Shown one piece after another: positions 1 through 50,890 of a stretch of DNA of 50,890 nucleotides (the stretch's first letter is position 1; every line of letters begins with the position of its first letter). The notes beneath the pieces were generated by a model, which had not been told where the DNA came from, did no database searches, and saw nothing but the letters and a program-made list of their open reading frames with translations. Origin of the DNA: Rubripirellula sp. GTDB lineage: Bacteria; Planctomycetota; Planctomycetia; Pirellulales; Pirellulaceae. Where the stretch lies: positions 1-50,890 of the forward strand of contig JAPKCI010000016.1 of the NCBI GenBank assembly GCA_028823035.1, in the 5' to 3' direction. Made by a program: the position numbers and the translations under genes.

Positions 1-1
1 G

Positions 2-883
2 GCGAACCCAAACACGGCGGCCCAGCAGCCGTTCCCACCATTGAGCCCGGCGGCTCAAGCCCAGCTTCAGGAAGTTCTGAAGAAATGGGAACAGCAAAGC
101 CAATCAATGAAAACGCTTGAATGCCAATTCTTGCGTTGGCATTACGACCACTTCGCGGCGCCGACCAATGTCCCGGCAACCAAAGCAGTTGGCATCATCA
201 AATATGCCGAACCAGACAAAGGTCTGTTCCGCACAGAACAGCTTGTCTTCTTTGCCGGGATGAACGGACAGAACCAGCCCGAATTCAAACCACAACCAAA
301 TCAGTTCGGCGAACATTGGGTCTGCAACGGTCAGCAACTGATTGAATTTGATCGCAGCAAACAAGAGTGCAGGATTCAGGACTTACCGGAAGACATGAAG
401 GGAAAGAACATCGTCAATGGTCCCTTACCGTTTGTATTCAATCTCGATGCAAAACAAATCCAAAAGCGTTACTGGGTACGTCAAGTCGCATCGCCCAACG
501 CTGACATTATCGTCGTCGAGGCGTGGCCCAAGCTGCAAGAGCTACGAGCCCAATACAAACTTGTGCAGATTGCCCTGAACGAAAAAACATACCAACCCCA
601 TGCGTTGTTGATGTATGCTCCCAACTTTCATCCAAAGAACGCACCCAAGTGGGACCATTACGAGTTTCGGGACATCAAGCGGAATGCGATTGGTGCCGGA
701 TTTGCCAAGTTTGTCGGAAACTTCATTCCTGAGAAACCACCTGCCAACTGGAAGATTCACCGACACCAATTTGGCCAGCAGCCTGCTCAGCAACAGGGTC
801 AGCAGCCCGCTCAGCAACAGGGTCAGCAACAAGAGCAACCAGTCCAGCAACAGGCTCAGAACCCTGCGGGACTGAGAGGCTAG
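2..883 (+). CDS. TIGR03009-type planctomycete protein (5' end outside window)
   Basis: The reading frame is open from the first bases of the window, so the true N-terminus and any signal peptide lie to the left; the first in-frame start-like codon inside is a TTG at 41. The visible ~290 residues resemble the planctomycete family TIGR03009, which has a LolA/LppX-like look: an opening helix (QLQEVLKKWEQQSQSMKTL), alternating strands (WVCNGQQLIEFD), and a late 'EFRDIKRN' strand. This suggests an exported protein that may bind lipid or lipoprotein, but no function is established. The C-terminus is a low-complexity Gln/Pro tail with two copies of QQPAQQQG. No partner genes are visible on this side. 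Confidence 0.85.
   Translation, partial: ANPNTAAQQPFPPLSPAAQAQLQEVLKKWEQQSQSMKTLECQFLRWHYDHFAAPTNVPATKAVGIIKYAEPDKGLFRTEQLVFFAGMNGQNQPEFKPQPNQFGEHWVCNGQQLIEFDRSKQECRIQDLPEDMKGKNIVNGPLPFVFNLDAKQIQKRYWVRQVASPNADIIVVEAWPKLQELRAQYKLVQIALNEKTYQPHALLMYAPNFHPKNAPKWDHYEFRDIKRNAIGAGFAKFVGNFIPEKPPANWKIHRHQFGQQPAQQQGQQPAQQQGQQQEQPVQQQAQNPAGLRG
776..823 (+). repeat. 24-bp in-frame tandem repeat (2 copies)
   Basis: Two near-identical 24-bp units encode QQPAQQQG twice within the Gln-rich tail of the first gene; degenerate CAG/CAA-rich sequence follows to about 855. The unit length keeps the frame, so copy-number change would only alter tail length. Confidence 0.85.
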
Positions 884-1215
884 GTCACAGCCATTGCCAG
901 AGAGCAGTCAATCAGGGCATTATTTCTCAAAGTCCTGAAACCTGATGGACGACATGCGAGCTACCCTCTCTGACAGCCCGTTTTCACGCGTTTTTCTGGT
1001 CTGAGCCGACGATGGCAACCTGGCTTGCCGGTTCGACCGAGCGGCCAGAGAACCTTTCCCGCCCCCATTGAAGTCCATTCTGGGCTGCCGATTGACACCG
1101 GATACGGGACTCAACCCGTGGAAAAAAGGTGCGTAATGGATTAAGGTTCGAGGAATCGGGACGTGACATATATCACGCTGTGATTCCATCAAAAAAGCTG
1201 AAGAACTGATCTGCC
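884..1215. other. Intergenic region, no gene seen
   Basis: About 330 bases with no convincing open frame. The only notable element is the palindrome at 1162-1177 listed separately. Confidence 0.6.
1162..1177. promoter_or_regulatory. CRP/FNR-like palindrome upstream of fmdB-like gene
   Basis: The sequence CGTGACATATATCACG is a CGTGA-N6-TCACG inverted repeat, close to the consensus TGTGA-N6-TCACA bound by CRP/FNR-superfamily regulators. It ends 38 bases before the ATG at 1216. No clear -35/-10 pair was identified, so activation versus repression cannot be told. Confidence 0.35.
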
Positions 1216-1533
1216 ATGCCGACCTACGATTACGAATGCGATGCCTGCAGCCACTCGATGGAATTGTTTCAGGGCATTAATGACCCTATCAAGAAAAAGT
1301 GCCCTGAGTGTGGCAAGAACAAGCTGAAACGACTCTTTGGCACTGGCGCGGCCATCGTCTTCAAGGGCAGCGGGTTCTACCAGACCGACTACCGCAGTGA
1401 AGGCTACAAGAAAGCAGCCGCGGCAGACTCGAAGTCCCAATCTGCGGACAAGGGTGGTGAAAAAAGCAAATCAGATTCTAAAAAAACAGAAACCAAGGGT
1501 AGCCAAAACAAGAAAAAATCAGGGGGTGAATAG
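1216..1533 (+). CDS. FmdB-type zinc-ribbon protein
   Basis: A 105-residue protein that opens MPTYDYECDACSHSMELFQ, the hallmark start of the FmdB/CxxC_CxxC_SSSS putative regulatory family. One Zn site is formed by CDAC (near residues 9-12) and CPEC (near 27-30), followed by the usual LKRLFG and 'GSGFYQTDYRSEGY' stretch. From about residue 65 the protein becomes a Lys/Ser/Gln-rich tail, probably disordered, which is common in the family. Despite the name, its role in regulation is unproven. The isochorismatase-fold gene starts two bases after its stop, so the two are almost certainly co-transcribed. Confidence 0.9.
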   Translation: MPTYDYECDACSHSMELFQGINDPIKKKCPECGKNKLKRLFGTGAAIVFKGSGFYQTDYRSEGYKKAAAADSKSQSADKGGEKSKSDSKKTETKGSQNKKKSGGE

Positions 1534-1535
1534 CG

Positions 1536-2096
1536 ATGCCGCACGTTCCCTCGCCACTGCGATTGAATGAACACCGCAGTGCCTTGTTGGTAATCGACCT
1601 GCAGGAAAAACTGTGCCCGGTGATTCCTGCAGCAACGACGGTTGAAACCGAGGTGCGTCGATTGGTGGATGCGGCAGTGCAGATGTCGATTCCCGCCGCA
1701 GCGACGGTGCAATACCCACGGGGCTTGGGACCTTTGATCCCATCACTGCGCCGCGACTTCCCGAATCCTGAAGAAAAATTCGATTTCTCGGCAGCCGTCT
1801 GTCGTCAGTCAATTGATGCTTGGCTGCAAGCAGGTCGGGACCAAATTGTCATCGCGGGAATCGAAACGCACATCTGCATACTGCAGACGGTCCTTGATTT
1901 ATTGGCTGAAGGAATCCGACCATTTGTTGCGGTTCAAGCAGTCGCAGCGCGTCATTCGCTGGACCATGATCTTGCGCTCCATCGCATGCGTGATTGCGGT
2001 GCCACCCTGATCAGTGTCGAATCGGTTCTGTTCGAGTGGTTGCAGACAGCCGATCGACCTGAATTCAAGCTGATCAGCCGCATGGTAAAGTCATGA
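1536..2096 (+). CDS. Isochorismatase-fold cysteine hydrolase
   Basis: The 186-residue protein carries the complete catalytic triad expected of the cysteine-hydrolase (YcaC/isochorismatase) superfamily: Asp in ALLVIDLQ (near 21), Lys in EEKFDFSA (near 85), and Cys in GIETHICILQT (near 113). Length is typical. These enzymes hydrolyse amide or ester bonds in small molecules; the substrate cannot be told from sequence. The protein is predicted cytoplasmic. It is immediately downstream of the FmdB-like gene and no second hydrolase or transporter is nearby, so the context does not narrow the role. Confidence 0.88.
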   Translation: MPHVPSPLRLNEHRSALLVIDLQEKLCPVIPAATTVETEVRRLVDAAVQMSIPAAATVQYPRGLGPLIPSLRRDFPNPEEKFDFSAAVCRQSIDAWLQAGRDQIVIAGIETHICILQTVLDLLAEGIRPFVAVQAVAARHSLDHDLALHRMRDCGATLISVESVLFEWLQTADRPEFKLISRMVKS

Positions 2097-2243
2097 AAAC
2101 CATTGGCTGTAAGGATTTCGCTCCCCAGCCCACATCCCGGTTACAGGTAATCCAACGGAACGTTCCTGTACCCGACAACGATCGCAACACGTCATGTCAG
2201 GACGCACGGAGCGATCGCAACTTGCAGCACAAGGAATGGCAAG

Positions 2244-2612
2244 ATGTCTGATTCGCTTCATCTTCATGAACTTGGAAAGATGACTGTTTTTTATGTGCCA
2301 TCGTACAAATTGGACGATCCTCAATTCTACGAAAACCTGCAGCCGGCCCGCTCATCGATTCACGAGTATCTGATGCATCGCTATCAGGCCTACACTCAGA
2401 CCCCGACACCTGTAAAAGGCTTCTGGGTCAATCACGAGAACATTCCTGTTCACGACGTGATGGAGCGATTCGAAGTTTCATTCCACGTTGAATCGGAATT
2501 CGATCTGCTGATCGAATTCCTGGTCAACCTGTGCAAGCGTCTGGACGAAGACGCAATTTATGTGACTCGGGGTGATCGCAGCTTTCTGGTGACGCGAACG
2601 CAGCGTACTTGA
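2244..2612 (+). CDS. Conserved hypothetical protein, 122 aa
   Basis: The ATG at 2244 is preceded by a purine-rich AAGGAATGGCAAG, a reasonable ribosome site. The product is a soluble, mildly acidic protein with no signal peptide, transmembrane segment or Cys motif. It has an aromatic N-terminal half (YVPSYKLDDPQFYENL) and a C-terminal alpha/beta-looking stretch (RFEVSFHVESEFDLLIEFL). I do not recognise the family. It lies 147 bases after the isochorismatase-fold gene on the same strand and might share its transcript. Confidence 0.6.
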   Translation: MSDSLHLHELGKMTVFYVPSYKLDDPQFYENLQPARSSIHEYLMHRYQAYTQTPTPVKGFWVNHENIPVHDVMERFEVSFHVESEFDLLIEFLVNLCKRLDEDAIYVTRGDRSFLVTRTQRT

Positions 2613-3544
2613 GTCACCTGCGTCATTTGTCGCTAAGTCCAGCTGTTGTTGAACGCACCGAGCCCAACCGCTACTCCTGATCCAAACTCCGGCACCAGCA
2701 GGCGAGTTACTCGCAAAATTGTTGCGGTGCTATGCCAATGGGAACCGGCCGACATGAGCATCCGGCCGGCATGAGCATGCTGGGGGATAACCTGCTGGGT
2801 GCCACATCGTATGCCCAGTTAGCAACTTGGACATACTTGGAAGGTGCTTGGACCATCGTTGCCTTGGCAATTTGGACAAGCTGGCAAAAAACACACGGTT
2901 TGGCAGCCTGGCCTTGAGCGCCGCCGCTGGCTGCGTCTTGTCATGCCTGATCGGGTCGGACATTTCTCGCACAGGCGGTTTTGCATTCCCCCTGATTTTC
3001 GCAGCATTGGCCGCCCTTTCTCCGCACTGCGGTACGGCAGGCGTCCATGAAACAAGACTAGGTTCCAAAGATTCCCAGCCGTCTCATCCCGCAAGAAATC
3101 GCCCAACCAGAACTGGCAAATCTGGCACTTCCAGGAAAAAAACAGTCTCCGCACAGAAATCGATACCAAGACTGCTCCGTTGACTGCGAATCGTCTGGTT
3201 CGTCCTGTTTCTCTCGCTGCTTTGGTCTCGTTGTTTTCAACTAACTTAAAGGTCCTCGCGGGCATGGTCTTCCAGCCATGCTGGTCGACACCCCTATGGT
3301 TGCTCCTAAACCCTGTCCTGCTGCTTTGAACAATCCGGCTCGCTTTCGCAGGCGGGCTTGGCGGACTCGATCTGGCTCGGACGGAGTTCGCCAACAACAC
3401 GATTAGTGACAGACGCACAAATAGACGCACAGACGGGCAAACAGACCGGCAAAATATTGAACCGGTCCTTGCCAGCGTCGTCAGACTCGATCAACATACG
3501 GTGACTGATCAAAATCCACATCAAAATCCATCTGGAATGAAAAA
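2613..3544. other. 930-bp region with no convincing gene
   Basis: Several frames stay open on both strands, but none has a good start, ribosome site or recognisable domain, and they overlap each other. Short direct repeats occur: two AGACGCACA copies near 3412-3432 and two ATCAAAATCCA copies near 3507-3530. A minus-strand frame ends in two CxxC pairs near 2819-2880 (see rejected items). Confidence 0.5.
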
Positions 3545-3727
3545 ATGACTCGTACACTTTTTGCTATGCTGTTTGCCCTTTCGATCGCTTTTGTGTCGGG
3601 CTGTGGCGGAACGACCGAAACAACCTTGATCGAAGTCGAGGCACCCCAAACGACTGATCAGGAAGAAGCAGATTACGAAGCCGAAATGGATGCAGTTGAA
3701 AGCGACGGTGAAGGTGATGAAGGCTAG
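3545..3727 (+). CDS. Small acidic lipoprotein, 60 aa
   Basis: The peptide begins MTRTLFAMLFALSIAFVSGC, a type II signal peptide with a lipobox (VSGC) and Cys at residue 20. The mature part is about 40 residues, very rich in Glu/Asp (EEADYEAEMDAVESDGEGDEG), with no fold evident. Such tiny acidic lipoproteins are frequent in planctomycetes and of unknown role. It sits directly before the GT39/TPR gene on the same strand. Confidence 0.7.
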   Translation: MTRTLFAMLFALSIAFVSGCGGTTETTLIEVEAPQTTDQEEADYEAEMDAVESDGEGDEG

Positions 3728-3776
3728 ACATTGACGCTAGCGGCCAAACTGCCACACCGTCGATTTGTGCAAGACA

Positions 3777-5588
3777 ATGGGTAAACGCAAGAGACGGCGG
3801 TCCGTGCCGACGAGAGACACGACCGAAACTGGCCGCCCCCGAGAGGTTGCGAGTTCAGTTGGCGATTCAGCGTCCGTTTCCAATCAGCTTAAATTTACTC
3901 ATGGAATGCTGCTGGGCATCATTTGCTCAGTGGCATTTTTTTTACGGTTGGTCAATCTTCTTCAAACGGTGGAACTACCGACAATCGTCCAACTGATGGG
4001 CGACGCTCGAGGTTACGTCGACTGGGCCGAGCAAATCGCTGCTGGACACTGGTATGGCGAGGAAACGTTCTACCAGGCCCCACTCTATCCCTACACGCTG
4101 GCTGTGTTGATCAAGGGATTTGGCTCTGGTATTTTTGGACTGCGATTCTTCCAAATCCTCTTGGGAACATTGAGTGTCTACCTGTTGGGTTTGGCAGGTC
4201 GCCATGCCTTCAATCGACGTGTCGGGCTAATCGCCGCCATGATGTATGCGCTGTACCCGCCTGCGATCTATTACGACGGCATCATTCAAAAAACAGCATT
4301 GGCCTCCTTCCTTCTGTGTCTGTTGTTGGCTCAATGTGCGTTCCTGAGCCGCCGAACCTCGAAAAAGTTTTCCCTGCTCACAGGGATGACGCTCGGCCTG
4401 CTCGTGCTAACTCGCGAAAATTCGCTACTCTGGGTTCCCATCATTCCGCTCTGGATGGCTTGGCACATGCCGACGAACCGCTCTGGACGTGTCAAAGCGA
4501 TCGCCTGTTACGGACTTGGGCTCGCCTTGACATTGGTACCGGTAGCCGCCCGAAATGCATCCCTTGGTGGCGAATGGTCGCCCACAACCTTTCAGGCTGG
4601 GCCCAACTTCTACATCGGCAACAACCTGCAATCCAATGGACTGTACCGACCCCTCGTACCCGGTCACGAGACCCCAAAATACGAACGTGCAGATGCTCAA
4701 CGTCTGGCAGAACAGGAAACCGGCCGCGAACTCAGTTCACGACAGGTATCGAGGTTCTGGTTCGAAAAATCCTATAACGAAATTCAACTGGATCCAGTTC
4801 GCTGGGTTCAACTGGTGATGCTCAAGTCACTCATGATTTTCAACCGGTTCGAAGTACCCGACGTCGAGAGCATGCGGGTCTACCGAGATTTTTCAACGCC
4901 CTTGCGGCTGCTCACACCAATCTGGCATTTTGGAATCCTCGGCCCGCTGGCGGTCTGGGGTATCCTTGTCACCCGACATCGATGGCGCCGTCTCTCTCTG
5001 TTTTACGCGTTAACGGTTGTCATGGTAGCTGCGATTGTGATGTTCTTTATCTTGGGGCGTTATCGCGAACCACTGGTTCCGTTACTGATAATTTTTGCAG
5101 CAGGCGGTCTACCAGTGATTCGACAATTACTGCAAACACGAAATTGGAAACGCTACCGTGTGCCGATCGCAACGACGCTGGCAAGCGTCGTGATTTGCAA
5201 CCTGCCGGTTCACGATGAATCGATGCTCAATGCAAGCTCCTACATGAATGTGGGGATCGCGGCGGGCTTGAACGGCGACATGGGCGAATCGATCGATTAC
5301 CTGCACAACGCAATTGAAGCCCGGCCTGACCTCTCCGAAGCATGGGTTAACCTGGGACGGGCCTACGAGCAAAACAACAGCTTGAACAAAGCGATTCGCT
5401 GTTACAAAATTGCACTGGAGGTTGATCCTCTCCTGGAGCCGGTCGATCGTTGGCTGGGATCCGTCTATGAAGAGGTCGGTGATCTTCAACAGGCAGTCAA
5501 TCATTACCAAAGTGCCTTAATCCTCAATCCATCGGATCAACTGGCACGCGAGGGGTTGGAAAGACTCACCAATCAACCGCTGCCATAG
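3777..5588 (+). CDS. GT39-like (PMT/ArnT-type) membrane glycosyltransferase with C-terminal TPR
   Basis: I place the start at the ATG at 3777 (MGKRKRRR); a TTG lies 12 bases upstream. After a basic cytoplasmic stretch there are many hydrophobic segments from about residue 45 to 450. The first loop carries 'MGDARGYVDWAEQIAAG' and 'YQAPLYPYTLAV', the acidic/aromatic pattern of ArnT/PMT-like enzymes that transfer sugars from polyprenyl-phosphate donors on the outer face of the membrane. The last ~120 residues are soluble TPR-like repeats ('ARPDLSEAWVNLGRAYEQ', 'DLQQAVNHYQSALILNP'). Acceptor unknown; glycolipid or protein glycosylation are both possible. About 603 aa. Confidence 0.82.
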   Translation: MGKRKRRRSVPTRDTTETGRPREVASSVGDSASVSNQLKFTHGMLLGIICSVAFFLRLVNLLQTVELPTIVQLMGDARGYVDWAEQIAAGHWYGEETFYQAPLYPYTLAVLIKGFGSGIFGLRFFQILLGTLSVYLLGLAGRHAFNRRVGLIAAMMYALYPPAIYYDGIIQKTALASFLLCLLLAQCAFLSRRTSKKFSLLTGMTLGLLVLTRENSLLWVPIIPLWMAWHMPTNRSGRVKAIACYGLGLALTLVPVAARNASLGGEWSPTTFQAGPNFYIGNNLQSNGLYRPLVPGHETPKYERADAQRLAEQETGRELSSRQVSRFWFEKSYNEIQLDPVRWVQLVMLKSLMIFNRFEVPDVESMRVYRDFSTPLRLLTPIWHFGILGPLAVWGILVTRHRWRRLSLFYALTVVMVAAIVMFFILGRYREPLVPLLIIFAAGGLPVIRQLLQTRNWKRYRVPIATTLASVVICNLPVHDESMLNASSYMNVGIAAGLNGDMGESIDYLHNAIEARPDLSEAWVNLGRAYEQNNSLNKAIRCYKIALEVDPLLEPVDRWLGSVYEEVGDLQQAVNHYQSALILNPSDQLAREGLERLTNQPLP

Positions 5589-5719
5589 AGCCTGTCGGAC
5601 CAAAGTGTCAACTTCGGCAGCGGAAATATAGGGGGCAAACTTGCGAGCCAGCAGTGCCTAGAGAAAGTATTGCCCGTCATGCTCGTTTCGACGCTGGGCG
5701 AATGATCTCATCGATGCCT

Positions 5720-5767
5720 GACTATCGAGCCTGGGGTGAGAATGACTATCGAGTCTGGGGAGAGAAT
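5720..5767. repeat. 24-bp imperfect tandem repeat (2 copies)
   Basis: Units at 5720-5743 and 5744-5767 differ at only two positions (GACTATCGAGYCTGGGGWGA then GAAT). The location appears non-coding. Confidence 0.8.
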
Positions 5768-6106
5768 GCGCGAGGAGATTTTGCTTGGAAATCTCGCCCA
5801 CCCTGCTTCCGAGCCGAAAACCAACGGCTGGCTCTGTTTTTGTTTTTTTCTTTCGATCACCTGCCAACCAACATTTCGAGAAATTTCCGACAAGGCACGA
5901 TCAAAACATCCCCAGAATGACTGCACGCTCGTTTATCTGCTGGTCACCTATCAACGAACTTGGGGGTAAAACCAAATTTTTATAACAACGGAAGAAAATC
6001 ACCGTTTTTGGCGCGATTTAGTGCACTGCTCTGGTGCATACCAAAGATTTTTTAGTTGAAGCCTATGGGAACTCCTGATACTCTAAACAACCAGCTTTTA
6101 CTTTTT

Positions 6107-6128
6107 TGGCGAGTTTCGCCAGTTTTTT
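6107..6128 (+). promoter_or_regulatory. Terminator-like hairpin in the leader of the DUF1559 gene
   Basis: TGGCGA - GTT - TCGCCA followed by G and six Ts forms a short stem with a U-run, ending about 27 bases before the start codon. In shape it is a weak intrinsic terminator, which could act as an attenuator or as the end of an upstream transcript. Confidence 0.4.
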
Positions 6129-6155
6129 GAATTTCTGCACTTTTTGGAGTTAATG

Positions 6156-7418
6156 ATGATTAGAAAAGTTCGCGGTCAGAAAGGTTTCACGCTCGTGGAG
6201 CTCTTGGTCGTGATCGCCATTATTGGTGTTCTCGTCGGCTTGCTGCTTCCCGCAGTCCAAGCTGCACGTGAGGCCGCACGCCGTATGTCTTGTAGTAACA
6301 ACTTCAAGCAAATCGGTTTGGCGATCCACAACTACCATAGCGCTTTCAAGCAACTTCCCAAGCAGGGAACAGGTACTTGGCGCGGTTCCGCAGGTAATGT
6401 TACCAACAATTACAACCGAAACTTCCTTAGTTTCCTTGTACCCATTCTCCCATTCACCGAACAGCAAGCTCTCTGGCAAAAAATTTCTAACCCGAGCCTT
6501 GAAGTGGTTCCCGGGCAAACCATGCCAGGAAACGTGATTGGTGGAATGTGGCCCGCGATGGGTCCCTGCCCTTGGCAAACACGATACGTGCCGTGGATGA
6601 CTCAGGTTCCCACGTACCGCTGCCCGAGTGATCCTGGCTATAGTCCACCGGGAACGGGTCGATCCAACTACGGAGCCTGCATCGGCGACGCCATTGACCG
6701 CAGCCGCGATGGTGGTGTTAACGAGTGGGGTTTCAAGAGCAACTCAAACAACAACGGCAACAAACAAAAAGACCTCACTTGGATGGCAACACGTGCTCGT
6801 GCGTCAATGCGTGGTTTCTTTTGGCCACGACATGATTCGAAATTCCGCGATGTATTGGACGGACTTTCGAACACCGTCGCTTGTGGTGAAATCTGCACGT
6901 CGCTTCAACAACGTGAAGTTAAAGCTGACTTTGCCCGAAACGTGGCTGGCAATGCTTGGGACGCCAACCCAAGCTTATGTGCAGCTGGCAGTCACATCGA
7001 TCCGACTCGCCCCAGCTTTTATTCTCCGTCTGCCAACGTTTCAACAGGTGGAACGCAAATGCGTGGTGTTCGCTGGGCTGACTTCCGACCTCACTACACG
7101 GGCATGGCGACAATCCTGCCGCCCAACAGCCCAAGTTGTCAAAAAGGCGGTGGTGACTACAACGAGTCCATCATGTCAGCAGGTAGTCGGCACCAAGGCG
7201 GTGCTCACGTCCTGATGGGCGACGGTGCGGTCGTGTTTATGACGGACAGTGTCGAATCTGGAGATCAAACGGCACCACCTATCGAACGCGGCTCAGGTGG
7301 TAACCCTGGTTGGATGGGTCCACTAACTGCTCCGGGGCAGAAAAGCCCCTACGGCTTATGGGGTGCCTTGGGTACCAGAGCCGTTGGCGAAATCATTGAG
7401 GAACAGCTCAATCAATAG
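6156..7418 (+). CDS. DUF1559 protein with prepilin-type N-terminal methylation motif
   Basis: GGAG at 6146-6149 is well spaced to the ATG at 6156; an ATG at 6153 is also possible. Residues ~10-35 (GFTLVELLVVIAIIGVLVGL) are a class III prepilin signal: cleavage is expected after the Gly, and the Glu at +5 is present. The segment LPAVQAAREAARRMSCSNN links to the DUF1559 body. Near the C-terminus 'RHQGGAHVLMGDG' is the H-X9-DG motif of the family. Such pseudopilin-like proteins are hugely expanded in Planctomycetes and are probably exported by a type II secretion-like pathway, with unknown function. A single gene with its own leader hairpin and terminator. Confidence 0.95.
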   Translation: MIRKVRGQKGFTLVELLVVIAIIGVLVGLLLPAVQAAREAARRMSCSNNFKQIGLAIHNYHSAFKQLPKQGTGTWRGSAGNVTNNYNRNFLSFLVPILPFTEQQALWQKISNPSLEVVPGQTMPGNVIGGMWPAMGPCPWQTRYVPWMTQVPTYRCPSDPGYSPPGTGRSNYGACIGDAIDRSRDGGVNEWGFKSNSNNNGNKQKDLTWMATRARASMRGFFWPRHDSKFRDVLDGLSNTVACGEICTSLQQREVKADFARNVAGNAWDANPSLCAAGSHIDPTRPSFYSPSANVSTGGTQMRGVRWADFRPHYTGMATILPPNSPSCQKGGGDYNESIMSAGSRHQGGAHVLMGDGAVVFMTDSVESGDQTAPPIERGSGGNPGWMGPLTAPGQKSPYGLWGALGTRAVGEIIEEQLNQ

Positions 7419-7449
7419 CTAGTCACCAACTGGTGTTAGTAAACATCAA

Positions 7450-7477
7450 CCCCACCCGTCTTCGGGTGGGGTTTTTT
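7450..7477 (+). terminator. Rho-independent terminator after the DUF1559 gene
   Basis: Perfect 9-bp stem CCCCACCCG / CGGGTGGGG with a TCTT loop, directly followed by TTTTTT; AA before the stem extends pairing. It begins 32 bases after the stop codon. Confidence 0.95.
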
Positions 7478-7759
7478 CATGGCTGGCCTAGGGAACCTGC
7501 CAGCCTGCGGATTGCAGCCAGCCTGACGTAAATCCAGAAGCGTGGAACAGGTTGTGGAGGCTGATTTCCCCGCTATGGTTCACATCCGTGAACGAGCCCG
7601 CCGCGTTGGGGAAGAATCGTTGCGAGCGTTACCCTGAGAGTGGCTCGTCAACAGGTCCGCAGCGGCCTGCAAGTGACGAGACTGGTTCCGCGATGGACTG
7701 ATTGCCAGAATCAAAATCTCCACCAACAAAGCTTCTACCGCGGATAAATCAGCCCGGAT
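7478..7759. other. Intergenic region, nothing recognised
   Basis: About 280 bases between the terminator and the 3' end of the minus-strand cytochrome gene. No open frame, RNA structure or repeat was convincing. Confidence 0.5.
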
Positions 7760-9199
7760 CTATTCGGGTGTCTTCTTCAGAAACTCATCTGTCGCTTGCT
7801 GATCAACCCGAATGTAGTGATCTCGCAATGGCGGAAAAATGTTGCCGTCCTGCGTTTCAAGATGCAGGTTTTTTGTTGCACGTACCGGCATGTGACAATC
7901 AATGCAGTTGTCCGCCAGTCGCGATCCCAATTCATCCTGCATGCCACACTGCTCCTGCTGGTGGCACTCAAGGCACCGCTTTGAAAACAGACCAAGCTGA
8001 CCCCGCTCATTTCGATGAGGATTATGACACTCAACACACCCCATTTCAGACTGCTTAAAGCAAGCGCTCAGGGCAAGACGCCCCACTTGATTTGTCGTGT
8101 GAACGCCCCTTGACGCATTTTCCGGAACTTCGATGGGGTCATAGTGATCCCCCAACTTGTCACCGGGACGAAATTGAAACGCCTGCTCATTCTTCGGTGC
8201 CTTGTTCGCCGTGTGGCACTGGCCGCAGACATCCATCTGAGCCTGACGTGATAGCTTGCTCGGCACCTGAATGTGTTTCGACTTCTTGTCGCCGGGGTGG
8301 GATCGATGATAGTCAATGTGATCTTTTCCGGGACCATGGCATCGCTCGCAGGAAATGCCAAGAATCATCGACTTGGGCGTGTAGTGGTTGTTGGCTTTGC
8401 GATAATCCACGTAGGTAACGTGACAATCAAGGCAGCCAGAGCGGATGGGACGGGAATAAATCGCATCACCATCAAGAAAACCAGGGCTGTTGATCCATGC
8501 ACCAGGGTCAGACAGGTGGGTACAATTCATCTGAAACAACTGATCACCATGCCAGTACAAGTACGTTTCCGCCATTTTGGATGACCCGATCACGATGTGA
8601 AACGGCACCTCGAACCCCCAATCAAAGAAATTGACCGTCTGGAACAGTTGGTCTCCTCTCTGTTCCATCGTAAAAAAGACTTCCGGGACACTGGTGTTCA
8701 TGCGATTGTGCCCCTCTTCAAACGAACCCGATACTTCCTCGGGCAGGGCGAGCCGGCTGGTGCGATGGTGCGCCGTGTGGATGAATGATTGATGTTTCTC
8801 TGCGTGACACTCCTGACAGGCATCGGCTCCCAAGAACCCCGGATTCGGATTGAGGGGCTCGGAGTCGGGCGGTGGCAGCGGCAGGCTTCCCGGTTCGAAT
8901 GGGATCTGGACCCCGGAATGACTATCGGGTTTGCCGATGAACCAGAAATTTTCAACCCGATCAATTTCCGACAAGAGGTAATCCGGAAGCTGCTGTCCTC
9001 GTCCCTGCTCGGCCAGCAAAGCCAGATCTGTTTTCGCCCGTTCTGATGCTGCTAACTCGGCCGATTTCCGCTTCGCCTTTCCCTGAACCAACGCATCCAT
9101 ATCCGCATCGTTCGGACCGTTATCGGCGGGTAACAACCAGAGCCAGCAACCGGCGACAGCGGCGAGCCCAACGAGGGCGACTAAGAGATTACGTTGCAT
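7760..9199 (-). CDS. Seven-heme c-type cytochrome, membrane-anchored or exported
   Basis: The 479-residue protein starts with a hydrophobic segment (LLVALVGLAAVAGCWLWLL), a signal peptide or anchor. Between residues ~128 and ~435 it has seven CxxCH motifs: CQECH, CLDCH, CERCH, CGQCH, CVECH, CLECH and CIDCH. The N-terminal heme block (GADACQECHAEKHQSF) and a central 'ISCERCHGPG' block match blocks of the divergent 8-heme neighbour, so the two are paralogs. It is expected to act as a periplasmic electron-transfer or redox enzyme. No copper or molybdenum partner, and no catalytic CxxCK heme, is visible. Start codon ATG at 9199. Confidence 0.93.
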   Translation of the reverse strand: MQRNLLVALVGLAAVAGCWLWLLPADNGPNDADMDALVQGKAKRKSAELAASERAKTDLALLAEQGRGQQLPDYLLSEIDRVENFWFIGKPDSHSGVQIPFEPGSLPLPPPDSEPLNPNPGFLGADACQECHAEKHQSFIHTAHHRTSRLALPEEVSGSFEEGHNRMNTSVPEVFFTMEQRGDQLFQTVNFFDWGFEVPFHIVIGSSKMAETYLYWHGDQLFQMNCTHLSDPGAWINSPGFLDGDAIYSRPIRSGCLDCHVTYVDYRKANNHYTPKSMILGISCERCHGPGKDHIDYHRSHPGDKKSKHIQVPSKLSRQAQMDVCGQCHTANKAPKNEQAFQFRPGDKLGDHYDPIEVPENASRGVHTTNQVGRLALSACFKQSEMGCVECHNPHRNERGQLGLFSKRCLECHQQEQCGMQDELGSRLADNCIDCHMPVRATKNLHLETQDGNIFPPLRDHYIRVDQQATDEFLKKTPE

Positions 9200-9411
9200 C
9201 GAGCGACATTTACAAGGAATGGCCGGAAATTTGCATCTATACCGGTCTAGCTTACCGTTGATGCAAGCTCAATGGGGCAGTTTCCTGTCAAGTAAATGAA
9301 CTGCAGCCCGTTGCGGTTACGTAGTAAACCCACCAACAGTTCTCGAGGGTTGGGTTAGAATAGATTTTTCACTGCCACCGCTCAAAGCGTGGGTTGTATC
9401 GAAGGAGCCAG

Positions 9412-11445
9412 ATGAACACGACTGCTATCATCATTGCCGGCATCAGCGGGATCGCGCTGGGTCTGCTTGCCTACCGAATTCTTCGCAACTGGAGTATTGC
9501 CATCGCGATACCCTTGCTGGTGGTCGCTGGGGCCGCAGTTCTGATCCCTGAAAAGAAATTGCCCCTCGAAACCAGCCCCACAGTGGCAGTTGATCCCAAC
9601 CTTCCAGATGACTCTGGAAAATCGGTGGCCGACAGCGCCGAGACAAGCATCATGACTCTCGCGAGCCTTCAGCATACACGCCCTGTTGAAGTCCCTAAGG
9701 ACGGCTACGTCGGTTCAGATGCCTGTATCGAATGTCATCAGGACAATCACACCACGTGGGCGGAATCCTATCACAGCACCATGACACAATTGGCAACGCC
9801 AGATGTGGTGATGGGGAATTTAGAGAGCGTTCGTTTGTCCTTTCAAGGTCATGATTATGAAATCCACCGTGAGGGAGACGTGTTCTGGGCAGATTTACCC
9901 GATGAAAAATTCCCCGATGTCAAGAGTAAACGCAAAGTTGTGCCACTGGTGATGAGTACCGGATCACACCACATGCAACTCTACTGGTGGGCGACTGGCG
10001 ATGATCGAACCACGGGACTCCTGCCTTTTGTTTGGGTTGCCGAAACGGGGGAGTGGATCCCCCGGAATGCCTCATTCCTGCAACCGAACGTTGCGGTCTC
10101 ACAGGAAATTGGTCGCTGGGGTCAGACCTGCAGTATGTGTCATTCAACCCACCGCCGAGTCAGATCGACCACTTCAGACACGTGGGATACAAAGGTTGCC
10201 GAATTTGGGATCTCGTGCGAGGCCTGTCATGGACCGGGACAGCCGCACATCGATCATCATCGACAACTTGCACTCGCAGTCACGAATACCAGCGATGGCA
10301 CGTCCGAAATCAAGCAAGATCCAATTGCCAATCCCGAATCGATGGACAAGGTTCGGTCAGCTCAAGTCTGCGGTCAATGCCATTCTGTCGTCGAACTGAC
10401 CGGTGGAAAAGAGGGAATCGAGCATTTGAACATGCATGGTCACGGTTTTCGTCCGGGTGGAGATTTTGCAGCTTCCCACAAAGTCCTGCGCATCGATGAG
10501 CATGACGCGACCAGGGAAATCATGGATCCAAACAATCCCGCGGCAGCAAAATTCAATACGACGTTTTACAAGGACGGCATGGTGCGGGTATCCGGACGGG
10601 AATACAACGGCCTGACCGACTCAGCCTGCTACAAGAAAGGCGAAATGACATGTATTACCTGTCACCAGTTGCATCAGTCATCCCTCGATGACCGCCCCGT
10701 CAAGGAATGGGCCAATGACCAACTGAAACCAGAAGCGTTGAATGATCAGATTTGCTTGGACTGTCATTCCGAAGACCAATACAACACCAGTCACACTCAT
10801 CACGCCGCCGGTTCCTCCGGATCAAGTTGCTACAACTGCCACATGCCTCATACCACCTATGGTCTACTCAAGGCAATCCGCAGCCATACGATCACCAGTC
10901 CCAACGTCGCGAAGGATGTGGCAGCCGGGCGTCCGAACGCCTGCAATCTTTGCCATCTCGACAAGACACTGCAATGGACCGCTGACAGCTTGAAAAAATG
11001 GTACCAGATCGAACCACCCGAACTGGATAAGGACCAACGAGAGATCGCAGCCTCATTGCTGTGGATTCTCAAAGGTGACGCGGCGCAACGGGCCTTGGTC
11101 GCGTGGAGCATGGGCTGGCCTGCGGCGCAAGCAGTTTCGGGTACGAACTGGCAAATGCCATTCATATCGCAGTTATTGGATGATCCCTACTTGGCGATCC
11201 GATTCATTGCCCGTCGTTCGCTACGCAGCCTGGAGGGACTTGATGACTTGAAAGTGAATATGTTCGGACCCCCAGAAGCACGTCAGGCCGCCATCGCGGC
11301 GATTGCGCAATTCTGGTACGAGACGCAAGAAAGTTCAGTATCCAAACAAAGCGAACTGCTATTCGGCAAAGATGGACTGGACTTTGAACGTGTGCAGCGT
11401 TTGCTGCGTGAATGTGATAACTCACCTGTCGTTCTTGATGAGTGA
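9412..11445 (+). CDS. Eight-heme c-type cytochrome with C-terminal helical domain
   Basis: AAGGAG at 9402-9407 places the start at the ATG at 9412, giving 677 residues. Two hydrophobic segments lie in the first 45 residues. From residue ~105 to ~512 there are eight CxxCH motifs: CIECH, CSMCH, CEACH, CGQCH, CITCH, CLDCH, CYNCH and CNLCH. After the last heme, residues ~540-640 are helical with alternating hydrophobics (LLDDPYLAIRFIARRSLRSL), resembling HEAT-like repeats. The gene is divergent from the 7-heme paralog, and the 212-base gap between starts could hold a shared control region. Role: extracytoplasmic electron transfer or an unknown redox reaction. Confidence 0.93.
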   Translation: MNTTAIIIAGISGIALGLLAYRILRNWSIAIAIPLLVVAGAAVLIPEKKLPLETSPTVAVDPNLPDDSGKSVADSAETSIMTLASLQHTRPVEVPKDGYVGSDACIECHQDNHTTWAESYHSTMTQLATPDVVMGNLESVRLSFQGHDYEIHREGDVFWADLPDEKFPDVKSKRKVVPLVMSTGSHHMQLYWWATGDDRTTGLLPFVWVAETGEWIPRNASFLQPNVAVSQEIGRWGQTCSMCHSTHRRVRSTTSDTWDTKVAEFGISCEACHGPGQPHIDHHRQLALAVTNTSDGTSEIKQDPIANPESMDKVRSAQVCGQCHSVVELTGGKEGIEHLNMHGHGFRPGGDFAASHKVLRIDEHDATREIMDPNNPAAAKFNTTFYKDGMVRVSGREYNGLTDSACYKKGEMTCITCHQLHQSSLDDRPVKEWANDQLKPEALNDQICLDCHSEDQYNTSHTHHAAGSSGSSCYNCHMPHTTYGLLKAIRSHTITSPNVAKDVAAGRPNACNLCHLDKTLQWTADSLKKWYQIEPPELDKDQREIAASLLWILKGDAAQRALVAWSMGWPAAQAVSGTNWQMPFISQLLDDPYLAIRFIARRSLRSLEGLDDLKVNMFGPPEARQAAIAAIAQFWYETQESSVSKQSELLFGKDGLDFERVQRLLRECDNSPVVLDE

Positions 11446-11480
11446 CACTGTACGGGGCGATCTCTGTGGAACAGATCCGA

Positions 11481-14462
11481 CTAGCGTTGCGTCAGTATCG
11501 TCTGTCCTTGGACAGCGAGATAACGATGGTGCCCTGACACATTCTCAAACACCTGTGGATCATTCGAGGGCCAATGGATTGTTACTTTGTCGATAGTCGT
11601 TTGGTCACCCAAACCAATGTGGATGATTGACTCATTGGTACACATGTAGCCGTCACCCGCGATCTGCCAACCGGTCCATACCTGATCCCCGGCCTCGACT
11701 ACCACACGAGCCCCAATTGCATCCCGCTCTGAAACAGTGCCAACCAGTTCCAGTTGCAACCAGTTGCCAGTCTCACTCTCATTTTGCAGAAGGGCGACAG
11801 GGTAATCGAGATGATTGGAAACCATGTCCATTTTGCCATCGCGATTCCAATCCAGTGTCGCCAGCGTCCGACCCAACTGAGGCCGCTGCCAATAGGCAGA
11901 CAAAGAATCAGACGATTGAAGCGTGAAACCGGCAGCTCCGCCTCGAAACAACTGCGGCTTCATTCGAAACGGAATGTCAGCGTAACGGGCATCATAAATG
12001 TGGCCATTGAGTACTGCTAAATCGGACCAGCCATCGTTGTTATAGTCCGTAGCCTGAACACCGAATCCAAGCACGTCCTTGGACGATTCGGCCAACCCAA
12101 AACGCAAGGCATCATCGGAAAAGAAACCCGACTGGTTTTGCAGAAAAAGATTCATCGGTTCGTTGTGGAAGTTCGTCACGCCCAAATCAATCCAGCCGTT
12201 CCGATCAAAGTCACTGGCTGCGATTCCCATACAAGCCTGGCTTCGACCCGATACACCGATGCTGCAACCTGAGAAACCCGCAGATTCGACAAGTTTCCAG
12301 GCAACGTCTCCGACAGACTCATCTGGTACGCTTTGCCAGAAATGATTGAGGTCGCCATCGTTTGAAACAAAGACTTCGTTGCCACCCGAACGACCAAACT
12401 TTGTCACAATCAAACCAAAGCCATAATTGGGGCGAGCGTCCAACGCCTTTGTTTCTGAATCCGACACTGCAAACGTTCCATCACCAAGGTTTTCAAAGAT
12501 GCGATCCGAGGCGGCACGAAATCTCTGCGGCGTGCATGACAACCGTTTCCCTTGGCACTTCTGCTCAAAAATCTGAGGATCGTTCAGATAATTGACTTCG
12601 ATGATATCTGGCAAGTTGTCGCCATCCATATCCGCCAAGGCAATACTTGAAGTCCAGCGACTGTCCCGTGAGTGAACAGCTTCAGAGTCTTCACGAAACG
12701 TCCCATCACCCTGATTCAAATAGACTGAATTGCGACCAATATTCGCAACGATCAGGTCGGGGAAACCGTCCTGATTCATGTCACCAACGCAAACCCCTTG
12801 CCCGTACCTTCGATCTGCCACCTCAGCAGCAATGCCAACACCTGTGTAAACCCCCTCAGGCAGTTGTCTGAAAAACTGATTCGGCTCAGAACTGTCAACC
12901 GATTGTGGACTGCCACCTGTCTGCACAACGTACAAATCGCAAAGCCCGTCCAGATCGTAATCCAAGGCAGCAAGACCACCGCCGTTTGCCTGGTAAAGAT
13001 AGAAATCAACCTCCTCCGTGGGGTACTCGCTGACGAAATCGACCTCCAAACCGAGTTCCCGTGCGACGTCGCGAAACGCCAACTTGCCGCCCGAATCGGT
13101 CTGCGGAACTATCGGTGGCAACGCGTTCCCCAAACCATCCAGCTCAGGCAACGGATACTGCCTAATGTCAAAACCGACCAATCGATCGACGCGTGATTCG
13201 CGTACAAAATCCGACCCCGTTTTTTTCTCCCAAGCATCGATCTGATCGCGACGCTCATTGAGTTGTGGGTTCGACTGCGGATCAGAGCCCTGAAGCCGAA
13301 ACGCATGCTGGTACCAACCGAGGGACTCCCATGGTCGGACCAATTTATGCAATTGCTCACCAATCCACATGGCTTGTGTTCCATCAGCACTGGAAGCGAC
13401 CCGAAAGAGCTGATCCAGAATCGCCAGATTCTCACGTACGCCTGCTGCACTGGTTGCATCACCGATCCGTTCCAGCGCGGCAGCCAGCGCTCGCAAAGAT
13501 GCACGGTCGGTGGAATCGATCAGCAGGGCTTCGCCAAATGCCCGTACCGCCTCGCGATCACGCCCCAACCCCACCAGTCTCGTTCCGATCGCAGCCCAGT
13601 ACTCCGGGTGTTGCTCTGTCCCAGCAGCTACATTGTTCAACCATTGCTCGAACGCTGCATCATCCCCTACCTCGGCAATCAAACGGCCACGAAATGCATC
13701 GAGGGCCGGATGAGAAAGGGTCGTGGCCAGACGATTCACAATATTCAATGCCGCTTCAGCGTCAGCCTCAGCAACAAACAAGTGACGGGCAGTCCCCAGT
13801 TCCATCAGACTATTGCTGGGATCACTGACGACCTCGTTCAAGGCCACCAGCATGAAAGGGCTGTTCAATTCGACAAGGCTTAACAGCTCACGGGGCTGGG
13901 CATCGTTCAACCGTATTAGATTCAGAATGAATTCACGGGCTTCAAATCGTCGCCCCTCGGCATTGAGCAATTGTGCCATGGCGTGATGGGCGCGAGGATC
14001 GGTCGACGCAATCCGGATCGCCGCACGCAAATCATCCTCGGCAGCCGCCACCTCGCTGGCCCGCAGGTGCCAATCGAATGCAGTCAGCCAATCTCCCAAT
14101 CCCTGATCGCCATTGAGTTTCCCCAGTTCACGAGCAATTTCCGCTGCCTCTGTAAAATCACCGTTGGCCTCGTATACCGACGCAACCGCCTGCAAAGCAA
14201 CCCTGTCATGGGGCGATTCAATCAGGACACGTTGAGCCAACTGGAATGCCTGCTCAGTCTTGCCCTGCTGAAGCAATGCCCAAGCCTGCTCGCCCGACGT
14301 GGCTTGCGAATCAGGACCGGCTTCACGAGGGACTTGTGAAACATTACCCGTAGCAAGCGGCTCTGGAGCCACATTCACTGGGTTTGAGTTTTTGTCGCAA
14401 CCGACCAGTAACAACCCCAGCCAAACCGCCAACACCAACGACGAAAGAGAAGGCCCTTGCAT
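11481..14462 (-). CDS. CRTAC1-type lipoprotein: TPR, FG-GAP/VCBS repeats, ASPIC/UnbV domain
   Basis: I start the protein at the ATG at 14462 because it gives a clean lipoprotein signal (MQGPSLSSLVLAVWLGLLLVGC); the frame is open 66 bases further upstream. Domain order in ~993 residues: TPR-like helices ~40-370; FG-GAP/VCBS beta-propeller repeats ~450-900, with Asp-rich loops such as DYDLDGLCDL, DMNQDGFPDL and DWNRDGKMDM; then an ASPIC/UnbV domain ~910-985 (RDAIGARVVVEAGDQVW, ending IHIGLGDQTTIDKVTIHWPS). Such proteins are surface-exposed in planctomycetes. It is convergent with the 8-heme gene, 35 bases apart, suggesting one functional locus with the cytochromes. Confidence 0.93.
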   Translation of the reverse strand: MQGPSLSSLVLAVWLGLLLVGCDKNSNPVNVAPEPLATGNVSQVPREAGPDSQATSGEQAWALLQQGKTEQAFQLAQRVLIESPHDRVALQAVASVYEANGDFTEAAEIARELGKLNGDQGLGDWLTAFDWHLRASEVAAAEDDLRAAIRIASTDPRAHHAMAQLLNAEGRRFEAREFILNLIRLNDAQPRELLSLVELNSPFMLVALNEVVSDPSNSLMELGTARHLFVAEADAEAALNIVNRLATTLSHPALDAFRGRLIAEVGDDAAFEQWLNNVAAGTEQHPEYWAAIGTRLVGLGRDREAVRAFGEALLIDSTDRASLRALAAALERIGDATSAAGVRENLAILDQLFRVASSADGTQAMWIGEQLHKLVRPWESLGWYQHAFRLQGSDPQSNPQLNERRDQIDAWEKKTGSDFVRESRVDRLVGFDIRQYPLPELDGLGNALPPIVPQTDSGGKLAFRDVARELGLEVDFVSEYPTEEVDFYLYQANGGGLAALDYDLDGLCDLYVVQTGGSPQSVDSSEPNQFFRQLPEGVYTGVGIAAEVADRRYGQGVCVGDMNQDGFPDLIVANIGRNSVYLNQGDGTFREDSEAVHSRDSRWTSSIALADMDGDNLPDIIEVNYLNDPQIFEQKCQGKRLSCTPQRFRAASDRIFENLGDGTFAVSDSETKALDARPNYGFGLIVTKFGRSGGNEVFVSNDGDLNHFWQSVPDESVGDVAWKLVESAGFSGCSIGVSGRSQACMGIAASDFDRNGWIDLGVTNFHNEPMNLFLQNQSGFFSDDALRFGLAESSKDVLGFGVQATDYNNDGWSDLAVLNGHIYDARYADIPFRMKPQLFRGGAAGFTLQSSDSLSAYWQRPQLGRTLATLDWNRDGKMDMVSNHLDYPVALLQNESETGNWLQLELVGTVSERDAIGARVVVEAGDQVWTGWQIAGDGYMCTNESIIHIGLGDQTTIDKVTIHWPSNDPQVFENVSGHHRYLAVQGQTILTQR

Positions 14463-14546
14463 GATGCATGAATCAACCCTCAAAGTACTGAGTCCGGCCA
14501 TTGGGCGAGAAGTCATGCTGAACCTCAATATCTTGGCAACCTATAT

Positions 14547-14756
14547 TCAGGCAAGTAGGCCATCGTCTCGACACCCAACTGCCACAACCGGCAGTTCCCC
14601 AGGCAAAATAAAAAAGACCCGGTATCGCAGGATATTGGCCGCACCCGCCTGACTCGAGTCAGTACCAGTTTCCTCAATCTCGCCACGGACTTCAATCGAA
14701 ACAACAGTCCAGTTCACAACAAGCAGTGACCGATGACACGTGACATCAAACGGCAC
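14547..14756 (-). CDS. Possible small protein, 69 aa (doubtful)
   Basis: A GTG-started frame with amino-acid composition closer to real protein than most short frames here (alternating strands, NILRYRVFFILPGELPVVAVG). It lacks a convincing ribosome site, has no recognised domain, and an in-frame stop lies three codons before the start. It could be a chance frame or the remnant of a larger gene. Confidence 0.25.
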   Translation of the reverse strand: MPFDVTCHRSLLVVNWTVVSIEVRGEIEETGTDSSQAGAANILRYRVFFILPGELPVVAVGCRDDGLLA

Positions 14757-15177
14757 ACGAAATCCATTCTACCATCCAAACATGATTTGCGGCGACGATC
14801 CATGGACGGAACCCGCGAGGCTCAGAAATTCACAATGATGGAGACACCAAGCGGGTGATGTGCGAGGAATCATTGGCCCAGCCACTTGTCCAGCGTTCAT
14901 CCTTAGGATTACTCAATCCAACGCATCATGTCGCCGCATCAACGAGTGCTCCAGCACCCAAAAAACAGCGGCAACTGCCAGACAATTCGCCTCTGCTGAT
15001 TGGTGATTGCTGATTGGCAAGCACCATTGCAGTGAAACCGAGGGAACGATGGTGGAGACGAAATCCATCACGATTGAACCACAACGAGATCGTCGGCAGA
15101 ATCAGATCCAATGGTTGAGAATCCCGCCAGAGCACTGACGGGATTGGACGCCGGGTATCAAGATACCACGATGATTT
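14757..15177. other. Intergenic region, nothing recognised
   Basis: About 420 bases without a supported gene. A short near-repeat (CTGATTGGTGATT / GCTGATTGGCAA) lies around 14995-15020; no promoter or RNA structure stands out. Confidence 0.45.
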
Positions 15178-15453
15178 TCAACGACTCCCAAATGCAATGG
15201 GAAACAGGCCGACGGAGACCAGGTCTCGTGGAGTCGGTACGGCAGTGCCTCGATAATGTCGTCGGCGAACCGTGTTGCCGTAAAAGTGGAAGGGTCGGTA
15301 AGGCCTATTTACGATAGGCGTGCTTTCCAACTGTTGACGGTAGTTGCCAGTTGCGATAATCACAGGCGACCAACTTGGTTCAGCTGCCTGAATAGGACCA
15401 AAGTCCAAACACATCGTGAGCAACGCACACCCAATTAAAAGTAAATTCTTCAT
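15178..15453 (-). CDS. Small secreted protein, 91 aa
   Basis: MKNLLLIGCALLTMCLDFGP begins a standard Sec signal peptide, with probable cleavage after IQA at about residue 23. The ~68-residue mature part is rich in Arg, Tyr and Pro, with a distinctive RPYRPFHFYGNTVRRRHYRG segment that I associate with a recurring small planctomycete secreted family of unknown function. TATGGAAAT lies shortly before the ATG at 15453. It is divergent from the membrane-anchored gene that starts at 15578. Confidence 0.7.
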   Translation of the reverse strand: MKNLLLIGCALLTMCLDFGPIQAAEPSWSPVIIATGNYRQQLESTPIVNRPYRPFHFYGNTVRRRHYRGTAVPTPRDLVSVGLFPIAFGSR

Positions 15454-15577
15454 GTTGTGATATTTCCATAAGTCAAGTCACTGCTATAAAACGGACGGTA
15501 ACGCCGTATACGATTTCAGAAAACCGAGCCTTCTGCATGACTGGTCACACCAAAGTCCACCACCAAAAGCAAAGCCC

Positions 15578-16492
15578 ATGAACAAGTCAAAAAAGAAGTT
15601 CGGCGGACTTGCAGTTCTGCTGATGCTCGGCGGCTATGCCCTGCTGACACCCTACCTGCAACAGCAACTCGGCTGGCGATTGCCAACGTTGTCGGGCGAT
15701 TCCAGGCTCTCAAACGAAACCGTTACATCTAACACTAATTCACGTATCGAACAGCGGAAAGGATTGGATGGAAAACCACAGAAACTTGTCGCCGATTCCA
15801 ACCCCACAAGTGCCGCAAAATTCGATCAAATTGATTCGACTGACAGAAACGGTACAAACGTGGAGCCCTCGGCAACCACTGCCGAGGATAAGACGCAACA
15901 AGTAACGCAAGCCAGTTTGGCGGAAAGTACCGGCAACTCTCCTGAAACCACAGGGTTCGCTCCGAAGTCTCAAGCCGAAACGACCGCGTCCCCGACGTCC
16001 ACCGGGGGACCACGTGGCCCGCCCAACTCGGTCTCGAACGACAATCAGCAAGCGACATCCGTCTCGCAAACCAAGGGCCAAAAAAGCACGCAAACACAGC
16101 ATCTTCGCTATGGCTTGCTGCAGGAATTCGCCAAGGACCAGTTTCGTTCACCCGCCGGCCTTGTTTATGCTCCCGGTAGCGCCGAGGGGCATCGTCTGGA
16201 ACACCTGCGTCGCCATACGAAGGATCAATCCACGCGGCCCGGTAATCATGGAGTATTCGATGGGGATATGCCGGGTGCCTTGAAAACAATTGACCTGGCG
16301 TATACACGAGCCAAGCAAGGCCAGCGAACCACTAAAAAAATGGATCGTAACCGCACGGTCTACACTGTCGACATGGGAAAACGGGTGGGGTTCGTGGGAG
16401 GACGCGATGGTGGACGTCGCCGAAATCCCATGGCGAAACGTGTACGACTTGTCCTGGAAGGGAATCGCGTGATCACTGCCTATCCCATGTAA
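15578..16492 (+). CDS. Membrane-anchored protein with BECR/EndoU-like C-terminal domain (tentative)
   Basis: The protein has 304 residues. Residues ~1-30 are a basic N-terminus plus one hydrophobic segment (GGLAVLLMLGGYALLTPYL). Residues ~35-170 form a low-complexity Ser/Thr/Gln/Asn linker. Residues ~175-304 form a compact conserved-looking domain with EGHRLEHLRRH, 'RPGNHGVFDG', 'TVYTVDMGKRVGFVGG' and a terminal VRLVLEGNRVITAYPM. The HxxxH / HGVF / strand order is reminiscent of BECR-fold (EndoU/colicin-like) nuclease domains, but this is pattern similarity only. I have a weak impression of similar planctomycete proteins annotated as hypothetical. No immunity-type partner is obvious; the 93-aa membrane protein downstream is 289 bases away. 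Confidence 0.75.
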   Translation: MNKSKKKFGGLAVLLMLGGYALLTPYLQQQLGWRLPTLSGDSRLSNETVTSNTNSRIEQRKGLDGKPQKLVADSNPTSAAKFDQIDSTDRNGTNVEPSATTAEDKTQQVTQASLAESTGNSPETTGFAPKSQAETTASPTSTGGPRGPPNSVSNDNQQATSVSQTKGQKSTQTQHLRYGLLQEFAKDQFRSPAGLVYAPGSAEGHRLEHLRRHTKDQSTRPGNHGVFDGDMPGALKTIDLAYTRAKQGQRTTKKMDRNRTVYTVDMGKRVGFVGGRDGGRRRNPMAKRVRLVLEGNRVITAYPM

Positions 16493-16781
16493 GTCTCGAG
16501 AAAAGAAACACGACATCTCACCCTGATGGTGGGCAGGGAATCGTAATTCCCGGGATCTGAAGTCTCTCGTCGAACTCAAACGCCACCTTCATCAGGCCAT
16601 CATCATTACGGAAACCAGCGACTGAGCACGTGTGGATATGGAGAAAAACCGCACAGGACCAGTCATTAAGTTAGCATGAGGGGCAGCAATCCTGACCAAC
16701 AACGGTGGAATCGCCGGGACGCAACATCTGAAAAATACGTTGGCTATCTTACTCAACCCTTAAGGAAGTAGAAGAAAGAAC

Positions 16782-17063
16782 ATGAATACAAAGCCCGTCA
16801 CTACGCCAACAGACGAAGATGGCCACATGCCGAATCCGTATCAACCCACACTGGCTCACAATGAAATCGCACGTCCGATGATCCGCCGCTTCCTTGGTTG
16901 GTCGATAATTCCACCTGTGTTTGCATGTGCTTACGGTCTGTATCATTCGTGGACTCCAATCCTATTCGCTGGGGTGATCGTGGTGGGAATACCGATCACC
17001 CTTCTGTGCCTGGTGCTAAACGAGAAAGAACGAATCAAACAACAGCATTCGGAACGTAATTGA
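16782..17063 (+). CDS. Small two-TM membrane protein with NPY motif, 93 aa
   Basis: TTAAGGAAGTAGAAGAAAG precedes the ATG at 16782, a strong purine-rich ribosome site. The N-terminus is polar and carries MPNPYQPT, a motif frequent in small planctomycete membrane proteins. Two hydrophobic segments follow (WSIIPPVFACAYGLY and 'PILFAGVIVVGIPITLLCLV'), then a basic/acidic tail (NEKERIKQQHSERN). Function unknown. Confidence 0.75.
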   Translation: MNTKPVTTPTDEDGHMPNPYQPTLAHNEIARPMIRRFLGWSIIPPVFACAYGLYHSWTPILFAGVIVVGIPITLLCLVLNEKERIKQQHSERN

Positions 17064-17195
17064 GTGGATCAATGCCGCTGGAAATGGCAGATCTGCTCGT
17101 GTCAAAACAAGGGATTCGAGAAACCGGACATCACGCCATATTCTCTCCATCGTGCTAGCGTCACCCCACACCGAAAAGGGAACCGTTCTTACAAT

Positions 17196-17558
17196 ATGAG
17201 TCCCCAACATTCAATCGACTACTGCCCCGTTTGTGGTGGCGGACTTTGCGGTTTTCGCATCTGCGGCATTCAACTCGGGGAAACCTCCCAACCTCGTTCA
17301 GACACCTGTTCAGACACCTGTTCAGACACCTGTCCAGACTCGCCTCATGGTCTTGTCTTATGCGACGAGTGCGATGCCATGTGGCTGGAACCGGATCTGT
17401 CCACCGCCCACCAATACCCCGACGTTGAAGATGCAAAATGCCCGATCTGCAACGATGCGTTGTGGGGCCCGAACAGTCGCTGGGCCAACCGCGACGACCT
17501 CACCGGTTTGGAGTGGGATCTGGCAATCAACCCTGCTTTGGACACCACCCAGGGATAA
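17196..17558 (+). CDS. Small Cys-rich zinc-ribbon-like protein
   Basis: The ATG at 17196 is preferred over a GTG at 17064 because the longer version adds a non-conserved-looking stretch. The 120-residue product has CPVCGGGLCGFRIC at residues ~9-22, a Ser-Asp-Thr-Cys repeat at ~35-46, LCDECDAMW at ~55 and CPICNDALWG at ~82: several CxxC knuckles that together could bind one or two Zn ions. No catalytic domain is recognised. The repeat adds extra Cys residues outside the knuckles. Probably cytoplasmic; an adaptor or nucleic-acid-binding role is only a guess. Confidence 0.65.
   Translation: MSPQHSIDYCPVCGGGLCGFRICGIQLGETSQPRSDTCSDTCSDTCPDSPHGLVLCDECDAMWLEPDLSTAHQYPDVEDAKCPICNDALWGPNSRWANRDDLTGLEWDLAINPALDTTQG
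17297..17332 (+). repeat. 12-bp in-frame tandem repeat (3 copies)
   Basis: TTCAGACACCTG occurs three times in perfect tandem and a fourth degenerate copy follows. It encodes SDTC units inside the zinc-ribbon-like protein. Confidence 0.9.
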
Positions 17559-17706
17559 GACACAGGGCTGCAGGATCCGCGCGAATCCCCTCAACCAAAC
17601 CAAGCCCTCGGATGATCCGGGAATTCAGTGATTGGGAACATCCGTATTTTTGGCAACGCGACAACGGTGACCAGAAATCTGGAAACACGTCGTAAGAAAC
17701 GTCGGC

Positions 17707-17940
17707 TTAACGATAAACATCCACCGCTCGTACCGTCGTCAGGTGCCCCTTGTAGATCACTTCGTCGCCTGGCTTGAGCTGCCGTAATTTGTCCCATCCA
17801 CCACCCAACGGCCACAGATCCCGCGGCTCACCGGGGCGTGCTACCACAAACCGACGTGAGTTCAAACAGATCAATACCGCCTCGCAGTCTTCGACTGAGA
17901 CGTCCTCGATACTCGGTGGTGAAAGCGTGTTACTATCCAT
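17707..17940 (-). CDS. Small conserved hypothetical protein, 77 aa
   Basis: Starts at the ATG at 17940 (a GTG lies just upstream at 17943). After a short acidic N-terminus, the C-terminal ~45 residues read as a compact beta-rich unit: FVVARPGEPRDLWPLGGGWD followed by LKPGDEVIYKGHLTTVRAVD, the latter resembling an SH3-like or KOW-like turn. Function unknown. Its start codon lies only 8 bases from the divergent methyltransferase-like gene. Confidence 0.6.
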   Translation of the reverse strand: MDSNTLSPPSIEDVSVEDCEAVLICLNSRRFVVARPGEPRDLWPLGGGWDKLRQLKPGDEVIYKGHLTTVRAVDVYR

Positions 17941-17948
17941 CACTCAGG

Positions 17949-18617
17949 ATGATTAAAAACCTGTTTGACAAGTCTGGTCAATCGACACCCCGTACAGATG
18001 CCGTGTTAACTCAAATTCATGTTCCTTCATCAGTCGATGCAACACCAGTCCCTGCCAAAATGGCGGGCAGAATCGCAACCGCTGAACGCGAAATTGAAGC
18101 ATTTCAAGATCGTTGGGATCGTCCCCAAATCGAACAGTTCGTTGCCGCTGACTACCAACTAGTCTACCAATCCCTGCTTTGGACATTGGAATCTCAACCC
18201 ACAATCGGACAACGTTTTCTGGAATGGGGAAGTGGCTTTTCCATTGTCAGTGCCATCGCCGCTGAAATCGGCTTGAATGCCATTGGCATCGAAGCAGAAT
18301 CTGATTTGCTAGCAATGGGTCGCAAAACAATCCAGTCATGGAATGTTAGCGTCGAATTGGTCCAAGGCAATTTTTTACCACCCGGCGCAGACCTGCTGTC
18401 CGAGGATCCGATGCTGCCCAGCCTCGGCCATGACGTGGCCGACGGGTACCAGCAACTGGGCCTGGATCTCGACGACTTTGCGATGGTCTACGCATACCCG
18501 TGGCCCGGCGAAGACGACTTTCTGGAGGTCGTCTTTGATCGTTATGCTGCCCGCGGCGCATTACTGATGATGTTCTGCGGTCCGAACGATATCCGCCTTT
18601 GGCGGAAGACGTCGTGA
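17949..18617 (+). CDS. SAM-dependent methyltransferase-like protein
   Basis: Taken from the ATG at 17949 (MIKNLFDKSGQ), 222 residues. Residues ~85-130 contain FLEWGSGFSIVSAIAAEIG, a glycine-rich motif I equivalent (E-x-G-x-G), followed by 'AIGIEAESDLLAMGRK' as the ribose-binding acidic motif II. A later 'DDFAMVYAYPWPGED' is motif IV-like. The lack of further signature residues leaves the substrate open. The N-terminal 60 residues are polar and possibly disordered. It is divergent from the 77-aa gene with almost no gap, so its promoter must lie within that gene. Confidence 0.7.
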   Translation: MIKNLFDKSGQSTPRTDAVLTQIHVPSSVDATPVPAKMAGRIATAEREIEAFQDRWDRPQIEQFVAADYQLVYQSLLWTLESQPTIGQRFLEWGSGFSIVSAIAAEIGLNAIGIEAESDLLAMGRKTIQSWNVSVELVQGNFLPPGADLLSEDPMLPSLGHDVADGYQQLGLDLDDFAMVYAYPWPGEDDFLEVVFDRYAARGALLMMFCGPNDIRLWRKTS

Positions 18618-18645
18618 TCCGTTGAGAGTCCGGCGTCTGCAAGCC

Positions 18646-19110
18646 TCAGACTTCGACTTCAAAGATGGCTTCAATCTCGACAGCGATTGTACCGGGTAAA
18701 GCATTCGTCCCCAGAGCACTGCGAGCAGCGACACCGGCATCTTCGCCAAACACATCCCGAAACAGTTCGCTGCACCCATTGATAACAGCAGGTTGCTGAT
18801 CGAATGAATCGGTACTTCGAACCAACCCTAAAAGTTTAACGAGACGTTTGACCTTATCGAGGCTTCCAAGGTGTCCCTGAAGGGTCGACAGCATTCCCAT
18901 GCCGGTGACACGTGCCGCTTCGTAACCTGCTTCGACATCCATGTCCAATCCAAGCCTACCGGTGATCAGTTTACCGTTGGCCAGCAGTGGTCCGTGGCCT
19001 GACAGATAGGCCATACCACCAGAAACGACAACCGGTTTGTAAACTCCCATGGGCTTGGGTGCCGTTGGCAACTCGATACCGAGTTCTTGCAGTCTAGCTT
19101 CAGCGCTCAT
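18646..19110 (-). CDS. RidA/YjgF family protein
   Basis: CCGGAG seven bases before the ATG at 19110 fixes the start (MSAEARLQELGIELP), giving 154 residues; the frame is open 36 bases further. The fold signatures are present: 'VSGGMAYLSGHGPL', the long 'NLQG-like' helix (GMLSTLQGHLGSLDKV), and near the C-terminus ARSALGTNALPGTIAVEIEA with the Arg that in RidA contacts the carboxylate of imine/enamine substrates. This longer YjgF subgroup is widespread in bacteria. Likely role: hydrolysis of reactive enamine/imine intermediates in the cytoplasm. Confidence 0.9.
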   Translation of the reverse strand: MSAEARLQELGIELPTAPKPMGVYKPVVVSGGMAYLSGHGPLLANGKLITGRLGLDMDVEAGYEAARVTGMGMLSTLQGHLGSLDKVKRLVKLLGLVRSTDSFDQQPAVINGCSELFRDVFGEDAGVAARSALGTNALPGTIAVEIEAIFEVEV

Positions 19111-19275
19111 GGCGATTCTCCGGAAGGCAGGTTCGCGATCGAGCAACGTGCAATGTGCAAAAGTCAGCTCGATCAGATTGTGATGTTTAGCGAGTCAGCC
19201 TGAAAAGATCGTATTCCAAGCCGCTCAGAGCAAGGGGACATAGCCCCCAAGTCGAGCGATTGGCGGCGATTCTTT

Positions 19276-20193
19276 TCAGCCAAGGTGTTCTTCCACTCGC
19301 TGGCCGGAATGCCAACGCGAGATAATACCGGCGACGGCTTCCAAGGCATCAACCAGCCGGGGTCCAGGGCGATTGAAAAACGCCGAACCATCGAAGGTGC
19401 AAACCTGCTGACTGCGAACGGCCTTCAATTGTTGCCATCCTTGGCTGCCTGCCACAGCAGCCAGTTCGGATTCCGTTCGGTGCTGGTCCATCCCACAGCA
19501 TGCCACCAACAGGATATCGGGATCGGCGACAGCAAGCTGCTCAAATGACAACAGCTTGGATGGCTGACCGACCTGGCCGATGGGATCCACTCCACCGGCC
19601 CACTGAATCACTTGTGGCGTCCAATGGCCTGAACAGAACAGTGGGTCCAGCCATTCCAGCAGGGTCACCGTTGGTCTCATTCTTTGATCAACAGAATGAC
19701 AGACTTTGTCGATTCTTGCCTGCATCAATTCGATTGCCACACAACTGGCATTGGTTTCACCGGTCGCTTCGGAAATCGCCCGAGCATCATCGAACACATC
19801 CGTGAAGGTCCGCGCGGGCAGATCCAGAATCGAACAGTTTTTTTCCAAGCCACTGATACAGTTCAAAACGTCCTGCTCACTGACAGCACAGACGTTGCAC
19901 AACGTTTGAGTCAAAATCAAGTCGGGCTGCAACGAAGCAAGCGTTGCAGCATCAAGTTCATACAGGGGAGTGCGTGCGTCGCTGAACGATCGCACCGCCT
20001 CATCGATTTCCCGACTTGATTTTGTTGAATCAATTCTTGAACGGCTCACACGGGGCAGCGAAGTGACGTGGTGCGGGAAATCACACTCATGTGAGATGCC
20101 TACCAAACGATCGGCCAATCCCAGTTCACATACCCATTCAGTGGCTCCGGGCAGGAGCGAAACAATGCGCTGCGCGTCAGTCATGCTGCTCAC
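19276..20193 (-). CDS. BtuF-like cobalamin/heme-type ABC substrate-binding domain, no signal peptide
   Basis: 305 residues with the helical-backbone metal-receptor fold: '[30 protein letters not shown]' region at the N-terminus, '[19 protein letters not shown]' near 90, and '[17 protein letters not shown]' near 240. These match BtuF/cobalamin-binding proteins. The protein starts directly with the fold and has no leader, unlike classical periplasmic BtuF. The GTG start at 20193 overlaps the hisI stop (GTGA), so the two are translationally coupled. No BtuC/BtuD genes are visible. It could bind a corrinoid in the cytoplasm or be repurposed. Confidence 0.82.
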
Positions 20194-20657
20194 TGGTTTT
20201 TTCCGTACACCCGCTGAGGATCAACCAGCCTCGAATCAGTCGTTTTCACATCGCCATCAGAATCGATACTTCGGAAAAAACAACTGGCATAACCCTCATG
20301 GCAGGCAGCACCCATCTGTTTGACCTGCAGCAGGATTGCATCAGCATCGCAGTCGATCCGAATCTCGGTGACCTGCTGTCGGTGACCGCTTATTTCTCCC
20401 TTTCGCCACAACCTGCCACGGCTTCGACTGAAGTAAACGGCATAACCCGATGCCCGTGTTTCCTGCCACGCCTGTTCATCCATCCAGGCAATCATCAGGA
20501 CACGCCCGGTCACACTGTCCTGGGCGATGGCGGGCAACAAGCCGTTGGTGCCCTCGAAAGAAAGGCCTTTCTGAAAATCAGGAACTTGAGTCACTGGGTT
20601 CTGCTTGGAACAGGAGGACTGAAGGGAAAACACACGTTTTTCGATGGTCAAGGGCAT
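20190..20657 (-). CDS. hisI: Phosphoribosyl-AMP cyclohydrolase
   Basis: The 155-residue protein shows the PRA-CH core: [20 protein letters not shown], then '[20 protein letters not shown]', '[16 protein letters not shown]' with the Cys and Asp residues that bind Zn and Mg, and '[14 protein letters not shown]' with further Cys ligands. It catalyses step 3 of histidine biosynthesis. It is longer than the usual 110-140 residues because of an N-terminal extension of ~30 residues and a short C-terminal tail. There is no HisE fusion. It is coupled to the BtuF-like gene through a GTGA overlap. Confidence 0.93.
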
Positions 20658-20900
20658 TACCAGCGGTGCGCGTCAAAACCGGTTTACGCCCATCGACAGG
20701 CACGACCGAAATCAGACATCATCAGCTTACCGCTTCCGCGATTATAGGTGCATTCGTTAGCGGCGGAACGATGGGCAAATCGTGATCTTCCTGCCGTCCT
20801 GTAAAGCATCAGGCAACCAGGAGCCGAAGCAACCAGTACGGCGATCGGAAAAATGCTCGGCGTCCCTCCCAAAGACGCAGCCTCCATCGGAAATAATCAG

Positions 20901-21497
20901 ATGTCCTCTCAACACGATCGAATGTCTGTTGTCCTGCCCGTCCGAAATGGTGAACACCGCATTGAATCACGCGTCCTGTGCGTACTCGAAGCTCTGTCAG
21001 ACATGACAAGGGGAGCGACCGAGGTGATTGTCGTAGACGATGGCAGCAAGGACTCAACGCCCGAAGTCCTGAATGAGTTGAAGGCCCGTTATCCGCAAGT
21101 CCGTATCGTTCGACACAGTCGCCCCCGAGGACTCGAAGCAGCCGGCCAGACCGGTCTGGAGCGTTCCACAGGCGATCTGGTTTTCATTCAGGAGAACGAT
21201 GCGGTGGTGCGGATCGAAGACATGAGACGTTTACTGCGCATGAGCGAAGACAAGTCGGTTGTCGCCGCCCGTGCCGAGAGCACACCACGCCCACTTTCAA
21301 GTGCTCTCATGCGTCGTCTTCGGGCCTTCGGGACCCATGCCGATCAGCAGATGGAACCGGTGTCGGAGCTCTCCGCTCAGAAGTCCAGCATGCAGATGAT
21401 CCGCCGGCCTCATTTGCAGCAACTGGCCAGCCCCAAAGGAACCCGTTATCGCCTGCAAGGTGAAACGATCCACTCAACTTCGCTGGAAACTGCTTGA
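20901..21497 (+). CDS. Minimal GT2-type glycosyltransferase
   Basis: Start at the ATG at 20901 (MSSQHDRMSVVLPVRNGEHR); an ATG 48 bases upstream is an alternative. The nucleotide-sugar half is present: VVLPVRNGE, 'ATEVIVVDDGSKDSTPEVL', 'RIVRHSRPRGLEAAGQTGL' and 'GDLVFIQENDAVVR' where the DXD-like motif would be E-N-D. Only ~199 residues in total; the acceptor half typical of GT2 enzymes is reduced and no transmembrane segments follow. It may be a compact enzyme or inactive. It starts 243 bases from the divergent hisI. Confidence 0.75.
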   Translation: MSSQHDRMSVVLPVRNGEHRIESRVLCVLEALSDMTRGATEVIVVDDGSKDSTPEVLNELKARYPQVRIVRHSRPRGLEAAGQTGLERSTGDLVFIQENDAVVRIEDMRRLLRMSEDKSVVAARAESTPRPLSSALMRRLRAFGTHADQQMEPVSELSAQKSSMQMIRRPHLQQLASPKGTRYRLQGETIHSTSLETA

Positions 21498-21513
21498 AGC
21501 ATTAGCGGGCGAA

Positions 21514-22560
21514 CTAGTCGCGTAACATGTCCTGAAGTTCCGCTGACCAGTCGTCCCATCCAGATGCGGCATCCTCAAAACTGACCCGCATCCAGCGAAC
21601 TGGCTCGACCGGCAAGACCCGCGGAGGAAACTTGCTGCTACGACTGATCGGCAACTGACTGCTGTTTCCCATCGCCAGCCGGTCCTCGGTTTCTGGGCGA
21701 ATCAAATAGTCGGCAAGCTGCCCGGCTACCGTGGCATGAGGTGCCCCCTTGAGCACGGCAATCGTATTTGGAATCCGGAGTGTTCCCAATTGATCAGGTG
21801 CCTGATCCGGAAAGACAATCGCCACAGGTTCACCATTGTCCTTTTCGATGATCGCATCATCAGTATCCGTCAAACCCCAAGCAACACGCCCCGAAGCGAC
21901 CGCGAGGGCAACCTGCTTGTTGCCAGACAAGATCACCGCATTTTGCTGGATCTGCCGCAACTGATCCAAAGTCACGTTTCGCCCCTGGATCTCACGAAGG
22001 ACTGCAAAGTGGGTGGCTGTGGTGCCAAACAATGGCCGAGCCATCGCACAATTGTTTGCCCACTTCGGGTCCGCCAACTCCGTGACCGATGTCGGATAAT
22101 CCTCGGGATTCGCAATTCGATTGGTATTCACCAACAGCACCCGAGCGCGAGCCGCGAAACCACACCAGGTTCCATCGCTGGCTAGCATGTCGACCGGATA
22201 ACCCGGTGGCACCTGCCAGTCATGAGCCGCCAGCAGCCCCAGCTTTTGCAGACGGACGGTATGCATGATTTCATTGTTCCAGAACAAATCGCATGCCGGA
22301 CGATCCTGTTCTGCAATGATCCGATTGGCCAAGCCCACCGTCTTGGTCGATTCGACATCAAACTTCGCGATCACCGCAGTCTCGTGATCCGTCGACCGTT
22401 CAAACGCATTAAGGATCGGAAAGGCAAATTCCTCGTCGAGTGCTGAATAAACCACCACATCGCTCTCGGCACGGGGAACACATCCACTGATCAGCAGAAG
22501 ACAAATGGCCAGGCAACCCAATCGGGGCACAACTGCTGTGACAGCAAAACGGCAATTCAA
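21514..22560 (-). CDS. Iron-type ABC transporter substrate-binding lipoprotein (orphan)
   Basis: The TTG at 22560 gives a compact lipoprotein signal (MNCRFAVTAVVPRLGCLAIC then LLLISGC); GTG at 22587 is a second option. The mature part is a type 2 periplasmic-binding fold of the Fe(III)-binding AfuA/FutA group: VVVYSALDEEFAFPILNAFE, 'DLFWNNEIMHTVRLQKLGLL', 'WCGFAARARVLLVNTN', 'WANNCAMARPLFGTTATHFA' and 'VAWGLTDTDDA'. The frame stays open upstream to 22743 but that part has no domain. No permease or ATPase gene lies next to it. Confidence 0.85.
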   Translation of the reverse strand: MNCRFAVTAVVPRLGCLAICLLLISGCVPRAESDVVVYSALDEEFAFPILNAFERSTDHETAVIAKFDVESTKTVGLANRIIAEQDRPACDLFWNNEIMHTVRLQKLGLLAAHDWQVPPGYPVDMLASDGTWCGFAARARVLLVNTNRIANPEDYPTSVTELADPKWANNCAMARPLFGTTATHFAVLREIQGRNVTLDQLRQIQQNAVILSGNKQVALAVASGRVAWGLTDTDDAIIEKDNGEPVAIVFPDQAPDQLGTLRIPNTIAVLKGAPHATVAGQLADYLIRPETEDRLAMGNSSQLPISRSSKFPPRVLPVEPVRWMRVSFEDAASGWDDWSAELQDMLRD

Positions 22561-22574
22561 TGTAGAATGTGTTA

Positions 22575-23846
22575 ATGATTCAATCACAGCTAATCTTCTG
22601 GGTGGGATGCGTCTCTGCCTTGCTCGTCGGGCCGCTGATGGCCGATGAGCTGTTGGAACGGGATGGTCGCTACATTCACTTGACCACGGATCTCGCTTCT
22701 GCAGAAGAGGCCGAAAGTCTTGTGGCTTCTTTTGATGCTGCAATCACTCAGTGGATACAGTTCTGGAATTTAGAGGACGACGCAATCACCAACTTGAAAG
22801 TTGAGGCTTGTGTCATCCGCAACAAGGCCGAGTTTACTCGCCGCGGTCTGATTCCAGCCAAGGTCCCCGATTTTCCATTTGGATATGCCCAGGGCAACAA
22901 AGTCTGGGTTTTCGCGCAACAAAGTGAGTATTACACAAGACACCTATTATTGCACGAAGGCGCTCACTCACTGGCCTATCATTTGTTCGACGGTGCTGGG
23001 CCAACCTGGTTTCAGGAGGGATCAGCGGAACTGCTTGCAACCCACCACGGGAAAGACCTCGACATTGCGGTCAATCGCATCCCCCTGAGCCGTGATGATG
23101 CACCGTTCTGGGGGCGTTTCAAGCGAATGAATCAGGCGAGGGAACAGTCTCAGGTGCCCACTTTCGAGACTGTGCTGGGTTACCAGCCGAACCTGACGGG
23201 TGATGTGGCAACCTACAGTTGGAGCTGGGCCGCCTGTATGATGCTGAGCGTCTATCCTGAATACCGTCCAGCCTTTCTTGCCGCGGCCCGAAACGGTCAG
23301 GAAACAGGACCTCTCTTCAATCGTCAACTACAAACGGCGTTGGGTAATCAATGGCCCATTCTGGCCGCACGTTGGCGTCTGACGTGCAATGACATCGATT
23401 ATGGATTTGACTGGAATCGCGAACAGGTCAACTTGTCGGCAAAAGATCCGATCTGGGATGGGAACGACTTGAGGATTCAGATCCAACCAGACCGGGGCTG
23501 GCAGTCCTGCGGCGTCCGAATCCCCCGCGGCGCAAAAATACGCGTGACAGCCGAGGGCGAAATCACGCTGGCTGATCAGCCCAAACCCTGGGTCAGCCAG
23601 CCCCCCGGAATCACGTTCCAGTATCATCGTGGCCGGCCACTGGGACAGTTACAGCTTTGCCTGCTGCCAAACGCCCACGATCCTCAGGCAGTTCGATTGG
23701 AGCCACTGAAAATTCAGGGGATCGATGACCAGCCGATCCTGAGTGTCCCGCAGTACAGCTGGCTGTTATTTCGTGTCAATGATTCCTTCGGCGAGCTGAA
23801 AGACAATCGCGGCAGTTATCAAGTCACCCTGCAGCGTGCCCGCTGA
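22575..23846 (+). CDS. Secreted HExxH metallopeptidase (gluzincin-like)
   Basis: ATG at 22575 begins a signal peptide (MIQSQLIFWVGCVSALLVGP, with likely cleavage after LMA). The peptidase centre is 'LLLHEGAHSLAYHLF' with HEGAH matching HExxH, followed by 'PTWFQEGSAELLATH' whose Glu is the expected third Zn ligand of MA-clan gluzincins. Residues ~290-420 form a separate beta-rich domain with 'KDPIWDGNDLRIQIQPDRGW'. It probably degrades peptides outside the cytoplasm. It is divergent from the iron-binding lipoprotein with less than 15 bases between start codons. Confidence 0.85.
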   Translation: MIQSQLIFWVGCVSALLVGPLMADELLERDGRYIHLTTDLASAEEAESLVASFDAAITQWIQFWNLEDDAITNLKVEACVIRNKAEFTRRGLIPAKVPDFPFGYAQGNKVWVFAQQSEYYTRHLLLHEGAHSLAYHLFDGAGPTWFQEGSAELLATHHGKDLDIAVNRIPLSRDDAPFWGRFKRMNQAREQSQVPTFETVLGYQPNLTGDVATYSWSWAACMMLSVYPEYRPAFLAAARNGQETGPLFNRQLQTALGNQWPILAARWRLTCNDIDYGFDWNREQVNLSAKDPIWDGNDLRIQIQPDRGWQSCGVRIPRGAKIRVTAEGEITLADQPKPWVSQPPGITFQYHRGRPLGQLQLCLLPNAHDPQAVRLEPLKIQGIDDQPILSVPQYSWLLFRVNDSFGELKDNRGSYQVTLQRAR

Positions 23847-23868
23847 AAGTGAGTTTGGCGGACTGCAA

Positions 23869-25068
23869 TCACGCGTCGGAATCGAAGGGTAGATTCAGGC
23901 TCACCAAGTCAAGCGTCTCGGCCCATTCTTGCGAGAAAGCTGCCAGCCTCTGACCGGGGGGCTGATATCGCATGGAATGCAACAAACCACCAAATCGTTC
24001 TACCTGACTGGCCAAATCACATTCGATCCAGTCGACCCATTGCTGATGGTTGCTGGCCGACAGCGACGAATAACTGAAACTCGCGTTATGATTCTGCTCG
24101 GAATCCCTGACGTCATCCAGCAGAACCTCACACCATGAATCAATGGCAACAGCCGTTGCTCCCAAGGCCATCAACTTGGCTGCGTCGTCTACCGTGATTT
24201 TGCCTGGGACGATCCACAATGGAACATGACCGCACTGCTGATCGTCCATCATGCGACGGGCCTGTTGCACAAAACCGGCAAGTGCCAAGCCACTCAGATT
24301 CAGTTCACCCAATCTCAACACCACACCATCCGGCTGGCTGGCAAGTACAGCGGGCAACTCGGTGGTCAGCCGGTGTGGCGATATGGACACAAACACGGCA
24401 GCGTCCTGCGACAATAGACGCAGCTGACTGAATTTGCCACTTAGGTTGTGCATTCCATCGACATCAGGTGGAAACGATGCCACTGGTACCCAGCCACCGC
24501 CGGCGAGTGGAGAATCATCGTCTGTCGCTTCCCAGCGTTCAATCTGATCGGGCGTGAACGCGAATCGCCCGGCCATATCTCGACGCATGGCCAGTCGCAC
24601 ATCAACAACGCGTGCACCATCAAAATCGCGTCCGTTCAATCCATAGCGTTCAGGACGATACGGAATCATGCGTGGAAGAAAAACGGCCCCCGGGTTACTG
24701 TCATCCGCCGCTTCATCTGTAATGACCTGATGCAATTCTGGTTCGCGGTCCGCTAAGGACAGGTCGCTTCGCAAAGCACTAACGGTCACTCCCAACCGGG
24801 CAACTGCGGAGGCGATGACATTTGCCGTCTCAATCCCAATCTGTGACCATGGCGGGTCGTACCAAAACAGAGGCAGATCGATAGCGACCTGCTCACCATC
24901 TGCCCGCGCAACCATCGTCGATAAATCATTTTCTGGCGCACCTGCCCACGGAGTATCGGCGGCCGGTGGAAGAAAGCAAATCTCATCAAGACGTTCGTTC
25001 ATCGATTTAAATCCAACGATGGTTTTCTGGTCACAGCTTGCGATAAACTGTCGCTCATCTATCGCCAA
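23869..25068 (-). CDS. Diverged GlxD/MgsC-like (glutamate synthase FMN-domain) protein
   Basis: A 399-residue protein starting at a TTG (25068) inside the stop region of the GXGXG gene (10-base overlap); an ATG at 25002 is the alternative. Recognisable pieces of the glutamate-synthase TIM barrel: 'FLPRMIPYRPERYGLNGRDF' near 130, and near 285 IVPGKITVDDAAKLMALGAT followed by AVAID, which occupies the place of the usual 'SGGIRTGADVAKALALGADAVAIGTA' FMN-phosphate region. The glycine-rich FMN and Cys-cluster motifs are not evident, so activity and cofactor binding are uncertain. It is certainly coupled to the GXGXG gene. Confidence 0.72.
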   Translation of the reverse strand: MAIDERQFIASCDQKTIVGFKSMNERLDEICFLPPAADTPWAGAPENDLSTMVARADGEQVAIDLPLFWYDPPWSQIGIETANVIASAVARLGVTVSALRSDLSLADREPELHQVITDEAADDSNPGAVFLPRMIPYRPERYGLNGRDFDGARVVDVRLAMRRDMAGRFAFTPDQIERWEATDDDSPLAGGGWVPVASFPPDVDGMHNLSGKFSQLRLLSQDAAVFVSISPHRLTTELPAVLASQPDGVVLRLGELNLSGLALAGFVQQARRMMDDQQCGHVPLWIVPGKITVDDAAKLMALGATAVAIDSWCEVLLDDVRDSEQNHNASFSYSSLSASNHQQWVDWIECDLASQVERFGGLLHSMRYQPPGQRLAAFSQEWAETLDLVSLNLPFDSDA

Positions 25069-25823
25069 TTCGGACTCAATTCCCCGCGTTCGGAAGCCTC
25101 AGCTTCGAGCAGGGCTACGGGCACAATACGACGAAACTCTTTGGCATCGCCGCGGATCGATGCGTTGATCAGCAGCAAACCAAGACGCAGTTGTTCTCGC
25201 TTGCGAAGCGGAGCCTCGGTGACGCCCACTGCCAGGCTAGCGGCTGAACCGCGAATGAACACCGTCGCGTTGCTCATCGCGTCTCCAAGATTATGGCCTG
25301 CATTACCACCAATCACGATCATGCCATTCAAAGCGCCGACCCCTGTCTCATCACCAACATCTCCACGAACAAAAATGCCTCCGCCACGCATCGCAGCCCC
25401 ACAACGGTCGCCAACGGTTCCATAGATCGCCAGTGTCCCCCCAGTCAAACCTGCACCTGCCCCAACCCCAGCATCACCACGCACGCGTACGGCACCACTG
25501 ACCATTCCTTCGGCCACGCCATTGCCTACCTCGCCAGTCGTCCGTATGTCTGCTTGTGAATTAAAAGCAAAGGCGTAGTCCCCCAAGGGCCCTTTCATCT
25601 GGATTCGAATCAGGTGATCCAGCCGCATCAATACACTGTGCTGGCCCGCGGAACCGGTGACCTCAATTTGGGTCAGTTGCTCGTCACTCTCAGTGACCAG
25701 AACCTGATGAATGGCTTCGTGCAGGGCTTGTGGACCGCTATCCAGCGAGAATTGTCTGGCAGCACGATGCGACTTCGATCCTCTTTCCGCATCAGCGGGA
25801 TCAAAAATTGGCATTGGATTCAT
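25059..25823 (-). CDS. GXGXG-domain protein, GlxC/MgsB-like (glutamate synthase alpha-domain)
   Basis: 254 residues; start ATG at 25823. Residues ~85-210 are a right-handed beta-helix with repeating Gly turns: TTGEVGNGVAEGMVSGAVRV, 'GDAGVGAGAGLTGGTLAIYG', 'GDRCGAAMRGGGIFVRGDVGD' and 'GGNAGHNLGDAMSNATVFIRG'. This matches the stand-alone GXGXG subunit of GlxBCD or N-methylglutamate synthase (MgsABC), where it links the amidotransferase and FMN subunits. The third partner, a class II glutamine amidotransferase, is not present next door. The downstream FMN-domain-like gene overlaps it. Confidence 0.82.
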   Translation of the reverse strand: MNPMPIFDPADAERGSKSHRAARQFSLDSGPQALHEAIHQVLVTESDEQLTQIEVTGSAGQHSVLMRLDHLIRIQMKGPLGDYAFAFNSQADIRTTGEVGNGVAEGMVSGAVRVRGDAGVGAGAGLTGGTLAIYGTVGDRCGAAMRGGGIFVRGDVGDETGVGALNGMIVIGGNAGHNLGDAMSNATVFIRGSAASLAVGVTEAPLRKREQLRLGLLLINASIRGDAKEFRRIVPVALLEAEASERGELSPNWR

Positions 25824-25929
25824 GAATTCTTCTGATTTAATTCAGTGTTTCGACAAGTGCCCCAGAGAACTCACTCAGGAATCAGTAGAGTTACTTGAGC
25901 ATGAAGGGTTCAGACCAGCATAGGATTCA

Positions 25930-26910
25930 TCAGGGGCAGCGGAGGACACCACGAACAATCCGCTCCAGTTTAACCGCTGTTGATGCCCCCGCCTCCAGCA
26001 CATCTAAATGATCTGTCTTGATTGGTTGATCGGGATTCGCCACGTTGCTGACCATCGAAAGTCCCAAGATCCGCATTCCTACTGCCAAAGCCGCCAGTAC
26101 CTCCGGAACCGTGCTCATTCCGGCAACATCAGCGCCGATTCGCCGCATCATCCGGTACTCGCTGCGAGTCTCGTAATTGGGACCCAACGTTGCCAAATAA
26201 GTCCCCGGAAAGACATTAAACCCATGCTTGACGCCAATCCGGACCGCCTCCGCAGACATTTTCGAATCATAAACCTCGCCAGCCCGCGCCAACCCAGGGC
26301 AAATAGAGGACTTGCCAGCCTCAAGCCCCCGCTGGCCGCGAGGCGACCGAGAATCAGCCGCCTGAACAACCTCTGCCCCAGACACGTTCAGCTGTCCCGT
26401 GAAATCACTAGCCTTTGTGAAATCACTGGTTCCCATGAAATTCAGATGATCCCGAATCACCACAATATCACCGACACTCAGTTTTGGACTCACACCACCT
26501 GCGGCGTTGCTGACAATCAATTTTTCAGCCCCGAGTCGGGCCATCAGCTTGACGGGGAAGGCGATCTGCTGATTGGACCAGCCTTCATACCGGTGGAATC
26601 GACCCGCCATTGCGATGACCGGGGTGGACTCAAGCCTGCCCAAAATCAACTCACCACGATGCCCTCCGGCAGAAGACGTACCGAAGCCGGGAATTTCGGC
26701 GTAAGGAATCACGACCGGAACATCAATTTGATCAGCGAGACCTCCCAAACCGCTGCCCAGAATGATGGCTGCCTCAAGCTTCTGACCCGCTGCCAGGTCC
26801 GCACACAGTGAACTTACATATTCGGCAGCCTGCGAAAGCAGGTCGGACTCTGAACCGAGTGAACCGGTAGGCACTGAACCGGCAGAAGGCGGCGTTGTCC
26901 CCATCGGCAC
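25930..26910 (-). CDS. Purine nucleoside phosphorylase, 6-oxopurine-type residue (paralog 2)
   Basis: 326 residues starting GTG at 26910, immediately after the TGA of paralog 1. It has the trimeric PNP core: 'AAIILGSGLGGLADQI' phosphate loop, SAGGHRGELILGRLE, 'MAGRFHRYEGW', 'KLIVSNAAGGVSPKLSVGD', 'GPNYETRSEYRMMRRIGADV', GMSTVPEVLAAL, and 'LSMVSNVANPDQPI'. The Asn in MVSN aligns with human PNP Asn243, which recognises 6-oxopurines. Compared with paralog 1 there is an extra ~40 residues replacing the NPLIG.ND loop (around 170-215). It likely cleaves inosine/guanosine with phosphate in purine salvage. Confidence 0.88.
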   Translation of the reverse strand: MPMGTTPPSAGSVPTGSLGSESDLLSQAAEYVSSLCADLAAGQKLEAAIILGSGLGGLADQIDVPVVIPYAEIPGFGTSSAGGHRGELILGRLESTPVIAMAGRFHRYEGWSNQQIAFPVKLMARLGAEKLIVSNAAGGVSPKLSVGDIVVIRDHLNFMGTSDFTKASDFTGQLNVSGAEVVQAADSRSPRGQRGLEAGKSSICPGLARAGEVYDSKMSAEAVRIGVKHGFNVFPGTYLATLGPNYETRSEYRMMRRIGADVAGMSTVPEVLAALAVGMRILGLSMVSNVANPDQPIKTDHLDVLEAGASTAVKLERIVRGVLRCP

Positions 26911-27750
26911 TCAAGCCATCCGCGTATGGTTGAATTCACGAACAATCCCCTCGACCACGGCAATCAGTTTAGGTGTCGCCTGATTCGCAATCGCGATAAT
27001 TTCGTCGACATTAGAGGGCTTAAGTGCATCAGGCAAGCACATGTCCGTAATGACACTCAAACCAACGGTTTTCAAACCGCAATGTACAGCCACAATCGCC
27101 TCAGGCACGGTACTCATACCGACCACGTCCGCCCCAATCATTCTCAGGAATCGATACTCGGCCCGGGTTTCAAGATTGGGTCCCGCGACTGCAACGAAAA
27201 CGCCTTTATGAAGATCGATTTCACGTTCCCTCGCGATCTTGATCGTGCGATCAATCCACGACTGATCATAGGGTTCGCACATATCGGGAAATCGGGGTCC
27301 GAGCCGATCATCATTGATGCCGATCAGGGGATTATCACCCAGCAAATTGATCTGGTCTTCGATAACCATCAGATCACCAGCGTTGAAGTAGGGATTCAAC
27401 CCACCACAGGCGTTACTGACGATCATCAACTCCACCCCAAGTTCCTTGAATACACGCACGGGCAGCGTGATATCTTTCAGTGAGTGGCCCTCGTAAAGAT
27501 GAAAACGGCCCTCCATGGCCACGACGGGTACGCCGGCGAGTCGCCCGCATACCAATCGCCCTCGATGGCTTGTCGCCGTCGAGGTAAGAAAGTGTGGGAT
27601 GTCCTCATAGTCAAGAGCGGCTTCGACCTCAAGTTCCTCGACAATATTACCCAGCCCAGTGCCCAAAATGATACCAACTCGGGGCTTGTCACTGAACTCA
27701 TGACGAATTTTGGCGCAGGCTTCCTGAATCTTGTCGTAAAGATCGAGCAT
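26911..27750 (-). CDS. Purine nucleoside phosphorylase, Asp at purine-recognition position (paralog 1)
   Basis: 279 residues; the ATG at 27750 has an AAGGA ribosome site. Canonical trimeric PNP motifs: 'VGIILGTGLGNIVEEL', TATSHRGRLVCGRLAG, 'MEGRFHLYEGHSLKD', 'LMIVSNACGGLNPYFNAGD', INLLGDNPLIGINDD, 'GPNLETRAEYRFLRMIGADV', GMSTVPEAIVAV and 'LSVITDMCLPDALKP'. Where human PNP has Asn243 this protein has Asp (ITDM), a change that in mutant human PNP allows adenosine-type substrates. It is the first gene of the PNP pair and paralog 2 follows without a gap. Confidence 0.92.
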   Translation of the reverse strand: MLDLYDKIQEACAKIRHEFSDKPRVGIILGTGLGNIVEELEVEAALDYEDIPHFLTSTATSHRGRLVCGRLAGVPVVAMEGRFHLYEGHSLKDITLPVRVFKELGVELMIVSNACGGLNPYFNAGDLMVIEDQINLLGDNPLIGINDDRLGPRFPDMCEPYDQSWIDRTIKIAREREIDLHKGVFVAVAGPNLETRAEYRFLRMIGADVVGMSTVPEAIVAVHCGLKTVGLSVITDMCLPDALKPSNVDEIIAIANQATPKLIAVVEGIVREFNHTRMA

Positions 27751-27914
27751 ATCTTTTCCTTGGCATTGTAACGGACGCCACCCATCATAGCGCGGTGATC
27801 CAGCGTCCGCGACCGCCCGGCGATCGGTTAAAACATGGAAGTTACATTTTTGGCCTGCAGTTCAATATTCGTTCCGATGTCGAATGATCTGCCCCACTGT
27901 TTTAGCGACTGTTC

Positions 27915-30458
<2,544 letters not shown>

Positions 30459-30659
30459 CCAAGAATCGATTAGGTAAGATCCAAAAACCTGAACTCGCTC
30501 GGTAATCATGGCTCGGTAATCATAGTTGAGCCCGCTGTTGCGACCAGTGATAACAAACACACCACCCCGGTTGGTCATAGCCGAGAAGGAAAGGCACTCT
30601 TGCTTTCCGGTGGAAGAAAGCGAGAATGAAGTTGACGAGGCTTTCGACGGAACCATCTC

Positions 30660-30854
30660 ATGAAGCAAATGCTTGGACTTTGGCGAGACACATGGTGGCT
30701 ATGGACTGCGTTCATGGTACTTACCATTGTGTTCGCATTTGTGGTCGGCATCTTTTTTCTATTGCTTGTTCCGTGCCTGCCGATCCCCTTTGTTTATTTC
30801 GCCTTCAATCGTTATGACAAAGACGGGAATGAAAAGGCGGATCTGGGAGCCTAA
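30660..30854 (+). CDS. Small two-TM membrane protein, 64 aa
   Basis: A short basic/Trp-rich N-terminus (MKQMLGLWRDTWWLW) runs into two hydrophobic stretches (TAFMVLTIVFAFVVGIFFLL and VPCLPIPFVYFAF) and a polar tail (NRYDKDGNEKADLGA). No family recognised. Downstream at 30849-30870 there is an 8-bp hairpin overlapping its stop. It lies in an otherwise gene-free gap after the HerA-like gene. Confidence 0.6.
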   Translation: MKQMLGLWRDTWWLWTAFMVLTIVFAFVVGIFFLLLVPCLPIPFVYFAFNRYDKDGNEKADLGA

Positions 30855-30870
30855 CCGCATCGGGTTAGGC
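30849..30870 (+). terminator. Hairpin at the end of the 64-aa gene (weak terminator candidate)
   Basis: GCCTAACC - GCATCG - GGTTAGGC is a perfect 8-bp stem with a 6-base loop, spanning the stop codon. No T-run follows, so it may be only a transcript-end or stability element. Confidence 0.3.
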
Positions 30871-30940
30871 AAATTCCGCTGATGGGAAGTTGCTGTCCAG
30901 ATCAGACCACGCGGCTGTTGCACGATCAATCAGGTTTGTC

Positions 30941-31900
30941 TCATGCCTGATAGCTGTCTGTTAAAGGTCCCCCACGATCGTCCACGTCGATGTCTGCGAT
31001 GAACAACTGCCCGGCATTGGGACACCGTTGCTGATCCTCGGGCGTCAGGTTCTCAACGGCTGTCGTGATCAGGAGTTTCAAAACACCTTCGACTCGCACC
31101 AACGCTGGGCAAGTGTTCTGTGGCGATCCCGGAGTCTGCCAGGTACATTGCAATTCACCCGAAGCAAGGTCATACCATCTCGTTTCGCCGCAGGCTGCTA
31201 CTTCAGGTCTGAACATTGCGACAATCAACCCTGATCCATCGGGGGTCAAAATCGCTCCATCGGGCAATGCCGGATCGCCCGCAAAATCGATCAGCACTTC
31301 GGCTGGACCCAAACTGGCTGAGGCCACGTCCAGAGAATAGGAAACGACCTGCCGTGTCGGTGTATCAATATCGATTAGACGTAAACCACCGTCGTCCGAA
31401 GGCAAGATCGCTTTGCCGTTGCTGCAGACCTGATCATCCCGCAAACGAATCAACTTCTGATCGGAACCGCGAAACAGATACAAGCCTGCTTTCTTCGTCG
31501 CAAATTCCAGATCCTTGGTCCCGAAGATCAGGTTGTCCTCATAGCAAATCCCATCATTGATGATCGTGTTGGTGACATCTGCATCAACACCGTCGCAAAA
31601 GGGATCCCACGCCTGGGTTTTCACGTTAAAGAACCCCAGCGTACGCTCACATCCCACGACAAACTTGTCAGGGGTTTGGCAGGGGAAGGCGAAACCGGGG
31701 CGGCCCGGTAAATGATGACAATGATTTTCCAGCGTGCTTAAGTTCAACAGATTGAGGCTGCCCGACGTTGAGTCTGCACCGTGTTGGATACCCACCCACG
31801 AACAATATCCATCCTGAAGCGGTATGGGCCCCTCTGGCAGAAAACGAAGTGCATCAGAATCGGGGACCGCAAGAGGTTGGGCTTCGCGCACATCTGGCAT
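30941..31900 (-). CDS. SMP-30/gluconolactonase-like beta-propeller protein
   Basis: CAGGAACGTCCC before the ATG at 31900 supports the start MPDVREAQPL; the frame extends 147 bases further upstream without recognisable content. The 319-residue protein has the SMP-30/LRE beta-propeller features: 'LPEGPIPLQDGYCSWVGI', 'TIINDGICYEDNLIFGTKDL', 'QVCSNGKAILPSDDGG', 'LPDGAILTPDGSGLIVAMF', and 'FAGDPALPDGA'. SMP-30 enzymes hydrolyse sugar lactones with a bound divalent ion, but the substrate here is unknown. It is divergent from queD, whose start is ~180 bases away. Confidence 0.85.
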   Translation of the reverse strand: MPDVREAQPLAVPDSDALRFLPEGPIPLQDGYCSWVGIQHGADSTSGSLNLLNLSTLENHCHHLPGRPGFAFPCQTPDKFVVGCERTLGFFNVKTQAWDPFCDGVDADVTNTIINDGICYEDNLIFGTKDLEFATKKAGLYLFRGSDQKLIRLRDDQVCSNGKAILPSDDGGLRLIDIDTPTRQVVSYSLDVASASLGPAEVLIDFAGDPALPDGAILTPDGSGLIVAMFRPEVAACGETRWYDLASGELQCTWQTPGSPQNTCPALVRVEGVLKLLITTAVENLTPEDQQRCPNAGQLFIADIDVDDRGGPLTDSYQA

Positions 31901-32078
31901 GGGACGTTCCTGAGTGAGAGTCGTGATGGCAACAGTTTGCCACGAACAGACGCCTTGAGAAAGCGGTCCACAGGTAAAGTCCTCTCGGCGAGGTCTCGCC
32001 GTTCGGGTAGACTCCGCGCTAAGGTATTGTGAGTGTTTGACTTCCACGTTTTCTCCTCAGCATCGAGGTTCATCGACC

Positions 32079-32519
32079 GTGCCCCTCAGCATCATGCGAC
32101 GATTCACCTTCTGTGCCGGCCATCGCTTGGTTGGGCACGAAGGAAAGTGCCGAAATCTGCACGGACATAATTACTCACTCGAGGTTTACCTCACCGGTCA
32201 CCAACAGGATGAGATCGGTCGAATTCTGGATTTCAAGCAACTGAAACAGAGCGTCAACGGTTGGATTGACGAAAATTGGGACCACACCTTCATCCTCTGG
32301 AAACAAGATAAGAATGGACTCGCCGCCATACGCTCTTCCGATCCCCATCGGATCTACGAACTGGACAGCAATCCCACTGCCGAAAACATGGCGATTCATT
32401 TTCTGCAGGATATTTGCCCCCGAATTCTAGAGGGAACCGGAGCATCCGCTTACAAAGTCCGACTGTGGGAGAGCGAGGAAACCTGTGCCGAAGCCAGTCT
32501 GGAAATGACTGACGATTAG
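32079..32519 (+). CDS. queD: 6-pyruvoyltetrahydropterin synthase / QueD family
   Basis: I use the GTG at 32079 (MPLSIMRRFTFCAGHRL), with an ATG at 32094 as the alternative. Zn-binding His residues appear in FCAGHRLVGHEG and LHGHNY, the catalytic Cys in GKCRNLHGH, and the Asp-His pair in 'DENWDHTFIL'; an acidic residue follows in 'LWESEETCAEAS'. Length ~146 residues is typical. The family makes 6-carboxy-tetrahydropterin for queuosine or pterins. The other preQ0 genes (queC, queE, folE) are not in the window. Confidence 0.9.
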   Translation: MPLSIMRRFTFCAGHRLVGHEGKCRNLHGHNYSLEVYLTGHQQDEIGRILDFKQLKQSVNGWIDENWDHTFILWKQDKNGLAAIRSSDPHRIYELDSNPTAENMAIHFLQDICPRILEGTGASAYKVRLWESEETCAEASLEMTDD

Positions 32520-32623
32520 ACATTTGGAGTGGAGACAACCGAGAGACCGGAAGGGGACTGCAGATTCCGCAAGAATAGGCAATGCGTGCCTGACTTATCC
32601 CCCAACACGAATGGCTGAAACCG

Positions 32624-32992
32624 ATGGAAGCCCAACAACTCGATCACGTTGCCATTCACGTCGAAGACGTTGACAGAAGCGTTGCGTTTTATCGCGATGT
32701 GATGCAACTACCGATGATGGAGCGACCCAATTTCGATTTTCCCGGGGCGTGGTTTCGATTGGGCAGGGATCAGGAACTTCACCTCATTGGCGACCGGGAT
32801 CTTCCAGTTCACTCCCATCACCGTGGGGGACATTTCGCTCTGGTCGTCGACTGTCTTGACGAGTGGGAATCCCATTTGGATGCCTGTGAAGCGGTCCGGC
32901 TACCCCGCAAGACCCGGCCAGACGGTGCACTTCAAACATTCGTTCAAGATCCTGACGGTCACTGGATTGAATTGTGCAAACCTCCGGGCTAA
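32624..32992 (+). CDS. VOC (glyoxalase/bleomycin-resistance) family protein
   Basis: 122 residues in a single betaalphabetabetabeta module set: 'LDHVAIHVEDVDRSVAFYRD', 'FDFPGAWFRLGRDQELHLIG', 'HFALVVDCLDEWESHLDACE', 'TFVQDPDGHWIELCKPPG'. His in DHVAI, the His of ELHLIG and the Glu of WIELC are the usual metal ligands. Substrate unknown; such proteins can be lyases, dioxygenases or resistance factors. It follows queD by about 105 bases on the same strand. Confidence 0.88.
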   Translation: MEAQQLDHVAIHVEDVDRSVAFYRDVMQLPMMERPNFDFPGAWFRLGRDQELHLIGDRDLPVHSHHRGGHFALVVDCLDEWESHLDACEAVRLPRKTRPDGALQTFVQDPDGHWIELCKPPG

Positions 32993-33048
32993 GTCCCTCT
33001 TTCAGCACGATTCAGGCTGCTATGATTAGCTCAAGCCGCGTCCCTCGT

Positions 33049-33094
33049 CGGTTCTGATACTGATATTACAACGGTTCTGATACTGATATTACAA
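33049..33094. repeat. 23-bp direct repeat (2 copies)
   Basis: Two adjacent identical copies of CGGTTCTGATACTGATATT followed by ACAA lie between the VOC gene and tRNA-Met, in non-coding sequence. Confidence 0.9.
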
Positions 33095-33181
33095 ACAGAC
33101 ACCCGGTTTATCAGGAACCAATTTCTGAGTAACCTGCTGGATTGGAAATGTGTCCTGCAAGTACTAGAAAATGTTTGTGTT

Positions 33182-33237
33182 GTCTGTTTCGCTCCTCGAC
33201 TGGTGAAAACAGACTGGAATTGGTGGTTAAACCACCA
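33182..33237. promoter_or_regulatory. Two inverted repeats upstream of tRNA-Met
   Basis: GTCTGTTTC (33182-33190) pairs with GAAAACAGAC (33205-33214) with one bulge, and TGGTGGTTAAACCACCA (33221-33237) is a near-perfect palindrome centred on one A. There is no U-run, so these look more like operator or recombination-site elements than terminators. Confidence 0.3.
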
Positions 33238-33280
33238 CGAAAATTCCGATGTTTTTGCAGGCCGATGGCCAATAACACAC

Positions 33281-33354
33281 GGCGGCATAGCTCAGTTGGT
33301 TAGAGCAGCGGAATCATAATCCGCTTGTCGGGGGTTCGAGTCCCTCTGCCGCTA
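33281..33354 (+). tRNA. tRNA-Met (CAT anticodon)
   Basis: 74 nucleotides fold as a full cloverleaf: acceptor GGCGGCA pairs with TGCCGCT (one G-U at the end), D-arm AGCTCAGTTGGTTAGAGC, anticodon arm GCGGA - ATCATAA - TCCGC with CAT at the anticodon, T-arm with TTCGAGT loop. The features fit elongator tRNA-Met; tRNA-Ile with a modified CAT cannot be excluded by eye. The CCA end is not encoded. Its 3' half overlaps the end of a decayed recombinase gene (see pseudogene at 33314-33955). Confidence 0.93.
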
Positions 33355-33955
33355 CTCGGGCATGATCCAACATGTCCACAACTTCCGAAAAACTCGCGTT
33401 TTCCTGCACCGTTTGATCGGTGCAGGTTTTCTTTTGCACCTCAGTGCGAGACGAAACGGGCGTTTGCATCCCCATTGAGTCCCCATTTTTGGAAGCTGAC
33501 GTGAAGTGTTCATCGGTCACGGTCAGATTATGCTTCTGAGCTACGACCGGACTGTTGCCCAGCCATGAACAGACCACATAGGTGGGATACGTCTGCTCCA
33601 ATTCAGTTTGCCGGCTGGAACGAAAGTTCTGGAATGGCTTTGGCCATGGCTCCACCCCTGCACGCTTCACAAGCTTCCCGAAGGTGGTTCCCAGATTCTT
33701 GTCAGGATTGCCATTGAGCATCGGCACAACCCACGTCTCTCCCTCAGATGCCACTGCAAAGACATCCTCAAGATACCCTCGCAGCTCAGGGAAAATTGGG
33801 ATCACTCGTGTTGGCTTCCCGTAACGCTCGGACTTGGCAGTCGTGGCTAACTGCATGGGGGACACTGCAGCGTTTTCGATCGTCGGAGCGTAATGACGTG
33901 ATGGCTTGCATCGAAGCAGCGCTACTTCTTCTCGGAGGAGATGCTCTTTCGGAGA
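33314..33955 (-). pseudogene. Decayed tyrosine recombinase (integrase) ending in the tRNA gene
   Basis: The longest in-frame part starts at a GTG at 33865; the same frame is open upstream to 33955 with matching content (EEVALLRCKPSRHYAPTI, a degraded 'EVALLRW..D..' region), then stops. Conserved integrase blocks: RVIPIFPELRGYLEDVFA, 'FQNFRSSRQTELEQTYP' with the catalytic Arg, VVCSWLGNSPVVAQKH. Where the nucleophile Tyr belongs (KHYL) the sequence reads KHNL, and the N-terminal arm-binding/core part is gone. The C-terminal residues VAAEGLEPPTSGL are translated from antisense tRNA-Met, the mark of integration into the tRNA 3' end. I infer an inactive remnant. Confidence 0.8.
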
Positions 33956-34274
33956 TCAATACATTCCTGAATAACTCCGTCCATATTTATCTCAGTAAGA
34001 GTGACCAAACTTCAGAAATAACGAGAACCTTTTCTGCTCTTGATGGTCTAACTCTATGTAGCCAGTGTGATACTGGCTATCAGCATGATGAGCAGGGAAT
34101 GTCCCTCTCCAACCTGCCCGATCCGGGCAAGGTGGAATTCGTCGTTGACGGACATGCGGCCTTTGGCAATCCCACGGATCTACCTCGGCCGCTTCTGGCT
34201 CGTCGCGTGATGCTCTGCATGCTGAATCGCTGTCACCAAGTCCCCCGATCAACAGCAATTCGAGAGCATCAACC
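33956..34274. other. Region of decayed sequence, no supported gene
   Basis: A plus-strand frame runs through and ends by overlapping (ATGA) the start of the Tat-signal gene at 34275, but it has no recognisable domain. The minus strand shows interrupted frames. Probably debris of the integrated element. Confidence 0.4.
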
Positions 34275-34625
34275 ATGAAAAAAATCTTTTCACCATTGAA
34301 TCGTCGCAGTTTCTTTGCTGCATCAGCACTGACAGGATTGGCCGTTTCCACTCCTGCCCTGGCATCCCACCGACTCCGGAACACAACACCGCTGGGCAAC
34401 AGAGTCGTAATCACTCAAGTCACATGCGATGGAAAACACCCCGTCATGGACAATCCGTATTACAGGACACAAGAGCAGGTTAACCGGTTGGTCAAAAAGG
34501 CGGGCAAGATCAACGCGGCAATATCGGTCAAACTCATGGGGCTCTCGCATTTTCTCAAGCAACCAATTGAGCCGTCAGAATATCTGGCGGCGGACTTAAG
34601 CGAATGCTACGGCCCCAAGACGTAG
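34275..34625 (+). CDS. Tat-signal protein of unknown function, 116 aa
   Basis: The start MKKIFSPLNRRSFFAASALT contains the twin-arginine motif RRSFF, followed by a hydrophobic stretch and a probable A-x-A cleavage near 'PALASH'. The mature ~80 residues ('VVITQVTCDGKHPVMDNPYY', 'EQVNRLVKKAGKINAAISVKL') match nothing I know. Given the neighbouring recombinase debris, this may be a truncated Tat-exported protein. No good ribosome site was seen. Confidence 0.45.
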   Translation: MKKIFSPLNRRSFFAASALTGLAVSTPALASHRLRNTTPLGNRVVITQVTCDGKHPVMDNPYYRTQEQVNRLVKKAGKINAAISVKLMGLSHFLKQPIEPSEYLAADLSECYGPKT

Positions 34626-34795
34626 CCGTTTCCGCGACCCTGTTTGCAGTGATGCACTGTGCCAGCGATCTCGTAGCATTCAGTCGACCAGAAGTAGCCG
34701 TAGTAATTTTTCCGCAGGATTTCCTGATCGGTCTTGCGGCCTTCTCAACGCTCCTGCCAGAACGAATCGGTGGCTCGCTTGGTCGATCAATCGTT

Positions 34796-35995
34796 CTAGA
34801 TGCGAACGATGTGTTCGCCGGATGCAGCGAGTTCTGTCATCCAGGCATCCGCGGTTTGACGATTGGACGGGGCGGCAGATACACCGGGCGACAGCTCGCC
34901 ATCCATGACGGCTTCGACGGCAATGCTGACTGTCTTTGAAACGAGACGCGCCATGGCACTGCCTGCTGAGTTACCGTGTTCGTCAAGTGTGTACGCGCCT
35001 CGCCACGCGGGATTGACGCCATCGGTGACAATCAACTCGACATGCAGGATGACGCGGTCAGGTTCGTCCGGCTCATAAGCGTACTGGTTCCACAATTGGT
35101 CGCTTAGAGTGATGAGCCTGTCCTCGGCGGTTGAGTTGTCCTCGGCAGTTGAGTTGTCCTCGGCAGTTGAGTTGTCCTCGGCGGTTGAGTTGTCCTCGGC
35201 GGTTGAGTTGTCCTCGACGACCGCAAAAACGTCGCGCCAGGCTTCGGCCCAGCCGTCCAGTCGTAGCGTGCCGCGGACGAATGATTGCAGGTTAAATTCG
35301 GACGTGAATCCGTACTGTTCGGCGAATGGAATCGAGTCCCGGTTCGGATAAGCCTGAAATGTCTCCTGACCGCCTGGCAGGTTCACGGTACAGGACGACA
35401 GAGCTTTCCAGGGTTTGTCGGTTGCTGTTTCAGCACCGTTTTCGATCCAGCGTGCAGGGGTTTTCAAGGCTCGCAGGACACCCAGCGGCGACCAGCTGAA
35501 CTTGTATCGAAAATCATTCGCCTGACTCGGGAATCCGCCGCAGAACGAACGAAAACGATGCAAGTGTCGTGGGTTCATGACGCCGGACGCCTGGTAGTCA
35601 GCCATCAATACATGCGCCATCAGATGGTCGATGCCCGGGTCGAGCCCCACCTCGTTAACGAAACAGAGATCATGCGTTCTGGCGTCGGCGTCCAACGCCT
35701 GCATTGCGGGTGAAACGTAGCTACTGGAAACGAAGTGGAGACGATGTTGCAGACAGAATCCAGCGACTTGCAGGTGAAGATCGGCCGGTAGCATCGAAAC
35801 AACGACGTCGCCAGGTTGAACCGCCACAGCTAACGCTTCCCAGTTGAGTTCGCGTGCCTGTCCGCCGCCATCCATCGCATCCACCGCTTTGGACAAGGTT
35901 CGATTCCAGAGGACAAACGCACGGCCTGATGCAGCAAGCCGCCGTATTCCCGGAACTGACGAAAGGCCAGCACCGAGCCAGTGTATTGTGGGCAT
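34796..35995 (-). CDS. LYS9-type saccharopine dehydrogenase/reductase
   Basis: Start at the ATG at 35995 (MPTIHWLGAGLSSVPG, a Rossmann GxGxxxxP loop); the frame is open 39 bases further. About 399 residues. Family blocks: 'FVSSSYVSPAMQALDADART', 'CFVNEVGLDPGIDHLMAHVL', 'FRSFCGGFPSQANDFRYKFS' and WSPLGVLRALKTPARWIENG, all typical of the glutamate-forming saccharopine dehydrogenase (LYS9/AASS C-terminal half). It joins 2-aminoadipate 6-semialdehyde and glutamate or the reverse. A five-fold EDNSTA insert lies at about residues 260-290. Last gene of the operon, 35 bases after the LYS1-type gene. Confidence 0.87.
   Translation of the reverse strand: MPTIHWLGAGLSSVPGIRRLAASGRAFVLWNRTLSKAVDAMDGGGQARELNWEALAVAVQPGDVVVSMLPADLHLQVAGFCLQHRLHFVSSSYVSPAMQALDADARTHDLCFVNEVGLDPGIDHLMAHVLMADYQASGVMNPRHLHRFRSFCGGFPSQANDFRYKFSWSPLGVLRALKTPARWIENGAETATDKPWKALSSCTVNLPGGQETFQAYPNRDSIPFAEQYGFTSEFNLQSFVRGTLRLDGWAEAWRDVFAVVEDNSTAEDNSTAEDNSTAEDNSTAEDNSTAEDRLITLSDQLWNQYAYEPDEPDRVILHVELIVTDGVNPAWRGAYTLDEHGNSAGSAMARLVSKTVSIAVEAVMDGELSPGVSAAPSNRQTADAWMTELAASGEHIVRI
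35121..35210. repeat. 18-bp in-frame tandem repeat (5 copies)
   Basis: TCCTCGGCRGTTGAGTTG is repeated five times in tandem (one base varies), encoding five EDNSTA units on the minus strand inside the LYS9-type enzyme. Confidence 0.95.
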
Positions 35996-36030
35996 AAAAA
36001 CGAATTCCAATGTGATGGCGGTTTGCGAAT

Positions 36031-37101
36031 TCAAAGGTCCCCAAGCGTTTGCTCAAACTTACGTCTCGCGCCCGACCAGACTTCATTTCGGGTGTCAGAC
36101 AGGTTGAGCAAATGCGGTACCAGTTGATCTGAAAAGTCTTCCGAACTTTCCTTCGGGAGCAATGATGGCAGATGATCGATTGCGATCAGATCCAGTGGAT
36201 TTTCGCCTGCGACGACGCGTTGTAGTGGATCGGCAAACGTCGTGCAGCGATCGTAAACGGGTAACGGATTCAATTCTCCGGACGGATCGCAACTGACGTC
36301 GCAAATGACCGACAACCGACGTGGTTTCGCCAGTAACTCAGGCGTCAGGAACGGCGGAATCCGCGTCGACACAAAGACGCAGTTAACGAATATGTCATGT
36401 TCCAGAATCTGCTCGAATGGTCCTCCGTTTCGCGTTTCTTCGATGTCCCAGAGCGTGATGTCAGCGTTCAGTTCGCGAAATATTTCCGTGGCTCCGCCCC
36501 CGCAGCGACCGGCGGCGCCGATAACCATAACGCGTGGGGCTTCGGAACAATGGCTCAACTGTTGACGGCAACGATCAATCAGTCCGTCCTTGTTCGGACA
36601 GGACGTTAACCGTGCCAACTCAGGAACTTCCTCACAACGTTGACCGGCCCATGCCATCGTCGCTACGCCGGCACCTGCGAAACCCGCCCAGTATCCGAAG
36701 GCGGCCACGCGGCGTCCGTCAGTGTTGACCAGATACTCGAGGTCGTACAGCGTCCCGCCGCCGCTTTGGAATCGTGACAGCAAGTCCTGCCATCCTGCCT
36801 GCTGTTTGAACGCGTGAGCAAAGTAGATATGCCGATGGTGAACCTGCTCAGATGACTCAGGCAGTTCTTTCAGTCCAAGGATAAAGGCGTGCGGCGGGGC
36901 CGACTGCCACGCGCCTGCCGCAACCAATGAACATCCAGCGGAGACATAATCGTGGTTCGAGAATGCGCGAGTGTCGCTGCGTTCGACGAACATGCTGATC
37001 CCCGCGTCCGCCAAGACAGCGGCATCGGCTGGCGTCAGCGGCGTGCGCTGTTCGAACGGCTTGCTTTCGGATCGGAGCCAGATTGTCGTTCGATTTTTCA
37101 T
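36031..37101 (-). CDS. LYS1-type saccharopine dehydrogenase (lysine-forming)
   Basis: 356 residues starting MKNRTTIWLRSESKPFEQRT at 37101; the start overlaps the preceding stop by ATGA. The AlaDh/PNT-type N-domain carries 'LTPADAAVLADAGI', the catalytic Lys in 'ILGLKELPESSE' and the catalytic His in 'IYFAHAFKQQAGW', followed by 'GTLYDLEYLVNTDGRRVAAF' and GYWAGFAGAG. These match fungal LYS1 closely. The NAD domain follows with 'VMVIGAAGRCGGGATEIFR' and 'VICDVSCDPSGELNPLP'. It converts saccharopine + NAD to lysine + 2-oxoglutarate, reversibly. Confidence 0.92.
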   Translation of the reverse strand: MKNRTTIWLRSESKPFEQRTPLTPADAAVLADAGISMFVERSDTRAFSNHDYVSAGCSLVAAGAWQSAPPHAFILGLKELPESSEQVHHRHIYFAHAFKQQAGWQDLLSRFQSGGGTLYDLEYLVNTDGRRVAAFGYWAGFAGAGVATMAWAGQRCEEVPELARLTSCPNKDGLIDRCRQQLSHCSEAPRVMVIGAAGRCGGGATEIFRELNADITLWDIEETRNGGPFEQILEHDIFVNCVFVSTRIPPFLTPELLAKPRRLSVICDVSCDPSGELNPLPVYDRCTTFADPLQRVVAGENPLDLIAIDHLPSLLPKESSEDFSDQLVPHLLNLSDTRNEVWSGARRKFEQTLGDL

Positions 37102-40100
37102 GTTTGGTAATTGTCGGGCAAGGTACTGAGGACGTCATCCAGCGTTGCCAGCAAGTGATCGGCATTCTCTGTGGAAAATGGCATCGGTGGTCGAATTTTG
37201 AGAACATTGTGCATCGGGCCGTCGGTGCCGATCAGGATGCCTCGTTCGGCCAAGCGATTGACAACAAAATCGGCTTCGTCAACTGCGGGTTCGAGCGTGT
37301 CGTGATTGCGAACGAGTTCCACTCCCAGAAACAGTCCCGCTCCCCGAACATCGCCAACGACAGCGTGTCCGTCAGCCAGTGCATTCAGACCCTCGAGCAG
37401 GTGATTCCCCACTCTCAAAGCGTGTGCCTGCAATCGCTCATCTTTGACAATTTCGAGCACGGCTAACCCGACGGCGCACGAGACGGTGTTACCGCCGAAG
37501 GTACTGAAGAACTCCATGCCATTGTCGAAAGAACTAGCGATGTCGGGCGTGGTGATGACTGCGGCAATCGGGTGCCCGTTCCCGATTGGTTTTCCAAGCA
37601 CAACGATGTCCGGTGTCACAGCCTGTGACTCAAAAGCATAGAAATGCGAACCAATTCGACCGTAACCGGTTTGCACTTCGTCCGCGATGCAAAGGCCGCC
37701 GGCGGCTCGCACATGGGCGTACGCCGCGGCCAGATAACCTTGAGGCAAGATGATCTGTCCGCCCACACTCGGGCAGGATTCGGCGATGAATCCGCCGATC
37801 GCACCGCCAGCCCGATCAATCGTCTCGGCAACAAATTCGGCGAACTTCGGCCCAGCGTCCGGGACGTCTCGCCGATAAAGACCTCGATAGGTGTCGGGAA
37901 TCGGTACGGTGTGCACCCAATCCGGGGCTCCTGTTCCGCCTTGGCTGTCGTGCTTGTACGGACTGATGTCGATCAACGATGTCGTGTTACCGTGATAGGC
38001 GTGTTCCAGAACGATCATCTCACGGCGTCCAGTATGTGCGAGGACAAGACGCAAAGCCAATTCGTTGGCCTCGCTCGCCGAGTTGACCAAGTAACAGACA
38101 CTGAGGGCGTCCGGAAGCGTCGATGTAAGTCGCTCGACGTAGTCGCCAAGGTTGCCGTGAAGGTATCGCGTATTGGTGTTCAGCAATCGCATTTGCCGGT
38201 CTGCCGCTTCGACCACTTTCGGATGGCTGTGACCGACATGCGGCACGTTGTTAAAAGCATCGAGGTACATGCGGCCAGTGTCGTCATAGAGGTACTGGTC
38301 GAGTCCGCGAATCATCTGAAGCGGGCGGTCATACCCCGTTCTCACGTTGCGACCTACGAACTTGCGCCGCACGGCGAGCGTCGCATCACTACTCGCACGC
38401 TGTTCCGGAAAAGCAGTCGCAGAGATACCAACAAGTCGATTGGGATCCGGGCAAAATGACGTCCACACTTCGCGTTGGCTCGCCCGGCACACGCCCGGAA
38501 AAGAATCGTCCAGGTCCAGCAGGTCAGTGATCACCTGCAGGTGCAAATGTGGCTGCCAACCGCCGTTCTCTGCACTAGTGCCAACGGTGGCAAAGGGCTG
38601 TCCGTTTTCGATGGACTGCCCAACTTCGTTCTCCTGTAACGATTCGCGGCTGAGATGGCCGTACAACGTGTAGAAGACAAGGTCATCAACTTCGTGGCGT
38701 AACACGATCGTTGGTCCATAATCCTGTGCATGGGCTCGATCGGCGGATGCATGGACGACGCCAGCAAGGGGCGCATGCACTGGCGTATTGGCTTCGACGA
38801 AGAAATCCATGCCCAGGTGAATCGTGCGCCGTTCGTCGGTGGGGCAACAACCGCCGAACGCATCATCCGTGTAGATGAGCCGCACCTCGTCGTAGCGGCC
38901 AATGGCCACATCTATGGTCGAGCGCGACATGGCCTTTGCCACCAAGTCCCCAAGTGCCCCCTCGCAATCACGACCGACCGGCAAGTCCGCGTTGCAAGGG
39001 CTCAGGTCCAGAATCGCAGGTGATACCGTTCGCAAATCGAACGGCATGATTGGCGAGACAACGTCCTGATTCTCGAGCAGCCAATGTCCTACCGCCACGG
39101 CAGTAGGATTGGGCGTGAAACCACATGCGTTACGAAATGTGGCTTCGGCAAACCTCGGATGTACGTCGAGCAAGTGATGGAGAGTTCGCTGGATTGGTTG
39201 CTGACTGACACTCAGATAAGGGTCGTCGGGGCGAAGCCGTTGTTGGAACGCAGCCATGCAAGCACTGACTGCCAGGCGAGCGCATGCCATCGGGAACACC
39301 ACAGCCAATTCGTCGTCACTCAGCGGCCTAACGGCCTGATACCCTTCAACGACGCGGGTTGCAGCCATCAACGGGTCCGGTTTATCGAGCATCGCGTACG
39401 CAACTGCGATCGCCAGACCGGAAACGGTGTAGCTGTGGACCATGTCGCCGAAATCGATCAACCCGACGACATGCGGTTTGACCAACGTCGTGCGCTGAAC
39501 AATGACGTTCTGGTCATTGGCATCGTTGTGGATGACACTTCGTTCGAGCTCCCCCAGACGCGGCGCCACGTATTGGGCAAAGATCGACTGCACCTCGCCG
39601 ATGTGGCTGCGGATCTGCGAATCTTCCACTTTATCGATATGACGGTCAATCACGACCGGAGCGTTGCTGAGATCCCACGGAAAATCGCTTCGATGTAGCG
39701 CTGGGTGATCAAGACCTTTGAGGACGCTGTCGACCTCGGCAACACAGGTGCCCAAATGACGCAACACATCAGGATCTTGCCATTTGCAGCGTGACAACAC
39801 TTCACCCGGCAGCCAAGTCATGAGTCGCGCACAATAGGCCGATCCGTTTGCACGAACCTCAAAGAGATCATCTCCGGAGTGTGTCTGGATGAGTTCCGGA
39901 CAATAGGTGACCTGCCGTGCCTGCAGCCGGGCCATGGCCTGATTTTGAGCTTCGAGAAACGACCGGTCCTCTTCACCATTGGCGATCTTCAAAACAAACT
40001 CGCGACCGTCGTCGGTGCGAAGTCGGAAATTCTGGTCGCGTTCGCTCGGCAGCACATCCGCCGTGACTTTCAATCCGTAAAATTCGCGAGCGATCTCGCA

Positions 40101-40145
40101 CGCATACTCCGGACTCAAATTTGGCGACTGGCTGATTATCGACAT
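37098..40145 (-). CDS. Fusion: hydroxylysine-kinase-like + M23-like + AGXT2L-type phospholyase
   Basis: 1015 residues in three blocks. (1) ~1-340: APH/HYKK-like kinase, with 'LPSERDQNFRLRTDDGREFV', HNDANDQN (catalytic Asp/Asn) and GLIDFGD (metal Asp). (2) ~420-560: LytM/M23-like domain with HLGMDF, LYGHLS and HLHLQV, so all usual Zn ligands are present. (3) ~595-1010: class III PLP fold of the AGXT2L/ETNPPL/PHYKPL type: NVPHVGHSHPKVVEA, 'SASEANELALRLVLAHTG', HAYHGNTTSLIDISPYK, ADEVQTGYGRIG, GKPIGNGHP with the PLP Lys, and STFGGNTVSCAVGLAVL. Blocks 1 and 3 predict hydroxylysine -> allysine. First gene of the operon; the LYS1-type gene overlaps its stop by ATGA. Confidence 0.9.
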   Translation of the reverse strand: MSIISQSPNLSPEYACEIAREFYGLKVTADVLPSERDQNFRLRTDDGREFVLKIANGEEDRSFLEAQNQAMARLQARQVTYCPELIQTHSGDDLFEVRANGSAYCARLMTWLPGEVLSRCKWQDPDVLRHLGTCVAEVDSVLKGLDHPALHRSDFPWDLSNAPVVIDRHIDKVEDSQIRSHIGEVQSIFAQYVAPRLGELERSVIHNDANDQNVIVQRTTLVKPHVVGLIDFGDMVHSYTVSGLAIAVAYAMLDKPDPLMAATRVVEGYQAVRPLSDDELAVVFPMACARLAVSACMAAFQQRLRPDDPYLSVSQQPIQRTLHHLLDVHPRFAEATFRNACGFTPNPTAVAVGHWLLENQDVVSPIMPFDLRTVSPAILDLSPCNADLPVGRDCEGALGDLVAKAMSRSTIDVAIGRYDEVRLIYTDDAFGGCCPTDERRTIHLGMDFFVEANTPVHAPLAGVVHASADRAHAQDYGPTIVLRHEVDDLVFYTLYGHLSRESLQENEVGQSIENGQPFATVGTSAENGGWQPHLHLQVITDLLDLDDSFPGVCRASQREVWTSFCPDPNRLVGISATAFPEQRASSDATLAVRRKFVGRNVRTGYDRPLQMIRGLDQYLYDDTGRMYLDAFNNVPHVGHSHPKVVEAADRQMRLLNTNTRYLHGNLGDYVERLTSTLPDALSVCYLVNSASEANELALRLVLAHTGRREMIVLEHAYHGNTTSLIDISPYKHDSQGGTGAPDWVHTVPIPDTYRGLYRRDVPDAGPKFAEFVAETIDRAGGAIGGFIAESCPSVGGQIILPQGYLAAAYAHVRAAGGLCIADEVQTGYGRIGSHFYAFESQAVTPDIVVLGKPIGNGHPIAAVITTPDIASSFDNGMEFFSTFGGNTVSCAVGLAVLEIVKDERLQAHALRVGNHLLEGLNALADGHAVVGDVRGAGLFLGVELVRNHDTLEPAVDEADFVVNRLAERGILIGTDGPMHNVLKIRPPMPFSTENADHLLATLDDVLSTLPDNYQT

Positions 40146-40537
40146 GGCGAGAAGTACTTAAAACCTGAAGCGTAGTCCGAATTCTTATCGATGAACTGAC
40201 GCAGATGATACGACACCGATAATCTACTCACTTCTCCATCAACCACCGTTCATCCAGCACACTGTGCATTTACCCTGAGGATTCAATACCATATTTGCTT
40301 TATCCGTACATGTCAATAATTCTCAATTCGCAGCAGGCGATGACTGCGCCGGTTCGACAACCGGTTCGAAACGGCTTGCGTTCAGTCCAGCAACAGCCGT
40401 CGAACATGAACATCTCAGAATTCATCGCAACGGACATTCGAACCCGGATTCAATCCGGCCAAGGCCGACGTCGGAGGGTGTTCAAAAGTCTGACACCTCG
40501 GACGCTGGAACGCTTCTTGAAGTCCATCTCCGAACCA
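40146..40537. other. Intergenic region with a possible GntR-like fragment
   Basis: No complete gene. A plus-strand frame from 40340 reads MTAPVRQPVRNGLRSV and later ISEFIATDIRTRIQSGQ, which resembles the first helix of a GntR winged-helix domain, but then loses any resemblance and runs antisense into the sialidase-like gene. Confidence 0.35.
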
Positions 40538-41803
40538 CTACTTCGGCTTGATAAAAAGGACTTCCCCACGTTCAATCCAGCCACTTCTCAAATCGACTCG
40601 AAACCATCCGTCACTGTTCTTCTTATGGAACCGAACTGGCGAGCGGCGACCAAATTGCTTGAGATCATATTGTGCCCAGTTCTTACCCATGTCCGTCGAA
40701 ATAATGAATCCTGTGCTGTAAGGGGACGCCGGGGCGTAATGCGCGGACAAGATCACACCGTCTTCGATAATCATGTTCGCTGATTCGTATTCTGGATTAA
40801 AAAGCTGGGTGTGCTTTTCGGGATCGGCAATATCAGCCGGGTTACAACGGAAGATGCCGCGGTCGTGTGGCATCTTTCCATTCTGTCCGTTGGCATCCGA
40901 AGCCCAATAGAGTTGGCCATCAACAAAATTGATGCCGCCCGATTTGTAGCGAGAATTCGAATTGACCGAGACAAGGATTTCCCAGATCCATGAATCGTCG
41001 TTCGCGTCATAGGTGCCTCGCAACCAATGGCACTCGTGACGATCCCCTCGATCATGGTCGCCGGTACATGCATAGAAGGCGTTTTCTGCCGGGTTGTAGA
41101 CCACCGAGTGAATGTGTCGGCAGATGACGGAGTTATTAGGGTCACCCAGCGGCATCCCTGTTTTTGCATCTCGGTCGTGGAACGAGGAATTGTATCCAAA
41201 GGAATATGCGATTTTGACAGTCTCTCCCTGATCGGTCGAATAATAGATATTGATCGGGACTGGTCCACCCAGGACGTTGCAGTAGTTGCCCCACACCAGC
41301 ATCTCTTTCCCACCGACATCCCAGGTGTGAACACCGTCGAGCGAATGAAAATACCAGCCGGGCCGTTCGGGATTCGCCGGAGTGTGCGGAAGGTAATCAC
41401 GATCGTCCTGATCTTTGACAGTGATCTGCTTATATGTTTTCAGATTGTCAGTACTGAGATACAGTTTTGTTCGCGTAGCGAACAAAACATTTCCGTTCTT
41501 CAAGATGCAACTGAAGGTGATATTTTTCGCGTTTGGGAACACGGCGGTATGTGGCCATGTTTGGCCGTTGTCTTCAGACAGCACGATTTTTCCATCACTA
41601 AAACCGAACGCTTTATTCTCGCGTTGCGAGTCGATGTAAGGATCGGCTGGGGCCAGTCGATACCAGAAATGGTCGGTTTCGCCATCGCTAGTCGCGGCGG
41701 GCGGTGCCGCGACGGTTCGTGACGGGTTGACGGTCGTCAATATCGTGCTGGCAGCCGCCGTGCCGAGAAACTGGCGACGGTGGATTCGCGATGGTGTTCT
41801 CAT
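40538..41803 (-). CDS. Tat-exported sialidase-like beta-propeller protein
   Basis: The N-terminus IHRRQFLGTAAASTILTTV is a twin-arginine signal. The body (~380 residues) has Asp-box-like turns of sialidase/BNR proteins: 'SEDNGQTW' near 70-80, 'STDQGETVK', and 'ISTDMGKNWAQYD' near the end, within repeated four-strand blades. Residues needed for sialic-acid cleavage (Arg triad, Tyr/Glu pair) cannot be assigned by eye, so it may be a sialidase, another glycosidase or a binding protein. It lies between the lysine operon and the large ceramidase-like fusion gene, all on the minus strand. Confidence 0.78.
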   Translation of the reverse strand: MRTPSRIHRRQFLGTAAASTILTTVNPSRTVAAPPAATSDGETDHFWYRLAPADPYIDSQRENKAFGFSDGKIVLSEDNGQTWPHTAVFPNAKNITFSCILKNGNVLFATRTKLYLSTDNLKTYKQITVKDQDDRDYLPHTPANPERPGWYFHSLDGVHTWDVGGKEMLVWGNYCNVLGGPVPINIYYSTDQGETVKIAYSFGYNSSFHDRDAKTGMPLGDPNNSVICRHIHSVVYNPAENAFYACTGDHDRGDRHECHWLRGTYDANDDSWIWEILVSVNSNSRYKSGGINFVDGQLYWASDANGQNGKMPHDRGIFRCNPADIADPEKHTQLFNPEYESANMIIEDGVILSAHYAPASPYSTGFIISTDMGKNWAQYDLKQFGRRSPVRFHKKNSDGWFRVDLRSGWIERGEVLFIKPK

Positions 41804-41882
41804 GGTGTTGCCTGTTTTTCGAGTTCAACAAATCCACATCACGTGCAGGTTGCATTGTGACATGGCGGACGCTGTCACGCCC

Positions 41883-44800
41883 TTAACGAAACGTATCACG
41901 GACAAACTGAATCAAATCAGCAAGATCCTGAGGCTTGAGTCCTTGTTCCAATCCCTCGGGCATCAACGATTTGGAGGACGCCTGAAGAAGTTCAATATCG
42001 CGTCGCAAGACTGTTGTTCGCTTTTCCTCAGCGGCGAGCAACGTGATGCTGCTGCCAGTCTCTGTTTCCAGGGTTCCGTTAAAAACCCGACCGTCTTCGG
42101 TGACAAGCGAATAGCTGAAATACTTTGCATCGACTGCTGCACTGGGATCGAGAATCGAAGTCAGCATCGCTTCCTTCGTCTTGTTGGTGATGGAAGCAAG
42201 TTGCGGCCCGACCTCGTGTCCCTCATCTTTGACCTTGTGACAATTGATGCACAACTTACGAAAAACGATGGCCCCCTGCTTGCCGTTTCCATCGAGTTCG
42301 AGAGCGGACTGAAACTCACGCAGAACTGAGGCACGGTCCGTCGAGGCTTTGGTGGCCAAAACCTGTCGCCAATGCGGTGCATTTTTACTCTGGTCCAACA
42401 GTCTCTGGCGAACGGGAACACTCAACTCGCCAGGGCTGATTTTTCCGTCTTCAAGGCACCCGTGCAGCGTCTCAGCCCACGATCCGCGACTCGCAAGGAT
42501 ATCCAGAATCTGGTTTCGCAGTTCCGGACTGTGGGAACGCCAACCGAGAAGCAAGACGTCCGCAATTGCTGGCTCGCTGCGGCCTGCGAGATGCTCGACG
42601 ATTGCCTTTTGAAGAACAACCGGTGATTGGGGCACGAGCAATTGCTGCATCAATTGGAAATCTGCTTCCCGACTTTGCTCTTGATGTCCCAGCAACGGGA
42701 CCGCGGCGACGCGAATATTTTCAGCAGTCACGCGACTGGTAACTGCGGTGCGTGCTTGCTGAATGGTCGCAGCAATACGGTCTCTGGCAGTGCCCGCAAC
42801 GACATTGGCAGTCAATCCGTGCGTCTGAAGACCATCCAGGATTCGTGACAAAGCCAAAAACCGGGCTTTGACTTGACGGTCGCTATGCGTCTGTCTCTCA
42901 GGTGAGAAAATCAGATCAATGACCTGACCGAGAGACTCTTTTTCACTCATCGCAACGGCCTGTCCAATGACATCCAGAGTCATGGGCAATTCCAAAGCAT
43001 TGCCGTCGCTGCCACCGTCGGCAAACTGAATCACCGCACCCAGCACAGCCGCCACGTTTTGGCTGGTCAGTGAACTCATCGCGGCGGCGAACATGTATCG
43101 ATCCTCGCCGTATTCGGTGATCAGTTTGGCAATCGCGGTGTTGGCTGCCGGGGTGTCGTACGATCCCAAGGTAGAGGCAAGTTCCAGACGCACTTTGGCG
43201 TCCGGATCTTTAACCATCGGTATCAATCTGTTTGCATCAACAACAACTCGTGACGCGATTCGCACGGCATTACGTCTGACACCAGCATGGTGATCCACGA
43301 GCGCGGCTTCGAGTGTGGTGGCCGAAAGTGCATCAAGACCGTCAAGGACCCAGATCGCATGAATCCGTGCGAGTGGCTGTTTGCTGTTTGCCACCAACAT
43401 TGTCAACGGTTCGATCGCAGCTTGCTGGTTCCCACGAACCAGTAGACGCTGTGCGACATCACGTCGCCATCCGTTGGGACTTTCAAGTTCGGCGACCAGT
43501 TCACGTGCTGTCAGATCGGCGAGCGGAGAAATATTTCGTGTTGGCCGATCGCTTCGTACAACACGATAGATGCGTCCACGATCATCACCCGATCGGAACC
43601 ATGGTCGAAGTTCGTCTTGGCCGTTCTGCGGTAACCACTGGGGGTGTTCAATCATGTAACGGTACATATCCACGACCCAGAGAGCTCCATCGGGACCCGT
43701 TCTTGCCATGACCGGTCGACACCAACGATCTTCGCTGGCAAAGAAATCCATGTTTGTTTCGGCTGGATCACGACGGAATTTAAAGCTGACTCCGTCATCC
43801 GCGATCAGGTTGTGCTGCACCAGATTGTGGAACGGTTCACAGGTGAAAGCGTGCTGCTCGGTTCCGCGATCAAACAGGTGTTCATCCCGATAGATCATCG
43901 GAGAACATGCCGAAGTGAATCGGCCTGACTGGCTGAAGCTGTGATATCGTTTTTGCAGCTTACTGGCAGGATAAACTCGTGGGTTTGCGGGCGTGACAAC
44001 CTGATGCTTTGGATCAGGCGGCGCAAAGTGCGGATTTCGTCGAATATGCTGATCGGCCAACACATAATGCCAAAGCGGATGACTATTCTGCACGCCGAAC
44101 CAGTTGCCCCAGTCGTCACGGCTTCGACCGTATTGTGAGGGTCCACTTTGCGGATCGATGCCGCCGGTATCCGGGCGTACTCGAAAATCACGACTACCGA
44201 CCTGGTGCTTTTGACCCGTCAGCAGTGAAGTAATCTCACTGTCTTTTCCGTAGCCGCCATGATGACTTCCACTGGCGCAATAGACCCAGTTGTCGAGTCC
44301 CCAACGCAAACCGTTGACACGCAGTTGCTGATTTCCCTCCAGAAATCCGGAATACAAAACCTGTCGAACATCAGCCTTGCCATCGCCTGTACTGTCCTCC
44401 AGATACACGATCTGCGGCGCGGCGGTGACCAGAACACCACGGCCCCAAACCAGCACACCGTTAGGAAAACTCAATCCCTCAGCAAACAGCGTGGACTTGT
44501 CGTACCGCCCATCATCGTTGGTGTCTTCGAGAAATCGTACGCGTCCACCTGTCGCGCCCTTGCCATCCATGCCCAGTGGGTAATCAGCCATCTCCACGAC
44601 CCACAGTTTGCCGTCTGGTCCCCAGTCGATGGCTACGGGGTCTTTCACGAGCGGTTCGGCCGCGACTAATTGAACCTCAAAGCCGTCGGGAACATGAATT
44701 GTTCCAATCGCTTTGTCGACGTCGGTGGGGACCGGCGGTGCAGGAGAATCGGTCGTTGCATCCGATGGCTTTCCAATCTGTTTGGCACCCGCCGCTTCAA

Positions 44801-47633
44801 AGTGCGATTCCACTTCTGTCGGCGTCAGTACGCGATCATAAAGAGCAACCTCTTCAAGCATGCCCTGAAGATTCGCGAAGTTGTCAGCGCGTCCGCCAAG
44901 CAGTACATCGCTGCAGTTTTCGGGATAACCGACTGGCAAGCTGGCTGCGATCTCCGGCTTGGGATCACCATTCAGGTAAACCGTGATCTTCTGGTCCTGC
45001 CGAACCATCACGACATGTGCCCAACTGCCCGTTGGGATGCGTGTTTTTCCCGCTACCAACTGATCGAGCTTGTTACCGCTAAAAACGATCAGCTTTCCCA
45101 TGTCTGAATGCGTCCCGCCAATTCCCAGATTATCACCAAATGCACCTTCCAGTCCGTCAACGGCTCGGGAAAACACATACGCAGTCACAGGGCGTGACTG
45201 AACGGGCAATTCATTTCGGAACCAGAGTTCGACACTGTAAGTGTCACCAAGGTCAGCCACGCTGGCTTTCACTCGACCACCTGAAAAGTTGCGTTGGACA
45301 ACGTCTGACTTCAGTGGTGACGATCCATTTTCGTAATTCGCGTCGTTTTGCCCCGCCAAATCTTTGGCTGATTGATCTGACTCGTCGTGCAATCGCCAGA
45401 AGGCGACAGGCGTCGATGCCAGGACTGCGTCTGCATACTTCCTGCGTGATCCAGCGTCCGTTGGCTTGGGACCGAGTACAATCGTCGGCTTTGGACGCGG
45501 CGGAGGATCCATCCCCGACACTTTGTACAACTCGACGACATCGGCGTCCGCCAACACGCGATCAAATACCGCAACCTCATCAACTTTGCCATCGAACGTT
45601 GCCAGTGAACTTCCGTCGCTGCCAATCAACAGTCGCTTTACCGGTTTGAACGATTCGACAGGTGCATCAATCTCTGGTTCTGCCCGACCATCCAGATAGA
45701 CGCGGACGCGTTGTCTGTCTCTTGTAATCGCGATCTGCTGCCAGTGCTTTGTTGAAACAGGCGTCTTCCCGGTAAACGAGTGCTGACCAGACCGAAGCAC
45801 TAATTTTCCCGCTTGATTGCCCGCTGATTTCCCGGCAATCAGCAACGTTTCAAATTCGGTTGACAGCAGCACACCGGTGGTGTCTCGAGCACTCACTGGA
45901 AGTGTGTTCTGGAAGCACATCGTCACACTGTATTCATCGAGTGCCTGCTGCAAACTTGCATCGATATGTCCACCAGCAAGGTAAACTGACCGGTTCCCGT
46001 ATTCCGCCGACGCGAAACCGGGACCATCGGGTCCCGGCAGAAACAGAGCCACACCGCCCTGATGATGAGCGTGGTCATTACCCACGGCGTCGTTGACCTG
46101 CATCGAGTCCATATCCTCAAGTCGCCAGTAAGCGATTGGGATGCGTTTGATGATCGCCTCAGAATAGCGAGATACCGGGTTGACCATCGGTTTTCGCTTT
46201 TTTCCGGCAACCGTTTCCAGCAAACTCAACACCGTTTCAACGATCAAAGGTTCTGCCTGTTCGGCCAGCCCCGCGGTGCGGGCTGGCCACGTCGTGTATC
46301 CGCCCAGACGATGTTGTTCTGGTGGGGGAATGTATCCCGTCGCTCCGTTGGCAAGTTCGAGGTTGAAGGTCGTGGACAAGGGACTCTGCCGCTTCAGCTT
46401 CAAACCGGTGATTCCATAAACTTCATTGGGCATCGCAGTGATTCCAAGTTCGCCAATTCGAACAGCCTGCAGAACCACTTCGGCAGTGGGATTCTCATGA
46501 ATCCATTCTGCTTCGTGGGCGTAGACTTCGACCTGATTTCGTGGTGCAAGATCTCCACGACCAGCATTGATGGGCCGAGCCCATTGGCGACGATCCAGTG
46601 ATGGCGTCCGCCGGTCAATCGTCAGGCGTTTTTCGGCCATCTGCAAAGAATGATCTGAACTGTATTGAATCGTCTTCCAGGCTTCCAGAACATGATCAGC
46701 CACTCGTTCGGAATACTGCAACCGGCTGATCCCCTGTCGAGGCTTGCTGTAATCCATCCAGTGCAAATCGCCACTGGTTCCCTGAGACATGATGCCGACA
46801 AAACTCGGCAATGCTTTTCCGCCGACCTGCCCGATCCGGGTCTTGAGCAGTCGGGCAACCTCGCCAAAGTAGTCAGCCGAGAACCCACCACCGCCAAAGT
46901 AGTGCATCGACAGGTTTGCCATCACACAAATCGGCGAATCGTCTTTTGCCGATACGACACTCAAGACGGACAACCAGGGATCAATCGGCCCGGCTGGACT
47001 GGTGTAACCGGGATTCTGATAACCGGGATGCATCATCGCGCGTACCGTCCGCTCACCAAATGGATCCGTTCCCATCCGATCGCTGCGCGTGATCCAGCGT
47101 CGACAGTTCGTCAACTCGCTACCGTCAACAACGGCCCACCCCATTTTTGCTGGCTGAAGGTTCTGGTAAGCATCCATGATGGACTGGGCAACCCGGGATG
47201 ATACGTACTTCACATACGGCTCGTCGGCGGGACAACCCAAACACCTCATTGCCGCAGGTGCCATGTGCGTGTGTGTTGCACTGATCAGAATGTGGTCAGC
47301 CTGAATTCCCGTTTCCTGCGACGCCAGTCGCTTGATTTCGTCGCACAGCGATGTGGGAAACATGCACGAATCCACAATCACAATCGCAATGGTTTCCTGT
47401 CCGTCACTGACCACCAGAGACCGAGCATGAAGCGGATCCAGCATGCGATTCGCGCTGCCCTGTAAAAAACCCCCATTCTGTAATGCGGGCAACGTTACCG
47501 GAGAGATATCCACCGCGGCCGCTCCCGCCCGCAAGGAGGTCGCCTCGGCAGCCTGCACCGCACAGTCCAGAACCCGGACCATAACCAAAAATGGCAACAA
47601 AATAATTCCGGTAAAACAGATTGTTTTTTTCAT
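41883..47633 (-). CDS. Multidomain fusion: ceramidase-like, two LamG, Piru_Ver dehydrogenase, HEAT, CxxCH
   Basis: The ATG at 47633 begins a signal peptide (MKKTICFTGIILLPFLVMVR); an upstream in-frame start would add 27 residues lacking signal character. About 1916 residues: ~30-480 neutral-ceramidase/alkaline-ceramidase-like domain ('LRAGAAAVDISPVTLP', ISATHTHMAP); ~500-690 and ~720-890 two LamG/concanavalin modules (LLIGSDGSSLATFDGKVDEV and DVLLGGRADNFANLQGMLEE); ~960-1390 PVC-type membrane-bound dehydrogenase propeller ('IHVPDGFEVQLVAAEPLV'); ~1390-1780 HEAT-like repeats; last ~120 residues with CINCHK heme motif and 'DLADLIQFVRDTFR' (TIGR02603 type). Exported; substrate unknown. Confidence 0.88.
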   Translation of the reverse strand: MKKTICFTGIILLPFLVMVRVLDCAVQAAEATSLRAGAAAVDISPVTLPALQNGGFLQGSANRMLDPLHARSLVVSDGQETIAIVIVDSCMFPTSLCDEIKRLASQETGIQADHILISATHTHMAPAAMRCLGCPADEPYVKYVSSRVAQSIMDAYQNLQPAKMGWAVVDGSELTNCRRWITRSDRMGTDPFGERTVRAMMHPGYQNPGYTSPAGPIDPWLSVLSVVSAKDDSPICVMANLSMHYFGGGGFSADYFGEVARLLKTRIGQVGGKALPSFVGIMSQGTSGDLHWMDYSKPRQGISRLQYSERVADHVLEAWKTIQYSSDHSLQMAEKRLTIDRRTPSLDRRQWARPINAGRGDLAPRNQVEVYAHEAEWIHENPTAEVVLQAVRIGELGITAMPNEVYGITGLKLKRQSPLSTTFNLELANGATGYIPPPEQHRLGGYTTWPARTAGLAEQAEPLIVETVLSLLETVAGKKRKPMVNPVSRYSEAIIKRIPIAYWRLEDMDSMQVNDAVGNDHAHHQGGVALFLPGPDGPGFASAEYGNRSVYLAGGHIDASLQQALDEYSVTMCFQNTLPVSARDTTGVLLSTEFETLLIAGKSAGNQAGKLVLRSGQHSFTGKTPVSTKHWQQIAITRDRQRVRVYLDGRAEPEIDAPVESFKPVKRLLIGSDGSSLATFDGKVDEVAVFDRVLADADVVELYKVSGMDPPPRPKPTIVLGPKPTDAGSRRKYADAVLASTPVAFWRLHDESDQSAKDLAGQNDANYENGSSPLKSDVVQRNFSGGRVKASVADLGDTYSVELWFRNELPVQSRPVTAYVFSRAVDGLEGAFGDNLGIGGTHSDMGKLIVFSGNKLDQLVAGKTRIPTGSWAHVVMVRQDQKITVYLNGDPKPEIAASLPVGYPENCSDVLLGGRADNFANLQGMLEEVALYDRVLTPTEVESHFEAAGAKQIGKPSDATTDSPAPPVPTDVDKAIGTIHVPDGFEVQLVAAEPLVKDPVAIDWGPDGKLWVVEMADYPLGMDGKGATGGRVRFLEDTNDDGRYDKSTLFAEGLSFPNGVLVWGRGVLVTAAPQIVYLEDSTGDGKADVRQVLYSGFLEGNQQLRVNGLRWGLDNWVYCASGSHHGGYGKDSEITSLLTGQKHQVGSRDFRVRPDTGGIDPQSGPSQYGRSRDDWGNWFGVQNSHPLWHYVLADQHIRRNPHFAPPDPKHQVVTPANPRVYPASKLQKRYHSFSQSGRFTSACSPMIYRDEHLFDRGTEQHAFTCEPFHNLVQHNLIADDGVSFKFRRDPAETNMDFFASEDRWCRPVMARTGPDGALWVVDMYRYMIEHPQWLPQNGQDELRPWFRSGDDRGRIYRVVRSDRPTRNISPLADLTARELVAELESPNGWRRDVAQRLLVRGNQQAAIEPLTMLVANSKQPLARIHAIWVLDGLDALSATTLEAALVDHHAGVRRNAVRIASRVVVDANRLIPMVKDPDAKVRLELASTLGSYDTPAANTAIAKLITEYGEDRYMFAAAMSSLTSQNVAAVLGAVIQFADGGSDGNALELPMTLDVIGQAVAMSEKESLGQVIDLIFSPERQTHSDRQVKARFLALSRILDGLQTHGLTANVVAGTARDRIAATIQQARTAVTSRVTAENIRVAAVPLLGHQEQSREADFQLMQQLLVPQSPVVLQKAIVEHLAGRSEPAIADVLLLGWRSHSPELRNQILDILASRGSWAETLHGCLEDGKISPGELSVPVRQRLLDQSKNAPHWRQVLATKASTDRASVLREFQSALELDGNGKQGAIVFRKLCINCHKVKDEGHEVGPQLASITNKTKEAMLTSILDPSAAVDAKYFSYSLVTEDGRVFNGTLETETGSSITLLAAEEKRTTVLRRDIELLQASSKSLMPEGLEQGLKPQDLADLIQFVRDTFR

Positions 47634-48231
47634 GGTGATGCATTCAAGACATGCGACATGTGACGGTGGGCTTTCAAACGAGAAGCATGGTCTGGTTGCC
47701 AGCATCTCTATCATGTTTCAGGGCGACTCTGACCGGCGCACAAACATCAGCACAGCAGCATAAAAAAACGGTCGGCTGATTCCTAAGAGTCCAACGAAGA
47801 TCATAGCGTAACTGTCATGAGTGGAACGTCGGACGTCATCATCGGGTACGTCCATACGCTCGATCTTCCCAGCGGAGCTACTGATTCATGATCACCGGGT
47901 ACTCTGGGGGCACCACAGCCCAAAGCAGTCGAGAAAAAGGTGACACCCGTTTCCTCACCTGCAATCTCGATCCTTGTTTTCAGCACCGTGCCAGCCAATG
48001 GTTGCAAATCAGCGGGTACTGCTTTGCTAGCCTAGTCATTACCAGTGTTACTTACTGGCACTACAACCTGCCGTTGGCTTGGACAACGAAAGACTTTCAG
48101 TTGTTGAAATAAAACCCTTGACACGCGTGCTGGCTTCTGTACATTTGCCCACCATCGTCGACAGTGGCGATTGAAGGTCAGTCAATGTTTGGCTGGTCTC
48201 GTTTTTCATCACACTCTTGGGGCTAAGAGTT
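47634..48231. other. Intergenic region with a promoter for the 154-aa gene
   Basis: About 600 bases without a supported gene. The only clear element is the promoter at 48118-48145. A small inverted repeat (CCAGT...ACTGG) is seen near 48044-48060. Confidence 0.5.
48118..48145 (+). promoter_or_regulatory. Sigma70-like promoter for the 48232 gene
   Basis: TTGACA at 48118-48123, 16-base spacer, TACATT at 48140-48145. Both hexamers are near consensus. The leader to the ATG at 48232 would be about 80 bases. Confidence 0.5.
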
Positions 48232-48696
48232 ATGAGTAATGCATGGGGTCGAAATGTTGTGGTTCTTGCTTTTTCTGCAGTTTGTCTGATCGCTGCGGCA
48301 GGGGAACAGGCACCCAACCAAACGACGAATTCGGAACGTGGGGCAGAGGCAGCAAACCGTGAGACGGTGAAGGGCAGATTGCCAAGGTACTTTGCTTCAT
48401 TGGTGGATAGCGAGCAACGAATCGAGATCTACTTGATTCAAGCGAAATATCGACAGCAGATTACGGAACTCAAACAAGCGTTGGCAAAACTGGAGACGAA
48501 GCAAATGCAGGATATTGAAGGAGTTCTGACGACGGATCAGCGAGACAAGCTTGTCGGCTTCCGAAAGAGCACCCGCAAGAAAGCTGCTTCCAGCAATGCC
48601 ACAGGCAATCGTCGCTCCGCAGCGGCGTCTGGCAACGACCCGTTGGATGCTGAGCCAACTGCGACGCCGCAGGGTTCGGACACTTCGAACGAGTGA
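48232..48696 (+). CDS. Secreted coiled-coil protein, 154 aa
   Basis: The ATG at 48232 is preceded by GGGGCTAAGAG. The N-terminus (MSNAWGRNVVVLAFSAVCLI then AAAGEQ) is a Sec signal peptide. Residues ~45-120 are a helical region with heptad pattern ('LPRYFASLVDSEQRIEIYLI', 'YRQQITELKQALAKLETKQM', 'DIEGVLTTDQRDKLVGFRK'), reminiscent of Spy/CpxP-type periplasmic helpers or other planctomycete secreted proteins with a terminal 'LTxxQxxKL' motif. The C-terminal 35 residues are polar and low complexity. Followed by a strong terminator, so transcribed alone. Confidence 0.75.
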   Translation: MSNAWGRNVVVLAFSAVCLIAAAGEQAPNQTTNSERGAEAANRETVKGRLPRYFASLVDSEQRIEIYLIQAKYRQQITELKQALAKLETKQMQDIEGVLTTDQRDKLVGFRKSTRKKAASSNATGNRRSAAASGNDPLDAEPTATPQGSDTSNE

Positions 48697-48736
48697 TCCA
48701 GCCTTGCCAAATCGACACTTAACCAAGTGTTTGGAA

Positions 48737-48780
48737 CGAGCGGTGTGCGGTCAAAACCGCATCACCGCTCGTTTTATTTT
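48737..48780 (+). terminator. Rho-independent terminator after the coiled-coil gene
   Basis: CGAGCGGTGTGCGGT pairs with ACCGCA-T-CACCGCTCG (one bulged T) over a CAAA loop, followed by TTTTATTTT. It begins about 40 bases after the stop codon at 48696. Confidence 0.9.
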
Positions 48781-49033
48781 CCAAGTTTGATCCATCACCA
48801 GCCTGTTTTCACGGAACTGTCGCAGTCGTCCAAGGAACTGGCATCATGGCAGAACCCAGTAGCAATTCGCACCCAACTTTGCCGACGATCTTTGCCGACG
48901 ATCACCGGGGCACGATTTTCCTGCATCCGCAATTGCAATTTCATGATCTAATGCATTCAGACAGAACTCACTTTCAGCAGCCATCACTGATCCGTAATGG
49001 TTGGTCCAAGTACATTTTCCTGCAGACTACGCC
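48781..49033. other. Leader region of the kelch gene
   Basis: No gene. A GCCGACGATC doublet (48881-48902, separated by TTT) is the only repeat noticed; no clear promoter. Confidence 0.4.
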
Positions 49034-50080
49034 ATGACAACCTCGCACCGTGTCACTTCCGTTATCCTGACAACGCTGTTCCTGCTATTTGATTGTTCGA
49101 CAGGTGTTGCAGAATCACCACCGTCCGTGAAACCCGACTCCAGCGCGTTACCCAAAGTTCAAGTGACATCAACCGAACTTCCCGAACTGCCTCTTGAACT
49201 GACCAGTTTTGGTGGTGCGGTTGCGGATGGAACCCTGTTCATTTACGGCGGACATTCGGGAACGGCACACTCGTATTCCACCGAGGAGCAATCGGATCAG
49301 TTCTGGTCACTGAATTTAAGCCAGCCTGAACAATGGACCCAATTGCCTTCGGGGCCCAAACTGCAAGGCCTGGTCATGCTGCCACACAAGGACTCTGTCA
49401 TCCGCATTGGTGGCTTCACCGCCCGTAATGCAGAGGGTGCCGAGCATGATTTACATTCGCAAACGAAAGTAAGCCGGTTTGACATAGCTGCCAACCGCTG
49501 GGTCGATCTTGCGCCGCTACCTGAACCGCGGTCGTCCTTGAGCGCGGCGATTCTCGGTAATCAGATCTATGTGATCGGAGGTTGGGCGCTCAAAGGCGAA
49601 GAAACCGAGTGGCACGGTACCGCATGGAAACTGGATGCCGCTGACCCCACAGCGAAATGGAAACCGATTGCAAATCCACCGTTCAAGCGACGAGCCTTGT
49701 TTGCAACACAACATGACGGCAAGATCCATGTGATCGGCGGTATGAACTCCGATAGCGGGCCTACCACTCGCACCGATGTGTACGATCCAAAATCAGACAA
49801 ATGGGTGCGTGGCCCAGATCTCAATGGCAAACCCCTCACCGGATTCGGTTCCGCAGCCCAATCGATCGGCGGTCACCTGTACGTCAGCACCATCGAAGGC
49901 AATGTGCAACGCCTTAGCGATACGAGCGACCAATGGGACGTGGTGGCAACCTATGAGCCTGCACGTTTTTTCCATGTCATGGTGCCGTGGAACGAAAAAA
50001 AGATGTTACTGGTGGGCGGCGCTAACATGTCCGTAGGCAAATTTACGGAATTGGATGCCGTCGAAATTGTGGAAAAATGA
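49034..50080 (+). CDS. Secreted kelch-repeat beta-propeller protein
   Basis: ATG at 49034 begins a signal peptide (MTTSHRVTSVILTTLFLLFD). About 348 residues with at least four kelch-type blades: 'SFGGAVADGTLFIYGGHSG', 'DIAANRWVDLAPLPEPRSSL', 'GNQIYVIGGWALKGEETEWH', 'DGKIHVIGGMNSDSGPTTRT' and 'YDPKSDKWVRGPDLNGKPLT', each with the double-Gly and spaced Tyr/Trp. Such exported kelch proteins bind carbohydrate or protein ligands or are catalytic (galactose-oxidase-like), but no active-site Cys-Tyr pair is evident. A single transcription unit. Confidence 0.85.
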   Translation: MTTSHRVTSVILTTLFLLFDCSTGVAESPPSVKPDSSALPKVQVTSTELPELPLELTSFGGAVADGTLFIYGGHSGTAHSYSTEEQSDQFWSLNLSQPEQWTQLPSGPKLQGLVMLPHKDSVIRIGGFTARNAEGAEHDLHSQTKVSRFDIAANRWVDLAPLPEPRSSLSAAILGNQIYVIGGWALKGEETEWHGTAWKLDAADPTAKWKPIANPPFKRRALFATQHDGKIHVIGGMNSDSGPTTRTDVYDPKSDKWVRGPDLNGKPLTGFGSAAQSIGGHLYVSTIEGNVQRLSDTSDQWDVVATYEPARFFHVMVPWNEKKMLLVGGANMSVGKFTELDAVEIVEK

Positions 50081-50185
50081 ATCGGAACCGGAAGCCATAC
50101 CAGTATGACTCGCTGACCAGGATGCACCACAAAGACGATCCACGCGATATCTCAGCAGCAATCGCATCAGGATCTGGAAAGCATC

Positions 50186-50683
50186 TCACTCACGATTGTG
50201 ACTCAAATCCAGCATTCTGGCCATCATCTGAAGACGGCTGATCGCTTTTCGATAGGTCGGGATCTGCTTGGCCGTCAACCCGCAATTCAGCACTTCAGAA
50301 TACAGCACCTGATCGCTGGATAATGCAAAATTTTCCAGCCAGTTCAGAGCGTTGCAGTCACGATGATCGTCCGCAAGTTCGAGAGCGGCCACCATACCTC
50401 GCCACGAATCTCGATCGCTGTTCTCTGCAACCTCATCGATCCGCAAGATGCCCGCTTGCCACTGATCCGGCAACTGGTAGATAGCCAACAGAATATCACC
50501 CGCGTTGGGAACGTCGGTGACCGAGTTCCATTCTTGATCGCAACGTTGCACCTCAGCAGGTTCTACCGGCGAAGAAATCTGACGATTTCCTGCCGCTGAT
50601 GGTTGGTATTGAGAGGAGCGAGTCCCTTGCCCGCTGGTCGCATCTCCACCCTGATTCTTTGTTTGACCGTACATGAATTTCAT
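50186..50683 (-). CDS. Conserved hypothetical protein, 165 aa
   Basis: Start ATG at 50683 (MKFMYGQTKNQGG), with the Met at residue 4 (50674) as an alternative. Residues 1-50 are polar and low complexity. Residues ~55-165 are helical, with 'NAGDILLAIYQLPDQWQAGI', 'RDSWRGMVAALELADDHRDC' and 'YRKAISRLQMMARMLDLSHN'. No recognised domain, signal or membrane segment. The tandem repeat at the window edge lies upstream of its start. Confidence 0.5.
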   Translation of the reverse strand: MKFMYGQTKNQGGDATSGQGTRSSQYQPSAAGNRQISSPVEPAEVQRCDQEWNSVTDVPNAGDILLAIYQLPDQWQAGILRIDEVAENSDRDSWRGMVAALELADDHRDCNALNWLENFALSSDQVLYSEVLNCGLTAKQIPTYRKAISRLQMMARMLDLSHNRE

Positions 50684-50814
50684 TCTTTCTGGTACCGTTG
50701 ATGAGAGCCACCGAGATCACTGAAGCCAATTCCCCGCACTAAGAACAATCGCGTAGGTCAGCCGCCGAATCCGCAGAAGAAATGAATCTGTTACGGATTA
50801 GCGCAGAATCAACC

Positions 50815-50890
50815 TGCGATCGGATTCAGGAAGCACTGCGATCGGATTCAGGAAGCACTGCGATCGGATTCAGGAAGCACTGCGATCGGA
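50815..50890. repeat. 22-bp perfect tandem repeat running off the window edge
   Basis: TGCGATCGGATTCAGGAAGC then AC is repeated perfectly three times (50815-50880), and a fourth copy begins at 50881 and is cut by the edge. It lies upstream of the 165-aa minus-strand gene. Iterons, a minisatellite or regulatory repeats are all possible. Confidence 0.95.

Follow-up and report, generated by a model that had tools for sequence, protein, structure and literature searches.

A candidate operon for salvage of hydroxylysine to lysine, combining a kinase-M23-phospholyase fusion with two saccharopine dehydrogenases, in Rubripirellula sp.

The window analysed here, by which we mean the whole stretch of 50,890 nucleotides from Rubripirellula sp., carries three consecutive minus-strand genes, encoding a long fusion protein, a LYS1-type saccharopine dehydrogenase and a LYS9-type one. 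These genes, and the features within and upstream of them, are as follows.

40288-40316, minus strand: sigma-70-like promoter match TTGACA-17-TATGGT upstream of the operon, weak, the region holding 2 such matches against a shuffle mean of 2.8
37098-40145, minus strand: kinase-M23-phospholyase fusion, 1015 aa, open frame, assigned by Pfam, PRK06148 and fold comparison
39348-40037, minus strand: HYKK/APH-type kinase domain of the fusion, residues 37-266, PF01636 (E = 1.3e-22), with motifs HNDANDQN (206-213) and DFGD (231-234)
38529-38822, minus strand: M23 zinc-peptidase domain of the fusion, residues 442-539, Peptidase_M23 (E = 3e-16), with H443, D447, H497, H533 and H535
37128-38321, minus strand: phospholyase domain of the fusion (Aminotran_3), residues 609-1006, with presumed PLP lysine K852
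36031-37101, minus strand: LYS1-type saccharopine dehydrogenase (NAD+, L-lysine-forming), 356 aa, open frame, assigned by Pfam and homology to yeast Lys1
34796-35995, minus strand: LYS9-type saccharopine dehydrogenase/reductase (NADP+, L-glutamate-forming), 399 aa from ATG, assigned by Pfam and homology
35119-35216, minus strand: 18-base in-frame tandem repeat (EDNSTA units, 5.4 copies) inside the LYS9-type gene, missing in both relatives aligned

The stop codon of the fusion overlaps the start of the LYS1-type gene in the four bases ATGA, and 35 bases separate the end of the LYS1-type gene (36031) from the ATG of the LYS9-type gene (35995), for which an alternative TTG start lies at 36034, with the frame open from there too. 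The strand, overlap and spacing given in a preliminary description of this DNA are confirmed from the frames at these coordinates, and the operon layout it proposed is upheld by the overlap and the short gap. The GC content of the operon is 0.54-0.58, compared with 0.51-0.57 elsewhere in the window, and a neighbouring gene encodes PVC-type heme-binding and DUF7133 domains, which suggest a planctomycete. A tRNA-Met (33281-33355, plus strand) is overlapped by an open reading frame (33314-33865, minus strand) that resembles, by eye, the end of a tyrosine recombinase and has no Pfam match; the operon could lie within an integrated island. A separate feature of the window is an internal 15-base repeat (DHQNS units, 29399-29450) in a HerA-like ATPase gene (27915-30458).

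The enzyme families first proposed for the three genes are borne out by matches far above chance (1235 bits for the fusion, E = 1.6e-88 for the LYS1 type, and E = 6e-40 for the LYS9 type). Of the fusion, the kinase and phospholyase recognised earlier both stand, however that description was incomplete in overlooking the M23 domain between them, with Pfam resolving three parts rather than two: an APH-fold kinase, an M23 zinc-peptidase domain, and a class-III PLP phospholyase. The protein is a full-length member of NF004799/PRK06148 (1234.8 bits over residues 5-1008, curated cut-off 1128), a model named only ‘hypothetical protein’, and its AlphaFold model has a mean pLDDT of 90.2 and a pTM of 0.87. 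In an alignment of 103 sequences, the kinase residues Asp208, Asn210, Asn213, Asp231, Gly233, and Asp234 are invariant in all 99 sequences covering them, and PF01636 together with this motif alignment gives the kinase domain both the APH fold and the catalytic motifs expected of the HYKK type; searched alone against the PDB, the kinase part matched no chain at 0.01.

The middle part of the fusion matched M23 peptidases in the PDB, with His443, Asp447, His533, and His535 identical in all 94 domain-bearing sequences and His497 in 93 of them. By analogy with family M23, these five residues are the presumed zinc ligands and catalytic histidine, and the domain carrying them is a predicted peptidase. 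Five relatives from the same order, all of one genus (L134-L138), have frames of 784-789 aa which match the kinase and phospholyase but not the middle part, so that the M23 domain appears dispensable in these five. The presence of a strongly conserved M23 active site inside an apparent two-step small-molecule enzyme is a puzzle in its own right.

Proteins of this family are spread across many phyla, and of 217 relatives found, 80 fusion loci (L014-L093) were analysed. Conservation of gene order among relatives had been proposed as a test of the operon, and in the sets examined the order proved not to be conserved, which counts against the proposal: a LYS1 or LYS9 match above 45 bits lies beside the fusion in none of these 80 (14, including L014, have less than 1.2 kb downstream), and none of 12 flank sets from the same order has either gene beside it. 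The saccharopine genes were rejected as conserved neighbours of the fusion on these counts. L014 is the closest relative of the fusion (75%), with the contig stopping inside the gene, and neither AASADH, the allysine dehydrogenase, nor LYS1 was found in its genome. Among 21 genomes of the same genus as the present one, none has a full-length fusion and two have a C-terminal-only match. The three-gene row seems to have been put together locally, perhaps on DNA that was acquired, for which the contrast in GC content is weak evidence.

The 396 genomes of the order were treated as one set in searches for LYS1, the fusion, and AASADH, with LYS1 found in two, the present genome and G339. In the latter, which belongs to the same family, LYS1 and LYS9 form a pair next to a PAS/AraC-type regulator, and searches of this genome found no fusion, no AASADH, and only weak class-III aminotransferase matches (29-30%); since no fusion is found there, the pair would have a role of its own in G339. 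A search for LYS1 and AASADH also covered 50 of the 80 genomes with the fusion, detecting LYS1 at 1e-15 in three. One of these, G452, has a LYS1 of 56% identity on contig C111 and the fusion on C310, with no LYS9 found, and another, G453, has distant LYS1-like and LYS9-like matches on separate contigs, with AASADH present. In the third, G450 (the Thorarchaeota genome that contains L070), a LYS1-like and a LYS9-like gene of 27% identity lie next to each other, 18 bases apart (L170 4083-6751, minus strand), on a different contig from the fusion, with no AASADH found in the genome. At genome level, the predicted combination of the fusion with a saccharopine pair is not unique to the present genome, with G450 a distant parallel.

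The putative PLP lysine of the phospholyase domain, Lys852, is kept in 103 of 103 aligned sequences, and an Arthrobacter phospholyase and human ETNPPL are the nearest relatives of the domain by sequence and fold. Identity is 49% to human ETNPPL (6tor, TM 0.96, E = 3.6e-137) and 40% to a phosphoethanolamine-type lyase (5g4i, E = 6e-93), with the next PDB entry at E = 2e-52, placing the domain nearer to the phospholyase group than to other class-III enzymes. The PDB matches listed include neither a PHYKPL nor a HYKK entry, the best solved match being a phosphoethanolamine enzyme, and a viral fold search added nothing. In a tree of 103 phospholyase domains the fusion pairs with L014, and the AASADH-linked proteins are scattered, a pattern that speaks neither for nor against LYS9/LYS1 having directly replaced AASADH. 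Three standalone matches (L011-L013) were rejected as relatives, forming a distant group in this tree. L012 is flanked by open reading frames that resemble, by eye, nucleobase permease and dihydropyrimidine-breakdown genes, and given these neighbours it is probably a beta-alanine-type transaminase.

The similarity to phosphoethanolamine-type lyases is consistent with the fusion being an ethanolamine kinase and phosphoethanolamine phospholyase that would yield acetaldehyde, with the LYS1/LYS9 pair a chance neighbour, as is the lack of conserved gene order described above. The overlap of four bases between the fusion and the LYS1-type gene argues against this, as do the genes found beside the fusion in other lineages. 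An AASADH-type aldehyde dehydrogenase (ALDH) adjoins the fusion in eight of the 80 loci, lying upstream on the same strand in two planctomycetes (L045, L074), and, in six loci belonging to a Latescibacterota-type clade, ~1 kb downstream on the opposite strand. Furthermore, among the 12 order flank sets, one (L133, same family as the present genome) has an AASADH-type gene overlapping the fusion. Four of these nine adjoining ALDHs were scanned (L045, L074, L087, and L133), and all pass NF050084, L-piperidine-6-carboxylate dehydrogenase, at 755-782 bits (cut-off 730). The chance of at least three adjacencies in 80 loci is 8e-5, a rough value that assumes 4 of 4000 genes and ignores relatedness. 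Between the fusion and AASADH of the six Latescibacterota-type loci lies a PhyH-type dioxygenase gene (L085 5925-6791, minus strand, the one representative scanned), the product of which might hydroxylate lysine.

Co-occurrence within the order points the same way. The fusion was counted in 13 genomes matching at 1e-120, six of them from one genus (five without M23, the sixth cut by a contig end), and AASADH, at a threshold of E<=1e-120, in 80 of the 396 genomes. AASADH is present in 12 of the 13 genomes with the fusion compared with 68 of the 383 without it (Fisher 2.5e-8 by genome), and in 7 of 8 genera with the fusion compared with 39 of 136 without (Fisher 0.0015), a comparison by genus that handles relatedness only partly; in a smaller hand-chosen set AASADH occurs in 13 of the 14 genomes with the fusion and in 4 of the 29 without it. 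The one exception among the 13 is the present genome, where LYS9 and LYS1 stand in place of AASADH. No AASADH was found in it at 1e-80, and of its 12 ALDH matches nine were scanned, with a best pip_6_carb_DH score of 234 among the matches listed, compared with the 730 needed. The link is weaker in the many-phyla sample, where AASADH is present in 22 of the 50 fusion genomes and missing from 28, the latter count favouring an ethanolamine substrate. AASADH was rejected as a constant companion of the fusion on this sample.

Further context comes from plasmids of alphaproteobacteria, where an Lrp/AsnC gene lies just upstream of the fusion in five of the seven loci opened, and an amino-acid transporter substrate-binding gene just downstream in four of these five. 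The two loci outside this group of five carry amino-acid ABC transporter genes on the upstream side of the fusion, plus further neighbours. This context is not uniform: a Paracoccus plasmid locus has the fusion next to genes for a MurR/RpiR regulator and a glutamine-synthetase-family protein, and one Sinorhizobium plasmid locus has a mixture of amino-acid and sugar transport genes near it. A Sinorhizobium plasmid (L156) also has a second long ‘aminotransferase’ gene (10244-13174, minus strand), beside hutC/hutF and one gene from the fusion, possibly a paralogue with another substrate. In Rhodothermales/Bacteroidota-type loci (L062 7880-14992 among others), the fusion is preceded in five loci by a DHDPS-family gene, at a median gap of 11 bases, and followed in eight by a gene for aminopeptidase P, as seen in the representatives scanned; these neighbours may suggest the use of collagen-type peptides.

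Together, the AASADH links and the Lrp/AsnC and amino-acid transport genes of the rhizobial loci argue for an amino acid that yields allysine, that is, hydroxylysine, more than for ethanolamine. Hydroxylysine is a modified amino acid typical of collagen. The preliminary description had preferred it to ethanolamine as substrate, and this preference is backed by the AASADH adjacencies, the co-occurrence within the order, and the rhizobial gene neighbourhoods. The kinase domain would convert 5-hydroxylysine to 5-phosphohydroxylysine, from which the phospholyase domain would eliminate phosphate and ammonia to give 2-aminoadipate-6-semialdehyde (allysine). We consider it highly probable that the fusion makes allysine from hydroxylysine, and improbable that it acts on ethanolamine beside an unrelated saccharopine pair.

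The LYS1-type protein aligns with yeast Lys1 over its full length (E = 1.6e-88, residues 5-351 of 356) and matches AASS far more weakly (E = 1.4e-19). The LYS9-type protein is likewise related along its length to fungal saccharopine reductase, with a small margin over AASS (E = 6e-40 for the Magnaporthe enzyme, E = 5e-33 for AASS), and has both the NADP domain and the C-domain expected of its type (PF03435 and PF16653, Sacchrp_dh_C, above cut-off). The nucleotide-site aspartate of the LYS1 type is present (LWDIEET, compared with KWDIKET in yeast), as is the corresponding arginine of the LYS9 type (LWNRT, compared with ACRT in Magnaporthe), residues which presumably select NAD and NADP respectively, the fungal lysine-making pattern. 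The LYS9-type enzyme would join allysine to glutamate with NADPH, giving saccharopine, and the LYS1-type enzyme would use NAD+ to release lysine and 2-oxoglutarate. The present genome also has lysA (398 bits, cut-off 298), so that LYS1 and LYS9 should not be needed for de novo synthesis of lysine. Flow from hydroxylysine to lysine is favoured by the lack of a detected AASADH, the presence of LYS9 and LYS1 in the same operon, lysA, and the fungal residues at the nucleotide sites.

Both saccharopine steps are called reversible in PMC9854754, so that sequence cannot fix the direction. Run from lysine through saccharopine to allysine, LYS1 and LYS9 would take part in a joint breakdown, in which lysine and hydroxylysine both drain to allysine and an unrelated ALDH would oxidise it to aminoadipate. 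This is the main rival of salvage and a serious one, given the reversible steps, the G339 pair without a fusion, as expected of a lysine pathway, and the other ALDH genes of the present genome, one of which could oxidise allysine; the animal routes for hydroxylysine and saccharopine likewise meet at allysine, as set out in PMC5200902. Against joint breakdown stand the AASADH that all 12 other fusion genomes of the order have and that was not found here, and the presumably lysine-making residue pattern. We judge joint breakdown possible, if doubtful. A precedent for the salvage direction comes, by analogy, from Penicillium, where pipecolate is made into lysine by way of saccharopine reductase, according to work cited in PMC9854754. 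If the fusion makes allysine from hydroxylysine, net flow to lysine is rather probable, and we hold salvage of hydroxylysine to lysine by the operon as a whole, with its predicted substrate, direction, cofactors, and activity, at about even confidence.

LYS1- and LYS9-type genes also occur in other settings. On a Streptomyces plasmid they are clustered with ATP-grasp, MFS, and SidA/IucD-type genes (L153 5001-11041), perhaps a natural-product pathway with saccharopine chemistry, and in Paraburkholderia a LYS1-type gene adjoins an ATP-grasp gene. These neighbourhoods would suit a pair that turns allysine or lysine into an opine-like compound or another secondary product, the allysine being provided by the fusion, however no ligase or exporter gene adjoins the operon among the neighbours scanned, and the similarity of the LYS1-type protein to true Lys1 is very strong, making a secondary product a slim prospect here.

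Salvage of hydroxylysine to lysine could also be extended to include the M23 domain, as an active zinc hydrolase that would release hydroxylysine bound in a small peptide or conjugate, with the kinase and phospholyase then giving allysine, and LYS9 and LYS1, in replacement of AASADH, giving lysine. We regard this full scheme as unlikely.

The operon and the AASADH links give an uncharacterised fusion family of many phyla a concrete, testable candidate function, which, if true, would mean that bacteria use a collagen-type amino acid for energy or, in the present genome, as a source of lysine. The enzyme parts are known, and the three-gene row is in no other genome examined. To our knowledge, no bacterium has been described that leads a modified amino acid back to lysine by such a route. 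Among the literature matches listed, judged by title and the start of the abstract, with most subscription papers outside the scope of the search, none concerns the fusion or bacterial conversion of hydroxylysine to lysine, and neither the three-gene row nor its reading as lysine salvage is in print among them. The fusion of kinase and lyase had probably already been noticed in 2012, as the reference list of the review PMC12138971 puts Veiga-da-Cunha 2012 among its gene-fusion references.

Of the known systems, the fungal Lys9-Lys1 end of the aminoadipate pathway has the same enzyme types and the same predicted cofactors, however allysine is predicted to come here from hydroxylysine rather than from aminoadipate reductase. 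Saccharopine lysine catabolism in animals and bacteria (LKR/SDH or AASS, with AASADH) passes through the same intermediates; in contrast, AASADH was not found in the present genome, and the LYS1-type protein is much closer to yeast Lys1, and the LYS9-type protein slightly closer to the fungal enzyme, than to AASS. Human ETNPPL and the Arthrobacter phospholyase A1RDF1 share the fold of the phospholyase domain at 40-49% identity, whereas the domain is fused here to a kinase and M23, in a context that points to allysine rather than acetaldehyde. Bacterial kinase-M23-phospholyase proteins of PRK06148/NF004799 match the fusion at full length and above the curated cut-off, the difference being an operon with LYS1 and LYS9 types, seen in none of the 80 loci. 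The animal enzymes HYKK and PHYKPL, which Veiga-da-Cunha reportedly described in hydroxylysine catabolism in 2012, carry out the same two reactions predicted here, from hydroxylysine through 5-phosphohydroxylysine to allysine, a pathway also given in PMC5200902. In contrast to the animal pair, the two activities are predicted to reside in one polypeptide with an additional M23 domain, and their product to proceed to saccharopine and lysine rather than to aminoadipate.
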